Shown: in pieces, positions 1-64,000 of the stretch | How positions within the stretch are numbered: the stretch's first letter is position 1 | How the letters are laid out: the number at the start of each line of letters is the position of its first letter | Assembly (NCBI RefSeq): GCF_025118155.1 | Contig: NW_026251393.1 | Span: forward strand, 372,001-436,000 | From: Cokeromyces recurvatus | Taxonomy: Eukaryota; Mucoromycota; Mucoromycetes; Mucorales; Mucoraceae | DNA length: 64,000 nt | Direction of reading: 5' to 3' | Made by a program: the position numbers and the translations under genes | The notes under the pieces: model-generated | The model's database searches: none | What the model saw: the letters and a program-made list of their open reading frames with translations, nothing else | Told to the model about the DNA's origin: nothing

Positions 1-951
1 ATTGCGTAGCATGAGTACTTCAAATTGCAGCTGTTGCAATTTAGAAAGAGAATTAATCACTATTGTCGATTGAAGAACCTAGATTACGGAATCATTGTAT
101 AACCTTGTGTTTTGTTCGCTTCACTAGAGGATTGTTTGAGCTGAGTCTTCTTTTGTTGTTAAGCTTTGATGGTACATATGGTAAAGGGCTTTCTATAATA
201 GGAACAGTTGTGTTACTGACACCATCAGATTTTTTGGAATTGATATAAAAATAAACTCAATTGCATTGATAACTAATAACAATTATCTTTTTATCTTGCA
301 ACTTGTTTTTTATATCTTCGTATTTGTAAATCCAAGCAATTCTTATGTATTCTAATTTAGATTAGTTGCTTAAAATACCTTCAGATATCATATATGATTT
401 TTATCTGTCAGTTTATTTCAACGTAACTGTTAAAAATTAATTCCTTGATCATGTTTAAATTAGTTATATTATTCCCTTTGATTCCTTCTTATTAGAAAGT
501 CTATCATGTAAATAAAGTTTAGATCAAAAAGTTAAATTAATATAAACTTACAGATTTTAATAATATGAAGTCATAAATATTAATCACTGAGTACATTTAT
601 CAATGTAACAAATTATTGTGAATCATTATTCTCTTAATAAGTGTAAAATCAAAATGACAAATTGTATTACAATTAGTAAATAAATCAAAAGCTTTCATAA
701 ACTGATTTCCTCAGCAAGTTGGTTTATTAACTTATTGTTATTCTTCTCTTTTCTTGAATTATATTATTCATTTACATTTTAAAAAATTATTAATTTTTGT
801 TCCAAAAAAAAAAAAAAATTAGCTCTTCTGCATCTTATCTTTTAGATCATAAAATGTTTGCCTCCAATGAAAAGATTTTACCCTCTACAGTAAAAATCCT
901 TTTTTCTTTTCTTTTCGTTTTTTTTTATTTTTTTATTTTTTTAAAATTAAT
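1..951. other. Intergenic, no supported gene
   Basis: AT-rich sequence upstream of the poly(A) polymerase gene. Short frames are present (the longest, at 63-248, has 61 codons), but none resembles a protein I know and none continues through plausible splice sites. T-rich tracts at about 900-945 sit just before the first start codon, as in the other 5' leaders of this window. I see nothing else. Confidence 0.6.
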
Positions 952-2556
952 ATGAATGTGCCATGGAGTAATAGCGAAACATTGCAAACAGAGGATGGGT
1001 TAACTAGGTAAACTCTTTTATCTTTTTCTTTTAAACTACTGTATTTTGTATTATTAACACAGCTGTACAATATGTGAATAGGTTATCAAAAGAAATACTA
1101 GATTTTGAAAGATATATTAGTCCTACAAAGAATGAAAAATTAAACAGAGACACTCTTTTTTATTCAGTGACACGATCAATCGATTCACTTTGGCCAAATA
1201 CCAAGATTAATGCTTTTGGATCATATGTTACTGGATTACAATTTCCTTCAAGGTATACACTCTATTTTATCTTATTCCTAACTCTTCCCCTCCCAACTCT
1301 TTTTTTTTTCCTGTAAATAATACTAAATATATTTACTATATTTAGTGATGTTGACATCAACATTAATTTTGAAGTATTACCTAGAAACACTAAATCCGAT
1401 GCTTTGAAGCTCATTCGCAGAAAATTAGCTGCTGAAGGTATTTTTGAAAATAGAAGGATGAAAGTGGTAGCCAATGCAAAGGTACCAGTGCTTATGGCTA
1501 CAGATAACAACGCTATTTCTATGGACATTACCATACAAAATGATTGTTTGAGCTCACACAGAACAACCGTTTGGATAATAGAGTATCCTGCATTAAAACC
1601 TTTGTTTATGGTATTGAAGCAATCAATATCTGCTTATCGTGTTTCAAATTTACCAGCATTTGAACCATTGTCTGCTAAAACTGCAGGATTGGCTAGTTAT
1701 TCTCTCATTTGTTTGATTGTTAGTTATCTTCAAGTAAGTAAGAAAACAAAATAAAGAGTTTTGATGTTTTATAATAATCCATTTCATTTCATTTCTTTAA
1801 TAGTTGCAAGTAGATCCCAATCTTAGTTCGTCAGATGCAAATTATTATGGCATTCTATTGATGGGATTTTTAGATTTTTATTCTAATTTTAAAAACGAGG
1901 AACAAGCAATCAGTCTAACGAATGGAGGTTCTTATTTAACAGGCGATAACTGTCCTATTCGATTTGAACCAAAAAATGGAAAGTTGTTTATTGTTGATCC
2001 TGATGTTAAGGGTAAAAAAAAAAAAAAAAGAAAAGAAAAGTAAATATGTCTAAAGCATGTAACTTAGTTTATTAAATTTATAGGTGCTAATGTTGCACGC
2101 AGCACGCTTCGTTTTGATGTTATAAAGTTAATATTTAAACAAATGTTGAAAGATTTACGTGAACATATAGCTAAAAGCTCAAATAATGAATCTATACTAT
2201 CATCTATTATCAAGCTAGCACAATCCCATTATTATGGTAAACCACGGAATGAGGGTACTAAGTTTAAGGTAAAGCATATGTGGATTGAAGCGGGTAAACC
2301 AAAGTTGAAAAGATTCAGAAAGAATAATAGATACCATGATGGTAGTGTTATTCACCGTGCAGGCGAAGGACATGTACACAATTATAGTAGAGACAGAAGA
2401 AATGAAAACTATAAGAATTCGTATAAAAACAGATCTTTCGCGAATGCTGATGATGAACAATTATATTATAATCCAGAATATCAGCGTCATCTACGTCATA
2501 ATCGTCCTCATTTAGCAGAGCATTATAAAAAGAAGGCCAATAAACATAGGAAATAA
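952..2556 (+). CDS. Non-canonical poly(A) RNA polymerase (TRF4/5, Cid14 type)
   Basis: Exons 952-1007, 1082-1252, 1346-1733, 1804-2011 and 2084-2556 give 431 aa in frame. The product resembles the TRF4/PAPD5 catalytic subunit, which adds short A tails to aberrant nuclear RNAs for exosome decay. Visible features are the nucleotidyltransferase motif FGSYVTGLQFPSSDVDI with the DVD metal-binding pair, YISPT just before it, a matching third-aspartate region (ISMDITIQND), and the PAP-associated domain (GSYLTGDNCPIRFEPKNG). The C-terminus is basic and rich in Arg, Asn and His, suitable for RNA binding. The first junction is the weakest: the AG at 1062 puts the frame out, whereas the AG at 1081 restores it and gives LTRRLSKEILDFERYISPT. 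The gene converges on PRP4 kinase with 200 bp between stops. The family call is strong; TRF4 versus other Cid-type enzymes is inference. Confidence 0.88.
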
Positions 2557-2756
2557 TTATAAATGTATATGTATACATGTATATAAATATATACACCCAC
2601 TATATTATCACTTACATAGTATAGGAAAAAGAAAAAAAAACACTATTATTCTTATAGCACAACACACCAATACCATTATTACTGCAATTACCAAATAAAC
2701 AAGCTTTATTATTATGTTTTTTTTTCTTACAAAATAATGGGGGTGGGTAAAGGAAA

Positions 2757-5122
<2,366 letters not shown>

Positions 5123-5814
5123 TTTTATATTTGTGTTTGATTTATGGATGTTTATATAAATAAAGTTATATTAATTTAATGTAAAAAAAAGTGTGAGATT
5201 GTGCGAAATTTAAAACTATTTTTTTTTGTATTTTTTTTTTATAATTTTTAATAAAGCAAAATTATAAAATTAAAAAAAACCTCTGATTTTTTTTCTTTTA
5301 AGATGTGCACTTATTAAGCAAGTGTTGAACTTTGGATGTAATTGTAAATAGGTTTCAATTATTTTTTTTAAAAAAAAAAGAAAAGAAAAGAAAGAAAAAA
5401 AAAAAAAAAAAAATAGAGAGAAAAATAATTTTTAATATTATTTAGAAAATGACGTAGCTTATATACGCACCCCTAAAAAATAGCCCAACCAGGCGATAAA
5501 TGTAACAACCCAATAAGCACGAGACATCTAAAATTTGCCTAGATCTGATCAATAAAAAGAAAACTAAAGAATCCCCTTAGATTAAGAAGGAAAGAAGAAA
5601 AAAAAACATAGATAATTTTATAACTAAAATATTTAACTGTGTAGAATAGACGAAAATCAATAAAAGAAATAGCTACAAATATTACTTTTGATGATTACGG
5701 GTTTAGTTCTGCTGATGACTTTTCATGAGTCTATCAATAGACAGGCTAACTATGGAGAATTGAGCAAGTCTGTTCTTATCCAAAGAAGCTCTACTAATTT
5801 ATTTGGTTCTCCTG

Positions 5815-5875
<61 letters not shown>

Positions 5876-6432
5876 TCAATATTTCTAGTGCACCAGCGTT
5901 TCTGCTAGCACGAGCAGCAAGATATCTGTTAAAGAAACAGCAAAGAGTTCACTCAATACTGTCATAGTACATAAACGCATCCTACTGATGAAGACAACAG
6001 TGAAAAAAATATATTAGGAACCAGAATATATCAAACCATTACACGAACTTGTAAATACTACAAATAAAATAATCAAGAATATCTTTGCAGTAATTAAAAT
6101 GCATCTTTATAACACGAAATTAACGATAAACAGTGGATTTGATTTGAGAAAAAACTTACCAATAAAGAGTTTTTTTTTATTAAAATCTTTTTGGTGCTTG
6201 TTCTTAAACATGCTTATGATAATACTACCTCCGAAGAAACATGACTAAGAAATTTAGTGATAATAAATATATAGTTGAATACAGAGTATAAAGACCAATA
6301 ATATTGTACTCAAATCGACATATACTCAACAGATAGCATTGTGTGAAAGCATTACAATTTTAAACCGCTTGTCACAACAATATCGGAATTTATTCTGGTA
6401 TCATGCTTCATGTGTCCCTAAATAAGCTCTAC

Positions 6433-6463
<31 letters not shown>

Positions 6464-6738
6464 TCTGATTGTAATTTGATTTTTTTTTCCCCTGATCATA
6501 TTCAGTATAAGTAATGCTGCATATATATTTTATTAGTTATCCATTCTTGTACTAAAGAATTGTGATTTTTTATATACTGTTCCCCTTTAAACCAACACTA
6601 TCTTCTTTGCCTATCTCTAATTTATACTAAATTTGTCTTTTTTTTTTTCGTATGATTTTTTTTTTCAAAAAATGTGTCGATAATATCAGAAAGAAAGTAT
6701 ATGAGATACATGTGAAATATGAGCGTAGTTTATTACAT
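5123..6738. other. Intergenic with long T and A runs
   Basis: This 1.6-kb spacer lies between two minus-strand genes. It contains purine-rich A/G tracts (about 5370-5420), a 53-base T run at 5816-5868, an A run at about 6432-6459, and no protein-like frame of note. The segment 5450-5760 is less A/T-pure than its surroundings but has no recognisable similarity. Confidence 0.6.
5816..5868. repeat. Poly(T) tract, 53 bases
   Basis: An uninterrupted T run, the longest in the window. It sits 1 kb from any exon. It could be a retroposed poly(A) tail on the minus strand or simple slippage; no adjacent retroelement body is recognisable. Confidence 0.9.
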
Positions 6739-8279
6739 CTATTTATAATTATTCCAATCAATTGAAGGCTTTTCAGAAAGATCCAAATAAAATTCAACAT
6801 GTGTATCTTTTGGGTATCTAAAAACACTTCGAATTGCTTGTCTTAAAGGAAATATTCTCTCCCTTTTTAAATCAGATATAATAACTTTTTTACCTGGAGG
6901 AGGAGAACCTGCAAAATCGATTTCTGACAGCAAATCTTGAAATGTAAAAGTATCTGTAATAGCCAAGTTTCTTATGTAATAAATATCACCCTCTTTGTAG
7001 TAATTAGGGTTTAATGAAGGTGATCCCTTTAAAGATACTGTTTCTATCACTTTGGCTGTATTATTTTGTAAGAATGGTGATGACGACGATGATGATATTG
7101 GTATAAAAGGAGACGATGCAGCAGTCCTTGTTGGTGATGTTAATAAATTAGGTGCATATTGAGTATTATTAGATGAGAATGTACGTACATGTAATGGAGG
7201 TAATTGCTGCTGTTGTAATACCAAACTATGTTTGATTTTAGGCGTGAATTGCCGAGATAATAGCGGATGATTTTGTGGTGAATGTTGAAAACAATCATTA
7301 TTATTAGACGAATAGAGTAATGGAGTTGATGCACTTGAATTAGGCTTATTATTAAACATAATATTTTTTGTAACTGTACGTCTTCTTTTCGTTGACGTAG
7401 AAGCAGTTATTGCAGTAGAAAAATCAGCCGATGATGGTTGGTCTGCTGATAATGTAGTATATTGTGAGGATACTTCTCGTATTTTTGCAGCCAATGCCCC
7501 TCCATTCACTATTGAAGAAGAAGAAGAAGAAGAAGAAGGAGGAGGAGGAGGCTGTGGAAGTAATAATGATGAAGACATTCTTACATCTTCCATCATTACT
7601 GTACTGCTACTATCAGCCGGAGAAGGCGGTGCCTGAGTTTGATCTATCATCATATTTCGTTGGAACTTTTTTTTGGCACGATATAGTGCGCTAGAATGTG
7701 CCTTACAAAGAGATACTTCTTTTAACTCGGGCAATTTAATAATTTGATGATGTTTATCTCTATAAATTTCATGTGCATACTCATTTAACCACTGAAGCGT
7801 AAATTCATAATCGTCCTTATCATTTGAAGATAATTTTTTTGCTCTTGAATCAAGTCCTCCCTCTGGTAGATTCTTACCACGCCTTGGCTGTATTTCAGAG
7901 CATTTACAATTCATACCATAATACTATATGTTAATAATTATCATTAATACTACCCAAGTATCAACTCAATTTTATAACTTTACGCCTGAACAAGTAAAAC
8001 AAACTGCACATACAATACAAGCATTCTATACAACATGTTTAAGTGCTTTATTCCTATTATTGTACATACATATATATATATATGTATATATATAAATGTA
8101 TATATATGTATTACCTTTCTAATCGCTAAAGATTGTTGAACACTATTAGGGTATAAATTGGCGACTAAAGAATAAGATGATGAAGATGATGATGAGTTAT
8201 CTTGATTTTGTTGCTGATTCATGAGTATAGGTAATTCAGTTACTAGTTGAGCTAACTGAAATAAATTATTTTCAGTCAT
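6739..8279 (-). CDS. Unknown protein, 449 aa, low-complexity middle
   Basis: Exons 8279-8115 and 7923-6739 join in phase 0 across a TA-rich 191-nt intron to give 449 aa. I do not recognise the family. The first exon carries a Ser run (NQDNSSSSSSS). Residues of about 55-150 look folded and include CSEIQPRRGKNLPEGGLD and an aromatic segment, DDYEFTLQWLNEYAHEIYRD. The middle is Ser/Pro/Gln-rich with Ser and Pro homopolymers, a basic KRRRTVTK patch that could be a nuclear localisation signal, and many Asn. The last 70 residues are again ordered (FTFQDLLSEIDFAGSPPPGKK, ending PSIDWNNYK). This two-ended arrangement suggests a regulatory or scaffolding protein, but I can assign no function. The stop is TAG. 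Confidence 0.7.
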
Positions 8280-8498
8280 AAAATGCTATGTAAAAGAATA
8301 TACTCGCTATTATTGACTTAATAAGAAAATGGGTATTATGAAATAAAGAACAATATTAGTGCTTTTGTTCACAAAAAAGAAAAAGAATAACAAAAAAAAA
8401 CAAAAAAAAAAACAAAGGTATTCCTATTATTGGCAATGTTTCAATTAATGTAAGTTGTGCAGCACAAGAAAAAATCCACATTATTTATTTTATAGTTT

Positions 8499-9423
8499 TT
8501 ACGCCTCTTTAGTCTCTATACACCAAATAAGATAGGCAATAGCCACTGTATCTAACATTCGATCCTTAATAACTACTTCAGTTTGTATCTCATGTCTTCC
8601 TTCCTCTAAATCACTCGGAAGTGTATAATCCGAACTTGCAGTCAATAAGCCGCGAGCCTTCTTTTTGTACTATAATACATGATACACATTTATATATATA
8701 TGAATACACATGTATAATATATTTAAAATTAAGCATTATTTACCTCCATTCTAATAGATTTTAAAATAGCTCTATCTTTCTTTTTTAAATTACTCATAAG
8801 GGCTAAGCCTCCTGTTGTTTCTGCAAAAGTAGCCAAAGCTGTAGGATGAATACTAAGGATAGTATAAGCTAACTATATATTATATACATATATACATGTA
8901 TACATATATATACATATATTTATATAACATACCCTTTCTGTGTATTATGTGTGCTATGATGATCCTATATGAGAATAAGAAACTTTATATTGTAAATGTA
9001 TATAATTATTCTTTACCCGCATAATAGCAGTGCAAAAACCACGTGAAAATGTAGACACACGCATGTCTAAAAAGAAAAGAATGTTAGTATTGATATTTCA
9101 TATCAGTTATAATATTTACCAATAGAAGCAGCATAAGGATCATTTTTATTTAACAAACGAGCAAAGGTCCATGGTCTAAAGATCTTCACAACTGGCTTTC
9201 CTAATTTCTCCCAAATCATTAAAGGATGACGTCCATGACGCAATGTAATCATAATATAAATAATATACGCAAAAGTCAAAAATATTAAAACTGCAACTAA
9301 ACGACTAAATATAGTCCACTCAAGTTTAAGTATAACTTGAACTAAATGAATGGATGCTTGTACATGTCCATATAAAGCTGCAATAAGCGGTGATTGTGCA
9401 TCGTCTGTTAAAACTAATGTCAT
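8499..9423 (-). CDS. DUF4442 hotdog-fold membrane protein (thioesterase-like)
   Basis: Exons 9423-9120, 9066-9017, 8964-8933, 8852-8744 and 8669-8499 give 221 aa. Residues of about 35-62 form one hydrophobic membrane helix (LVAVLIFLTFAYIIYIMITL). The rest matches the DUF4442 family of hotdog-fold proteins related to acyl-CoA thioesterases: FRPWTFARLLNKNDPYAAS, RVSTFSRGFCTAIM, GIHPTALATFAETTGGLALMS, and YKKKARGLLTASSD. The central helix carries HPTALATFAE at the position where hotdog thioesterases place catalytic residues. The third exon is only 32 nt. The fourth needs the acceptor at 8853, because the upstream TAG acceptors give an immediate stop. The substrate is unknown; an acyl thioester is a family-level inference. 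Confidence 0.8.
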
Positions 9424-10510
9424 TATTTATCGTCAATAGTTATTGGCCATACAAAATATACAATAAAGATATATAAATAAATAAATAGATAAATAAATAA
9501 ATAAAAAAGTTTTTGAATGTGTTGCAAAATATTGTATGTACTTTTTTTTTTTTTTTTTTTTTTTTTGTGACAATAATCACCAATCAAATTTCCTTTAATT
9601 TAATATTTGTATATGTTTCTACAAGTAATATTGATTTGATAATACCATTGTATGCATACACTCAAGTAATACTTCTTATCAATGAGACTCTAATAAACGA
9701 AGAATTATTTCTCTTTTTTACTGATAAACAAACTTAAGAAAGAAAAGTACTTTTTTTTTTGTATTATTCTTTAGCATCCTTATTTTGCTTTTGGATAAAA
9801 AGTATTTTTATCTTTTTTGTAGCTCACTATGTTAATATCAAAGTTTTGTTGCTTTGGTAACAGTACAATGATAAATCCTAAATAAATAAATTCTAGTAGT
9901 TTCATTTGACAATCAAATTAAAGATTTTTATATGCGTGAAAGTTAATAGTCCCAGATAGAACTATTTTTTTTTAATGCTTTGATATTTCATCAAGATGTT
10001 TTACATTGATTCTTATCAACTTCAATATGATTATTAGAAGTTCACTTTTTTGTTTAACATGCTTTTTATTATATTTTTTTTAAAAAAAAGTATTCATTCT
10101 AATAAAACATAGCTAGAAAAAAAAACAACAAAGATATCAGCTTGTGTATTTTTTCTTCATATATAAAAAGAATATGGGAGTATACTACTTACAGGCATTC
10201 CTGTCTTCTCTTTCAAATATATTGATAAAGCATTTTATGTTATGTTATTAGAGAGTTCAATACAGATTTAAATAAAGAACTGGCATAAAATGTGTGATCT
10301 TCTTATGCTACTGTCTTATTTTTTTCATAAACCTTAATAGATTTATGTTTGCTTAGTGTGAATCTTCCGATTTTGTAATATATCATATTGTGGCTTATAG
10401 TGACTTTATTTCATTTTAGGTCCAGAAGAAACAATAACGTGCCTTAATAAACTTTTTTTTTTTTTTTTTTATTATTATTTTTCTATTATTATTCAAAATA
10501 GAACTAAATT
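9424..10510. other. Divergent intergenic region
   Basis: This 1.1-kb head-to-head spacer lies between the DUF4442 gene and ESF1. It has a 24-base T run near 9542 and another T run just 5' of the ESF1 start, and is otherwise AT-rich without a supported gene. It presumably carries both promoters. Confidence 0.6.
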
Positions 10511-12762
10511 ATGGCTCCTAAAGATAAAAAAAATTTTGACAAAACAAGACCTAAGGCACCTGTCACAAATGATCCTCGTTTTGCTAGTGTACATAATGAT
10601 CCTCGATTCTTGAGACCTAAAAAGAAGGACATGAAAGTTCCCATCGATAAGCGTTTTGCTAGTATGATGACTTCATCTGATTTTAGCAGTGCTCCTCGAG
10701 TTGATCGATATGGTCGTCGTATACAACAAAGTACTGCAGAAAAAGAGTTGAAACGATTTTATCGACTTGAGGAAGATGATGATGAAGGCGAAGATGAGAC
10801 AGAAGAAAAATCTTTGGAGCAACTTGAAAAAGAAATTGCTGAAGATGAAGAGAATTTAAAGGATGAAGAGTCTACAGATGAAGAGGACGAACACATCGGA
10901 ATAGGACTTCCATCACGTCAGTACGATCGCATGCGTGGTAGAGGTGATTTTTCATCTTCTGATGAAGATACAGATGAAAGTGATTCTGAAGTTGAAGACG
11001 AAGAGGAAAATGATGATGAAATAGACCATATTCAACATATTCCTGAAGGTGAAGAAACAAATCGTTTAGCTTTAGTCAACATGGATTGGGATAAAATTAA
11101 AGCAGTTGATATCTTTAAGGTTTTAAGTACATTCAAACCTGATACTGGTATCATCAAGAAGGTGACTATTTATCCTTCTGAATTTGGTAAGGAACGTTTA
11201 GCATTAGAAGAAACTCAAGGTCCACCAAAAGAGATTTTCAAAAAAAAGAATGAAAGTAGTAGTGATAGCGATGATGATGATGATGAAGAAGAAATTACAG
11301 AAGAAACTATTATTAAAAATCAATTAGAAGAAGGAGATGGACAGGATTTTGATCAAGAAGCTTTGCGTAAATATCAATTAGAAAGACTTAAATATTATTA
11401 TGCTGTTATCGAATGTGATAGTCCCCAAACTGCTAAGGTTATTTATAAGTCATGTGATAATACTGAATATGAGAGTAGTGCCAATTTCTTTGATTTACGT
11501 TATATACCCGATGATATGACTTTTGATGATGAACCAAAGGATATTGCTACAGATGCACCTGAAGGCTATGTTCCTTCTCAATTTACAACTGATGTAAAAT
11601 AATGTAGACATTATTTATTTTTGAACTATTCTCATTTATTTATTTATTTAGGCTCTTCAACGTACTAAAGTTAGTTTAACATGGGATGAAGATGACATTA
11701 ATCGATATCAAATAACTCGCCGAGAATTTACTCAGGAAGATCTTAAAGAACTTGATTTTAGTGCATATCTTGCCTCTACTGATGAAGAGGAAGATGAAGA
11801 TGAGGATCTCGATGCTCTTCGTGAAAAATATAGAAAATTACTTAATGGGGAAGGAAAAGAACCATCAGCTTATGAGGATAAAATTGAAAGTGACGAAGAA
11901 GAAGGTGATATGGAGATTACTTTCACTCCTGGTTTGAGTGAAGCAGCTGGTGCTCTTGTTAATAATAAAGAAGAGCAAAAGGAAGAAACAACGATTGAAA
12001 CATATTTGCGTAAACAAAAAGAAAAGAAAAAAGCTAAAAAGGCCGCTAAGCAAGCATTGGCAACAACAAACAAAGAAGAAGATAGTGAATGTAAAAGAAT
12101 ACTATTTGTATTTATGTTCTGTTAACTAAGCTTTATTTATTTATTTTTTTTTAGCTGAACTTGATGAAGATACTAAAAATGATCCATTCTTTAAAGAAGC
12201 CATGACAGAAATGGAGCAAGAAGGATTTGTTAATAAGAAAAAGAAGGAGTCAAAGAATAGTAAGAAGAAGAGAGCATCAAAAGAAGAGCGTGAAGCCAAA
12301 GCTCGTGAAAGAGCTGAACTTGAGCTTCTTATGGGAGATGATGGTAAGAGTGAAGGCTTTGATATGAAGGAAATCCTTAAACGAGAGAAGCTCGAAAAGA
12401 AGAAGAAGGGTAAAAAGGGAAAGAAAGCTGCAGATACAACTGAAGATGATTTCGAAATTGATGTTAATGATCCACGTTTTGCTGCTGTTCAAGAATCTCA
12501 TCAGTTTGCTATTGATCCTACTAATCCTCAATTTAAGAAGACCAAGAACATGCAGAAACTATTGAGCGTCAGACAAGAAAAAATGCGAGAAAGTAACAAA
12601 GAAAAGGACGAATGGAAAAAAGAAAAGAAATCAAACAACGATGCATCGACATCAACAAAAGAAAATGGTAAATCTAATTCATCTCTTCAACAACTTGTTG
12701 CTTCTGTGAAACGTAAAGGCGCATTAGATAATTCAAAATCTGGTAAACGTCAAAAAATTTAA
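10511..12762 (+). CDS. ESF1: ESF1-like nucleolar rRNA-processing protein
   Basis: Exons 10511-11593, 11652-12090 and 12155-12762 give 709 aa. The N-terminus has three DPRF/KRF-type repeats (NDPRFASVHNDPRFLRPKKK, PIDKRFASMM), as in ESF1 proteins. An acidic Asp/Glu-rich block follows. The central domain reads RLALVNMDWDKIKAVDIFKVL, then IKKVTIYPSEFGKERL, and later YYAVIECDSPQTAKVIYKSCD and FFDLRYIPDDMTF, which is the ESF1 RRM-like core. A Lys-rich coiled C-terminal part ends with DVNDPRFAAVQESHQFAIDP, the conserved C-terminal ESF1 motif. ESF1 is a nucleolar protein needed for 18S rRNA processing in the small-subunit processome. Length and order fit the family. Confidence 0.93.
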
Positions 12763-12911
12763 TTATATTTTTTTTTATGTACATATTACAAATAATAAAG
12801 AGAAAAAAAAAAGCTGCATATTTCTTTTTTTTTATTCTTTTTGATTCAACTGCATTGTTAATCAATGAATTACTAAAAAAGAAAAAGGATCAAAAAATAA
12901 GGCTGTTAAAT

Positions 12912-13419
12912 TTATTTTTGAGCTTTAAGGACTCTCTTGACAATCTTTTGTTCTTCAATCAAGAAAGCACGGACAATACGATTTCTAACACATTGACCAC
13001 AGCGAGAACCACCATAGGCACGGCTAACATGCTTTTGAGTCTTGGAGACGGTAGCGAATTCACGAGGACGGAGAGCTTTGATCTATAATATATATAAATA
13101 TATAATCAAAGATTCTTAAAAATCAATAATTTGTTCTAACTATTTTTTTTTATTTCCTCTTCTTCTTTTTTTTTCTTTATTCAACTTACACCAGCGAGAG
13201 TTTCACCACAATCACCACAACGAGGAGCCTTAACAGGCTTCTTTTGATATTGGAATACAAGCTTTCCACCTATAATGTTGTATTTTGTTTTTTTTTTAAT
13301 ATTTCAACTATGCATTACTGTAATATTAACAATCTCTTACCAGGAGTCTTAACAGCTCTAACACGGTTAGAGCGAGTGTTGTAAGAACAGCGGCGTCTAT
13401 AGGTGAGACGTTGAGCCAT
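12912..13419 (-). CDS. RPL34: 60S ribosomal protein eL34
   Basis: Exons 13419-13341, 13269-13190 and 13082-12912 give 109 aa. The start [19 protein letters not shown] and the zinc-ribbon-like cysteines ([12 protein letters not shown], then [16 protein letters not shown]) are diagnostic of eL34. This is a component of the large cytosolic subunit. The protein ends [11 protein letters not shown], slightly short of metazoan versions (about 117 aa). The introns are 71 and 107 nt. It is convergent with ESF1, with 149 bp between stops. Confidence 0.96.
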
Positions 13420-13706
13420 TTTGAAAATCTACATTGACATGTTCAATTGCGTAAAAGAAGAATTGGTAAGTAAAATCATCCAAAATTTCCCATCTAAATT
13501 ATCCATCATCAATAATTTCATTTCTATCCCTCTGTCTTATGTTAGAATCACTCACCTATGGTTTTGGAAAAAGAAGGATTATACTGTCTCTAGCAGGATT
13601 CCATTCATGTATGCCAGAAGCGCTAGTATGAAGCAGAAGAGCTTGCTATTTTTTTTTGATTGTCCGATCCGCATATTCTTCTGTTCGGACCGAATATTTA
13701 ACATAC

Positions 13707-13739
<33 letters not shown>

Positions 13740-14412
13740 CATCTGTGTATTTAGCTTATATTAGCTGAATCAAATAATTACAAAAAAACTTAAATACTTC
13801 ATGCGTATATAAATCAGTAGTATTTTAAAATCAGGAAAATTACTATTATTTCAAGTACTCTAAAAAAAAAAGAAATACGACTATTAATAATGAAAAATAA
13901 TTGAATAGTAATATAAAACAACACATTTAGTTAACATGAACAATAGAGAGATTATTGACGATGTATTTACCTTTCTTCATTACAGCATTTTATTGCTACT
14001 CCTGCGAAAAAAAAAAAAAAAAATATTCTCTAGATTTGACATCACACTATATATTATATCTTCCTGACCCTTCTTGTTACACTCTATGAATCCTATTATT
14101 TTCATTTTTCCCATTCTTTTATATATTTTATACTCACAAGGTTATTTTGCATTTATACTCTGTACATTGTTGAACAGCTTTGGAATAGTATAGGTTGTAC
14201 ACTCAACTAGCTGATGTATTTATATAGTAGTAGTTAGTTTACTTTGAGCAAAAAACGATAAGCCAAAAATGGAAAAATAGAAAGTATATTTTTAAAAAAG
14301 CGACGACAATTTGTTAATGAAAGAAGAATAATATGCATTATTACATATTTCAAATTAATAAGGACACTTTTCTTTTTTTTTCTTTTTTTTTTTTTTCTCT
14401 TTCTATCTCTTA
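13420..14412. other. Divergent intergenic region
   Basis: This head-to-head spacer between eL34 and NPC1 contains a T run at about 13710-13739, an A run near 14007, and a T/C-rich leader before the NPC1 start. No protein or RNA gene is evident. Confidence 0.6.
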
Positions 14413-17400
14413 ATGCTAAAAAATTCGTTACTAATATCATATTTAGTAATATGGTCTATTACAATAAACTATTTCAGTCAAGCTGAACCAATAACACCCG
14501 TTCATAAAAAAGGTGTTTGTGCCATGCGTGGTCAATGCGGTTATGAAGGATTTTCTGCATTACCATGTGTTAGCAATGAACCTGCTGTTTTACCTGATAA
14601 CTCAGAATTTCGAAAATTACTTGTTGACACCTGTGGAACTGATTATATAGCAGGCCCTGTATGTTGTGATGAATCTCAGTTGAATGATCTTGTCAATCAA
14701 GTGAAAAGAGCAGAGACAATCATTTCCTCTTGTCCTGCTTGTTGGAGTAATTTTTTACAATTTTGGTGCTCTTTCACTTGTTCACCTGACCAGTCTACTT
14801 TTGTAAATATTACCTCCGTTAAACCTGGTACTGAAGCAGCAGAGACTTGGACAGTAACGGGTGCTGACTATTGGGTTGGTGATCATTTTGGTTCTCAGTT
14901 TTATGATAGTTGTAAAGATATAAAGTTTGGATCCTCTAATGGTTTTGCCATGGATTTTATTGGTGGCGGAGCTAAAGATTGGCATGCGATGGTATCTTAT
15001 ATGGGCATGAAGCGTCCTATGCTAGGAAGTCCCTTTCAAATAGACTTTCCTTCTTTAAACACCGTTCCAAATAATGGTATCCTACGTTATGATGCAGATG
15101 GTAAATCCTGTAATGATTCTGACCCTGCTTATCGTTGTGCCTGTGTTGACTGTCAAGCTGTTTGTCCTGTCTTACCACCTGCTCCTGGAGAAATACCAGA
15201 ATGCCGTATTGGCATATTACGTTGCTGGAGCTTTGCCATGTTAATAACTTACTCAAGTATATTCGCTTTAGGTATCACTTTGCTAGTAGCAAGGAATAAA
15301 AGATTAGGTCTATGGCTACAGACCTATTTGGGAATTAATTTAGATCGTAAACGAGGACTCCTTTATGAACGAGTATCACTTACAGATGACGAAGATGAAT
15401 TACAAGATAACGATCATGAGGAAAGTTTATTGGATCCTGATTACACACCCCGCAGATACTGGCTTAATTCTCGTTTACAGAACTGGTTTTATTATCAAGG
15501 CCTCTTCTGTGCTCGTTATCCCTGGCTGGTCATTATGTCATCTCTTCTGTTTGTCATGCTATGCTCCTTAGGGTGGTCACGTTTTGCAATCGAACGTAAC
15601 CCTATTCACTTGTGGGTATCTCCTTCTTCGACAGCATTGGCTCAAAAGAATCATTTTGATGCGAGTTTTACACCCTTCTATCGTACAACTCAGCTTTTCT
15701 TTGTTAGTAAAAATGATGAACCTATCGCCTCTGCTGAACACCTTGAAAGCCTTTTTAAATTGGAAAATGAGATAAGAGCGATGAAATCAAATATCTATAA
15801 TGACACATTACAAGATGTTTGCTTTCATCCTAATGGAGACGCATGCATTGTTCAGTCTGTCACAGGGTATTGGAAAGGAGAAATGGATGAATTTGATCCA
15901 ACTACTTGGAAGGAGACTTTAGAAGAATGTACGACTCAACCATCACTTTGTTTACCCGAATTTCAACAGCCTTTAAAACCTGAAATGATTCTAGGTGGTT
16001 ATCAAGAAAACGATTATGTTTCAGCAAGAGCATTTGTAGTTACCTTTGTTTTGACAAATTCACTAGACACAAACAAAACGGATCGATCTGAACAATGGGA
16101 GAGGACCCTTTTAGAAAAAATTTTATTAAATTTAAATGATCGTTCTGAATGGGAAGACGTTCGAATCAGTTATTCAACAGAGAGTTCCCTGGAGAAAGAA
16201 TTAAATAAATCCAGCAATACAGATGCAGGCACAGTGATAATTAGTTATATAGTGATGTTTATCTATGCATCGCTTGCATTGGGCCGTATTTCATCATTCA
16301 ATCCACGTCGTCTTTTGATTGATTCAAAGTTTAGTCTGGGTATTGCAGGTATCTTGATCGTTATCTTTTCAGTGTCAAGTGCGGTTGGCCTATTTTCTTT
16401 GACAGGTAACAAAATCACTTTAATTATTGCGGAAGTGATTCCATTCCTAGTCCTTGCTGTCGGTGTCGATAATATCTTTATTCTATGTCACGAATATGAA
16501 AGACGTGTTGAGTTAGGGCAAGATGAATCCATTGAAGAACGTGCTGCAAAGACCTTGGGGAAGATGGGTCCTAGTATTTTATTGAGTTCACTTAGTGAAA
16601 CTATAGCTTTTGGCTTAGGGATATTAGTCACTATGCCTGCTGTCAGTAGTTTTGCTGCTGTAGCATCTATGGCTGTTTTCGTCGATTTTATACTCCAAGT
16701 CACCTGTTTTGTTTCATGTCTAGTATTAGATGCATATAGAGCACAAGTAATGAAATCTTTCTTTCTTTCTTTCTCTCTCTTTTATTTATTTATTTATTTT
16801 TTTTATTGTAAAGAAGTTGTTACTAATGAATAGCTCATTTTATCTGTTATATAGAATAACCGTATTGATTGTGTTCCTTGTATTCAAATCAAGGCGCCTG
16901 AAGTTGTAGAGAAAGATAGTTTTTTACAATCCATTGTAAAATCTTGTTTTGTTCCCACTATTCTTAATCATAAAGTTCGCTATGTTATTTGCTTTGCTTT
17001 CCTTGGATTATTTACCATTGGATTATCGTTAGCACCTCAATTACCGATGGGACTTGATCAACGTATTGCTTTACCTTCTGATTCATATCTAGTACCGTAC
17101 TTTAACGATATGGATACCTATTTTAATGTGGGTCCTCCAGTTTATTTTGTTGTAAAGGATGCAAATATAACCGAGAGATCGATACAGAAGAAGATTTGTG
17201 GTAGATTTCCGTCTTGTCATGAACGATCTTTAGCCAATGTGCTTGAGCAAGAACGTAAACGATCCAATATATCCTATATCGGAGAGCCTACAAGTGTATG
17301 GGTGGATGACTTTATGAACTGGCTTAATCCAGCCACCACCTGTTGTCGACTTAAGAAACAATCCTTTAACAAGTTATTACAATCTCAACGGAGACTCGAC

Positions 17401-18669
17401 AGTAGTGATAGATGGGAACTATGCGATGTCTGGGATGACGAAGATGAATGTACTGATTGTAGCCCAGACTGGGATATTAGTATGACTTCATTCCCAGAGG
17501 GTAAACACTTTTTAGATCTTTATGATCTTTGGATCCATATGACACCAGATGAAGATTGTCCTTTAGGTGGTAAAGCAGGCTATGGAGATTCGATTGTTGC
17601 TAACCATCAGAATATCACGATTGATGCCTCTTATTTCCGTACCTTTCATACACCTTTGCATAAACAAGAAGATTATATAGCAGCCTATGATTCAGCAAGA
17701 CGTATTTCAAAAGAGTTGAGCCAAGAGTTAGATATCGAGATTTATCCATACTCTATCTTTTATATCTTCTTTGAACAGTATACCTATCTTGTGCCCATGG
17801 CCTTTGAGATATTAGGATTAGCCATCTTTACCATCTTTATAGTCACAAGTGCCTTATTAGGAAGTCTACGATGTGGGTTTATTGTTATGTCTGTTGTTAT
17901 CATGATTCTTATAGATGTTGTTGGTGTGATGACGTTATGGGATGTAAGTTTAAATGCCGTTAGTCTTGTCAATCTTGTGATTTGTGTAGGTATCAGTGTT
18001 GAATTTTGTTGTCATATTGCTCGTGGATTTATGGTGGCGAATGGTAATCAAGAAGAAAGGGCAGGCAAAAGTATGATTGATGTTGGTAGCTCTGTAAGCT
18101 TTTTTTTTTTTTTTTTTTTTTTTCATTCATAGAAGTGAAGACAAATGCATGTTAATATGACAATGAAATTTGATTAGGTATTCTGTGGTATTACATTAAC
18201 GAAGTTTGCTGGTATTATCGTTTTAGCGTTCACTCGGTCCAAAATATTTGAAGTCTATTATTTTAGAATGTGTAAGTTTCAAAAAGAAAGAAAGAAAGAA
18301 AAAAAAGAGTTTATAAGTATACAAGGGAAAAATCTCTCATTTTTTTTTCTTATATATGCAAATACATATATAGATCTTGCTATTGTTGTTTTAGGAGCTT
18401 TGCATGGTCTTATATTATTACCTGTTTTATTAAGTATGTTTGGTGGTAAAGGTATGGCACTTACAGCAGAGTTTGATGAAGATGGGTTTGCTTGGTCTAC
18501 AGGCAATGATTGGAGAGGCCTAGGAGGTCGTCATAATGGTCTTTTGATTGAAGATGATGAAAGCTCAGATCAAGTATTAATTACGGATATTTCAGATGAT
18601 AGGCAGCAGAACAATATCTCTTCTTCTCATAATGGATATAATCCAACAGACAGAATGACGGTTGAATAA
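14413..18669 (+). CDS. NCR1: NPC1/NCR1 intracellular sterol transporter
   Basis: Exons 14413-16746, 16855-18093, 18178-18271 and 18374-18669 give 1320 aa, the normal length. A signal peptide (about residues 1-24) precedes the Cys-rich N-terminal sterol-binding domain ([34 protein letters not shown], up to about residue 250). Next come a luminal middle domain and the sterol-sensing domain at about 605-780 ([38 protein letters not shown]). A second Cys-rich luminal loop ([20 protein letters not shown]) and the C-terminal RND-type helices ending [18 protein letters not shown] complete the protein. It moves sterol out of the vacuole or lysosome lumen together with NPC2. The acidic C-terminal tail (about 80 residues) varies between species. 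The introns hold TTTC/TTTA and T tracts. Confidence 0.97.
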
Positions 18670-18976
18670 TAGTGTGAATTATTTTATTACTTTATGTACT
18701 TTTTTTATTATTTTTATTATTATTTTATTTTAAATAAACTTTTGTCTTACTGAGAATCTTCACAAGCAATCGTCTTATAAATTAAACTTGTTTTATATTC
18801 TGGTGGAAAAAGAGAGTGAAGGAGAGCGAAAGAGAGAGAGAGAGAGAGAGGAAAGAAAAAGACTTCCAGTCGATAAATAGGGATGGTAAATATCTAATTG
18901 GAAATTGACTTTACTTTTCTCTATTTTACTACTGAACTTACTCCCCATCTTCCATTATAAAGATTTTATAGAGGAG

Positions 18977-18979
18977 TAT

Positions 18980-19059
<80 letters not shown>
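18977..19059. repeat. (TTTA)n array followed by T and A runs
   Basis: About 13 TATT/TTTA units are followed immediately by a T run and then an A run (about 19 bases). The T-A juncture could extrude as a simple hairpin. This is a slippage-type repeat with no gene context. Confidence 0.85.
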
Positions 19060-19060
<1 letters not shown>

Positions 19061-19180
19061 TAATAAATGTTGTGCCAAATCTTAAATTTTGTGTGTCAAT
19101 ACAATATAAAACTGATCTCTGCTATATCAGTTTAAATACATAATAATAGTAATGATGATGATTATTATTACGTAATTTCA

Positions 19181-19181
19181 T

Positions 19182-19212
<31 letters not shown>

Positions 19213-19262
19213 ATTGCTACTGCTACTGCTACTGCTACTGCTACTGCTACTGCATCTTCTTC
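19181..19262. repeat. Triplet repeat, TGT/TGC then TAC/TGC
   Basis: Interspersed GTT-GCT and GCTACT units continue into CTT repeats. The array is intergenic. In some frames it would encode Leu/Cys or, on the other strand, Gln/Ala, but no surrounding frame is supported. Confidence 0.85.
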
Positions 19263-20124
19263 TTCTTTAATAACTATCATTTAATTAATAATATGTATCT
19301 TTTTTATTTTATTTTATTTTATTTTCCAGATATACATGCATTTAATTCTCCGGGGGTATAGTGTATCATCATCATTCTTGTTGGCCTCAGTAACTTTAAT
19401 GTTGGGCAAAAAAAAAAAAAAAGTTCGGATGTACAGATGCAGTATGTAGTTCGTTAGTAATAGAGGAAATTATTTTTAAATGAATAATATTGTTAATAAA
19501 TAATGAACTCCGAAGTGCATGTTTCAGACCTATTATAAAAAAAAAAATAACTATAAATATAAACTTATTACTACTTAAAATAAACAGGGGTGGAGATATT
19601 AGATGTAAAAGAAGGTTTTAATTATTACTATTTTATTTATACAAGTAAAAAAAGAAAAAAAGTAGGTAGTGATAAAGGGAAAGGAAAAGGGGCAAATTAA
19701 TTTACTACTAGTAACAAATAGTAGCGGAATATGAAGTAAGCTATTTTAACATGAAAAGATGGCGTGAGTAGTAGGGATAATAAAGAGAATGTGTGGCTCT
19801 AATTTACCAATAAAATATAATCAAGAAGAAACATATGCATAACTGCACGGGCGTAGTCCGAAATAAGAAGTGGCGGAAACTGATTGGCATCAAACTTCTT
19901 TCTATTCACTTTAGCCTCTTTGTTATATATTTATACACGCACAAGGAAAAAAAAAAAAAAAAAAGTACCTTTTTAGAATTTAATCATTTGCTTTTTTTGT
20001 TATCTATCTTTTTTCTTCTTCTTCTTCTTCTTCTTCTCTCTCGTTCTCTTTCTTTATTATAATTATAGTTTCATATCCTATTCCCTTTCCCCTTTTTAAT
20101 ATTCATATAGAAAAGAATCGAATC

Positions 20125-20521
20125 ATGACCGATAAAGAAGAATTTTATCCTACTGTACTTTCTCAATCATTTAATGGTACTTTTTCTTCTATTCATAATT
20201 TTTGGGATACACTGATGTTAGATCAGTCTTATAATACGTTCCCTAAGCCTATTGGGGAATTGTCACCGGATTCGTATCACAAGAATTATAATTATAATTA
20301 TAATCATAACCCTGCAGCAGCAACAGCAGCAGCAACAGCAGCAGCAGCAACAGCAACAACAGTAGTTTTACAATCACAGCCAACAATTCATGATTTGATT
20401 ACAGGTCCGACACTGGATTCATCATCGCTTCAATTTATGTTATTTTTGAATCATAACGTTATTAAAGATGATGTCTTTTTAGCTCAACCTACTTTATCTC
20501 ATCATGATGTTTTATTATACC

Positions 20522-20569
<48 letters not shown>

Positions 20570-21985
20570 TAGACCATGATGATAATGCTTCACTTAGTAG
20601 TCATTCTTCTTCTTCTCAACATAGTGACAAATTGACTTCTCCTTGTCTATCACCCGTTACTTCTCCTACTATTTTCTTATATAATCATGAACCATTATTT
20701 GAAGGTGGTATTATTGAAGAAAGATCACCACTACTACCACCATCCTCTTCTTCTTCTACTACTACTACTTGTAGTTTACTTGCTGATGACCAAGAAGAGG
20801 ATGATGATCTTTCCTCTATTCTAACAACAGATACATTAGACCAACAAACAAGTCTTCGAAAGAGTACATCTAATAACGATCTTGACTGGTTAAAACTTCT
20901 TAATGCCTTTCATGCAGATGTTGCCTGTGACCTGCCTCCAGCTTGTTTTGATACATCATCGAATGAAGAAACGATTCATATAGATTTATTGGATCAAGAT
21001 GAATTTTCAATTAAAATAGATTCTAATTCTACTAATACCTTGAAGAAACGTAAACGATACTCTTCTCATCATAGAGAACAACCGTCTATAACAAATATGT
21101 TGACTATTTTCAATACGAAAGATGTGATGACTACTACTACTACTAAAAGCAGTAACGACGTGGTGGAACAAGCTGATGTACGTCAAAAACGCCGAAAGAA
21201 AAATCATCATCAACAACAAAAGACAGTTTTAAAAAAAAAGAAAAAGCAAAATTATGAGGGTGATAAAAAGAAAATTTTATCAGTAAATAAAGAAGAATTA
21301 GATCAAAAAGAAAATTTTGTAGGCAATCAGCTGATAGAACCTATTATGAAAACATATGATAAGAAGACCATGTTTCAACATTTAACAGAGGCCAATATTG
21401 ACTGGTGTAGATATTGTGGTACTACTGAAGGAGTTAATTGGAGACCTGGGCCATGGGGTAAAAGAACACTCTGCAAGTAAGTTTTTTATTTTAATTCTCG
21501 AGAAAAATATTTATTTATTTACTTATTCATCTAAAAAGTAAACATGGATGCGATTATAAAGGCTATGGTCTTGCAAGTCGTCTGCCTCGACTCGATCTTT
21601 CAGCTTTTATAAATGAAAAGTTAGAAGATCGTTTACGTCCAGTTGTTCAATACTTTTGTATCATATGTCAATCTCCAGAACAAACAAATGAAGAGAATCC
21701 TTTGATTCTTTGTGAAGGAGGCTGTTCTCGTGCATATCATCAACATTGTTATACACCCGCGATAACCATTCATCCAATCAATGATTCTGTACGTTGGTAT
21801 TGTAGTGCATCATGTAAGGAGAATCGTAAACGCAACAAAGTTGGTATGTGTACATATAAAATACATTTGCATATAAAACAAAGAAGACTAAACTAGGCTT
21901 GTTTATTTTAGTTGTTGAATTACCACGTAAACATATGCCTTTAATGCATTTATTACCCAATATTCTAAAGAAAAAGAAAAACTAA
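20125..21985 (+). CDS. GATA-like zinc finger plus PHD finger protein
   Basis: Exons 20125-21476, 21539-21843 and 21912-21985 give 576 aa. The first 400 residues are low complexity: an Asn/Tyr repeat, an Ala/Thr run, a Thr run (codons at about 20527-20569), Ser runs, and basic patches (KKRKRYSS, RQKRRKKN) that suggest nuclear localisation. Then comes WCRYCGTTEGVNWRPGPWGK with RTLCNKHGCDYKGYG, a GATA-type-like finger. Its last cysteine pair is spaced by four residues rather than two. A C4HC3 PHD finger follows (YFCIICQSPEQ, LILCEGGCSRAYHQHCY, WYCSASCKENR). The protein ends in a short basic tail. PHD fingers usually read histone H3 tails, so a chromatin-linked transcription regulator is likely. 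I cannot name the orthologue. Confidence 0.85.
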
Positions 21986-22218
21986 TAATTACTTGATTGT
22001 ATATTATTGATTATTACCATTTACATTATTTTATTTTTAATATACAAGTCATTTACTGTATATGTATTTCCCTTATTAAATATGTATAAAGTTAATACTT
22101 TAAAAAAAGTTATTTATTTATTTTATTTTATTTTTTTTTTTTCGAATTAAAATTCAAGACGATTATGATTGGTTAATATGCTTACTGCTACTATTACTAC
22201 TACAATTTAATAACCCAA

Positions 22219-22261
<43 letters not shown>

Positions 22262-22304
22262 CTCGTCTTCTTTTTTTTTTTCTCTCAATACAATTCAACT
22301 GGTC
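21986..22304. other. Short spacer with T39 run
   Basis: This 319-bp spacer lies between the GATA/PHD stop and the PRP38 start. It contains a T run at 22223-22261 and C/T-rich sequence directly 5' of PRP38. It must hold the terminator of the first gene and the promoter of the second. Confidence 0.7.
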
Positions 22305-23127
22305 ATGGGTAAAAATAAATAAATAAATAATGACACTACTTTTTATAATTAAATAACTAATCCTTATATTAGCCGACAATCCTAATTTTCATGAAGGAGT
22401 CTCTATTCATGGTCGACATCCTCTTCATTTAATAGAAAAAATTATTCGTGAGAGAATTCAAGGATCACTTTATTGGAAAGAGCATTGTTACGGCTTATCA
22501 GGTATACCCACTTTCTTAAATTTAAAGAGAAAAAAAAGATGGATTAAACATGAATGATTTAATTAGCTGCAACACTTATGGATAGAGCTGTTGAGCTTGA
22601 GTATATAGGTGGATTATATGGTAATCAACAGCCTACAGAATTTATTTGTCTAATATTGAAATTATTACAATTATTACCTGAAAAGGAGATCATCATTGAA
22701 TTAATCAAGCAAGAAGATCTCAAGTATTGTATTTGATTTTGTGAAAGACTTTATTTTATTTTATTTTAATTTATTATCATAGGTATTTACGTGCTTTAGG
22801 TGCATTTTATTTACGTTTAACTGGGAAATCAAAAGAAATATATCAATATCTTGAACCACTATTAAATGATTATCGTAAACTACGTGTGCGTACTGGTGGT
22901 AAGGTTAAGATTACTTTGTTTCGCAAAAAAAAAAAAGATAAATAATTTATATTGTTTTAGATGGTTACAAGTTAACTTATATGGATAGTTTTATCGATGA
23001 TCTATTACGCGAACCTCGTGTTTGTGATATTATTTTACCTCATCTAACAAGTAGATATGTATTAGAACAAAATGATGAATTGGAGCCTAGAGTGAGTGCG
23101 TTAGAAGATGATTTAGAATCAGATTAA
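22305..23127 (+). CDS. PRP38: PRP38 pre-mRNA splicing factor
   Basis: Exons 22305-22308, 22373-22501, 22567-22723, 22783-22898 and 22961-23127 give 190 aa. The first coding exon is only four bases (ATG G); joined to the next it gives MADNPNFHEGVSIHGRHPLH, matching the N-terminus of PRP38 proteins. Diagnostic stretches follow: LIEKIIRERIQGSLYWKEHC, GGLYGNQQPTEFICLILKL, YLRALGAFYLRLTGKSKEIY, LLNDYRKLRVRTGDGYKLTY, and VCDIILPHLTSRYVLEQNDE. The product is a component of the U4/U6.U5 tri-snRNP needed for spliceosome activation. It stops at ALEDDLESD without the Arg/Ser tail seen in animal proteins. The start is set by homology plus a consensus GTAAAA donor and TTAG acceptor. Confidence 0.93.
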
Positions 23128-23367
23128 TGGATGTATTATGTAATATAATTGTATATTTATAAAATAAGATAAAATAAAATAAAATGATATTTGATAACAA
23201 GAGGGAAATTCTATTTAGTATCAAACAAAGGCATTTTTATACTCTCTCAACAACAATACAATAATGAAAGACGACTACTTTAACTCAAGGCCCACCTTTT
23301 CTTTCTTTCTCTTTCTCTCTTTATTTATATATATCTATTCCATAAAATAGTAGAATCGTCGTTCTAT

Positions 23368-24061
23368 TTATTTAGGACATGCTAATGCTCCCATTGGATC
23401 ATAAGCAGGTAAAACAATAGGTCTTTCATCCAACAAGTCAACAAGCTTTTTGGGAACGACACGCTTTTCAAGTACAATTTGATATACAAATTCAGAGAAC
23501 CATTCATCTGTCATGATCCAAAAGCCTTTCTCACCCGAGGACTCTGACCAACTATTTTCAACTCTCCAACGAACTGGATTATTGTCGCTATCCAGATGAA
23601 CTCCAGTGAATACCATAGCATGAGTCATGGCACTTTCTCCATATAACAAACGTTGAGCTTTAGTCAAATTAAAATCAACATTAAATGCAAGCTTATAATC
23701 AAATACTCTAGTATCCATTGATCCAACATTTCTATTACTGAATTGTCCTATTATCGAGAATTGATACGCATCATGATTTATTAAGAATACTTTATATATA
23801 TATATATATATATTACTTACCAACATCACATCCAAACCAAACGGGGTTTCCTGATTTAAGTACATCAATCGCAAGTTTCTTCATTATATTGATCGTAGTA
23901 TTCACATATTTAATTTCACCACCATCAACAACGTTACCAAGACGAGCAACTGTATATACACGAGAATAAGCATTACGAGGATCATTAATCAAGGACATTG
24001 TTTCAGAAATCTATTATTTATGGATATACATATATAAATGAAAGTGTTATCACCTCCTCCT

Positions 24062-24122
<61 letters not shown>

Positions 24123-24661
24123 GATTTTTAATTTTTCATACAAAGTAAATAAACTTACAGGATAGTCTACAACTTCTTTCATAAATTTCTTTGGTGTCAT
24201 GCAAGTTAAAGAAATGCATTTGCCATTTTTATCTACAGCCTCCCAGTTAAAATCATGGGGAGGTTCACCTAAATAGATGACCATGATACGGTAAATATCT
24301 TGCATCATTTCTTCTTTGATGACACGAATAGAGTTAGTAGAGAGACCATCTGCGACTGCTTTACGAATTTGAGCAGCAAATTCTCTCAATTTTACAGTGA
24401 CTAACCAATTTAATTTTGAAGACGAGGAAGAGGCTACTGTCTCTGGATAGACACTCTTGGGGACAACACCATACTTTTCAACTAAATTGATAAACATTTG
24501 CCATTGTCCACCATCTCCAACCGGGGAAGTCAAAAGATACTGAACAACACGATCATTAATATCTTCATCAGCTAAATCAATCATATTTTCGAGAAACCAA
24601 TTTGCCTTTTCAAGTTTATCTAATCATAATAATTATCATTATTAGCTCCTCTCCTTTCTCA

Positions 24662-24692
<31 letters not shown>

Positions 24693-25315
24693 CTTAATCG
24701 AGATGACTAACCATAGAAAAAAAGGAAATTTTGACTTAATTCAAAGTCATCGTTCAACTTGTATTTACGAATCACGGCCAAGCGGAGAACATTTGTGCCT
24801 ATTATAGTCATATTAGTTATCTCTCTTTCAAAAAAAAAAAAAAATAATAATACTATTTATATGAATATATAAATGTATACATATTACATAGATGTGTGTA
24901 TTTTACCAGCAAATATCCAACAACGTCCACTTTGCTTTTGATTCGTAGCAGCACCTTCAAGGTCGAGTTTGACATTAAAGACATGACGGTTATAAATAGT
25001 TGACTGAGGATTAACTAAAACTTGAGTAGGATCATTGTTCATGAGAGCATTCATCGCAAGTTGGTTTTTCTTATCCTGCCAAAAATGGTCTGAAAATTTA
25101 TCAAGTGCCTTAAAGGTAAGAGAGGCATAACGCTCTTTCACTTGCTGATCAGTTAAATCCATGGTAGCCATAGCTTGACTCAAGTACTTTTCTTGACTTG
25201 TACTCAATGATATGTTCTTATCTAACGCCTCTTGTTCAATAACTGCCATCATTTCAGCTCGCTTTTCATCAAATGTCTCTACTTTTTTTACTTCTTTTGA
25301 AACTTCAGCACCCAT
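23368..25315 (-). CDS. Bleomycin hydrolase (C1B cysteine aminopeptidase)
   Basis: Exons 25315-24907, 24798-24712, 24619-24159, 24010-23821 and 23747-23368 give 508 aa. It is a papain-fold cytosolic aminopeptidase of the BLMH/Lap3/Gal6 family, which forms hexameric self-compartmentalised barrels. The catalytic Cys lies in NQKQSGRCWIFAGTN (about residue 132), His in ESAMTHAMVFTGVH (about 425) and Asn in RVENSWSESSG (about 447). Other family stretches are ELSQNFLFFYDKLEKANWFL, SPVGDGGQWQMFINLVEKYG and GNPVWFGCDVG. I chose the start at MGAEVSKEV; an upstream in-frame Met at 25390 would add a hydrophobic leader that is probably 5' UTR. Intron 3 contains a CT repeat and a T run of about 24. Confidence 0.95.
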
Positions 25316-25663
25316 AATTATAATAATAAAGAAAGAAAGAAAGAGAAAGGAAGAAAAAAAAAAAAGAGGGATATACACATATTTATACAAATATAGAGTT
25401 ATTAAGAATGCTGGTGGCTGTTATTGTTGCATTTTTCCTTTCTGGGTCTTAAAAGTTATTAGTAAACTTGAATACACGGAAAAAAAAAACACCCAGTTGT
25501 CATGGGATTAAGCTCGATCCAGTAAAATGATTTTTTTTTCTTTTCTTTTCTCTCTAACTCTCAGGTACCAGATCAAATAGTCATGCATTTAAAAAAAAAA
25601 AAAAAAAAAAGATAGTAGGTACCATCAGTTATGTACAACTCTTGTGTTTTATTTTCATTTTTC

Positions 25664-26467
25664 TTAAAAACAAAAGGAAAATACACGATTAAAAAACATA
25701 GAAATAGAATTCTCTCGTGTTTGATCATCTTCTTCTGCATCATTATTCATTACAGAATAATAAGAAACAGTAGTTGAGGGCCTGTGTTGACTATAAAAAG
25801 GGGGAAAAGAAGGAGAAGAAAGCAAGAGTTTACGTTGCTCGGCAATATAATCGTCGTCGTCATCATCTTCATCCTCAATAGAAGAAATAGAAAAGTCTGA
25901 AAGACTACTTTGATCATGATGGTTGCTTGTTGTTGATGACGACTCATCGACTTCTTCTATATCCGGACGACATGGAGAAGGATTAAATCCCTTTTCTTTT
26001 AATATTTGTTGCGTCCATAAAAGATATAATCCTTCATCATCTTCGTTTGATCCGATTGATGATGTTATCTTGTCATGATTCATCAAATCTATATTTGAAG
26101 AGAGTATATTCAGATGTATAAACAGACATAATTATGCATAATAGAATACAGTCTTTACCTAAATAACGTGTACTATTCCGAAATGAGCCATAACCAACAT
26201 TGGATAAATCTCGGTCTGATATGAATGGGATCAACAACAACAACAACAACAACAAAAATTTGAATATTATACTACTCACCATCATCACCTTTATTTTCGT
26301 CGCTGCTGTTACTGAAGGATGAAGTAGAAGGCGTAGGTGGTGAGTAAGTGAATATGTTTTTGATGTACTGTAAGTTATATTATATGATTCAGTATTTACT
26401 ACACAGGCTGGTTTCTTATATTAGTTGGATATACCTTATTACTATGATGAATTGGAAGAGCAGTCAT
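25664..26467 (-). CDS. Unknown acidic protein, 200 aa
   Basis: Exons 26467-26435, 26367-26280, 26215-26159 and 26088-25664 join in frame to give 200 aa starting MTALPIHHSNKYIKNIFTYS. The donors are GTATAT, GTGAGT and GTAAAG, and all acceptors are CAG or TAG. I do not recognise the family. The protein is Ser- and Asp/Glu-rich and mostly disordered-looking, with a run of six Asp. The best candidate for a conserved core is DDEGLYLLWTQQILKEKGFN, a short amphipathic helix. A membrane-like hydrophobic C-terminus is absent (it ends SMFFNRVFSFCF). Consistent phase across three introns supports a real gene. Confidence 0.6.
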
Positions 26468-27033
26468 TTTTATAAGAAGAAAGTATAAAAGGAAAAGGAA
26501 AGAGTGATTAATTCTGTATATTTATATATGCTCTCTTATTCAACAAGGGGGTAATATAGAAAATAGAATATGTATTCAAGTCATGAGGGACTTTAACAAA
26601 TGCAATTTGCTAATAATTATCATACTGTGCATGAAACAAAAGGAACAAAAAAAAAAAAACATAGACATCATTACGTAACCTATTGTTGATTTTTGAAAAA
26701 AAAAAAAAGGGTTCAATAAAAATCTGTATTTAGAAGAAGAACAGTTACTACAAATGATTGTTATATGACTGACTAGAAAGAGATTTATTAGTTTCTTTTT
26801 TTCTTTCCAAGTAATGAATACGTTGCATTTATATTAGGTTTCTTACAAGTAAAATTATTAGTTGTACATGCATATATGCATACATATTTTACAATACTGA
26901 TTTCTTTAGAAAACATAGAAAAATATCATTCCTATCCTTTTATGTTACATGCTTATTCCCTTATCATGTTTTTTTTTATTATTATTATGATGATGATATT
27001 AGTTAACTATATATACACACACGCGCACACACG

Positions 27034-27072
<39 letters not shown>

Positions 27073-27097
27073 GAATCATTTCCTTTTATAATAAACT
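26468..27097. other. Intergenic with AC microsatellite
   Basis: This spacer lies between two minus-strand genes. It holds A runs near 26650 and 26700 and a long AC repeat at its end. No gene is visible. Confidence 0.65.
27014..27067. repeat. (AC)n microsatellite
   Basis: About 27 AC units with a few AC-to-GC changes near the start. It lies only 30 bp downstream of the bL32m stop codon, so it probably falls in that gene's 3' UTR or terminator region. Confidence 0.9.
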
Positions 27098-27475
27098 TTA
27101 AGCATCCAAGGTAAGTCTTGACTTTGCCCTCTTTTTAATATCATTATAACAATTTCCACATAAATGATGTAAAAGCTTATTGTTTCCACATGCAGGACAA
27201 GCTGCTATATTCTCCTTTTGCTTTAATCCTTTATTAGAAGCACGCATACGTTTCTTTGAATGGGATGTCTTCTTCTTTGGTGCAGCCCAGAGGAAAGGTT
27301 CTAGCCAGATGGGTATTTGAAATGTAGGACGACTTGTAGTTTCACTGGCTAATGTATGACTATGACTGATTGAATTCGTCAAGGAAATCGTACCGAATCT
27401 CGATGCTTGCAACTTGAACACCGTTAATGGCTTTTGTTGTAAGACTGTTTTTGTACCAAGTAATCGTAAGCTCAT
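27098..27475 (-). CDS. MRPL32: Mitochondrial ribosomal protein bL32m
   Basis: A single exon of 125 aa from MSLRLLGTKTVLQQKPL; the frame is open further upstream (to 27559). The N-terminal 60 residues are basic, hydroxylated and free of acidic residues, fitting a mitochondrial presequence. The mature part is bL32: AAPKKKTSHSKKRMRASNKG, then a zinc ribbon with two CxxC pairs, CPACGNNKLLHHLCGNC. It is a component of the large mitoribosomal subunit. In yeast, presequence removal by the m-AAA protease controls assembly. I preferred the internal Met because the upstream extension is a hydrophobic, Asn-rich segment less like a presequence. Confidence 0.9.
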   Translation of the reverse strand: MSLRLLGTKTVLQQKPLTVFKLQASRFGTISLTNSISHSHTLASETTSRPTFQIPIWLEPFLWAAPKKKTSHSKKRMRASNKGLKQKENIAACPACGNNKLLHHLCGNCYNDIKKRAKSRLTLDA

Positions 27476-27559
27476 TCTTTTATTATTATTATTCCAAGAT
27501 TGATTAGAAAATGTTAAATAAAATAAAATAAAAAGATAGGCAAACTTTAAGCCGGGCAT

Positions 27560-27862
27560 ACCCCTCTCTTTCTTTTAGAGTAAAATCCTGTAGCTCTTAA
27601 CAAGTCAAGTTGAATAACTCCGACAACGTAAAAAAAAAAAAAACTCGCTCTATTTTTTTTTTTTTTCAGTAATGATATCTTTTATATTGAACACTACTAT
27701 ATGTTATGTTAATAGTTTTCAACACGAATTTATATATGTTGCTTATTATGAGAATTACAAAAATATTGAGTGCAGATTTCACTAAACTCGCCAAGACGAG
27801 TTGCTAGTATATAAACTATAAACTCCCTCCCCATTTCAAATATAAGGGGGGAGCTGCCCCGA

Positions 27863-27916
<54 letters not shown>

Positions 27917-29352
27917 CTTTTCTAATGGCAGGCTTGGCGTATCAAGTGATTTGAGTGCTCGTTGGAGGAAGGAGAAAGAATTTTGAAAAGATAGGAGTTG
28001 GGGTAAGTTGGAAACAAAATAAGAATATTTGTTGAAAGTATATATCCTCTACCATCTACTATATGAACTGGATTTGATTGAATCACAAAATAGTCAACTA
28101 CATTCAATGAAGAATAGGTGACTTGAGAATAGATTCCAAGTATAACTATTTTACTTGAATATTTCGACTTTTGATACTTTCTTTCGACGGTCTTACTAAA
28201 GAATCTGTTAGAAATGAGGAAGGAGTCAAAACACGATATAGACAGCATAGTTAAGTCTAAAGTGACATACCTAATACTAGTAGTATTGAACCTTAAAAAA
28301 AAAAGAAGGAACCTTATTTGAGAAAGCATATTAACCTTAATAATTTACATTGGGAACTCCTTTATAAAATTCTCTCTAAAGAAACAAGCCAAATCCATTA
28401 TAATAGAGATGTCTATTGCTAGTGTAGCCCTGTTGAGATACAAAGGTTGTTAGATATATTGTCATCATGTTGATGTTATCACAAGAATAGTTTAATGCTA
28501 GTGTAAAAGCAGTAATTCTAAAGCAGCAAATAAAATCTCACACAGTCGAAAATAATAAAATTTGAAATGTAACATACAGACTTTCTTAACAAGTTTTACA
28601 ACAACAGTGAATCTTTTGGAAGCAAGGGCAACATTGCTTTCTTATATATATATATATATATATTTCTCGTGACACTGAATCTATCTCTTTGTTATTATTT
28701 AATAATATCAATTAGTTTACTGAAAGTAAAGACATTTGCTTAACAAGAAGAAAATAAAAACACAAGTTTGTGTTAACAAGTGAAGGAATTTTCCTTTGAT
28801 ACGTCGTACCCTTTTGACTTTTTACATAAGCAAATACGTTATCATTAACAAGGTATATTAGATTAAGGTGTTTATAAGGATGTTATTTATGTCAAAGATG
28901 ACAGGTATTCTGTACTAATCTATTTTTATATATTCATACATACTATCTATACTTAGATTTCATAATGGATTATAATAGACTAAAGCTATCAGTTATCCTT
29001 CCAAAGGAAAAGAACAATTTTTAGTCAGTTCATAAGCAGGAACTATAAGACGAATCATGTGAATATTTAAAACAAGCACTAGGAATATTTGTTAAAGTAC
29101 TTGACACTATTGTAGTAAAAAAAAAATAATTATTTCAAGGCAAAACAAATGTAATAGCATTCTTCCATAAAGTACATCCATTGCTACTACTGGAAATTAA
29201 ATGAATAGAAAAAACCACAGGGATTTTTTTTTTATCTTTTTGTGGCTTTAAATAAATTGGCTGCTGTACTCAAATTTTATACATGTATTTATAAAAAAAA
29301 AAAAAATTCCTAGTTAACACTTTTATTTTTTTTTTTCAACACTAATAACCTA
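27560..29352. other. Intergenic, T50 run, no supported gene
   Basis: This 1.8-kb head-to-head spacer lies between bL32m and eIF2B delta. It has a GC-rich inverted-repeat patch at 27780-27866 followed by a 50-base T run, and a TA repeat near 28645. A 135-codon minus-strand frame at 27922-28329 resembles no family I know and has no clear splice partners, so I do not call it a gene. Confidence 0.6.
27867..27916. repeat. Poly(T) tract, 50 bases
   Basis: An uninterrupted T run directly after a GC-rich hairpin-capable segment (AACTCGCCAAGACGAGTT and GGGGGGAGCTGCCCC). It may be slippage or an inserted reverse-oriented poly(A) tail. Confidence 0.9.
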
Positions 29353-31319
29353 ATGGAGCATAATTTACCAAAATCTTCTGTAAGTATTTTAATAAAACTC
29401 GTTCTAAAATAAAAGAAAAAAAATGATGAATTAAACACATGTTTCTTTTTTTTTTTTTAGCCACTTGGAATTCCTATTGGAACTTCTTCCAAAGGTGTCA
29501 CCAATTCACCCAATATGGGCCAACCCATGAGTTCATCTTATGAAAATCGTTGGCTCTCAGCTAATGAAGATATCAACAAAAAGAATTCAGTTGTACGTAG
29601 AAAGAGTATTACTTCTGAAAATAAATCAACAGCAAAAGATACCACAAAAAAGAAAGAAAATAACACGACACCAGCAACAACAACGAAACCTCATGGTGAA
29701 TTTCCAAAAAAATCTCAAAAGGAAATGACAAAAGCTGAACGTCGAGCACTTCAAGAAAAGCAAAGACTCGAGAAAGCAAACCGCATCGCAGCTGGATTAC
29801 CAAAATCTGCTAAACAAGCTGCTGAATTAGAAGCTAAAAAAGCTGCTGCTGCTGCTGGTGGTGGTGCTGGTGCTGCTTCAGCAAAATCCTCAACTCATCA
29901 TCAACAAGGAGACAATAGTGGTTTAGATGTGAACAGTAATAGACAAACGAATAAAAAGAAGGCGTTATCAAAGAATCAACAAAATCAAGTGCCTTGGTTA
30001 GTTCATTTAGAAGCACCAAAGACAAATGATGCTTTGACAAAGGACCTTCATCCTGCTGTCCTTCAACTTGGTTTGTACTTTTCTGAACATAAGATTGTTG
30101 GCTCAAATGCTCGTTGTGTAGCTATGTTGGAAGTTTTTTCAAAGGTATACATATAAGTAAATAAATAGAGACTATTAGTTTGAAAATCAGGATCATGGAC
30201 TGATAAATTCAATGTAGGTTATTTCTGATCATAAACCTCCCTCAGATGCTACATTCTCGAGACACATTCAAAAACACCTTGACCCTCATATTGCATATCT
30301 TCTCAGCATTCGTCCTATGTCTTTAAGTATGCGTGAATGTATTCGTTGGTTGAAAAAGGAAATGGCAGATATTGTAGAGGAGGATCCTCCATTGAGCGAT
30401 GATGATGCACGTAAACGATTAATAGAACGTATTGGACATTTTATTCGTGAAAGAATTACGATGGCTGATAAGTTAATTGTTCAAAATGGATTACAAAAGA
30501 TTCAAGACGGCGATGTTATTTTGACTTATGCCAAGTCATCTGTAGTAGAAAGTTTATTATTAGAAACAAAGAAAAAGGGCATTGATTTTAAAGTGATTGT
30601 AGTCGATAGTCGTCCTTTATTTGAAGGGAAACGTCTTTTACGTCAATTAGTAGATGCTGGTATAGATTGTTCTTATTATTTATTATCTAGCGTTTATATT
30701 GCTCTCAAGTCAGTCACCAAAGTCATCATGGGCGCACATGCTCTCTTAAATAATGGGGCTGTTTATTCTCGTATTGGAAGTTCAATGATTGCTATGGCTG
30801 CAAGTGATAAACAAATTCCTGTCATGATTTGTTGTGAGACATATAAGTTTGTTAATCGTACACAAGTCGATTCCTTTGTTTTAAATGAATTAGGTAATCC
30901 TGACGATTTGGTGAATACAAAATCAACACATTGGATAGATGATGAAAAGGCAAATAATTCTGCTGTATTGGCTACATGGAGAGATCAACCTGACCTTAGA
31001 TTACTCAATTTATTATATGATGTTACCCCTTCCAAGTATATTACTTTAGTAGTTACCGAAGTAGGGCTTATTCCCTGTACATCTGCTCCTGTTGTAAGTA
31101 TACATATAAGCACTGAATATGTAAGTGTATATGAATATGTATGTGTGTTAATTTTTTTTTTTTTTTTTTTTTAATAATAGATTTGGCGTGAATACAAGTA
31201 AGTTTAACTTGAAACTTGACATATATTTTTATATACTAATCTTTTACTCTTTCTCTCTCTTTATTTTCTTTTCTTTTCCTATTATATATAGTGAGGAATT
31301 TGGTAAACGTGTAGCTTAA
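29353..31319 (+). CDS. GCD2: Translation initiation factor eIF2B subunit delta
   Basis: Exons 29353-29379, 29461-30144, 30218-31093, 31181-31197 and 31292-31319 give 543 aa. The N-terminal 200 residues are basic and low complexity, including Lys/Ala stretches, as in other delta subunits. The C-terminal half is the IF-2B Rossmann-like regulatory domain: LHPAVLQLGLYFSEHKIVGS, NARCVAMLEVFSKVISDHKP, DGDVILTYAKSSVVE, VIVVDSRPLFEGKRLLRQLV, TKVIMGAHALLNNGAVYSRI, and VTPSKYITLVVTEVGLIP. The last two coding exons are 17 and 28 nt and encode the family's ending (IWREYNEEFGKRVA). eIF2B exchanges GDP on eIF2, and the delta subunit helps sense phosphorylated eIF2. The subunit assignment rests on the long basic N-terminus and the SVYIALKSVTKVIMGAHA stretch. 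Confidence 0.94.
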
Positions 31320-31401
31320 TGATAATAGTCATGTGTATATCTTTAATAACATATTACAAGTAATAAATTTTTATTTTTATTTTTTTTTTTACAAGTGTTC
31401 T

Positions 31402-32507
31402 TTAGTTGTCTTCTTTATATTTTAAACCAATTTCTTTTCTCCAGGCATCCATTGCATTTGCTTGGTCTAAACTATCTTGCCAATTCATATACTTGCATTC
31501 AAGTTGACCTTGTGCAATAGCATCTGCAACTGCATCTGCTTCATAAGCAAAGAGATTTGTCTCTTCTAATTCAACAGGTATAATTTTCATTTCCTTTCCA
31601 TATTCAGTATATTCTATTTGTACAGGACCTAATTGTGGAAGGTCGGGTCTCCAGAGATTAACTACCTTTAGCATACCTTCACTACCTAGTACCTCTACAC
31701 TAGAATCTGTATCAGCAAAGATACCTGTGAATAATTGAGCGGTTATGTTTCCCTCAAACTCAATTGAAGCATTTGACCATTCATCTACTTGTGTATCAGG
31801 CTGAATATAACCTGTTGCTTTTATCTTCTTTACTAATCTTGAGTAGTTCTTTTTATTATTATTATTATTTGCGACTTTAGCAATTAAACGAGCAAAAGAC
31901 AATGGATCTATTTATAACATGAATTGAATATCATTCCCTTCTCCTTATTAAAAAAAAAAAAAAACTTACATCCACCAATATCCATGATAGCACCTCCTCC
32001 AAGTTCATTTCTCCAAAGTCTTGAAGTTGGGCCAAGGGGTCTTCCATCAAAAGAAAAATGAGCACGAATGAATTTAACTTGTCCAATAACGCCAGATTGA
32101 ATCAAGTCCACTAGTTTTAACGTTTGTGGATGACATCGATACATATAGGCCTCCATGACAAAGGTATTATGTTCTTTAGCCGTCTCTAGAATGGTTTTCA
32201 CTTGTATTTCATTGATGGCCATGGGTTTTTCAATCAACATGTGTTTATTAGCTTTAGCTGATGCTAATGCCAACTCATAATGGTATGGATGAGGTGTTGA
32301 AATGTAAACAATGTCAATTCCGTCAAAGGCTAATAAACTTTCATAACTACCAAAACTATATTGGACATTAAATTCTTCTGCAAATTTTCGAGCCGTATCC
32401 ATTGAACGACTTCCAACAGCTACAAGCTCATTACTTTTGGATGCTTGTATTGCCCTTGCAAAGGTATGAGCAATATTCCCAGTACCAATAATACCCCACC
32501 TTAACAT
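31402..32507 (-). CDS. Gfo/Idh/MocA-family oxidoreductase (dihydrodiol dehydrogenase-like)
   Basis: Exons 32507-31970 and 31907-31402 give 347 aa. The N-terminal Rossmann motif is LRWGIIGTGNIAHTFARAI. The family EKP motif (ANKHMLIEKPMAINE), the YMYRCHPQTLKLVDLI segment, and GGGAIMDIGGYPLSFARLI across the intron place it with the dimeric dihydrodiol dehydrogenase/D-xylose dehydrogenase branch. Such enzymes oxidise sugars or trans-dihydrodiols with NADP; the actual substrate is not evident. The second exon carries an Asn run (NNNNNKK) close to the splice site, which may be a lineage-specific insertion. It converges on eIF2B delta with 82 bp between stops. Confidence 0.9.
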
Positions 32508-32997
32508 AATAATAGGAAAAAAAAAAAAGAAAAAGAAAAGCGAAAAATGGAAGTTTTTTTTTTGTTTGTTTGTGCCCCCAAGAATACTGTGGTAGTAAGT
32601 AATATGGACGACATGGCACTAAAATTATGTAATACAACTCGACCCTTAATAAATGTATATAAAAGCTCTTTTTCTTTTTTTTTTTAACTCTATGGAGAGA
32701 GGTTAATAAAATGAATATTTACTACTACTACTACTACTACATTGGATATTAAAAATGAGCAGATATTGCCACTATAAACGCATAGCAGATAGTAATTATT
32801 ATTTTTATTTTATTTTTCAAGTAGACAAATGACCAAAAAAAAAATTAAAAAACAGTTGTTGTACAGACAACGAATGATGCAAATAAGTCTTTTAGTAAAC
32901 ATGTACATTAATATTTTTCCTTTTTTTTTTTTTTTCTTTTATATCTTTTTTTTTTCTTTTATACATATAAATAAATATATAAATTAATAACAAAATT
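32508..32997. other. Intergenic, T-rich
   Basis: A 490-bp head-to-head spacer with ACT triplets near 32720-32740 and T runs directly upstream of the next start. No gene is seen. Confidence 0.6.
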
Positions 32998-33647
32998 ATG
33001 GCATTTCAGGTTGTCCTTCGTGAAGGTATTGTAGGTGGTTTTGCTGGACCTACTGTCAAGTAAAGTGTTCTTTCTCAATACATTCACAAAAGAAAATATA
33101 TATATATATATTTATATACATGTATAGATACTTATAACTACTATAATAGACAAATAATTGATTTAAAAGGTGATGATACTGGTGCCAGTATCATGCAAGC
33201 CTCTTTAAAAGCAGAGTCTAAAACTGATTATCATACAAAATCAGGAGGTGTTTCTATGTACGTTTCTTTTTCTTTTTTTTTTTTTGATATTTGCGTATGA
33301 ATAATACTCATAAACAAAGTATAGTGAACAAATATCGAATGTTTTGGACACTTTGAAACAAAAGCTTCAAACGTTACCAACTGAAGAGCCTGTGGGTAGT
33401 GAGGATATTTATGGCCAAGATATTTCTTTATCTTTCTTTTCTGATGACTTTCAATGGTCTAATGGTAAAGCCAAAAAAAAAAAATAGTAAAATAGATCTA
33501 TACAAATTTATTCATTTATGTTTTAAAGGAGGACCTGAAGGTTGCTGTCATGGTGAATCAAGTGTCAAAGCAACTCCTGAACAAAAAGAAGAGTTCAAAA
33601 AATTAGTTAATCTAGTAAAAAGTTTGGGTCAAGAGTTTGCACAATAA
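32998..33647 (+). CDS. Unknown small protein, 142 aa
   Basis: Exons 32998-33059, 33150-33257, 33325-33464 and 33529-33647 give 142 aa in frame, with GTAAAG, GTACGT and GTAAAG donors. I do not recognise it. It starts MAFQVVLREGIVGGFAGPTV, a glycine-rich segment that could form a beta hairpin. A predicted helix follows, then GPEGCCHGESSVKATPEQKE and a C-terminal amphipathic helix (FKKLVNLVKSLGQEFAQ). At the last junction either the AG at 33528 or the one three bases later keeps the frame, so one Gly may be optional. Four exons in phase support a real gene. Confidence 0.65.
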
Positions 33648-33661
33648 ATAAATGATTTATT

Positions 33662-33981
33662 TTATTTTGTTTCAGCTGCTGCTGCTTTAAGTTTTGCTAA
33701 GCGTTCTCTATTTCTTTTTAATAAAATTCTATTCACATTGGCTTTTTCGATATCTGCCATTTCATGCCAATTATTAATTCTACTCATAGAACCATCCTCA
33801 TTAATAACTATTATCCAATGGTTAGTTCACAATTCAAACTAGAAGAAATTGATTATTATTATTTATTACCCACTGGGCCTAACTCTTTCAGCTTATATGT
33901 ATCATTCACATCCATCTTCACTGTTGCTTCAGCAGTAGAAGGAAGAGCAAGAATAGGCTTCTTTTCAGTTTCGCTAGACAT
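33662..33981 (-). CDS. Conserved-looking small protein, 85 aa
   Basis: Exons 33981-33870 and 33807-33662 give 85 aa. The second half reads KELGPVVINEDGSMSRINNW then HEMADIEKANVNRILLKRNR, ending in a basic, Ala-rich helix. The GPVVIN-DG-SRI-NW pattern with a following helical M-E-R-L-KRN segment looks like a small fungal and plant protein family I have seen, but I cannot name its function. Its stop codon is only 14 bp from that of the previous, oppositely oriented gene. Confidence 0.75.
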
Positions 33982-34212
33982 TTTTACTTTTATAAAATAA
34001 TTGAATACTTTTGTTGTTCTTTTAAAACAAGTTAAATGTGATTGTCTTGACAAGTAGATTTGTGGAAACATTTAGAAAAAAAAAAAAAAAAAAAGAAAAG
34101 AAAAAAAGGCAAATGTTAAAAAATAAACAATGATCAGCCAATAGAATTAATCTCAATTTTTTATACTTGTACTTTTTTTTTTCTTCGTTTTTTTTTTTTT
34201 TTCTTGTTAAAA

Positions 34213-34467
34213 ATGTCTTTTTCTTTATACGGAGCACTTCCTCCATCCAAGTCTGAAAAGGAAGCAGAAAATACAAAAAAAGAAAATAAACCAACAAATA
34301 GTGTGTTAGGTGGTCTTTATTCTTCTTTACCTCCACCAGAATCAACTACTATTTCTCAAAAGGATACATTGACAAATGCTCCAACAACAACAGCAACAAC
34401 ATCATCATCGGAAACAACCACAACAACAAATACATCTTCAGCAACAACATCAACAGTAACACCAGGA

Positions 34468-34498
<31 letters not shown>

Positions 34499-35975
34499 GA
34501 CTTTCATCACAAAAATTAATAATTATAACAATTTATTGATTAGGATGGTCTGCAATTAATAAATTTAGACCAGTTTTACGAAAGCCAGTTATTCAAGCAA
34601 AACCAAAACTAAACAAACCTTTTATCCCAACGGGTGCAACAGTTGTTTCGACTAAAACTATCACAAAAGAAGAAAAAGAAAGGGCTCAATTAGAAGCAGC
34701 AAAAGCAAATGAGCAAAATAAGGCAATACCCAGTAATATTGATTTAGGCGCTATTCCTTTATTAACCTCTGCGGATGATGTCAACGGTTTCCGTGCAGTT
34801 CAAAAACCCAAGAAAAAAGGGAAAAAGGGGAAACAACAAGCACAGCCACAACCTATTGTATTTAACATGTTGGAGGATTATGATCCACATCGACCTAATG
34901 ATTATGAACAATATAAAGAAGAACGAAAAGAGCTTCGTGAAATGCAAAAGAGAAAGAGAGTTATGGAAAAGAGGTTTAGTCGTTCAAGAAGTAGATCTTG
35001 GTCAAGGTCTCCTTCAAAATCAAGATCTCCTTCACCCTATTCCCGTTCTCCAAGCCCCGAACGTAAGTATAGAGTTGATATATAAATAGAAATGTGATTC
35101 ATTTATACCATGTATATGTATATCTATATATAAATGTCCTCCTTATTCTAATACAAATGCTTCATTACTAGCTATTTCTAATCCTGCTACAAATCCATTA
35201 GCTATAAAGATAGATCCAAATGAAACAGCAGAAGATGCTTATATGCGTAGATTGATGATGAGTCAACAGCAACAACCAAGGTAAGTGATATCAACAACTA
35301 ATGACACGTTTCTTTTTAAATAATAAAGGATTATTTTAGAGTTGAAGAGACATCACATCCTGCTCATGATATCGCCCGTAAAATACTCGCTAAATATGAT
35401 TGGCAAGAGGGACAAGGTAAATGAATTGACGAAAATAATAAAACATGTATTTTAAAGCCTTTTTATTATTTAAAAAGGACTTGGACGTGATGAGAATGGC
35501 ATAAAAGAGCCATTGGAGGTAAAGCCTATTGGACCAGGTATCAGTGCAATTATCAATAATAGCCAACAGCAGCAACCTATTGAAGACACCATAAATATTT
35601 CCAATGTAATTTTACTAACAAATATGGTTGGGCCTGGTGAAGTAGATGATATGTTACAAGAGGAAACCGCTGATGAATGTTCAAAATATGGTAAAGTTGA
35701 AAGGTGTCTTATTTTTGAGGTAACTTTTTATACATGTATATGTATATAAAAGATCTAAATAATGAAAATATGAATAGGTACCAAAGGGAAAGATTCCAGA
35801 TGATCGTGCTGTTCGTATATTTGTTAAATTTGCAGAGACAGAAGCTGCACAGAGAGCGGTGAATGATTTAAATGGTCGTTTCTTTGGTGGTAGAGTAGTC
35901 CATGCGTCATTCTTTGATAACACTAGATTTGATAAGCTAGATTTAGCTCCATCAAAGGAAGAATTGTATATGTAG
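34213..35975 (+). CDS. RBM17: Splicing factor SPF45/RBM17
   Basis: Exons 34213-34468, 34544-35062, 35172-35280, 35340-35416, 35478-35719 and 35778-35975 give 466 aa. The start MSFSLYGALPPSKSEKEAEN is typical of SPF45. A Thr/Ser-rich linker, a WSAINKFRPVLRKPVIQAKP segment, charged helices and an RS-like patch (RSRSRSWSRSPSKSRSPSP) follow. Then comes a G-patch at about 300-340 (AHDIARKILAKYDWQEGQGL, GRDENGIKEPL) and a C-terminal UHM-type RRM (VILLTNMVGPGEVDD, YGKVERCLIFEVPKGK, VRIFVKFAETEAAQRAVNDL, NGRFFGGRVVHASF). The RFF loop and the acidic helix are the UHM features that bind ULM peptides of SF3b155, U2AF and SF1. It acts in 3' splice-site choice. Confidence 0.94.
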
Positions 35976-37133
35976 TAATTTGCTTGTGTAATAAATGTAT
36001 ACTGTGGAATAATTTCATTTAAAGCAGTCAAGAATGTATGCATACATACAACAAAGAATGTCATATCTGGAAATTTTGTATAGTCTTGAATGAAAAAATA
36101 TATATATATATACATGTATATAATGCATATAAATATAAACCAATAATGAAATCATGTAAAGTTAAACTGAAAACGTCTTAAAGCTTATGAATAAATATCG
36201 AATGTTTATAATATACACATTCTTTTTCAGTTAATAAAGCTTGAAGGTAGAAGGGTTATATTAAGTTAAAATATTGGGTATATTAGGCCTCTTTGAAAAT
36301 AAAGAAAAAAAAATATAAAAAATAGAAATATGTCTATGAACTTACTAACTAAGATAATATATTGTGATAGCAGTCTTCACCTTTGTTTATGACAATTACA
36401 AATAAAGCTGTTAATAGTGTAGAGTAGCAAGTTCTATGTATAAATCATTCAATGCTGCATTTATAATTATACATTTATTTAGAGTAGAGGAGTAGAGCCC
36501 TAACTTGAAATTGTAGTTATGAACAAATATTCAATAGTACAAGCATAACTGTATACTATATATCTTTCTTAAAGGATATGTTCTATCATTATTATCTAGT
36601 CTTTATGTACCTTATAGTTATATACATATAAGCTTTAAGTAAATAAAATGGCCTGAATTTACGTTACTAGGAATACGAAAACAAAAGGTATCATTCATCG
36701 CACAGTGTGTACTAATAGTAATGTTCTACTTGTTTGTTGCCCTTATTCTTGAAACTAACTATTTATGTTTCTATCATCTCCTTCCCTTAGTGTAGTAGTA
36801 ATAGCTGTATGTTATTTTGAATAACAGGGTCATATAACTAAATATGTGACAAGGTCCAGTATTACGTGTGATCTTACTCTTGGGCGTAGACAAAGGAACA
36901 AAAATGACTTGTTTACAATTAGCTCAAACAATAGAATCAATTCGAACTATTTTTCACTGTTTGTTCATTCACTATTCTATGGAATAACTAAGCAATTAGA
37001 TATTTACTCTACAATTGGTTATAAAATTTTATTAATAAATTAAAGCGAGCTTTTTTCCGTCCTTTTTTTTTTTTTTTTTTATTTTATTTCTTTAAAAAAA
37101 ATACACACACAATACTACACGTATTCATAATAC
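35976..37133. other. Intergenic, no supported gene
   Basis: A 1.16-kb spacer between two plus-strand genes. TA-repeat traces occur at 36090-36120 and a T run at about 37063-37080 precedes the STT4 start. A 65-codon frame at 36846-37043 has no recognisable similarity. Confidence 0.6.
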
Positions 37134-40100
37134 ATGAATGGGTAACTGAAATAAGAACAAGATAGTATTAACAATAATATCTGGAAACTATTTATAAATT
37201 AACCCATTTATTTATTTTTATACTAGTCTTGATTATAACTTGCATTCTCGCATTCTAGTGAGTCTGGCAAGTGTGTTGGCCGATTCAAGGTCCAAAGCAA
37301 CTACAGATGAAGTTGATAGGCTTTTATCTAAATGCCCTACTATTCCTATTTTACCCATTGAAGATACTACTATTGTAACTCCAGGTCAAAAAAACATAGG
37401 ATGCATGGTAATTTATTTTTAACATCTTCTACGCGAAATATATACTAATTGTATAGTGTAAAGACACAGCGCCATCAACAAACACTTGATGCTTTAATTA
37501 AATATACTGTCAAAGCTACCAAATCAATTCAGGCCGACATTATACCTCATATTCTTAGTTATTTGAAATATTTGCCTGCATATGAATGGGACGATGTCAT
37601 TCCATCAAAAGGTAAATAATATATTATAATATCTTCAAATCCTTACAATTCAAATTTTAGGTTCTACGACACCGGATAGTCTTACTTATAGTTTGGTTTT
37701 CGGTTTACTGGATATTGCGTATCAGCACTCTGAATTAGCGGACAAAATTTATGAGACGTTATGGAATTATGGAAAATGTATTATCGACTTGGTGGAAACA
37801 ACTGACAGTAAATATTAAATATATACATATACATACATGTATACATATATCGTCTATATTAAACATATTTATTTGTATTATTGTTCAGCGGAATACATTG
37901 TCTATTTCATTTTGCCATCATTAGCTGGATTAGCTCGTGCTTTACAATTATCTCCTTATCTCTGCAAGGCACATCAACTTCAATCCATTTGTGAAAATAT
38001 TCAGCCACTTATTGTTGACAGAACATTAGATAATATTAAAAATGCAATTGATACCTGTCTAAAAGAATGTGATGGTGATTCTTATAGTAGACGTGTATTA
38101 GCCACTTATTGGGAAGCGGGTGTACCCCTCAGCTCAAATCGTATTATTCATGATTTACTTATTATCTTTAGAAATGTAACCGCCCGGGTTGTTGCTGTAT
38201 CCAATCCTAGTGATCAAAAAAATGGACCAACTGATCTGAAAAAATTGCACTTGACTACTAATATCGAGCACGCTTGGTCAATTTTAATGGAGAAAGTCGC
38301 TCGTGGTGTTCCATCACAAAATGGAGGATTAATGGAAACTGATAAAAAACTTAACAAAAATCTTCGTGGAATTTATGTTATGAGTTTAGGTTATTTTGAT
38401 GACATTCGAAAGTACGCTGAAAAGAGAGAAAATGAGGGTAAAAAATGGTCTCCTGATTCTTACATGAAAGAAATTATGGGTACCAGTTTGGTAAGTTCAC
38501 ATGCGTTTATTAATCCCTGATTGATTTTTTTTTTTTTTTAACAAAACAATGTACAAATTAGCAAGTGGCAGCTTTAAGCTCAATTTATTTACATGAAGTA
38601 GATGATGTATTGATTAATTATATTTATGAATGCCTTTTTGAAAACTCTAACAGTACAGATTCATGGGTTCATGTAGCTTCATTAGATTCAGCCGTACTTT
38701 TAGCAATTAAGTAATGCATAGCTTTTTTTTTCTTTTTTTTTAAAAAAAAAAAAAAAAAAATGAAAATGAAAAATACTAATATTTATTGTGATAATGTAGC
38801 TTTTTAAGTTTAAATACAAAAATGACAGAAACCATTTGTAGATATTTGGCTACACCTTCACCAGTATTTGAATTAATGATAGAATTGAATAAAAATACTT
38901 TGACAATGCAAAAATTCGCAATTACTCGATTGGCTCAATGTGTACAGGTAAGACATAGTATTTTTTTTTTAAAAAAAAAAAGAGTATTATATATGTATTT
39001 ACATATACATATATTTGGTAGACCAAACCAGTTATTCAAATGCGTCAAGCAGCCAATTCTACTTTTTATGCACTTCTTAATGAAATTATTCGATATTCAG
39101 ATGAAGATATTACAAATAAGCAATTATTACAGGTGCATCCTAATGGTGTTTCTAGAGCTCCTGCTCAGGAGGCTTTGAATGAATCACAAAAGCAGCAAGT
39201 CTGTATCAATGCACTTTCTGCTATCATTGGTATAGCTGTTCATCTTGAAGATGAAGTGGTATGCTTTTTTTTTCCCTAAAATGAATACAAGAATCATATT
39301 AATTTTCTTATGTTTTAGATTATTTCTCAAGCTTATTCTGTTCTTTCTTTAAGACGTAAATCATTTTCAGTATTTGCAATTGAAACACTAACCAGAGGCC
39401 TTGTTGATTTGGCTCTTGTCAGTCCGTTAAATGTATTTAGAGACATAATTAATTTATTCTCTGTATTAAGTCGTGAATCACTTTTAATTGATAATAAGCA
39501 ACTTACAACAGCTATTGTAAACGCCCAAAAGGAGCTTGCAAAGAGATTATCATCAAAACCGGAGTATTATAATGATTACTTGAGCAATCTATTGGCGTTA
39601 TTTGTTGAAAATGGTAATACTATTCAAAGAATGATATCTAAGAACAAAAAGGAATCTGATTTCCCTTGGCTTTCAAAACTTGGTCAGCTGTTACCAGTCA
39701 TTTGTACACTTTTGGAACATAACGATTTTAATCCTCATCTGAATCCTAGTGAAGATACGGTATCTCTTTTCCGTAACACTTGGTTCCATTGTGTTTTATT
39801 TGGTTTTGTAACAGAATCAATTTGGATACGCGAATGGTATAACTCTATGCTAGTTATTGCAAAAAAGACTCCTGTCCTTGTCATTGAAAGTGCAACCAAT
39901 TATTTAGAAAGTGATTTAGAATATAACTCTGTTCTCCGTGGTGCCGATGCTTCAGATCGTGAAGTTGGATCCATGAGTCAAAAATTATCTTCGCTTTTGC
40001 CCTCTCTTGCATATGACATTAAAAACTTTTCATTTGCTCAAATTATTTTTGCTCTTAGCGTATATTACATTGAAACTATGAGGAGTAAAATGGGTGACTG

Positions 40101-43100
40101 TAGCTACATACTGCGTTATTTTATGAATGATGGTGTGAATAATAGTACTATGGCTAATTGTTTGGAAACAATTGCTGATCGTGTCGTCACAGCTTATATT
40201 AGGGATGCCTCTGATAAAGCTGACTCTCAGAACTTGGATACTGAACTACGCACCCAAATGTCAACTCTTTTAAAGCTTTGTTGTCATCGACTTCGAAAGG
40301 TACACTCTTTAGCTGTTAAAATTTCTGAACGCATCGTAACCACTTTCCCTCAAGTGTTTGCCGAAAAATCATTAATTACATTATTACTTGAACTTGTACA
40401 ATTACTCTGGTTAAGCTGTGAAGCTGAATATCGAGATGAGTACTGTCCTACTTTCCATTTTACATCCACGCGTGTTGGTGTGACTATTGAACTAGGTGAT
40501 TCATATTCTTATCGAAAGGATATTTGTGCACATATGTATGAGAATGGCAAAAAATGGCTGCAGGTATCAATGGATCGTGCACCTATGGAAATCAATGGGC
40601 TTTTACAAGATTACCTTGCAGAGTATGTCCGTTTTGAACCAGGTGCTTTAATTGATACAGCGCATATGGGTAGAACTTTAGCTTTAGAAGTAGGTAAAAC
40701 CGCTGCTAGGAATGACATGACAGTTGAATTTGTACCTCAGATTCGCGGAGTTCAACTAGATGATTCGTCTGATTTTGTTGATGGATTTACTTCAAGAAGA
40801 TATTATATTGGTGAAGTGAGTGGTATTGAATATATGGCAGGAATGCGCCCTGGTATTGATAGGTTACCAAACAGTCATAAGGAAGTAGGTTTGAAGGATC
40901 AAATACCTATTGTAGTTAAAACATTACAAGCTGTATTAGATGATATAAAGCAACATCAAAATATTCCTGTAGAACGTTTACGTCGTACATTGCTTCAAGC
41001 TGCTAGTTTTATTGTTTCTTTATCCACCATTCATCCTGACTTAGTTTCTTATATTGTACGTATTCCGGTTTATATTTTTACACCTGAATCTTTGGAAATC
41101 GGTACAGATGTCTGGAACTGGGTACTTGTTGAGAGACCAGATATTGAAAAACGTTTGATGGTAGAGATTCTTAACATGTGGGGCTGGGCACAACGATATA
41201 GAAAGGGTTTGTTTTCACCCAAGTTGGACGCAAAGCATCCATTTGAAAGTAAAATGACTTATGCTCCCTCTGAGAGATCGATAATTGATAAGAATAATAA
41301 AAATATGACACGTCTCTTTACGCCTCATATCACATGGATTAAATTCTTAACTAGCCGTTTCTATGCTATCCGACATCGTAGCAAGCATTTGATTAACATG
41401 CTCATTCGCTTACTTCAAGATACCTTCCATAATTCTCATTTGATGAGTACACATCCGTTTGCTCGTCTACCTAGATTCCAACTTTTATTTTTGGGTTTGA
41501 AGATTCTTCGTTCTACTCAAATGGAAGCGTTGGCCGAATATAGATTCCGATCCTTGGTCTATAATTCTGCCTTCAACTGGTTCGCCCTCCCGCCTAAATG
41601 GCATTATGGTTCACGTAAAAGTTATGCATTAGCTGAACAGAAGACATTAGCTGAATTTTATGATATGGTTGTACATGATACGCCTCGCTTAACAAGCTTA
41701 GTCACTAGTTCCAATCTACGCTACAATAATTCTAAAAATACATCTGGTCTTTATATGTTTTTAAGTGACAAAACAAATGATGATATCGTGCATGAACATC
41801 AGTTATCTAAAAAACTATTACTATTATTCTTGGATAGTGAAATATCACGTCTTTCTGTCTGGAATAATCCTTTGAATACAATTTGTCCTAAATATTTTGC
41901 TATTCCTTCTATTGGTAATTCCGACAAATCCTTCACAACAGATGAAAGATGGAAAGAAATTGTTCGATTTGCTTGGGAGACTTCACCCAAGGTAGCAGTT
42001 CAAATGGCTGCTCGTTTTGTGCAACCTGCAGTTCAAAGGGAACTTCATACGTTGATTGCAAATAATACATTGGATGTAGTAGATATACCAGAGGCACTTG
42101 AGATTTTACTTGGAGAAAAAGTTCAACCTACTGCAAAATTAGATTTACGATATCTTAAATATTGGGCACCTGTTCCTGCTATTACTGCAGCCAATTATTT
42201 CATGCCTGCTTATAATAATCATCCATTAATTCTTCAATATGCCATGCGAAGTCTTGAATATTATCCTGTTGATACTGTCTTTTTTTATGTTCCTCAAATT
42301 GTACAAGCATTGCGTTATGATGAGTATGGTTATGTTGAAAGATATATTATGGAAGCAGGTCAAGTATCTCAACTATTTGCTCATCAAATTATCTGGAACA
42401 TGAGCGCTAATTTTTACGTGGATGCTGATAAAGAATGTATCAAGGTAAGTCATATTTTGGACAAAAGTTTTTAGCTTCCAACATGCTAATAGATATTTGT
42501 ATGTGTGGAAAAAAAAAACCTTTTATAGCCAGATTCACTTAAGCCAGCCCTCGAAAGAATTATTAAAAATTTGGTTGATTCCTTTACGGGCTCTGATAGA
42601 GACTTTTATGAACGTGAATTTAAATTCTTTGGTGATGTTACTGCCATTTCAGGTTATTTGAAAGAATATATCAAATATGGACAAAATGAAAAGAAACCTA
42701 TGCAAAAGGTAAAGCTTTTTTTTATTTATTTATTTATTTATTTATTTATTTGTGAGAAATAAATATTAAAAAATATATATGTATTTATTTATTTAGAAAC
42801 GTTTGGATGAAGAATTAGCAAAAATTAAAGTCGATGTGGGTGTTTATCTCCCAAGTAATCCAGATGGTCGTGTTGTAGATATTAATCGTACATCCGGAAG
42901 ACCTCTTCAAAGTCATGCTAAAGCTCCATTTATGGCAACATTTAAGATTGAAAAGGATAAGGAACAAGAAGAGACAGTTGAAGAAATTGGTACAGATAGT
43001 GATGAGAAATCAGAAAAATCAGTTGTTACACATTGGCAAAGTGCAATTTTCAAAGTAGGTGATGACTGTCGTCAAGATGTATTGGCACTGCAATTAATTG

Positions 43101-43813
43101 CCGTGTTTAAAAACATTTTTACCAGTATTGGTATGGATCTATATGTATATCCGTATCGTGTTGTTGCCACTGCACCTGGTCGAGGTGTGATTGATGTAAT
43201 CCCTCGATCTATTTCCCGAGATCAATTAGGCCGTGAAAAAGTAAACAGTTTGTATGACTATTTTGTAGCCAAATATGGTGGACCCAATTCAATAGAATTT
43301 CAGAGAGCACGAACAAACTTTGTCCAAAGTGTTGCGGCATATTCGCTTATTTCATATTTACTTCAGTTTAAGGATCGTCACAATGGTAACATTATGCTGG
43401 ATGATGATGGACATATTATTCATATCGATTTTGGCTTTATATTTGATATTGCACCTGGTGGTATCGGCTTCGAGAGTTCACCCTTTAAGTTGACAACAGA
43501 GATGGTACAAGTGATGGGAGGAAACTCAGAGGAGCAAGCATTTAAGCAGTTCTCTGAGCTTGTCATTAAAGGATATTTGGCTTGTCGACCTTATGCAGAA
43601 TTAATTATGCAGCTCGTTACACTTATGCTTCAGTCAGGTTTACCCTGTTTCCGTGGTGAAACAATTAAACGTATGCGTACTCGTTTCCAAATAGATAAGT
43701 CAGATAGAGTAGCTGCAGACTTTATGATTCAAAAAATTAAGGAATCATTTGAAAATCAAAGAACTGTTATTTATGATTATTTCCAAAAATTAACGAATGG
43801 TATTCCTTATTAA
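37134..43813 (+). CDS. STT4: Phosphatidylinositol 4-kinase, STT4/PI4KIII-alpha type
   Basis: Exons 37134-37141, 37227-37407, 37464-37611, 37661-37807, 37889-38490, 38562-38710, 38800-38947, 39022-39258, 39319-42444, 42529-42708 and 42797-43813 give 1980 aa, the length expected for STT4. The first coding exon is 8 nt (ATGAATGG), giving MNGLDYNLHSRILVSLASVL. The helical PIK region precedes the catalytic domain. There the ATP-lysine region reads WQSAIFKVGDDCRQDVLALQ, the catalytic loop FKDRHNGNIMLDDDGHIIHI, and the activation loop DFGFIFDIAPGGIGFESSPF. The enzyme makes PI4P at the plasma membrane with Efr3/Ypp1 partners. At exon 3 the AG at 37463 is needed for frame; the nearer TAG at 37455 is not used. 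Confidence 0.95.
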
Positions 43814-44129
43814 CATGAATAAAAAGTAAGTCAAAAAGAAGAAGAAAAAAAAAGAAATATCGACCTAGATAACACTATCATGAACATTGTATTTTTTTGT
43901 TATATAAATAAATGTAAATAAAAGATGCAACTGAAGCGAATATTTGTCTTTTCTCTTTGCAAGCCTTATTTTGTTGGCCTTTTAAATGTGACAGCGAAAA
44001 TATTAAAAACTATTGGTTTTTTTTTATTATTATTATTATTTATTTATTTTGTTTCTAACTTTCCTTCTCCTCTCTTCCCCTCTTTTTTTTTTTATTTTTT
44101 TATTTTATTTACCCATTAGCAAAATCTTC
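43814..44129. other. Short spacer, T-rich
   Basis: 316 bp between STT4 and the M16 protease, both on the plus strand. AATAAA-like words near 43818 and 43910 could serve polyadenylation. A T/C-rich stretch (44010-44115) leads into the next start. Confidence 0.6.
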
Positions 44130-44341
44130 ATGAGCAATTACAAAGAAGTCTGTACAGTTCCTACAGATTTTGGTGTCACTTTCACAAAACTGAAAAGCGA
44201 AAAGACAGGCCTTACTGTTATGCTGGCCGATATTGAAGGTAAATTTATTAATGTATTTCTATCTTTCTTACACGTATTAATTTGAAACAATCCAGCTCCA
44301 CTTGTAAACGGATATTTTACACTAGCAACAGAAAGTAAATG

Positions 44342-44378
<37 letters not shown>

Positions 44379-47300
44379 AAAAGAAAGAAAGAAAGAAAAA
44401 AGAAAAGAAATATTTATTATGTATTGACGTCTATTATAGGTTTTGATGATTTTGGATGCCCTCATACATTAGAACAGTAAGTAAGTTAGTTATATCACTG
44501 ATAAAAGGCACCTAACAAAATATATATAGTCTTGTATTTCTTGGAAGTGAGCAATATCCGTACAAGGTATAAAACGACTTGATCTTGGATTTTGAAAGGA
44601 GTTTTTTTATTATTATTAGTAACAACTGTGTATATAGGGCGTGCTAGATTCACTTGCCAATCGAGCTATTGCACAAGGCACCAATGCTTGGACTGATGTC
44701 GATCATACATGTTACACCATCACAACTGCAGGCTCAAAAGGCTTTTTAAATTTATTGCCAATCTATGTAGATCATATTCTATATCCTACATTAACAGATA
44801 CGGGCTATTATACTGAAGTTCATCATATCAATGGAGAAGGTGAAGATGCGGGTGTATGTTTTAACTTGTATTATTACAAAGTCGTTTTTTTGTTTAATCC
44901 TATTTTGCCTTTTATAGGTTGTTTATAGTGAAATGCAAGGATGTCAAAATTTAGGTGATGATAGACTTCATCTTCGTATGAAAAGAATCATTTATCCAGA
45001 AACATGTGGATATAGGTCAGAAACAGGAGGTCTTATGGAAAGATTAAGAGAGTTATCTGTTGAAAAAAGTAATAGAATGTTTACATATTTGTATGCTTAC
45101 TTACTTTTTTTCTTATTTATTCATTTCATATATTTAGTTCGTAATTATCATCAATCATATTATAGGCCAGATAATCTTTGTTTAATTATTACTGGTAGAG
45201 TTGACAAGGATGAGCTTTTAAAAGCATTAGAACCTGTAGAAGAATCAATTATTAAAAAGGGGTCTCTTCCAAAGATGCAAAGACCTTGGATCAGTACAGG
45301 TGATTTTCCTAACCTTGAAAAGAATATTGAGGAGACAGTACTTTTTGCTGATGAGGATGAGTCGATGGGTACAGTCCTAATTGCTTGGAATGGTCCTATG
45401 TGTAATGTAAGAAATTTGAAATATATATATATATATACATGATGGATCTTTATATCAATATTATATTTTAGGAATTCCTTAAACAAAAAGAGCTCGAAGT
45501 TTTGAATGTTTATCTTACAGATTCACCTGTATCTGTTCTACAAAAGGAATTTGTTGAAATTGAAGATGCTCTTTGTACAGATGTTTATTTCCATATTACG
45601 GATCATTTAAAATCATCTTTGATGTTTACCGCTTCGAGTGTCCCTATTGAAGAAATGGAGCATTTCCCCATCAAGTTTTTTGATACTTTACGACGACTTG
45701 TTGATACAAATGATATAGATATGACTAGAATGGCCACTGTAATCGAAAAGGAGAGATTAAAGGTATATACATATATATATATATACACACATATATATAT
45801 ATATTTAAAAAAAAAAGGAATTACACATTAATGCATGATATTTTATAGTTACTAAATAGTGCAGAAACAGATGCTCATGATACTGCCGCATTAGTTGCTA
45901 TTACTGATTTCTTATATGGTTCACCTGATGGAGAAAATCTTAAAGAAGCTGTCAAAGATCAGGATTACTTGAACATTCTATCTAAATATACAGTGTCTGA
46001 TTGGCTTAATGTCATCAAAAGGTGAGTAGTAGTAGTAGTAGTAGACCAACTGACCCTATATCAAATAAACTTTATTCATTTTATTTATTATTATAGATGG
46101 TACCTTGATGCCCCTCATGTTACGTTATATGGTAAACCATCTGCTGAATTTGCCGATCAGCAAACAGAGGAAGAAACCAATCGTATTGAAAAACAACGAG
46201 CTGATCTTGGTGATAAAAGATTAGAAGAACTTCAAAGAGAATTAGAAGATGCTAAAGCTAAAAATGATGTACCTGTTCCTAAAGAAATTTTAGAAGATTT
46301 CAAAATTCCATCTGCTTCTACTATTCAATTCATTAATGTCATTACTGCTAGAAATAATGATTCAACTTTGTAAGAAAAAAGTAATTATAAGCTTCCCCTG
46401 AAGGAATTCTAACATACATTATTTACTTTTTGCAGATCTAACAAAGTCCAAGAGCATATTAATAAGGACGATAGTGCTGATGTCCCTTTATTTATTCAGT
46501 TTGATCGTAAAGCTTTGAAAATAATGTATAACATATTTAGAATACATTGAGCTAATTTTTTTTTATTATTATTATAGATATTAAATCACACTTTATTAAA
46601 ATTTCAGTACATGCCAGTAATTCCATAATCCCATCTCGATTACTTCCTTATACTAGATTGTTCTTAAAGGTTATCTTTTCACTCCCTATTGAAAAAGATG
46701 GCAAACTTATTGATTACGAAGAAGTTGTTAAGGGTTTGGGAGAAGATACAATTGAGTATGAAGCTGCATTGGGCACCAGTTTTGGCTTTAGAGAATTAGC
46801 AGTTTTCACTTTAAAGGCAGCCTCATCTAAATTTGAGAAAACTATTCAATGGTTACAAGATATTTTATGGAACACTCAATTTACAGTAGAAAGATTAAAA
46901 ATTGTTGCTGCTCAAATTTTAAATGATATTCCTCAAGCAAAGAGAGATGGTCATGATGTAAGTAATAATAACGATATACTTTTTTTTTTAGTTTCTTTTG
47001 GGCAAATTCGTTTACCTTCGATAAATATTAGATGGTGAATGCTACTTTACGTGCTCTTCAAGTTGATCCTAAAAAATCAATGTATGGTGCTCGTAATATT
47101 TTATTTCAAAATGCATTTTTACAAGATGTAGTAAAAAGATTAGAGTGTGAGCCTTCTTCAGTTTTGGATGATTTAAATGAATTTAGATCTAAATGTAAGT
47201 ATATTCGCTTTATATTAAAATTAACCTTTATGCTAATATCTTTGTTTTAGTATGTGCCCCTGAAAATCTTAGAATTCATGTTACTGGAGATATTTTAAGA

Positions 47301-48135
47301 ATTGAAAATCCTAGAACAGCATTTAAAAATTTTGCAAAAATAGAAAAGAATTATCAAATAGCACCTATCACTTTAGCTAAAGAAGTTCTTAAACCTGCTG
47401 GTCTTGAGCCTGGAAATCATGGTTTGTTGGTTACCTTACCTGCAATTGAAAATACATTTTCACTTCATTCTGTTAAAGGACCTAGTCAATTTGATGATCC
47501 TGATATTGCTCCTTTACTGGTTATGATTGAACTTCTAGATACGATGGAAGGAATTTTCTGGAAATTAATCCGTGGCCAAGGATTAGCTTATTCTTGCTTT
47601 TTGAATGCAAATATTGAATCAGGCTTAATCAGCTTTACTATCTATCAATCTCCTGATGCTTTCAAAGCCTTTGAACAAGCTAAAAATGTGATTGAAAAAT
47701 TAACTAAACACGAAATGGATATTGATCCCGCTTCAATTGATGGAGCTAAAAGTGCAGTTATTTATAGCTTAGTAGCAAGAGAAAATACGATGGATCGTGC
47801 AGCCCTTCAATCTTTCGTGAATCAGGTTTTAAAGAAGATGCCAGCATCCTACAATCATGATATGCTAATTGCTATACAGGTAAAATAAATAATATATGAA
47901 AATGTAAAGTCATTGTTTTAACCATATTTTATATCATTTATAGAATGTCACTATAAACAACTTGCAGCATGTATTGAACAAATATTTTGTAAACTTGTTT
48001 AAACCTGATACAAGCAATGTAGCTGTCATTAGTGCTCCCACTAAAGTAACGGACATTCAAAAAGGTTTTGGAGGATTAGGATTCGAATTAAAGTCAATTA
48101 CCTTGAATGATATTACAATTGATTCCTTTTATTAA
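44130..48135 (+). CDS. M16-family zinc metalloprotease (SDD3/YOL098C-like)
   Basis: Fifteen exons: 44130-44238, 44296-44334, 44440-44476, 44530-44566, 44638-44853, 44918-45068, 45138-45406, 45472-45762, 45849-46021, 46097-46369, 46436-46506, 46578-46957, 47032-47194, 47251-47879 and 47944-48135, together 1009 aa. The inverted zinc motif HxxEH is present as GCPHTLEHLVFLGSEQYPYK, with the distal glutamate region HHINGEGEDAGVVYSEMQG. Length and domain order (active M16 domain, second M16 domain YRPDNLCLIITGRVDKDELL, C-terminal M16-like halves) fit the single-chain M16C-like group, whose yeast member is SDD3 (YOL098C). Close relatives include presequence protease and insulysin; absence of a presequence argues for a cytosolic enzyme. 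The second motif histidine codon is split by an intron (CA/T). Confidence 0.9.
44342..44376. repeat. Poly(A) tract inside intron 2 of the M16 protease
   Basis: 35 consecutive A followed by AAAG/GAAA repeats to about 44410. It occupies most of the 105-nt intron between the 39-nt and 37-nt exons. Confidence 0.9.
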
Positions 48136-48287
48136 ATCATATCAAGAAATTTAATTATTTTTTTTTTTTATTATTATTAATAAAACATGACTTATCACGG
48201 TAATATTTTTTTTTTTTTACTAGTCGTTTTATTATAAAAAATAGATGGTATTAGTTGATTTTCCTTAAGGAAAAAAACAGGCTTAAA

Positions 48288-48986
48288 TTAAATTTTTAAA
48301 GCGAATACATTTACTATAACGTGTAAGGATTTTGATTCATAACAATAACTCGCACTACCTATTATGACTGTTATTTAATGCTAATATTTTTCTATTAAAG
48401 GCACGCATTTACCATCATTTTGATTATCCCAATAGGCTGAACTACTAGCATAAAAACCAGCACCTTTATTTTGCAAAATAACGCAAGTAACTAAGAAATT
48501 ATCAAAGATATTAAATGTATGTAAAAATAATAATAAAAACCAATCATTTTAATACTTACTGATATATTTGTAGTTATTATTCATACTCTTCAATTTGTTC
48601 AAACATGTTTTAATAATGGTTGAATTCCAATGAGAAACTTTTGAATAAGAATATTCTGAATCAGCTACTATCTCTCCAATAGCCTATTTGAGTATAATTC
48701 AATGTTTAAAAAAAAAATACAAATACACACATCAATGATCCTTTTCTTTTCTTTTGCTTTATTTCCTCTTTTTCCAATCCACAATCAACTATTTAATTTA
48801 ACATAAAAATAATACTAACTTCTTTAATGAGAGTAGTTACTTCTTCGGAATTAAATTTCTTTTCCTAGATTTTTAAAATAATGTTAATGACTTATCAATC
48901 AACTAAACGAAAAAAAAAAAAAAAGCGAAATAAAATACATCAGTTTTAGTCATTAATGAAGATGTTTCTTTATTTGTATTATCCAT
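48288..48986 (-). CDS. DYNLT1: Dynein light chain, Tctex1 type
   Basis: Exons 48986-48939, 48864-48820, 48683-48560, 48490-48413 and 48358-48288 give 121 aa. The core matches Tctex1/DYNLT: KKFNSEEVTTLIKE, AIGEIVADSEYSYSKVSHWN, NYKYIITCVILQNKGAGFYA, SSSAYWDNQNDGSAS and a final strand SLHVIVNVFALKI. It binds the dynein intermediate chain and cargo; the normal length is about 113 aa. The fourth intron (48412-48359) is not obvious: without it the frame stops after 12 residues (ending PLIEKY) and lacks the last beta strand. Splicing it restores the family's DGSC-like turn and terminal strand. The first donor, GTATTT, is weak. An upstream frame reaching 49205 may be 5' UTR. Confidence 0.88.
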
Positions 48987-49019
48987 TGTATTATTATGCC
49001 TATATGAGGGGAAAGAAAC

Positions 49020-49020
<1 letters not shown>

Positions 49021-49055
<35 letters not shown>
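49021..49055. repeat. Poly(A) tract
   Basis: About 35 A followed by AAATT repeats, upstream of the dynein light chain start on its 5' side. It may lie in a 5' UTR intron of that minus-strand gene. Confidence 0.85.
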
Positions 49056-49056
<1 letters not shown>

Positions 49057-50062
49057 AAATAAAAATTAAAATTAAAATTAAAATTAAAATTAATTGAAAA
49101 AAGGTAATAAGTAAATCTAACTGACTTTAAAAAATGACAGTAATAATTATCTACCATGATTGCAAAACGACCTTCTAGTATATTTGTATTAAACCATTCA
49201 TGCATTAAACATAGTATATTGTTTTCATATTTTTAGATCAAGTCACTACTCATTCAGTATCTGCTTCTAAAGAACAGCAATAGCAATATGTAAAGTATAG
49301 CTCAATGCATTCATCTGCTCGATAAAAAAAAAATGTCCCTGAATCATTATATAAACAGGAAGATTAAGCACTTCATATAACTTCTTAAGTATGTATCTTG
49401 GAATCAAATTGTATCTTGTATTTATATAAATATACAAGTCTAATAAAAGTTTATATACAATACACTAACAGAGAGTAACATTAAGCATATTATTTGGTGG
49501 TATTTAAAGCCCTTTTAAATATGCAACCTATTTTAAACTTTAATTTTGGAAGATAAAGCAAAGTTATATCTAAGCTGTTAATTTAATTTTATTCAAGACT
49601 TACACAGAAATTAGCAGAACCTACGCATACTATTAATCTTATAATGTCCTTAGCCTTTATTTCTAGCAGAAGAACATTTTTTTTTCTTTTGAATTGAAAA
49701 TTCCAGTTATAGGCTTTAGGAATTGAATGTTTAATAAAAAAAACTATCAAGTTTAAAGGCGTCCGAACAAAAGTCACCAACATAGTGTAGAAAAACTTGT
49801 TGAATAAACAAAGATATGACGATCTGACTATTATAGCTACTATAAATGAACATAGAATTTCCAAAGTAATTAACTGTTATTATTGTTGCTTTAACACCAA
49901 GTTAATATATCTGCCTTTATATAAAATTGGATTGTTATTTATTATGTTTTGAAAGAAAGTTTACGCCTTCAATAATAGGCTATTATGGTGTCTTAATTTG
50001 ACCAAGCTGTAGTATGCTTTGGCAACGTGATTGCAATACTTCTTAAAAAAAAACTTTTTTAG

Positions 50063-50433
50063 GAGCATACCGAATTCTTGATTGCTCTTTTTGATAAACC
50101 CCCCATCAGTTGTTCTTGAAGAAGTCAGATTGCAGTTATTAAGCAGCTTTCTAGAAATAGGTGATATTGCTATTTCAAGCCTTTACACTCATATTCGAGA
50201 GAAATGTTTTATAAGTCTAAAACAAGCAAGCAAATATACTGCGGAAAGGGATTCACAAAGGACTTTAGATCTTCGTCAACATATAATAACAGAGTGGAAA
50301 GCAGTTGGTGTTTTTTTTTTTTTTTTTGAAAAATTGTGTGTTCGTAGATGAAGTGGGTTTTCATTCACAGATGATACATCATCAAATTCCCTAAAAAGTT
50401 CATACCATCATGCTAAAAAACGTGAAAAATCAA
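50063..50433 (+). pseudogene. Tc1/mariner-like transposase fragment
   Basis: Conceptual translation with frameshifts reads EHTEFLIALFDKPPS, VVLEEVRLQLLSSFLEIGDI, then helical segments and TEWKAVG, and after a T run NCVFVDEVGFHSQ. This is the order of a Tc1-type transposase: the helix-turn-helix linker region followed by the first catalytic aspartate (FVDE). At least one extra C near 50100 and a T run at about 50312-50328 break the frame. The rest of the DDE domain is missing or unrecognisable. The fragment is dead and lies next to a dispersed repeat copy. Confidence 0.65.
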
Positions 50434-50449
50434 AAAATAATATATAGTT

Positions 50450-50520
50450 GTTGATAAGGTAAAGATAAAAAAGAAGACGGAATAAATCTGTATAAAACTT
50501 TTATTATAAATTGAATAAAA
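50450..50520 (+). repeat. Dispersed repeat, copy 1
   Basis: Shares about 70 bases with 62481-62563, including AGATAAAAAAGAAG, AATAAATCTGT and the block TATAAAACTTTTATTATAAA. Copy 2 has an extra ten-base block, GAAAACTTTG. It lies directly after the Tc1-like fragment, so it may be part of that element family's end. Confidence 0.65.
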
Positions 50521-51149
50521 ATAAAATTAAAAAATGAGTGCAAAATGGATCTGTATTTTATATTCTTGTGGAGAACTGGGTTACTTCGCGACAGGAACAG
50601 AATGAAAGAAGAATATTTTCCATAAAATGATTAAAATTATTGTGTTTGAGCTCTCTAGTCTTTGCCCTGATTGAGAATTAATCTCAGTTAACTCTAATAA
50701 ATATTAAATTATTGGTGCTCGATTTAGCCGGTTATTTTACTTGAAACCAAATAATGAGATCTCGTTTGTTCATACTTGTGAATGATATAGGGAAGATACT
50801 TTGTATTATATTCATTCCTCAATGTACTACTTGAATGAATTTCATTATATTTTATAGTGTATAGATAGTATACGATTATATTTATAAATTAATATATTAG
50901 ATAATAATAACAATAATGTGAGTATATAACTAATAGGTACAATCTACAATGCATATAACTTTATCATTATTTCGTAACGTCAATATTTATTATAATATCA
51001 TTTCTCTCATCACAAGAATGTCTTATAAACTGAAATCAAATAATATTGTATGCGTAAAGTATACAACTAATAACTATAATATCATTCGGTCCTTCATGAC
51101 TCTGATCTGTATATTATAAGATGTTATGTAATATATTATTATATACACA

Positions 51150-51990
51150 ACAGATGCTCCATATGGTAAATCAACTATCGATGAAGGTTAGGGTGTCCAT
51201 TCTGCAAGTCCAATTCGTTTTCCGTGCTATTGACCTACCGGGTGATACCTTGCTCGCTAAATCACTTCCTGAGCTTCAAGCCTCCACTTTCAACACTTAA
51301 TGGTATAAACTCATTCAAACGCCATACTGGAGACTCTGTGCCGCCAACTCCATTCCATTAGACCAACGCTCCTTTCGAAAAAACATCGTCAAGAATTTCT
51401 TAAATAGAGTTTTCAGCAACTACGTGACGGGACATGTTCTGTTTTGCTTTCCGCTTGCTACTCCAATCTAATTATTGATCCGATACTCTGGTTACTCATG
51501 ACACACAGTGAGCATAGTCGAATTATTCGATGGCGTCATGGTTGGCTACCCGGAGGAATACCTAAAGCCTGCCCATATCATCCTTATGTACACTTTAGTC
51601 GGTCACACGCTACTGAATGCTTGCACATGCACACTCATTTATTCTTGCCACGATCAATCGTAGATCCCCTTTCCTTTCTTTTAAATCATCTCCCTCAGCA
51701 TAAGTACCAAAATTCTTAGGATGTTTCTGCCTGGCTCTATCGTTGGCCAGTTATATGCACTATCCTACAGGAAATGGAGCACTTACTACACGACAAACTA
51801 CTACTACCCCCTTCACTTCTTGACCCAGGCAGGAAATGACTCAACTGGTTGTCCCTTTAAACTTGTTAGCAATATTTCCCCTTTCTTTCTCACCTTCTCT
51901 TCTTCTTCCTTTCCTTCACCTTTTTTTTTCACCTCTTGTCCTGTAAGAGGGTTTTTAGATACCTTTTTGTTTTTTCGCATAATCTGAACT
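51150..51990 (+). pseudogene. Non-LTR retroelement ORF2, C-terminal remnant
   Basis: The segment is visibly richer in G and C than its flanks. It translates in shifting frames to LINE-like C-terminal text: ILQVQFVFRAIDLPGDTLLA, WYKLIQTPYWRLCAANS, IIDPILWLLMTHSEHSRIIR, WRHGWLPGGIPKACPYHPYV, ATECLHMHTHLFLPRSIVDP, then CTILQEMEHLLHDKLLLPPS. The HPYV..SRSHA..CLHMH arrangement (Cys/His pairs) resembles the zinc-binding tail after the reverse transcriptase in fungal LINEs. Stops and shifts show it is dead, and the reverse transcriptase core is absent. The assignment rests on my recollection of mucoralean elements and is moderately sure. Confidence 0.5.
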
Positions 51991-52575
51991 GACCTGGGCA
52001 ATCTAATATAACAAACATATTATGAGCTCATAGGTCGCTTTATAAATTTTAATTTATAAAAATAAAAATGTTTAATCGTATTTTAAGGGAAGGAGTTTGA
52101 ATGTTATTGTTTCTGTTAGCACATGATTATTTATAAAAGACAAATATGTATTTCCAATATTAGTAGCATATTGCTTGTTACAATAAAGGACTGATATTTA
52201 ATCTTAAAAATAGCAAAAAGATAAAGTTAATATTAGTAATTATGCCATTATATAGTAAGGAAAAAATAAAGGTAATAGAATATTGAGAAAAGTATAAATA
52301 ACATAACGTTAGTTAAAATGGTATAATAAAAGAAATTTATTGATTATTACAGGACTTCTAATGTGAAAGTATGTAATTTAAATGTTATTTTTCTTGTCTT
52401 TTTTTTTTTTTTTTTTTTTTAAGAAATAAAAAAGTAATAAAATCAGCAATTTTATTATTTGGATGGTGTGATGTTTTTTATTGTATGCAAAGTAAGGCAA
52501 CTAGAAATGTGCTTTTATTTAATATTCTAGCATAAAGATTTAAAGATAAATAAATTAAATATGTATTTTTAATAT

Positions 52576-52579
<4 letters not shown>

Positions 52580-52625
<46 letters not shown>
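52580..52625. repeat. Poly(A) tract, 46 bases
   Basis: An uninterrupted A run about 0.6 kb after the LINE-like remnant. It is too far to be that element's own tail without intervening insertion, but compatible with an unrelated retroposed tail. Confidence 0.9.
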
Positions 52626-52626
<1 letters not shown>

Positions 52627-53145
52627 CGTGTTGATTAATGACACATTATTATCCAATTCAATAAAAGTGTCTAATCTATCCACTCTTCATTGATTTGAGT
52701 ATTATTTCTCTTATCAGATCTTGAAAATTAAAGCCTGCTTATTAAGTAACATTGCATGTAATACTTTAAATCTCTTTTTTTTTACGTTAAACATATGTGT
52801 GTAGTTGGTGAAATTGGTCCGAAAACTATAATATCCTAATGTTAGTAATGTATTCTCTTTACTCTGCAAAAAGTTAAAAATTTGAATTGCATATCACATG
52901 AAGCACAACAATTTTTATATTTAATGATAATAAATGAGAGAATATATAATTTAAAGGCTTTGTTATTAGTGACCTTTGTCAAGTTAAAGAAAATAGAATA
53001 AGATTTTTTATTAGGACATTTCTCTTAACAAATAAATTAATACTTCTTTTTTTTTTTCTTGAGCGATCGACGTTTCAACTTTGTAAATAAATTATAAAAG
53101 ATGCTAAATATTCCATTACAGTTAAATAATTATTTTATCTATAAA

Positions 53146-53458
53146 GAAATATGAGCATAGAGCATCATTTAGTATATCAGATTTGCCTGAGCTGAAACAA
53201 AGAAAGGCTAAGAATAACAGAAAAAAAAAGTCTCTTCAGAATTAAGAGAAAGTATCTGGAAACAAAATAAACAAATTTATTAATGATGTGGGGAAGGAAG
53301 GAAAGAAAAAAAAAGGGAGAGAGAGAGAGAGAGATGCATTGTTTTGGATGAAATAAATTTATTTTCAGACATAAATCAGACAAAGTTAAGAGTTACTGGC
53401 AAGGCAATGTTTCCAACTCTAAATGATGCATTTTTTTTTTAACTTGAGGGACAGTTTC
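53146..53458 (+). repeat. Left inverted-repeat arm
   Basis: 313 bases that match the reverse complement of 56282-56593. The outer end begins AAATATGAGCATAGAGCATC and the inner end finishes TTGAGGGACAGTTTC. Confidence 0.92.
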
Positions 53459-54421
53459 CATCAAGCTGAAGTACTCAATTCCCCCATGTGTTTTCGTATA
53501 TCCTTTCGAATTTTTCTCGAACTTACGACATGTTATTTAATCTTTACTAATAAACTAATGGCAGCTTCGGTAAGACGGTAAAAGATTCAGTTCTGTTTTA
53601 TTTTTAATTTCATATAGAAGTTTTTTGTCCACTAGTCTTTTAAGTCTTCGGCCGTCAAGATTAAGAAGGAAGAAGCTTGATAATCTTTTAAAAAAGATAT
53701 TGCAAATCCATTGTTTGGCACACATTTGAAAATAAGCCCATTTACAACTGAAATTAGCTTTGTCCTTCGTTAAAATGATTCTCAATATTGAAATTCTCTA
53801 CAGCAGACCCCAAAGAAGCTGTTTCCTCAATATATTGGCTATCAATTAGTATCAAAACCATTATTATTGTCTCCTAATGCATTGCTCTTCTTGATATAAT
53901 AAGTTACAAATTAGTTTGAGTTAATATTCAATAAACAAAGCTTTGAATACACACTATTTTTCTTATGGCGCCAAAAATATAATTTTATCTTTTATTATTT
54001 TTTCGGATCTCTCACATAAATGAGTGTTGTTGGCCGCTGTTAATTCTAAATTCCAGTAAGCCACATCACCTTTATTAGAATCATTATTTGATACATTTCG
54101 CATCTAGAAAAAAAAACAATTATTTAACTTGATTACTATTATGGGTCAAGCACTGATTTACCTTATACATGCTGATTGCATTAGTTATGTTGTTGGTATT
54201 TAACATGTTCATTTTTAATAAAGTCTTCGATAGTAATTTATAGTATGAAGTATTGGTTAGCGCTTCACTACTATTTGATAAATTAGTAATGTAAAATAAT
54301 GATACGATGGATTTAGCTTATCCATAGACTCAAGCCAAATATCATAAGTATTCTCACTCTATACCTTGCGTTTTAATATTATGTTTTTCAGTAAGGAGCT
54401 CGTATACAAAAGCTTCGTGAG

Positions 54422-54778
54422 GTGAAAAACTTTTATTGTTTCTGTGCTGTTTCCTTTGTTCGTCGTCCTCTTCGTGTGTTTGTAGCCCGCTCATTTCTCA
54501 AAAGAGAACGAATTAATTGGGCACAGCTTAATACTATTCTTTGGGATAAAATTGCTGCTTGTTCCTCTTCTTTTCCTCTTTCATTCTCCTCCTCCAAATC
54601 GTTCTCTAATACCGAACGGTCGGGGATGAAGCAGTGTTTATACTATTTTAACTATCTTCTTCATCATGATGAAGAACTTATTCGCCTTTTGATGTGTGCT
54701 TCTTTTCTTGGTGACGCCGTTGAGATCCTTAAGGAAATAACTAAATATTCTTTCTTCTCTCTTGTCCCTTCTTTCTGA
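54422..54778 (+). other. Open frame inside the inverted-repeat element
   Basis: 118 codons, with composition less AT-rich than the surroundings. It contains VRRPLRVFVARSFLKRERIN and WAQLNTILWDKI followed by a Ser-rich stretch and an aliphatic helix (LIRLLMCASFLGDAVEILKE). I recognise no transposase motif. It may be an exon or relic of a gene carried by the element. Confidence 0.3.
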
Positions 54779-55462
54779 TGTCTTTATCTTTTCGTCCTTG
54801 ACTCCCTTTCTGGTTTCCTTTTTCTTTGTTCCTGTATCTCTTTTTTTTTCGTTTTTTGTGCTTTCCTGAGGTATTAGATTTATTTTGTAACGACTAGAAC
54901 AAACTTATTAAGACATCTTTAACTGCATATCTCATGGTCCCTGGTCTCTCTCTCTCTCTCTTTTTTTTTTTTTTTTTTTGTCCTTTAAATAGGTTATGCC
55001 CTCATATATAATGTAGTTATTTGGATTCTCTTCTGTTTGCTTCTGGTATAGCAATTAATGCTCTATTGAGCGCGTGCATAAATATACCTTGATAAAAGAT
55101 AAATAAATCTTCGCCTGGAGCGAGGAGCATGAAAATTTATATTGGCAATTTCTATGTAAACTCAAAAATTATTTGGGGTCACTTCGAATTTCCATTAAAA
55201 TTTTAAAGTATGCTTTTCTTTTTTTTTTTCAGTAGAAAAAAGAAACCCCTCTATCCCTTCTTGGCAACAATAATGATGCGGTTCTATGTATTTTTAAATT
55301 TGGTATAATATGTTATTTAGAAGGATCGAGTTTTTAATAATTTCTGAGTTAAGGCCTCGAAATGATCAAGTTTAACATAATGAATATGTATGATTGACTC
55401 TCTTGGGATTTATACTTCACATTGAAAAAAAAATTATAACAAAAAATACAGTTATTATCTTG

Positions 55463-55548
55463 ACTATTCCTTCAACGACAGATAGATATCGTGTGATTAA
55501 GCCTCTATTAATGCTCTATCTTGTACACATTTTTGTTGAAGGAATAGT
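55463..55548. repeat. 86-bp MITE-like unit with 14-bp inverted ends
   Basis: ACTATTCCTTCAAC at 55463-55476 is exactly mirrored by GTTGAAGGAATAGT at 55535-55548, enclosing 58 bp. It has the shape of a very short MITE or a solo hairpin, nested in the larger element. Confidence 0.6.
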
Positions 55549-56281
55549 TAAAGATAAATGGCTCACATATTAGACTTAACTCTATTGTGTAAGTATAGAG
55601 TGTATTTCTATCTTGATTTTTAGAATGTGCAGCGATAGAATAACATTAGCTGATATATTTAACTGATAACAGTAACATATTCCTTTTTGAGCCTATAAAT
55701 TTGCGCTCTACAAATTATAGATTAAATTAAGTTATGGTATGGTTGTAGTGGCGTTGTCATTGCTCAAGTAGTTTTTGGTAATTAGAGATAATATAAATCT
55801 TCCAAATGCTACATATAGTATCTTTGAATGCTAGTTTTTACCAAGACTGAGGAATAGTCAAAGCTTTCTAAACTGGAGTGGTAGGCAATCAATTAGTCAC
55901 TACAATCAGCAATTTCACTAATCTTCCTTCATATACTGGAAAACAAAGATTCTACTATCAAATTCATAAAGCTCAAGGCTAAAAAGTAGATTATGATATA
56001 GTAGTTGAGAAATGAAAGCATTGATGAAATTCTTAAAATATAACTTAACAGAATTAACGCTTTGTGTTTATTGATAATGATGTGGGTGCATATATCCCTT
56101 TTTGTGGCAGCTATATTTTAAATGCATGAACGGTGTTGTATGAGTAAAAGTATTTAGATACAGATGTTTTAGTACAGAAAGCAATTGAATGCCGTATATT
56201 GGGAGAGGCAATTTCCTCCTTTTACTGTAATATTTCTAAAAGCATCAATTGAAATTACAAGCTCTATTCTTTGATATATGA

Positions 56282-56593
56282 GAAACTGTCCCTCAATTTT
56301 TTAAAAAAAAATGCGTCATTTGGAGTTGGAAACATTGCCTTGCCAGTAACTCTTAACTTTGTCTGATTTATGTCTGAAAATAAATTTATTTCATCCAAAA
56401 CAATGCATCTCTCTCTCTCTCTCCCTTTTTTTTTCTTTCCTTCCTTCCCCACATCATTAATAAATTTGTTTATTTTGTTTCCAGATACTTTCTCTTAATT
56501 CTGAAGAGACTTTTTTTTTCTGTTATTCTTAGCCTTTCTTTGTTTCAGCTCAGGCAAATCTGATATACTAAATGATGCTCTATGCTCATATTT
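56282..56593 (-). repeat. Right inverted-repeat arm
   Basis: Reverse complement of 53146-53458, with small differences at the poly(A)/poly(T) stretch next to TTGAGGGACAGTTTC and two substitutions (TCCAAATGACGCA against TCTAAATGATGCA). Confidence 0.92.
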
Positions 56594-57009
56594 TTTTTTC
56601 TGCTTATTGTTTCATTCGTGATAAGGTTAACGATAAAATCGCATCAAGTCCGCAAATAAAAAATAAAAGAATTTTCTTCAAATTTATAAAGCATAAATTA
56701 AATTTGTCACCTAATGTTTCTTTTAAAGACTAAAGGCTTTTGTAAAAGATTTTGAATATGATATTTTAATAATGTAAATATTATGTGTCTTTTTTTAAGC
56801 TTAATCATCTCCGCTTTAACCATGTTCTATTTTAGTTGAAAAGAAGAATCTTCATCAGCTATTTTTATGTTTTATATAAATATATACATTACGCATCTGT
56901 CATTTTATTTTTAAAAAAAATCCTTTTTTTTTCCTTCTTCTTCTTCTTCTTCTTCTTCTTCTCCGTGTATATTTCACTTTTTTTTTTTTCGTTAGAAATA
57001 TAATTCATA

Positions 57010-58663
57010 ATGGCTGCTGTTAAGAATATTTGTTGTATTGGTGCTGGCTATGTTGGTAACACGCCATCTTTTCTGTTTTCACTCCTATATGTGTTATTTA
57101 TGTGACCCTTTTTTTTTCTTGTTTAGGTGGTCCTACTTGTTCTGTAATTGCTTACAAGTGTCCGGATATCAAAGTCACTATTTGTGATATCAGTCAAAAA
57201 CGTATTGACGCTTGGATGTCTGATAAGCTTCCTATTTATGAACCTGGTCTTGAAGATATTGTCTTTGCTTGTCGTGGAAAGAATCTTTTCTTCTCTACTG
57301 ATATCGATAAACATATTCAAGAAGCTGATTTAATCTTTGTTTCTGTAAATACTCCTACTAAAAAATATGGTCTTGGTGCTGGTATGGCTGCTGATCTTGC
57401 GTAAGTACCTTATATAGAATAAATGAGTGGATAGAGGAAGGGGAGGGAAAGGATATAATAATAATTCGGAGCTTTATAAAGCAATAAGACTAAATGCTTT
57501 CAAATAGTTATGTCGAAGCCGCTACACGTCGTATTGCTCAGGTTAGTACTAGTTCAAAGATTGTTGTTGAAAAGTCCACAGTACCTTGTCGTACTGCTCA
57601 AAGTATGCGTGCTATCTTGGAAGCAAATAGCAGTGAGAATATCAAATTTGATATTCTTTCAAATCCTGAATTTTTAGCTGAAGGTACAGCTGTACAAGAT
57701 CTTCTTCAACCTGATCGTGTTTTGGTTGGTAGTCTTCAGACTGATTCTGGTAAAGAAGCTCAACAAAGACTTGTTGATGTCTATGCTCATTGGATTCCCC
57801 GTGAAAATATTATTACTACTAATCTTTGGTCTTCTGAGCTTTCAAAATTGGTAATTTTTTTTTTTTTTTTTTTTTTGCAACTTAGAAGGTGTTTAACAAA
57901 TCTTAAATTTTAGGCTGCAAATGCTCTTTTAGCCCAACGTATTTCATCTATTAATGCTTTATCTGCTGTCTGTGAGGCAACTGGTGCTGATGTGGATGAA
58001 GTTGCCTATGCATGTGGTCGTGATAGTCGTCTTGGTTCAAAGTTTTTAAAAGCTTCAGTTGGCTTTGGTGGCTCTTGTTTCCAAAAAGATATTCTTAATT
58101 TAGTCTACCTTTCAACACAACTCAATTTACCTGAAGTCGCTGAATACTGGAAGCAAGTTTATACGATGAATGAATATCAAAAGAAACGATTTGTTCGAAA
58201 GATTATTTCTACACTTTTCAATACAATTACCAATAAGAAGATTGCCGTTCTTGGTTTCGCTTTCAAGAAGGATACTGGTGATACCCGTGAATCTGCAGCT
58301 ATTACTTTAATCAAAGATTTTATGCAAGAAGATGCTCATGTAACAATTTACGATCCTAAAGTAGACCATGAACAAATCTATTATGATCTTTCTGAACCTG
58401 GTGTTGTTGATAATCGTAAGCAAATAGAAAAAAAAATTGAAATTTGTTCAAATGCCTACGAAGCTGCTAAGGGTGCTGATGCTCTTGTCATTGTTACTGA
58501 ATGGGACGAATTCCGTGAACTTGATTATAAACGTATTTATGATGACATGCAAAAGCCTGCTTTTGTATTTGATGGTCGTTTAATATTGGATGCTCATAAG
58601 TTAAGAGAAATTGGTTTCAAGGTTCATGTTATTGGTAAAAATGACCTTGAAGGCAGAGCCTAA
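57010..58663 (+). CDS. UGDH: UDP-glucose 6-dehydrogenase
   Basis: Exons 57010-57055, 57127-57400, 57508-57850 and 57914-58663 give 470 aa. It oxidises UDP-glucose to UDP-glucuronate with two NAD, in the cytosol. The N-terminal NAD motif is [48 protein letters not shown] and [17 protein letters not shown] follow. The catalytic cysteine lies in [10 protein letters not shown] at about residue 276, the same position as in animal enzymes. The C-terminal UDP-binding domain has [17 protein letters not shown] and VFDGRLILD. In Mucoromycota UDP-glucuronate feeds the glucuronic-acid polymers of the wall. The start is preceded by a T/C-rich leader with a CTT repeat (56936-56960). Confidence 0.97.
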
Positions 58664-58975
58664 AGTGTGTTTTTATTATTATTATTATTATTATCATGTA
58701 TACATCACAAAAATAATTCTCGCTTGTAAAGTTTCAAAGTGTATTTTTTTTTTTGTTTAATAAACTTGTTCTCATATAAACAGGTTTTTTCCGGGCCGGA
58801 GCTACCTTGTTTTGTTTTGTTTTGTTTTTTAAAGAAAAAAAAAATGAGGGCTTAATTTCATTTTAGAAAGAGGGAAGAATTGTAAAAAAGAGAAGGAAAT
58901 GTTGTGTGGGGTTCATATAAAAGTAAAGAAGATGTATCATGCAGCTATTCCTTTCACAAATTCGGTATAGCTATC
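58664..58975. other. Spacer between UGDH and eL24
   Basis: 312 bp holding an ATT repeat and AATAAA-like words after UGDH, a GTTTT repeat (58808-58828) and the eL24 promoter region. No gene is visible. The short GC-rich word TTCCGGGCCGGAGC at 58788-58801 is a small palindrome (CCGGGCCGG) in otherwise AT-rich DNA. Confidence 0.6.
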
Positions 58976-59734
58976 ATGAAGTAAAGATTTACAAACATCC
59001 ATCTGTTAGAAAAGGCAAATAACTCATATTTAAATTTTATATTAGGCTTGAGATTTGTTCCTTTTCTGGTCATAAGATTTATCCTGCCAAGGGTAAGACC
59101 TATGTTCGTGTTGATAGCAGGTACTTTTCTTCTTTTTTTTTCCTAATTAACTAAATCCTAATTTGCTTTTTTTTTTTCTAATAATCCTTTTTTTTTTAGA
59201 GTATGTCTTCTATAGATTAAAAAAAAATAAATGCTTAATCAAAGCATTTATCAATTTTAAGCATTATGAATTAATGTTTATTTTTATTTTAATAGACTTT
59301 CCGTTTCATCAATGGTAAGGCCGCTTCTTACTTTCTTCAACGTTTGAACCCTCGTAAGATTAGATGGACTCAAATTTATCGTCGTTTGAACAAGAAGGGT
59401 ATTACTGAAGAAGTTCGTAAGAAGCGTTCTCGTCGTACTGTCAAGCACGAGCGTGCTATTGCTGGTGCTTCTTGGGAAGCTATTCGTGCCAAGCGCAACC
59501 AAAAGCCTGATGCTCGTGCTGCTGCTCGTCAGGCTGCTATTGCCAAATCTAAGGAAGTTAAAAAGGCTGCTGCTGCTGCTAAAAAGGCTGCTAATCCTAA
59601 TGTAAGTTTACGAAGTATAAGAAATTACTATTTATGAGTACTAATCCCATATTTTTATATAGATTAATCAGACTAAGGTTAGCAAGCAACAAGCCAAGGG
59701 TTTTGCCCCTAAAGCTGCTCCCACTTCTCGATAA
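58976..59734 (+). CDS. RPL24: 60S ribosomal protein eL24, with a 1-nt exon
   Basis: Exons 58976-58980, 59046-59120, 59200-59200, 59296-59601 and 59663-59734 give 152 aa. The first coding exon is five bases (ATGAA), giving MKLEICSFSGHKIYPAKGKT, the eL24 signature. Body motifs are TFRFINGKAASYFLQRLNPR, KIRWTQIYRRLNKKGI, RSRRTVKHERAIAGASWEAI and RAKRNQKPDARAAARQ, then an Ala/Lys-rich tail. Between VRVDS-AG (59120) and ACT TTC CGT (59296) one base is missing for the reading frame. A TTTTTTTAG acceptor followed by A and then a consensus GTATGT donor at 59198-59206 supplies exactly one A, completing AGA (Arg) where relatives have Lys or Arg. The alternative is a one-base assembly error. Confidence 0.92.
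59200..59200 (+). other. Predicted 1-nt microexon of eL24
   Basis: The base A at 59200 is flanked by a polypyrimidine-AG acceptor and a GTATGT donor. The flanking introns are 79 nt (59121-59199) and 95 nt (59201-59295), both normal for this genome. Inclusion restores the frame and a family-consistent Arg codon. Confidence 0.65.
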
Positions 59735-60846
59735 ATTTGAATATGCTTGATATAAAGATATATATATATATAATATAGGTTCAATTCAGTTCTCTTTTTT
59801 TTTTGCAAATAAATCGACAGATAAAAATGAGTCAATTCAGTAAAGAAATATGATATTTATTTTGAAATTTCAACACACAATTTTTTATTAAACAATTCAG
59901 TTCTTTTTCTTTTTATTTATACCAGCAAATGTACGTAATGTCGACCATTTTATTTTGCGAGTATCGAGTTGAATGGTGAAAGGAATAAAATTGATTTGAC
60001 TGCTCATCATAAGTTATTGACTTTTCAGAGGATTACATTCATTTATGGATAAGGCATTTAATGCTCGCTCTACAAAAAATTAAAAGATAGTAAAATGAAA
60101 CAGATACGACTAGCTCAAATAGAAATCAAATCAACTAGAAATTAACATGTAGTTGTGAATAAATTAAGGCTGATTGTAGAAGATATATGTCGTTGGATAA
60201 GTAGATATGTTCCTATTGATCTTTTAAGGATACCGAAACAAAGTACGTTGGCTAGAGATGTGATTTTCTTTCTACTTAAAAAAAAAAAGGATTTAAATTG
60301 GGCAAAACCATCATACTACATTATTTGCCCATGATCGTCATAATGCTCAAGAGTGAGACGAGTCATAAAACTGTTCATCTCTACGCTTTTAATTTAAATT
60401 CAGAGTTATTTCGACTACAAATCTTATATTCAACTAAGCCCAGCGTCTATTTATAACAGTTAATAAGTCTAATTCATACTTCACAGTTGGTAGCATTGTA
60501 TCATTGAAGATTAGGTGAAAGGAAAAGGAAATATAATATGTAATAGTTTTTTTTTTGATTGCATCATAAGCTAATAATAATTATATTTATGCGAAGTTAA
60601 GCTATACGATAACTATAACTAACATTTTTCTTAATATTGCTATAATGTTCAGTTTATTAACTGCTTATATAGATTTCAATGGCTTTTTTGGCATTAGGTT
60701 AAGCTCTAATACCAAAAAGATGATATATCGTTTTTTCTTTTTCTCTTTTCTTTTTTTTTTTTTATTGTATCCATGTGTAAGCATTGATTAATATAAGCAT
60801 CGTTTAACAGAGGAATTAATTTTATAATAAACAAAAAGTCTTTTAT
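59735..60846. other. Intergenic, no supported gene
   Basis: A 1.1-kb spacer between convergent genes eL24 and the quinone oxidoreductase. It is AT-rich with a T run near 60745. No frame resembles a known protein. Confidence 0.6.
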
Positions 60847-61268
60847 TTAAAGTTTACTTTCATCGTTTCCAACTTTAGCAACTACTTTAGCATAAGATTT
60901 ACGATCGTTAATGGCCTTCATTCCTTGAGGTATAGTTTCTAATGTATAGATTTGATCATAAAGTGCTGGCTTTAATTTGCCTGATTCAAATAAGTCTATT
61001 AACGCTTTCCAAACTTCTTGAATTCTTTCAGGTTCATTTTTAGTATAGGCTCCCCAATGTAGGCCACTATTTATATTCATATCAAGAAAAATTAATATAA
61101 CTGCATATTTAAATAAAATAAAGATACTTTACACGGCAGAAATATTTTTTAGTAGTAAACGGTTTGTAGGAATCTTTTCAATTGTACCTTGAGCAAAACC
61201 AATAATTAATATTCTACCATTCCAGGCTGTACATTTAGTACTATTTATAAGTATAATTATTACTCATT

Positions 61269-61302
<34 letters not shown>

Positions 61303-62046
61303 CATATTTTTTTTACCTAGCTTCAACAAGACCAACAGGATCATAAACTACATCAGCACCATGGCCATTAGTAACCTTTTTGACTTGTTCAGTCCAGTCT
61401 TTTTCACGATAATTAATAACAAAGTCAGCACCGTACTTCTTTGCAATATCCAATTTTTCAGCTGAGCCTGCTGTAGCAATAACTTTAGCACCGAGAGCTT
61501 TTGCAATTTGAACAGCAGCAATACCTACACCACCAGCAGCAGCATGAACGAGACAATATTCACCTGCTTTTAGATTAGCACGTAACACAAGAGCAGAATA
61601 GCTGGTTGGATATGTAATATACAAACCGGCAGCTTGCTCAAACGAAAAGTTTTTAGGCATATGAAGTACATTAGAAGCAGAAACATTCACTATCTCTGCA
61701 AAGGAATAACCGGACCCAAATACACGGTCACCTGCCTTAAATTTGGGAATAGTTGACTCAAGGACAACACCACTAAACTCTCCCCCAGGAATAAAAGGAA
61801 AAGGAGGTCGTATTTGATATTTACCCTGAATCTAAAAGAAAGAAATAATAATAAGTTGTTTAGATGTAAAGTTCATTTCAACCGGAATCAATCTGAAATT
61901 ACCATTAATGTGTCGAAAAAATTCAAACCAACAGCCTTGACTTGAATCTGTAATTCACCCATTTTTGGTTTGGATGGAGGATTAATATTTTTCAATGAAA
62001 GTTCCTCAGGACCTTTTAACCACTTTTCAACTACAAATGCCTTCAT
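60847..62046 (-). CDS. Zeta-crystallin-like quinone oxidoreductase (MDR family)
   Basis: Exons 62046-61903, 61831-61317, 61240-61133 and 61066-60847 give 328 aa. The fold is the zinc-free medium-chain dehydrogenase/reductase type: MKAFVVEKWLKGPEELSLKN, GLNFFDTLMIQGKYQIRPPF, PFIPGGEFSGVVLE, then the NADPH site HAAAGGVGIAAVQIAKALGA and KVIATAGSAEKLDIAKKYGA, VVYDPVG and GRILIIGFAQGTIEKIPTNR. The AAAGGVG motif and lack of the zinc-ligand cysteines place it with NADPH:quinone reductase/zeta-crystallin. It may reduce quinones or enones; the substrate is not determined. Intron 2 carries a TA/TG repeat (61270-61300). Confidence 0.93.
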
Positions 62047-62449
62047 TTTAATTAATTATACTTTTTTTTTTTTTTTAGTGAAATAGAACAAAATGAAGCA
62101 TTATTATTATGGAAAATGAAGCAGTAAAGTACCCTTTTTTTTTTCTAACCCAGACGATTTTCGCTGAGCTAATCTGTATTCACAACAGAAAAAAAAATGT
62201 GGGGTAGAATATAAAGATAATCTGTATTATGAGATACATATTAAACAATAAAATGGATGTTAAAATTATAATAAAGATAAGTATTTAGACTCTATTATTC
62301 AAAATTATTAATAAAGAGCGATATTAAGATATATACAGAGAACAGAAATGATGTGTTTAAAAAAAATTAGAGTCCAAAATTCAGGCCCCTCTATAAGCTC
62401 TACCTCTCCTGATATCTCTGATCTATTTAATAGAGCTCCTATGTCTAGC

Positions 62450-62493
62450 CTAACTGTTAAGAAATTTAAAAATGATAATTGTTGAACAGTTAG
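62450..62493. repeat. 9-bp inverted repeat with 26-nt loop
   Basis: CTAACTGTT (62450-62458) is mirrored by AACAGTTAG (62485-62493). It lies at the beginning of the repeat copy at 62481-62563 and could mark the end of a mobile unit. Confidence 0.6.
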
Positions 62494-62563
62494 AGATAAA
62501 AAAGAAGTCATAATAAATCTGTGAAAACTTTGTATAAAACTTTTATTATAAATTGAACAAAAA
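62481..62563 (+). repeat. Dispersed repeat, copy 2
   Basis: Related to 50450-50520 in the same orientation, with the shared block TATAAAACTTTTATTATAAA and the additional ten bases GAAAACTTTG. It directly precedes the coding remnant. Confidence 0.65.
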
Positions 62564-62585
62564 GTTTCTTTTTTTTAAAGTATAT

Positions 62586-63073
62586 TGCTCATGTAGATGA
62601 ACTAAGCTTAACAAATTTTCAAACAATGGTAGCTTCATTACAGCAAGCCAAATTAGTAGCAGATAAGATACCAGAAGGTAATAACAACTTATATGTTCTT
62701 TTTTGTAGGATAAATTGTTCATCTCTATTATAGCTTTAATAATAATAATAAAAAATAAGCAGGAAAAGCTAAAAATCAGGCTATTAAGATTTTCGAGTCC
62801 TTATCACTTATTGAGGAATATATTGAGCCGGAAGATAGAATTCCTTTAAAAAACAAGGCAAAATGGCAAGAGTTAAGTGAACTGCGAGAACGAGCTATAA
62901 AACAAATATAACAGCCCCCATTTGAAAGATATATTAGTAATACAAATGATGTGACAATATCAACTACTGCCATAACCACTTCCCCCTTTACTAGAGACCA
63001 TGATAGCAAAAACTGGAGAAACAACAGTAATTTGGAACATACAGCTACTGAAGAGAAAGATAAAAAAACTTGA
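62586..63073 (+). pseudogene. Coding remnant with one in-frame stop
   Basis: A first segment reads ELSLTNFQTMVASLQQAKLV ADKIPEG. A GTAATA donor (about 62679) and CAG acceptor (62762) join it in frame to KAKNQAIKIFESLSLIEEYI, then EPEDRIPLKNKAKWQELSEL and RERAIKQI. A TAA at 62909-62911 follows, after which the same frame stays open for 53 more codons (QPPFERYISNTNDV, then Thr/Ser-rich) to TGA at 63071. The helical, charged text looks protein-coding. I do not recognise the family; the adjacent repeat suggests the N-terminal part of a mobile-element protein. Confidence 0.45.
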
Positions 63074-64000
63074 TTTCAAAAAAAGTTATATACAACACCT
63101 TCCATCAGCATTAGATTATTTACGAGAATTATCATCAAGAACGTCTACTTTCAACATTGTTCAATAAAGAATATCTTATATGCATAGCCTCTATAGTTTT
63201 TTATACTTTGAGTTCAGACATTATTAGTTCTTTTTTTCTAAATGAATCAAAAATAGATATTATGTTTACCTTGTATTAGATGACGTGAATTGGCCATGTA
63301 GACATAGATGATAAAGGTTTATTTACCAAGTTTTCTAATTAAACAAAATTTTATAGTCTTTTTTAAAAAAAAATAAAATAAAACTATATATCTCTACTGG
63401 TTACAATTAGTATTTATTCTACTGTTCCATTTCCCTTTATTTATTCAATAAATAAATAAATTATTTATTGAGAAAAGATAAACTGATATCACAGCTTACA
63501 GCAAATAAATATAATAACTCAATAGATAAATAAATACATTTTTACTTCAGACACTACTGTAGATATAAAAAAGGTATACATTTATACAAGCTACTCTCAG
63601 ATATTTCTATATAGTATTACTTGTTAATGCCCTTTTATATACTCAAAGACTAGAGTCAAATATACTAAAGTCTATAAATGGACAAAATTTATATAAGCAG
63701 CAACAGAGAAGGGGAAAAAAGCTCCGTTTAAATAAATAAATAAATAAAAAAAGGGGGAGAAAGGAGCTTGGCATTCAATATGTATGATGATCTATATTTA
63801 AAGTGTAACAAAGGTAAACAGAGTCATATCGTTAAATGCCCTCTAATCGAAAACAATAAGCCACAATAAATCACTGTGCCTATTAGAAGCCTTTTGTTTA
63901 TGTGGAAAAAAAATATAAATAGGGGAAGGAAAAATTTATTTTTGCTTTTCTTTTTCTTTTCTTTTTCTTTGTGAAAGTGATATTCTGAGGATATTGGTCA

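Follow-up and report, generated by a model that had tools for sequence, protein, structure and literature searches.

The gene for ribosomal protein eL24 of Cokeromyces recurvatus in all likelihood contains a real, constitutively spliced exon of a single nucleotide, an A at position 59200 of the 64,000-nt stretch of DNA analysed here (the window), lying between two ordinary short U2-type introns. As judged from the genomic letters, this base is needed for the reading frame, is flanked by ordinary splice sites and is shared by the three paralogs identified. Together with the deposited proteins of related fungi, this leads us to infer that the exon is old and lineage-wide.

Structure of the eL24 gene

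The eL24 gene occupies positions 58976-59734 on the + strand (copy C62; Table 1), within the region 58500-60200 whose letters we read. The identification of the gene, the exon phases and the intron lengths of 79 and 95 nt given in a preliminary description of this DNA agree with our direct reading, and its proposal that a single A completes an Arg codon (AGA) was confirmed by reading and translation. The base that the frame lacks is supplied within 59121-59295, where the sequence runs TTTTTTTAG-A-GTATGT (hyphens mark the splice junctions), and a CTAAT resembling a branch point lies 18 nt before the end of intron 2. With the A included, translation gives a full eL24 of 152 aa, whose residues 1-66 match the Pfam profile PF01246 (Ribosomal_L24e) over positions 1-66 of 66 with 102.5 bits (cut-off 27). 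Exon 3 could not be extended upstream because TAG stands in frame directly before its ACT in all three copies of the gene.

Table 1. Coding exons and introns of the eL24 gene (copy C62), in positions of the window
Feature	Position	Strand	Basis
eL24 exon 1, coding part ATGAA	58976..58980	+	direct reading; equal 5-nt coding exon before intron 1 in both paralogs
Intron 1, GTAAAG...TTAG, 65 nt	58981..59045	+	direct reading; required for ATG AAG CTT GAG
eL24 exon 2, 75 nt, ending ...GAT AGC AG (phase 2)	59046..59120	+	translation; PF01246 match
Intron 2, GTACTT...TTTTTTTTAG, 79 nt	59121..59199	+	direct reading, gene models
Predicted one-base exon (A), completing Arg codon AGA (residue 27) as its third base	59200..59200	+	splice-model enumeration; kept in paralogs
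Intron 3, GTATGT...AATAG, 95 nt	59201..59295	+	direct reading, gene models
eL24 exon 3, 306 nt, opening with ACT (phase 0)	59296..59601	+	translation
Intron 4, GTAAGT...ATATAG, 61 nt	59602..59662	+	direct reading, gene models
eL24 exon 4, including the TAA stop	59663..59734	+	direct reading, translation

Just upstream, on the same strand, positions 58500-58663 hold by eye the end of another gene, whose product presumably resembles UDP-glucose 6-dehydrogenase. Between the two genes, at 58790-58808, lies the motif TCCGGGCCGGANSTWCCTT, which recurs at C6:218739-218757 (minus strand) and thus stands about 150-190 nt before the ATG of two eL24 copies, C62 and C6. The full pattern has 2 matches genome-wide against 0 for the reversed control, and it is a possible promoter element of these two copies.

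Conservation in two paralogs

A search of the genome revealed two further eL24 genes, at C12:226054-226661 and C6:217942-218510, with one-base exons at C12:226224 and C6:218343 (C6 on the minus strand). At the equivalent place both paralogs carry TTTATAG-A-GTAAG or TTTTATAG-A-GTAAG, and in 3 of 3 genes exactly one base separates a canonical AG acceptor from a GT donor, in the form TAG-A-GTA(A/T)G. The three copies lie on three contigs, with pairwise dS of 0.33-0.55 and dN of 0.009-0.014. Between copies, introns 2 and 3 are 45-56% identical over all columns (8 bases cut from each end), and in none of the six comparisons (two introns, three copy pairs) did their similarity exceed the best of 200 shuffles, the closest being intron 3 of C62 and C12 (0.53 versus 0.54 for the best shuffle). 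Since the trimmed introns never beat the best shuffle, the motif TAG-A-GTA(A/T)G has been retained while its surroundings diverged. When introns of the three genes were simulated with a Markov model (20,000 draws each), YAGnGTAWG appeared in 0.04%, 0.42% and 0.08%, chances that are not independent as the three copies share ancestry; the presence of the motif at the equivalent place in all three genes is more than chance. A looser form of the motif occurs at six other places within the window. The tight form TTNTAGAGTAAGT showed no enrichment genome-wide (9 matches; 12 with the reversed control), a count that is no survey of such exons as this form fits only C12 among the eL24 copies and misses C62 and C6. 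None of the eight other tight-form matches, inspected by eye, was clearly a 1-nt exon, and in several a donor simply follows what resembles the end of an ordinary exon.

We also considered an origin of the two introns by tandem duplication of one. Within a copy, the likeness of introns 2 and 3 was equalled or exceeded by 2 of 300 shuffles in C12, 10 of 300 in C6 and 44 of 300 in C62; introns 3 and 4 of C6, at 17 of 300, nearly match its introns 2 and 3. The likeness of introns 2 and 3 thus slightly exceeds that of shuffled sequence in C12 and C6 but not in C62. We take it as low-complexity noise and do not favour the duplication.

The best match among the deposited proteins listed, P0001 of Cokeromyces recurvatus (Mucorales), equals the A-included product of the C6 copy at all 152 residues, and the gene model behind it may be based on RNA.

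Splice models across the junction

In each of the three copies we enumerated, across exons 2-3, the GT/GC-AG models that contain one or two introns no shorter than 35 nt, and counted those reaching the downstream frame. Single-intron models in the downstream frame numbered 11, 13 and 11 per copy, all giving products shorter than eL24. Two-intron models were far more numerous (165, 386 and 168 per copy); a full-length product came from 3, 7 and 3 of them and the eL24 sequence from exactly one per copy, that with the single A between both outer sites. Eighteen two-intron models are common to the three copies, and full length is reached only with the single A and both outer sites, so that among the enumerated canonical models common to the copies none other yields the full protein. 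The other full-length models exist in single copies and alter the junction residues; examples are one in C62 with a 5-nt exon and a GC donor, and one in C12 with a T exon. The latter is a second possible one-base exon in intron 3 of C12, AGTAAG-T-GTTTTA, which would keep frame and length; it has a weak donor, encodes Ser instead of Arg and is absent from the other copies. The five solved eL24 chains examined align without gaps across the junction.

When the A is omitted and exon 2 is joined directly to exon 3, the frame shifts in all three copies, and a stop follows after 43 residues, 254 nt upstream of the next exon junction. Retention of intron 2 gives 37, 27 and 27 residues in the three copies, and retention of intron 3 gives 31, 51 and 37.

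Deposited eL24 proteins of other fungi

The preliminary description proposed a comparison with other Mucorales eL24 genes. The two paralogs provide it directly and deposited proteins indirectly, and both support the one-base exon; the cross-species evidence consists of deposited proteins only, and conservation among homologous genes is therefore direct for the three paralogs and only indirect beyond the Cokeromyces genome. Three protein searches (the best 120 of 354, 2010 and 304 matches each) yielded 249 distinct clusters. The junction was scored as intact when it matched D-[SNGTA]-[RK]-x-[FY]-[RKHQ]-[FYLV], and breaks were sorted with patterns written for this analysis; taxon labels were set by hand from names. 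Among the clusters listed, the junction was broken in 43 of 62 from Mucorales, in all 6 from Umbelopsis and in 1 of 180 others, a group that includes unnamed metagenome proteins and whose one broken member (P0129) misses its N-terminus. An unlabelled, Lichtheimia-like metagenome cluster (P0247), counted apart, is also broken (1 of 1). An earlier, narrower classification had given 41 of 60, 6 of 6 and 0 of 54, respectively, and was widened because broken models score low and could be lost from matches ranked against a Mucorales query.

Exon 2 is absent or read in another frame in 16 of the 49 broken clusters of both orders (including P0088), a loss or misframing that could also be explained by the 5-nt first exon. 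In the remaining 33, exon 2 is preserved wholly or partly, and the break falls at the junction or close to it. Eight broken models (P0010, P0013, P0019, P0032, P0033, P0035, P0065 and P0084) run on as DSR-V-R/S/C, the coding of AG plus A followed by GTACGT, GTAAGA, GTAAGT or GTATGT, as expected if the exon had been over-extended through A-GTANG. Two (P0050 and P0089) contain R-L-S-V-S, the frame of direct joining; 11 miss the six residues that would be lost with a poor donor at -17, one misses the four that would be lost with a donor at -11, one (P0042) fits an acceptor 68 bases downstream, and the remaining 10 have other residues inserted or deleted. Many of these breaks take the ways that a one-base gap would force, with splice sites deduced from the protein.

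Two of the six broken Umbelopsis clusters show the -17 deletion and four lack or misread exon 2, which suggests weaker support there than in Mucorales. The junction is intact in the Mortierella-type and Rhizophagus clusters listed, except P0129, and this would fit an origin within Mucoromycotina. Of the 62 Mucorales clusters listed, 19 are intact, and some of these may come from genes without one of the introns. The arrangement is probably at least as old as the Mucorales ancestor and perhaps as old as the ancestor of Mucorales plus Umbelopsidales. Protein scans of genome contigs and of viral contigs found no relative at the DNA level.

Two side observations concern the annotation of these genes. 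In all three Cokeromyces copies the first coding exon (ATGAA) measures just 5 nt, and several deposited eL24 models, also from Mortierella relatives, have long extra N-termini (e.g., P0056, P0066 and P0074), of which so short an exon is perhaps the cause. The deposited Rhizopus delemar models P0039 and P0040 have a second domain fused to eL24, PF09415, which we take to be CENP-X. By eye, a reading frame ending in VEHLERILPQLLLDF and resembling part of P0039 and P0040 lies upstream of the C6 eL24 gene; the eL24 and PF09415 genes may be old neighbours, and the Rhizopus fusions may be annotation errors.

Alternative explanations

A base lost near the edge of exon 2 or 3 through an assembly or base-calling error would turn the region into one ordinary intron of 175 nt, and a frame that falls short by one base is what such errors classically leave. 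The same gap is found, however, at three loci on three contigs with diverged introns, each time with TAG-A-GTA(A/T)G, and this is also where the deposited models of many further Mucorales break, so that we regard an error as scarcely credible. The letters also permit a [D1,2] stwintron, with an internal intron ending at the second AG of TAGAG and an external donor in which TATGT follows the final G of exon 2, without any base kept: removal at AGAG-TATGT gives G-TATGT. Stwintrons do occur in fungi, according to the available part of PMC5639578. Nevertheless, this joining is out of frame, with products of 33, 33 and 31 residues; without the internal base the frame is not restored in any of the three copies, and we rejected membership in this class, whose probability here is negligible.

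Other canonical splicing that keeps the frame, either by one intron (e.g., from a donor at -17 or -11 to the acceptor at 59295) or around a different small internal exon, can draw on the single-intron models that reach the downstream frame, on the 12 of 49 broken clusters that lack the residues lost with -17 or -11, and on the additional full-length models of single copies (the C62 5-nt exon with GC donor and the C12 T exon). All the single-intron products are too short and lose junction residues that are intact in 179 of the 180 clusters listed outside Mucorales and Umbelopsis, whereas the other full-length models are not common to the three copies and change the junction residues. Moreover, such splicing leaves the conserved TAG-A-GTAAG unexplained and disagrees with P0001; we consider it very unlikely. 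The A could, alternatively, be a regulated exon whose inclusion or skipping tunes the supply of eL24, the skipped form being lost by nonsense-mediated decay. The stop created on skipping in all three copies would suit such a role, but it is a property of any frame-shifting exon, and the good intronic part of the second donor suggests constitutive use, which leaves regulation an improbable reading. A constitutive one-base exon therefore remains by far our preferred explanation.

Comparison with known single-nucleotide exons

The preliminary description referred to 1-nt exons in plants. That part stands: the available parts of two papers describe a single-nucleotide exon (A) in Arabidopsis APC11 (PMC4674806) and conserved 1-nt exons of plant APC11 and VPS55 whose splicing was shown by RNA (PMC4674806, PMC8831610). 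It has to be widened to Fusarium, where a single-nucleotide exon of CYP621A is reported in a paper that presents itself as the first such report from a fungal gene (PMC12940212). The plant exons and that of eL24 are alike in having one base between AG and GT, in being essential for the frame, in being missed by annotation and in having long been kept; the likeness extends to the conserved donor beside the exon, which in VPS55 is GTRAGT (PMC8831610). They belong to other genes in another kingdom, and their splicing is demonstrated by RNA whereas that of eL24 is deduced from the DNA; unlike what the available text gives for plants, the eL24 exon lies in a ribosomal protein gene and is kept in three paralogs. 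CYP621A resembles eL24 as a fungal gene in which the frame and a conserved motif force one base and annotation is mostly wrong, but its base is a G in AGGGT and not the A of the Cokeromyces genes; per its authors it is only rarely expressed, and the RNA evidence amounts to 18 reads (PMC12940212, available part). Mucorales are, in addition, far from Fusarium. The available parts of two further papers describe a single-nucleotide exon in placozoan mitochondrial cox1 (PMC5436844) and a regulated microexon in Trichoderma Xlr2 (PMC11121469).

Fungal stwintrons share with eL24 two adjoining short introns that need successive removal, but they keep no base between their parts; eL24 keeps one, and a stwintron reading shifts its frame. 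In animals, zero-length recursive sites consist of an adjoining acceptor and donor used successively within long introns, leaving no base in the mRNA. The eL24 acceptor and donor likewise adjoin, but one base remains and the introns measure 79-132 nt; we rejected a zero-length recursive site here, given that AG and GT are separated by one base in 3 of 3 genes and the frame requires it. Our search of the open-licence literature brought up no 1-nt exon reported for Mucorales or for any nuclear ribosomal protein gene. The eL24 exon very probably belongs with the known plant and Fusarium kind, its conservation and its host gene being the unusual features.

A possible splicing mechanism

Introns 2 and 3 would be removed successively by intron definition, to which their shortness (79-89 and 95-132 nt over the three copies) is suited. 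In spliceosome assembly, the factors reading an acceptor and a donor one base apart should overlap. As their recognition should thus not coincide, two successive steps are expected, with recognition of the upstream 3' site and binding of U1 at the downstream 5' site not together on the RNA. Intron 2 probably leaves first, since its acceptor is transcribed first, which would create ...AGCAGA-GTATGT before the removal of intron 3; the opposite order would give the same mRNA. The intronic six bases of the second donor (GTATGT, GTAAGT and GTAAGC) are good and its exonic three poor, with 5-6 of 9 positions matching CAGGTAAGT, against 7-8 of 9 for the first donor (GTACTT, GTAAAT and GTAAAT). Because the last three bases before the second donor are AGA both before and after removal of intron 2, its pairing with U1 should be independent of the order. 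Skipped transcripts, with exon 2 joined straight to exon 3, would be likely targets of nonsense-mediated decay because of the distance from their stop to the next exon junction. Guo and Liu argue likewise for successive splicing steps in APC11 (PMC4674806, available part). A more far-reaching scenario, in which the exon predates the split of Mucorales and Umbelopsidales, is kept in nearly all copies of one of the most active genes of the cell and, through nonsense-mediated decay and the ordered two-step splicing that its mutually exclusive splice sites impose, gates the supply of a 60S protein, has in our estimate a slim chance.

Significance

If the exon is used in RNA as predicted, the short-intron spliceosome of these fungi would handle a one-base exon at the rate of a ribosomal protein gene, and there would in practice be no lower bound on exon length, even for highly expressed genes. 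It would also explain the wrong junction in 43 of the 62 deposited Mucorales clusters among the matches listed, and it suggests a simple rule for annotation, namely to look for AG-N-GT within an intron wherever the phase falls short by one base. The three diverged copies of this genome, and probably those of many species, offer a natural series in which the sequences needed to splice such an exon may be tested.
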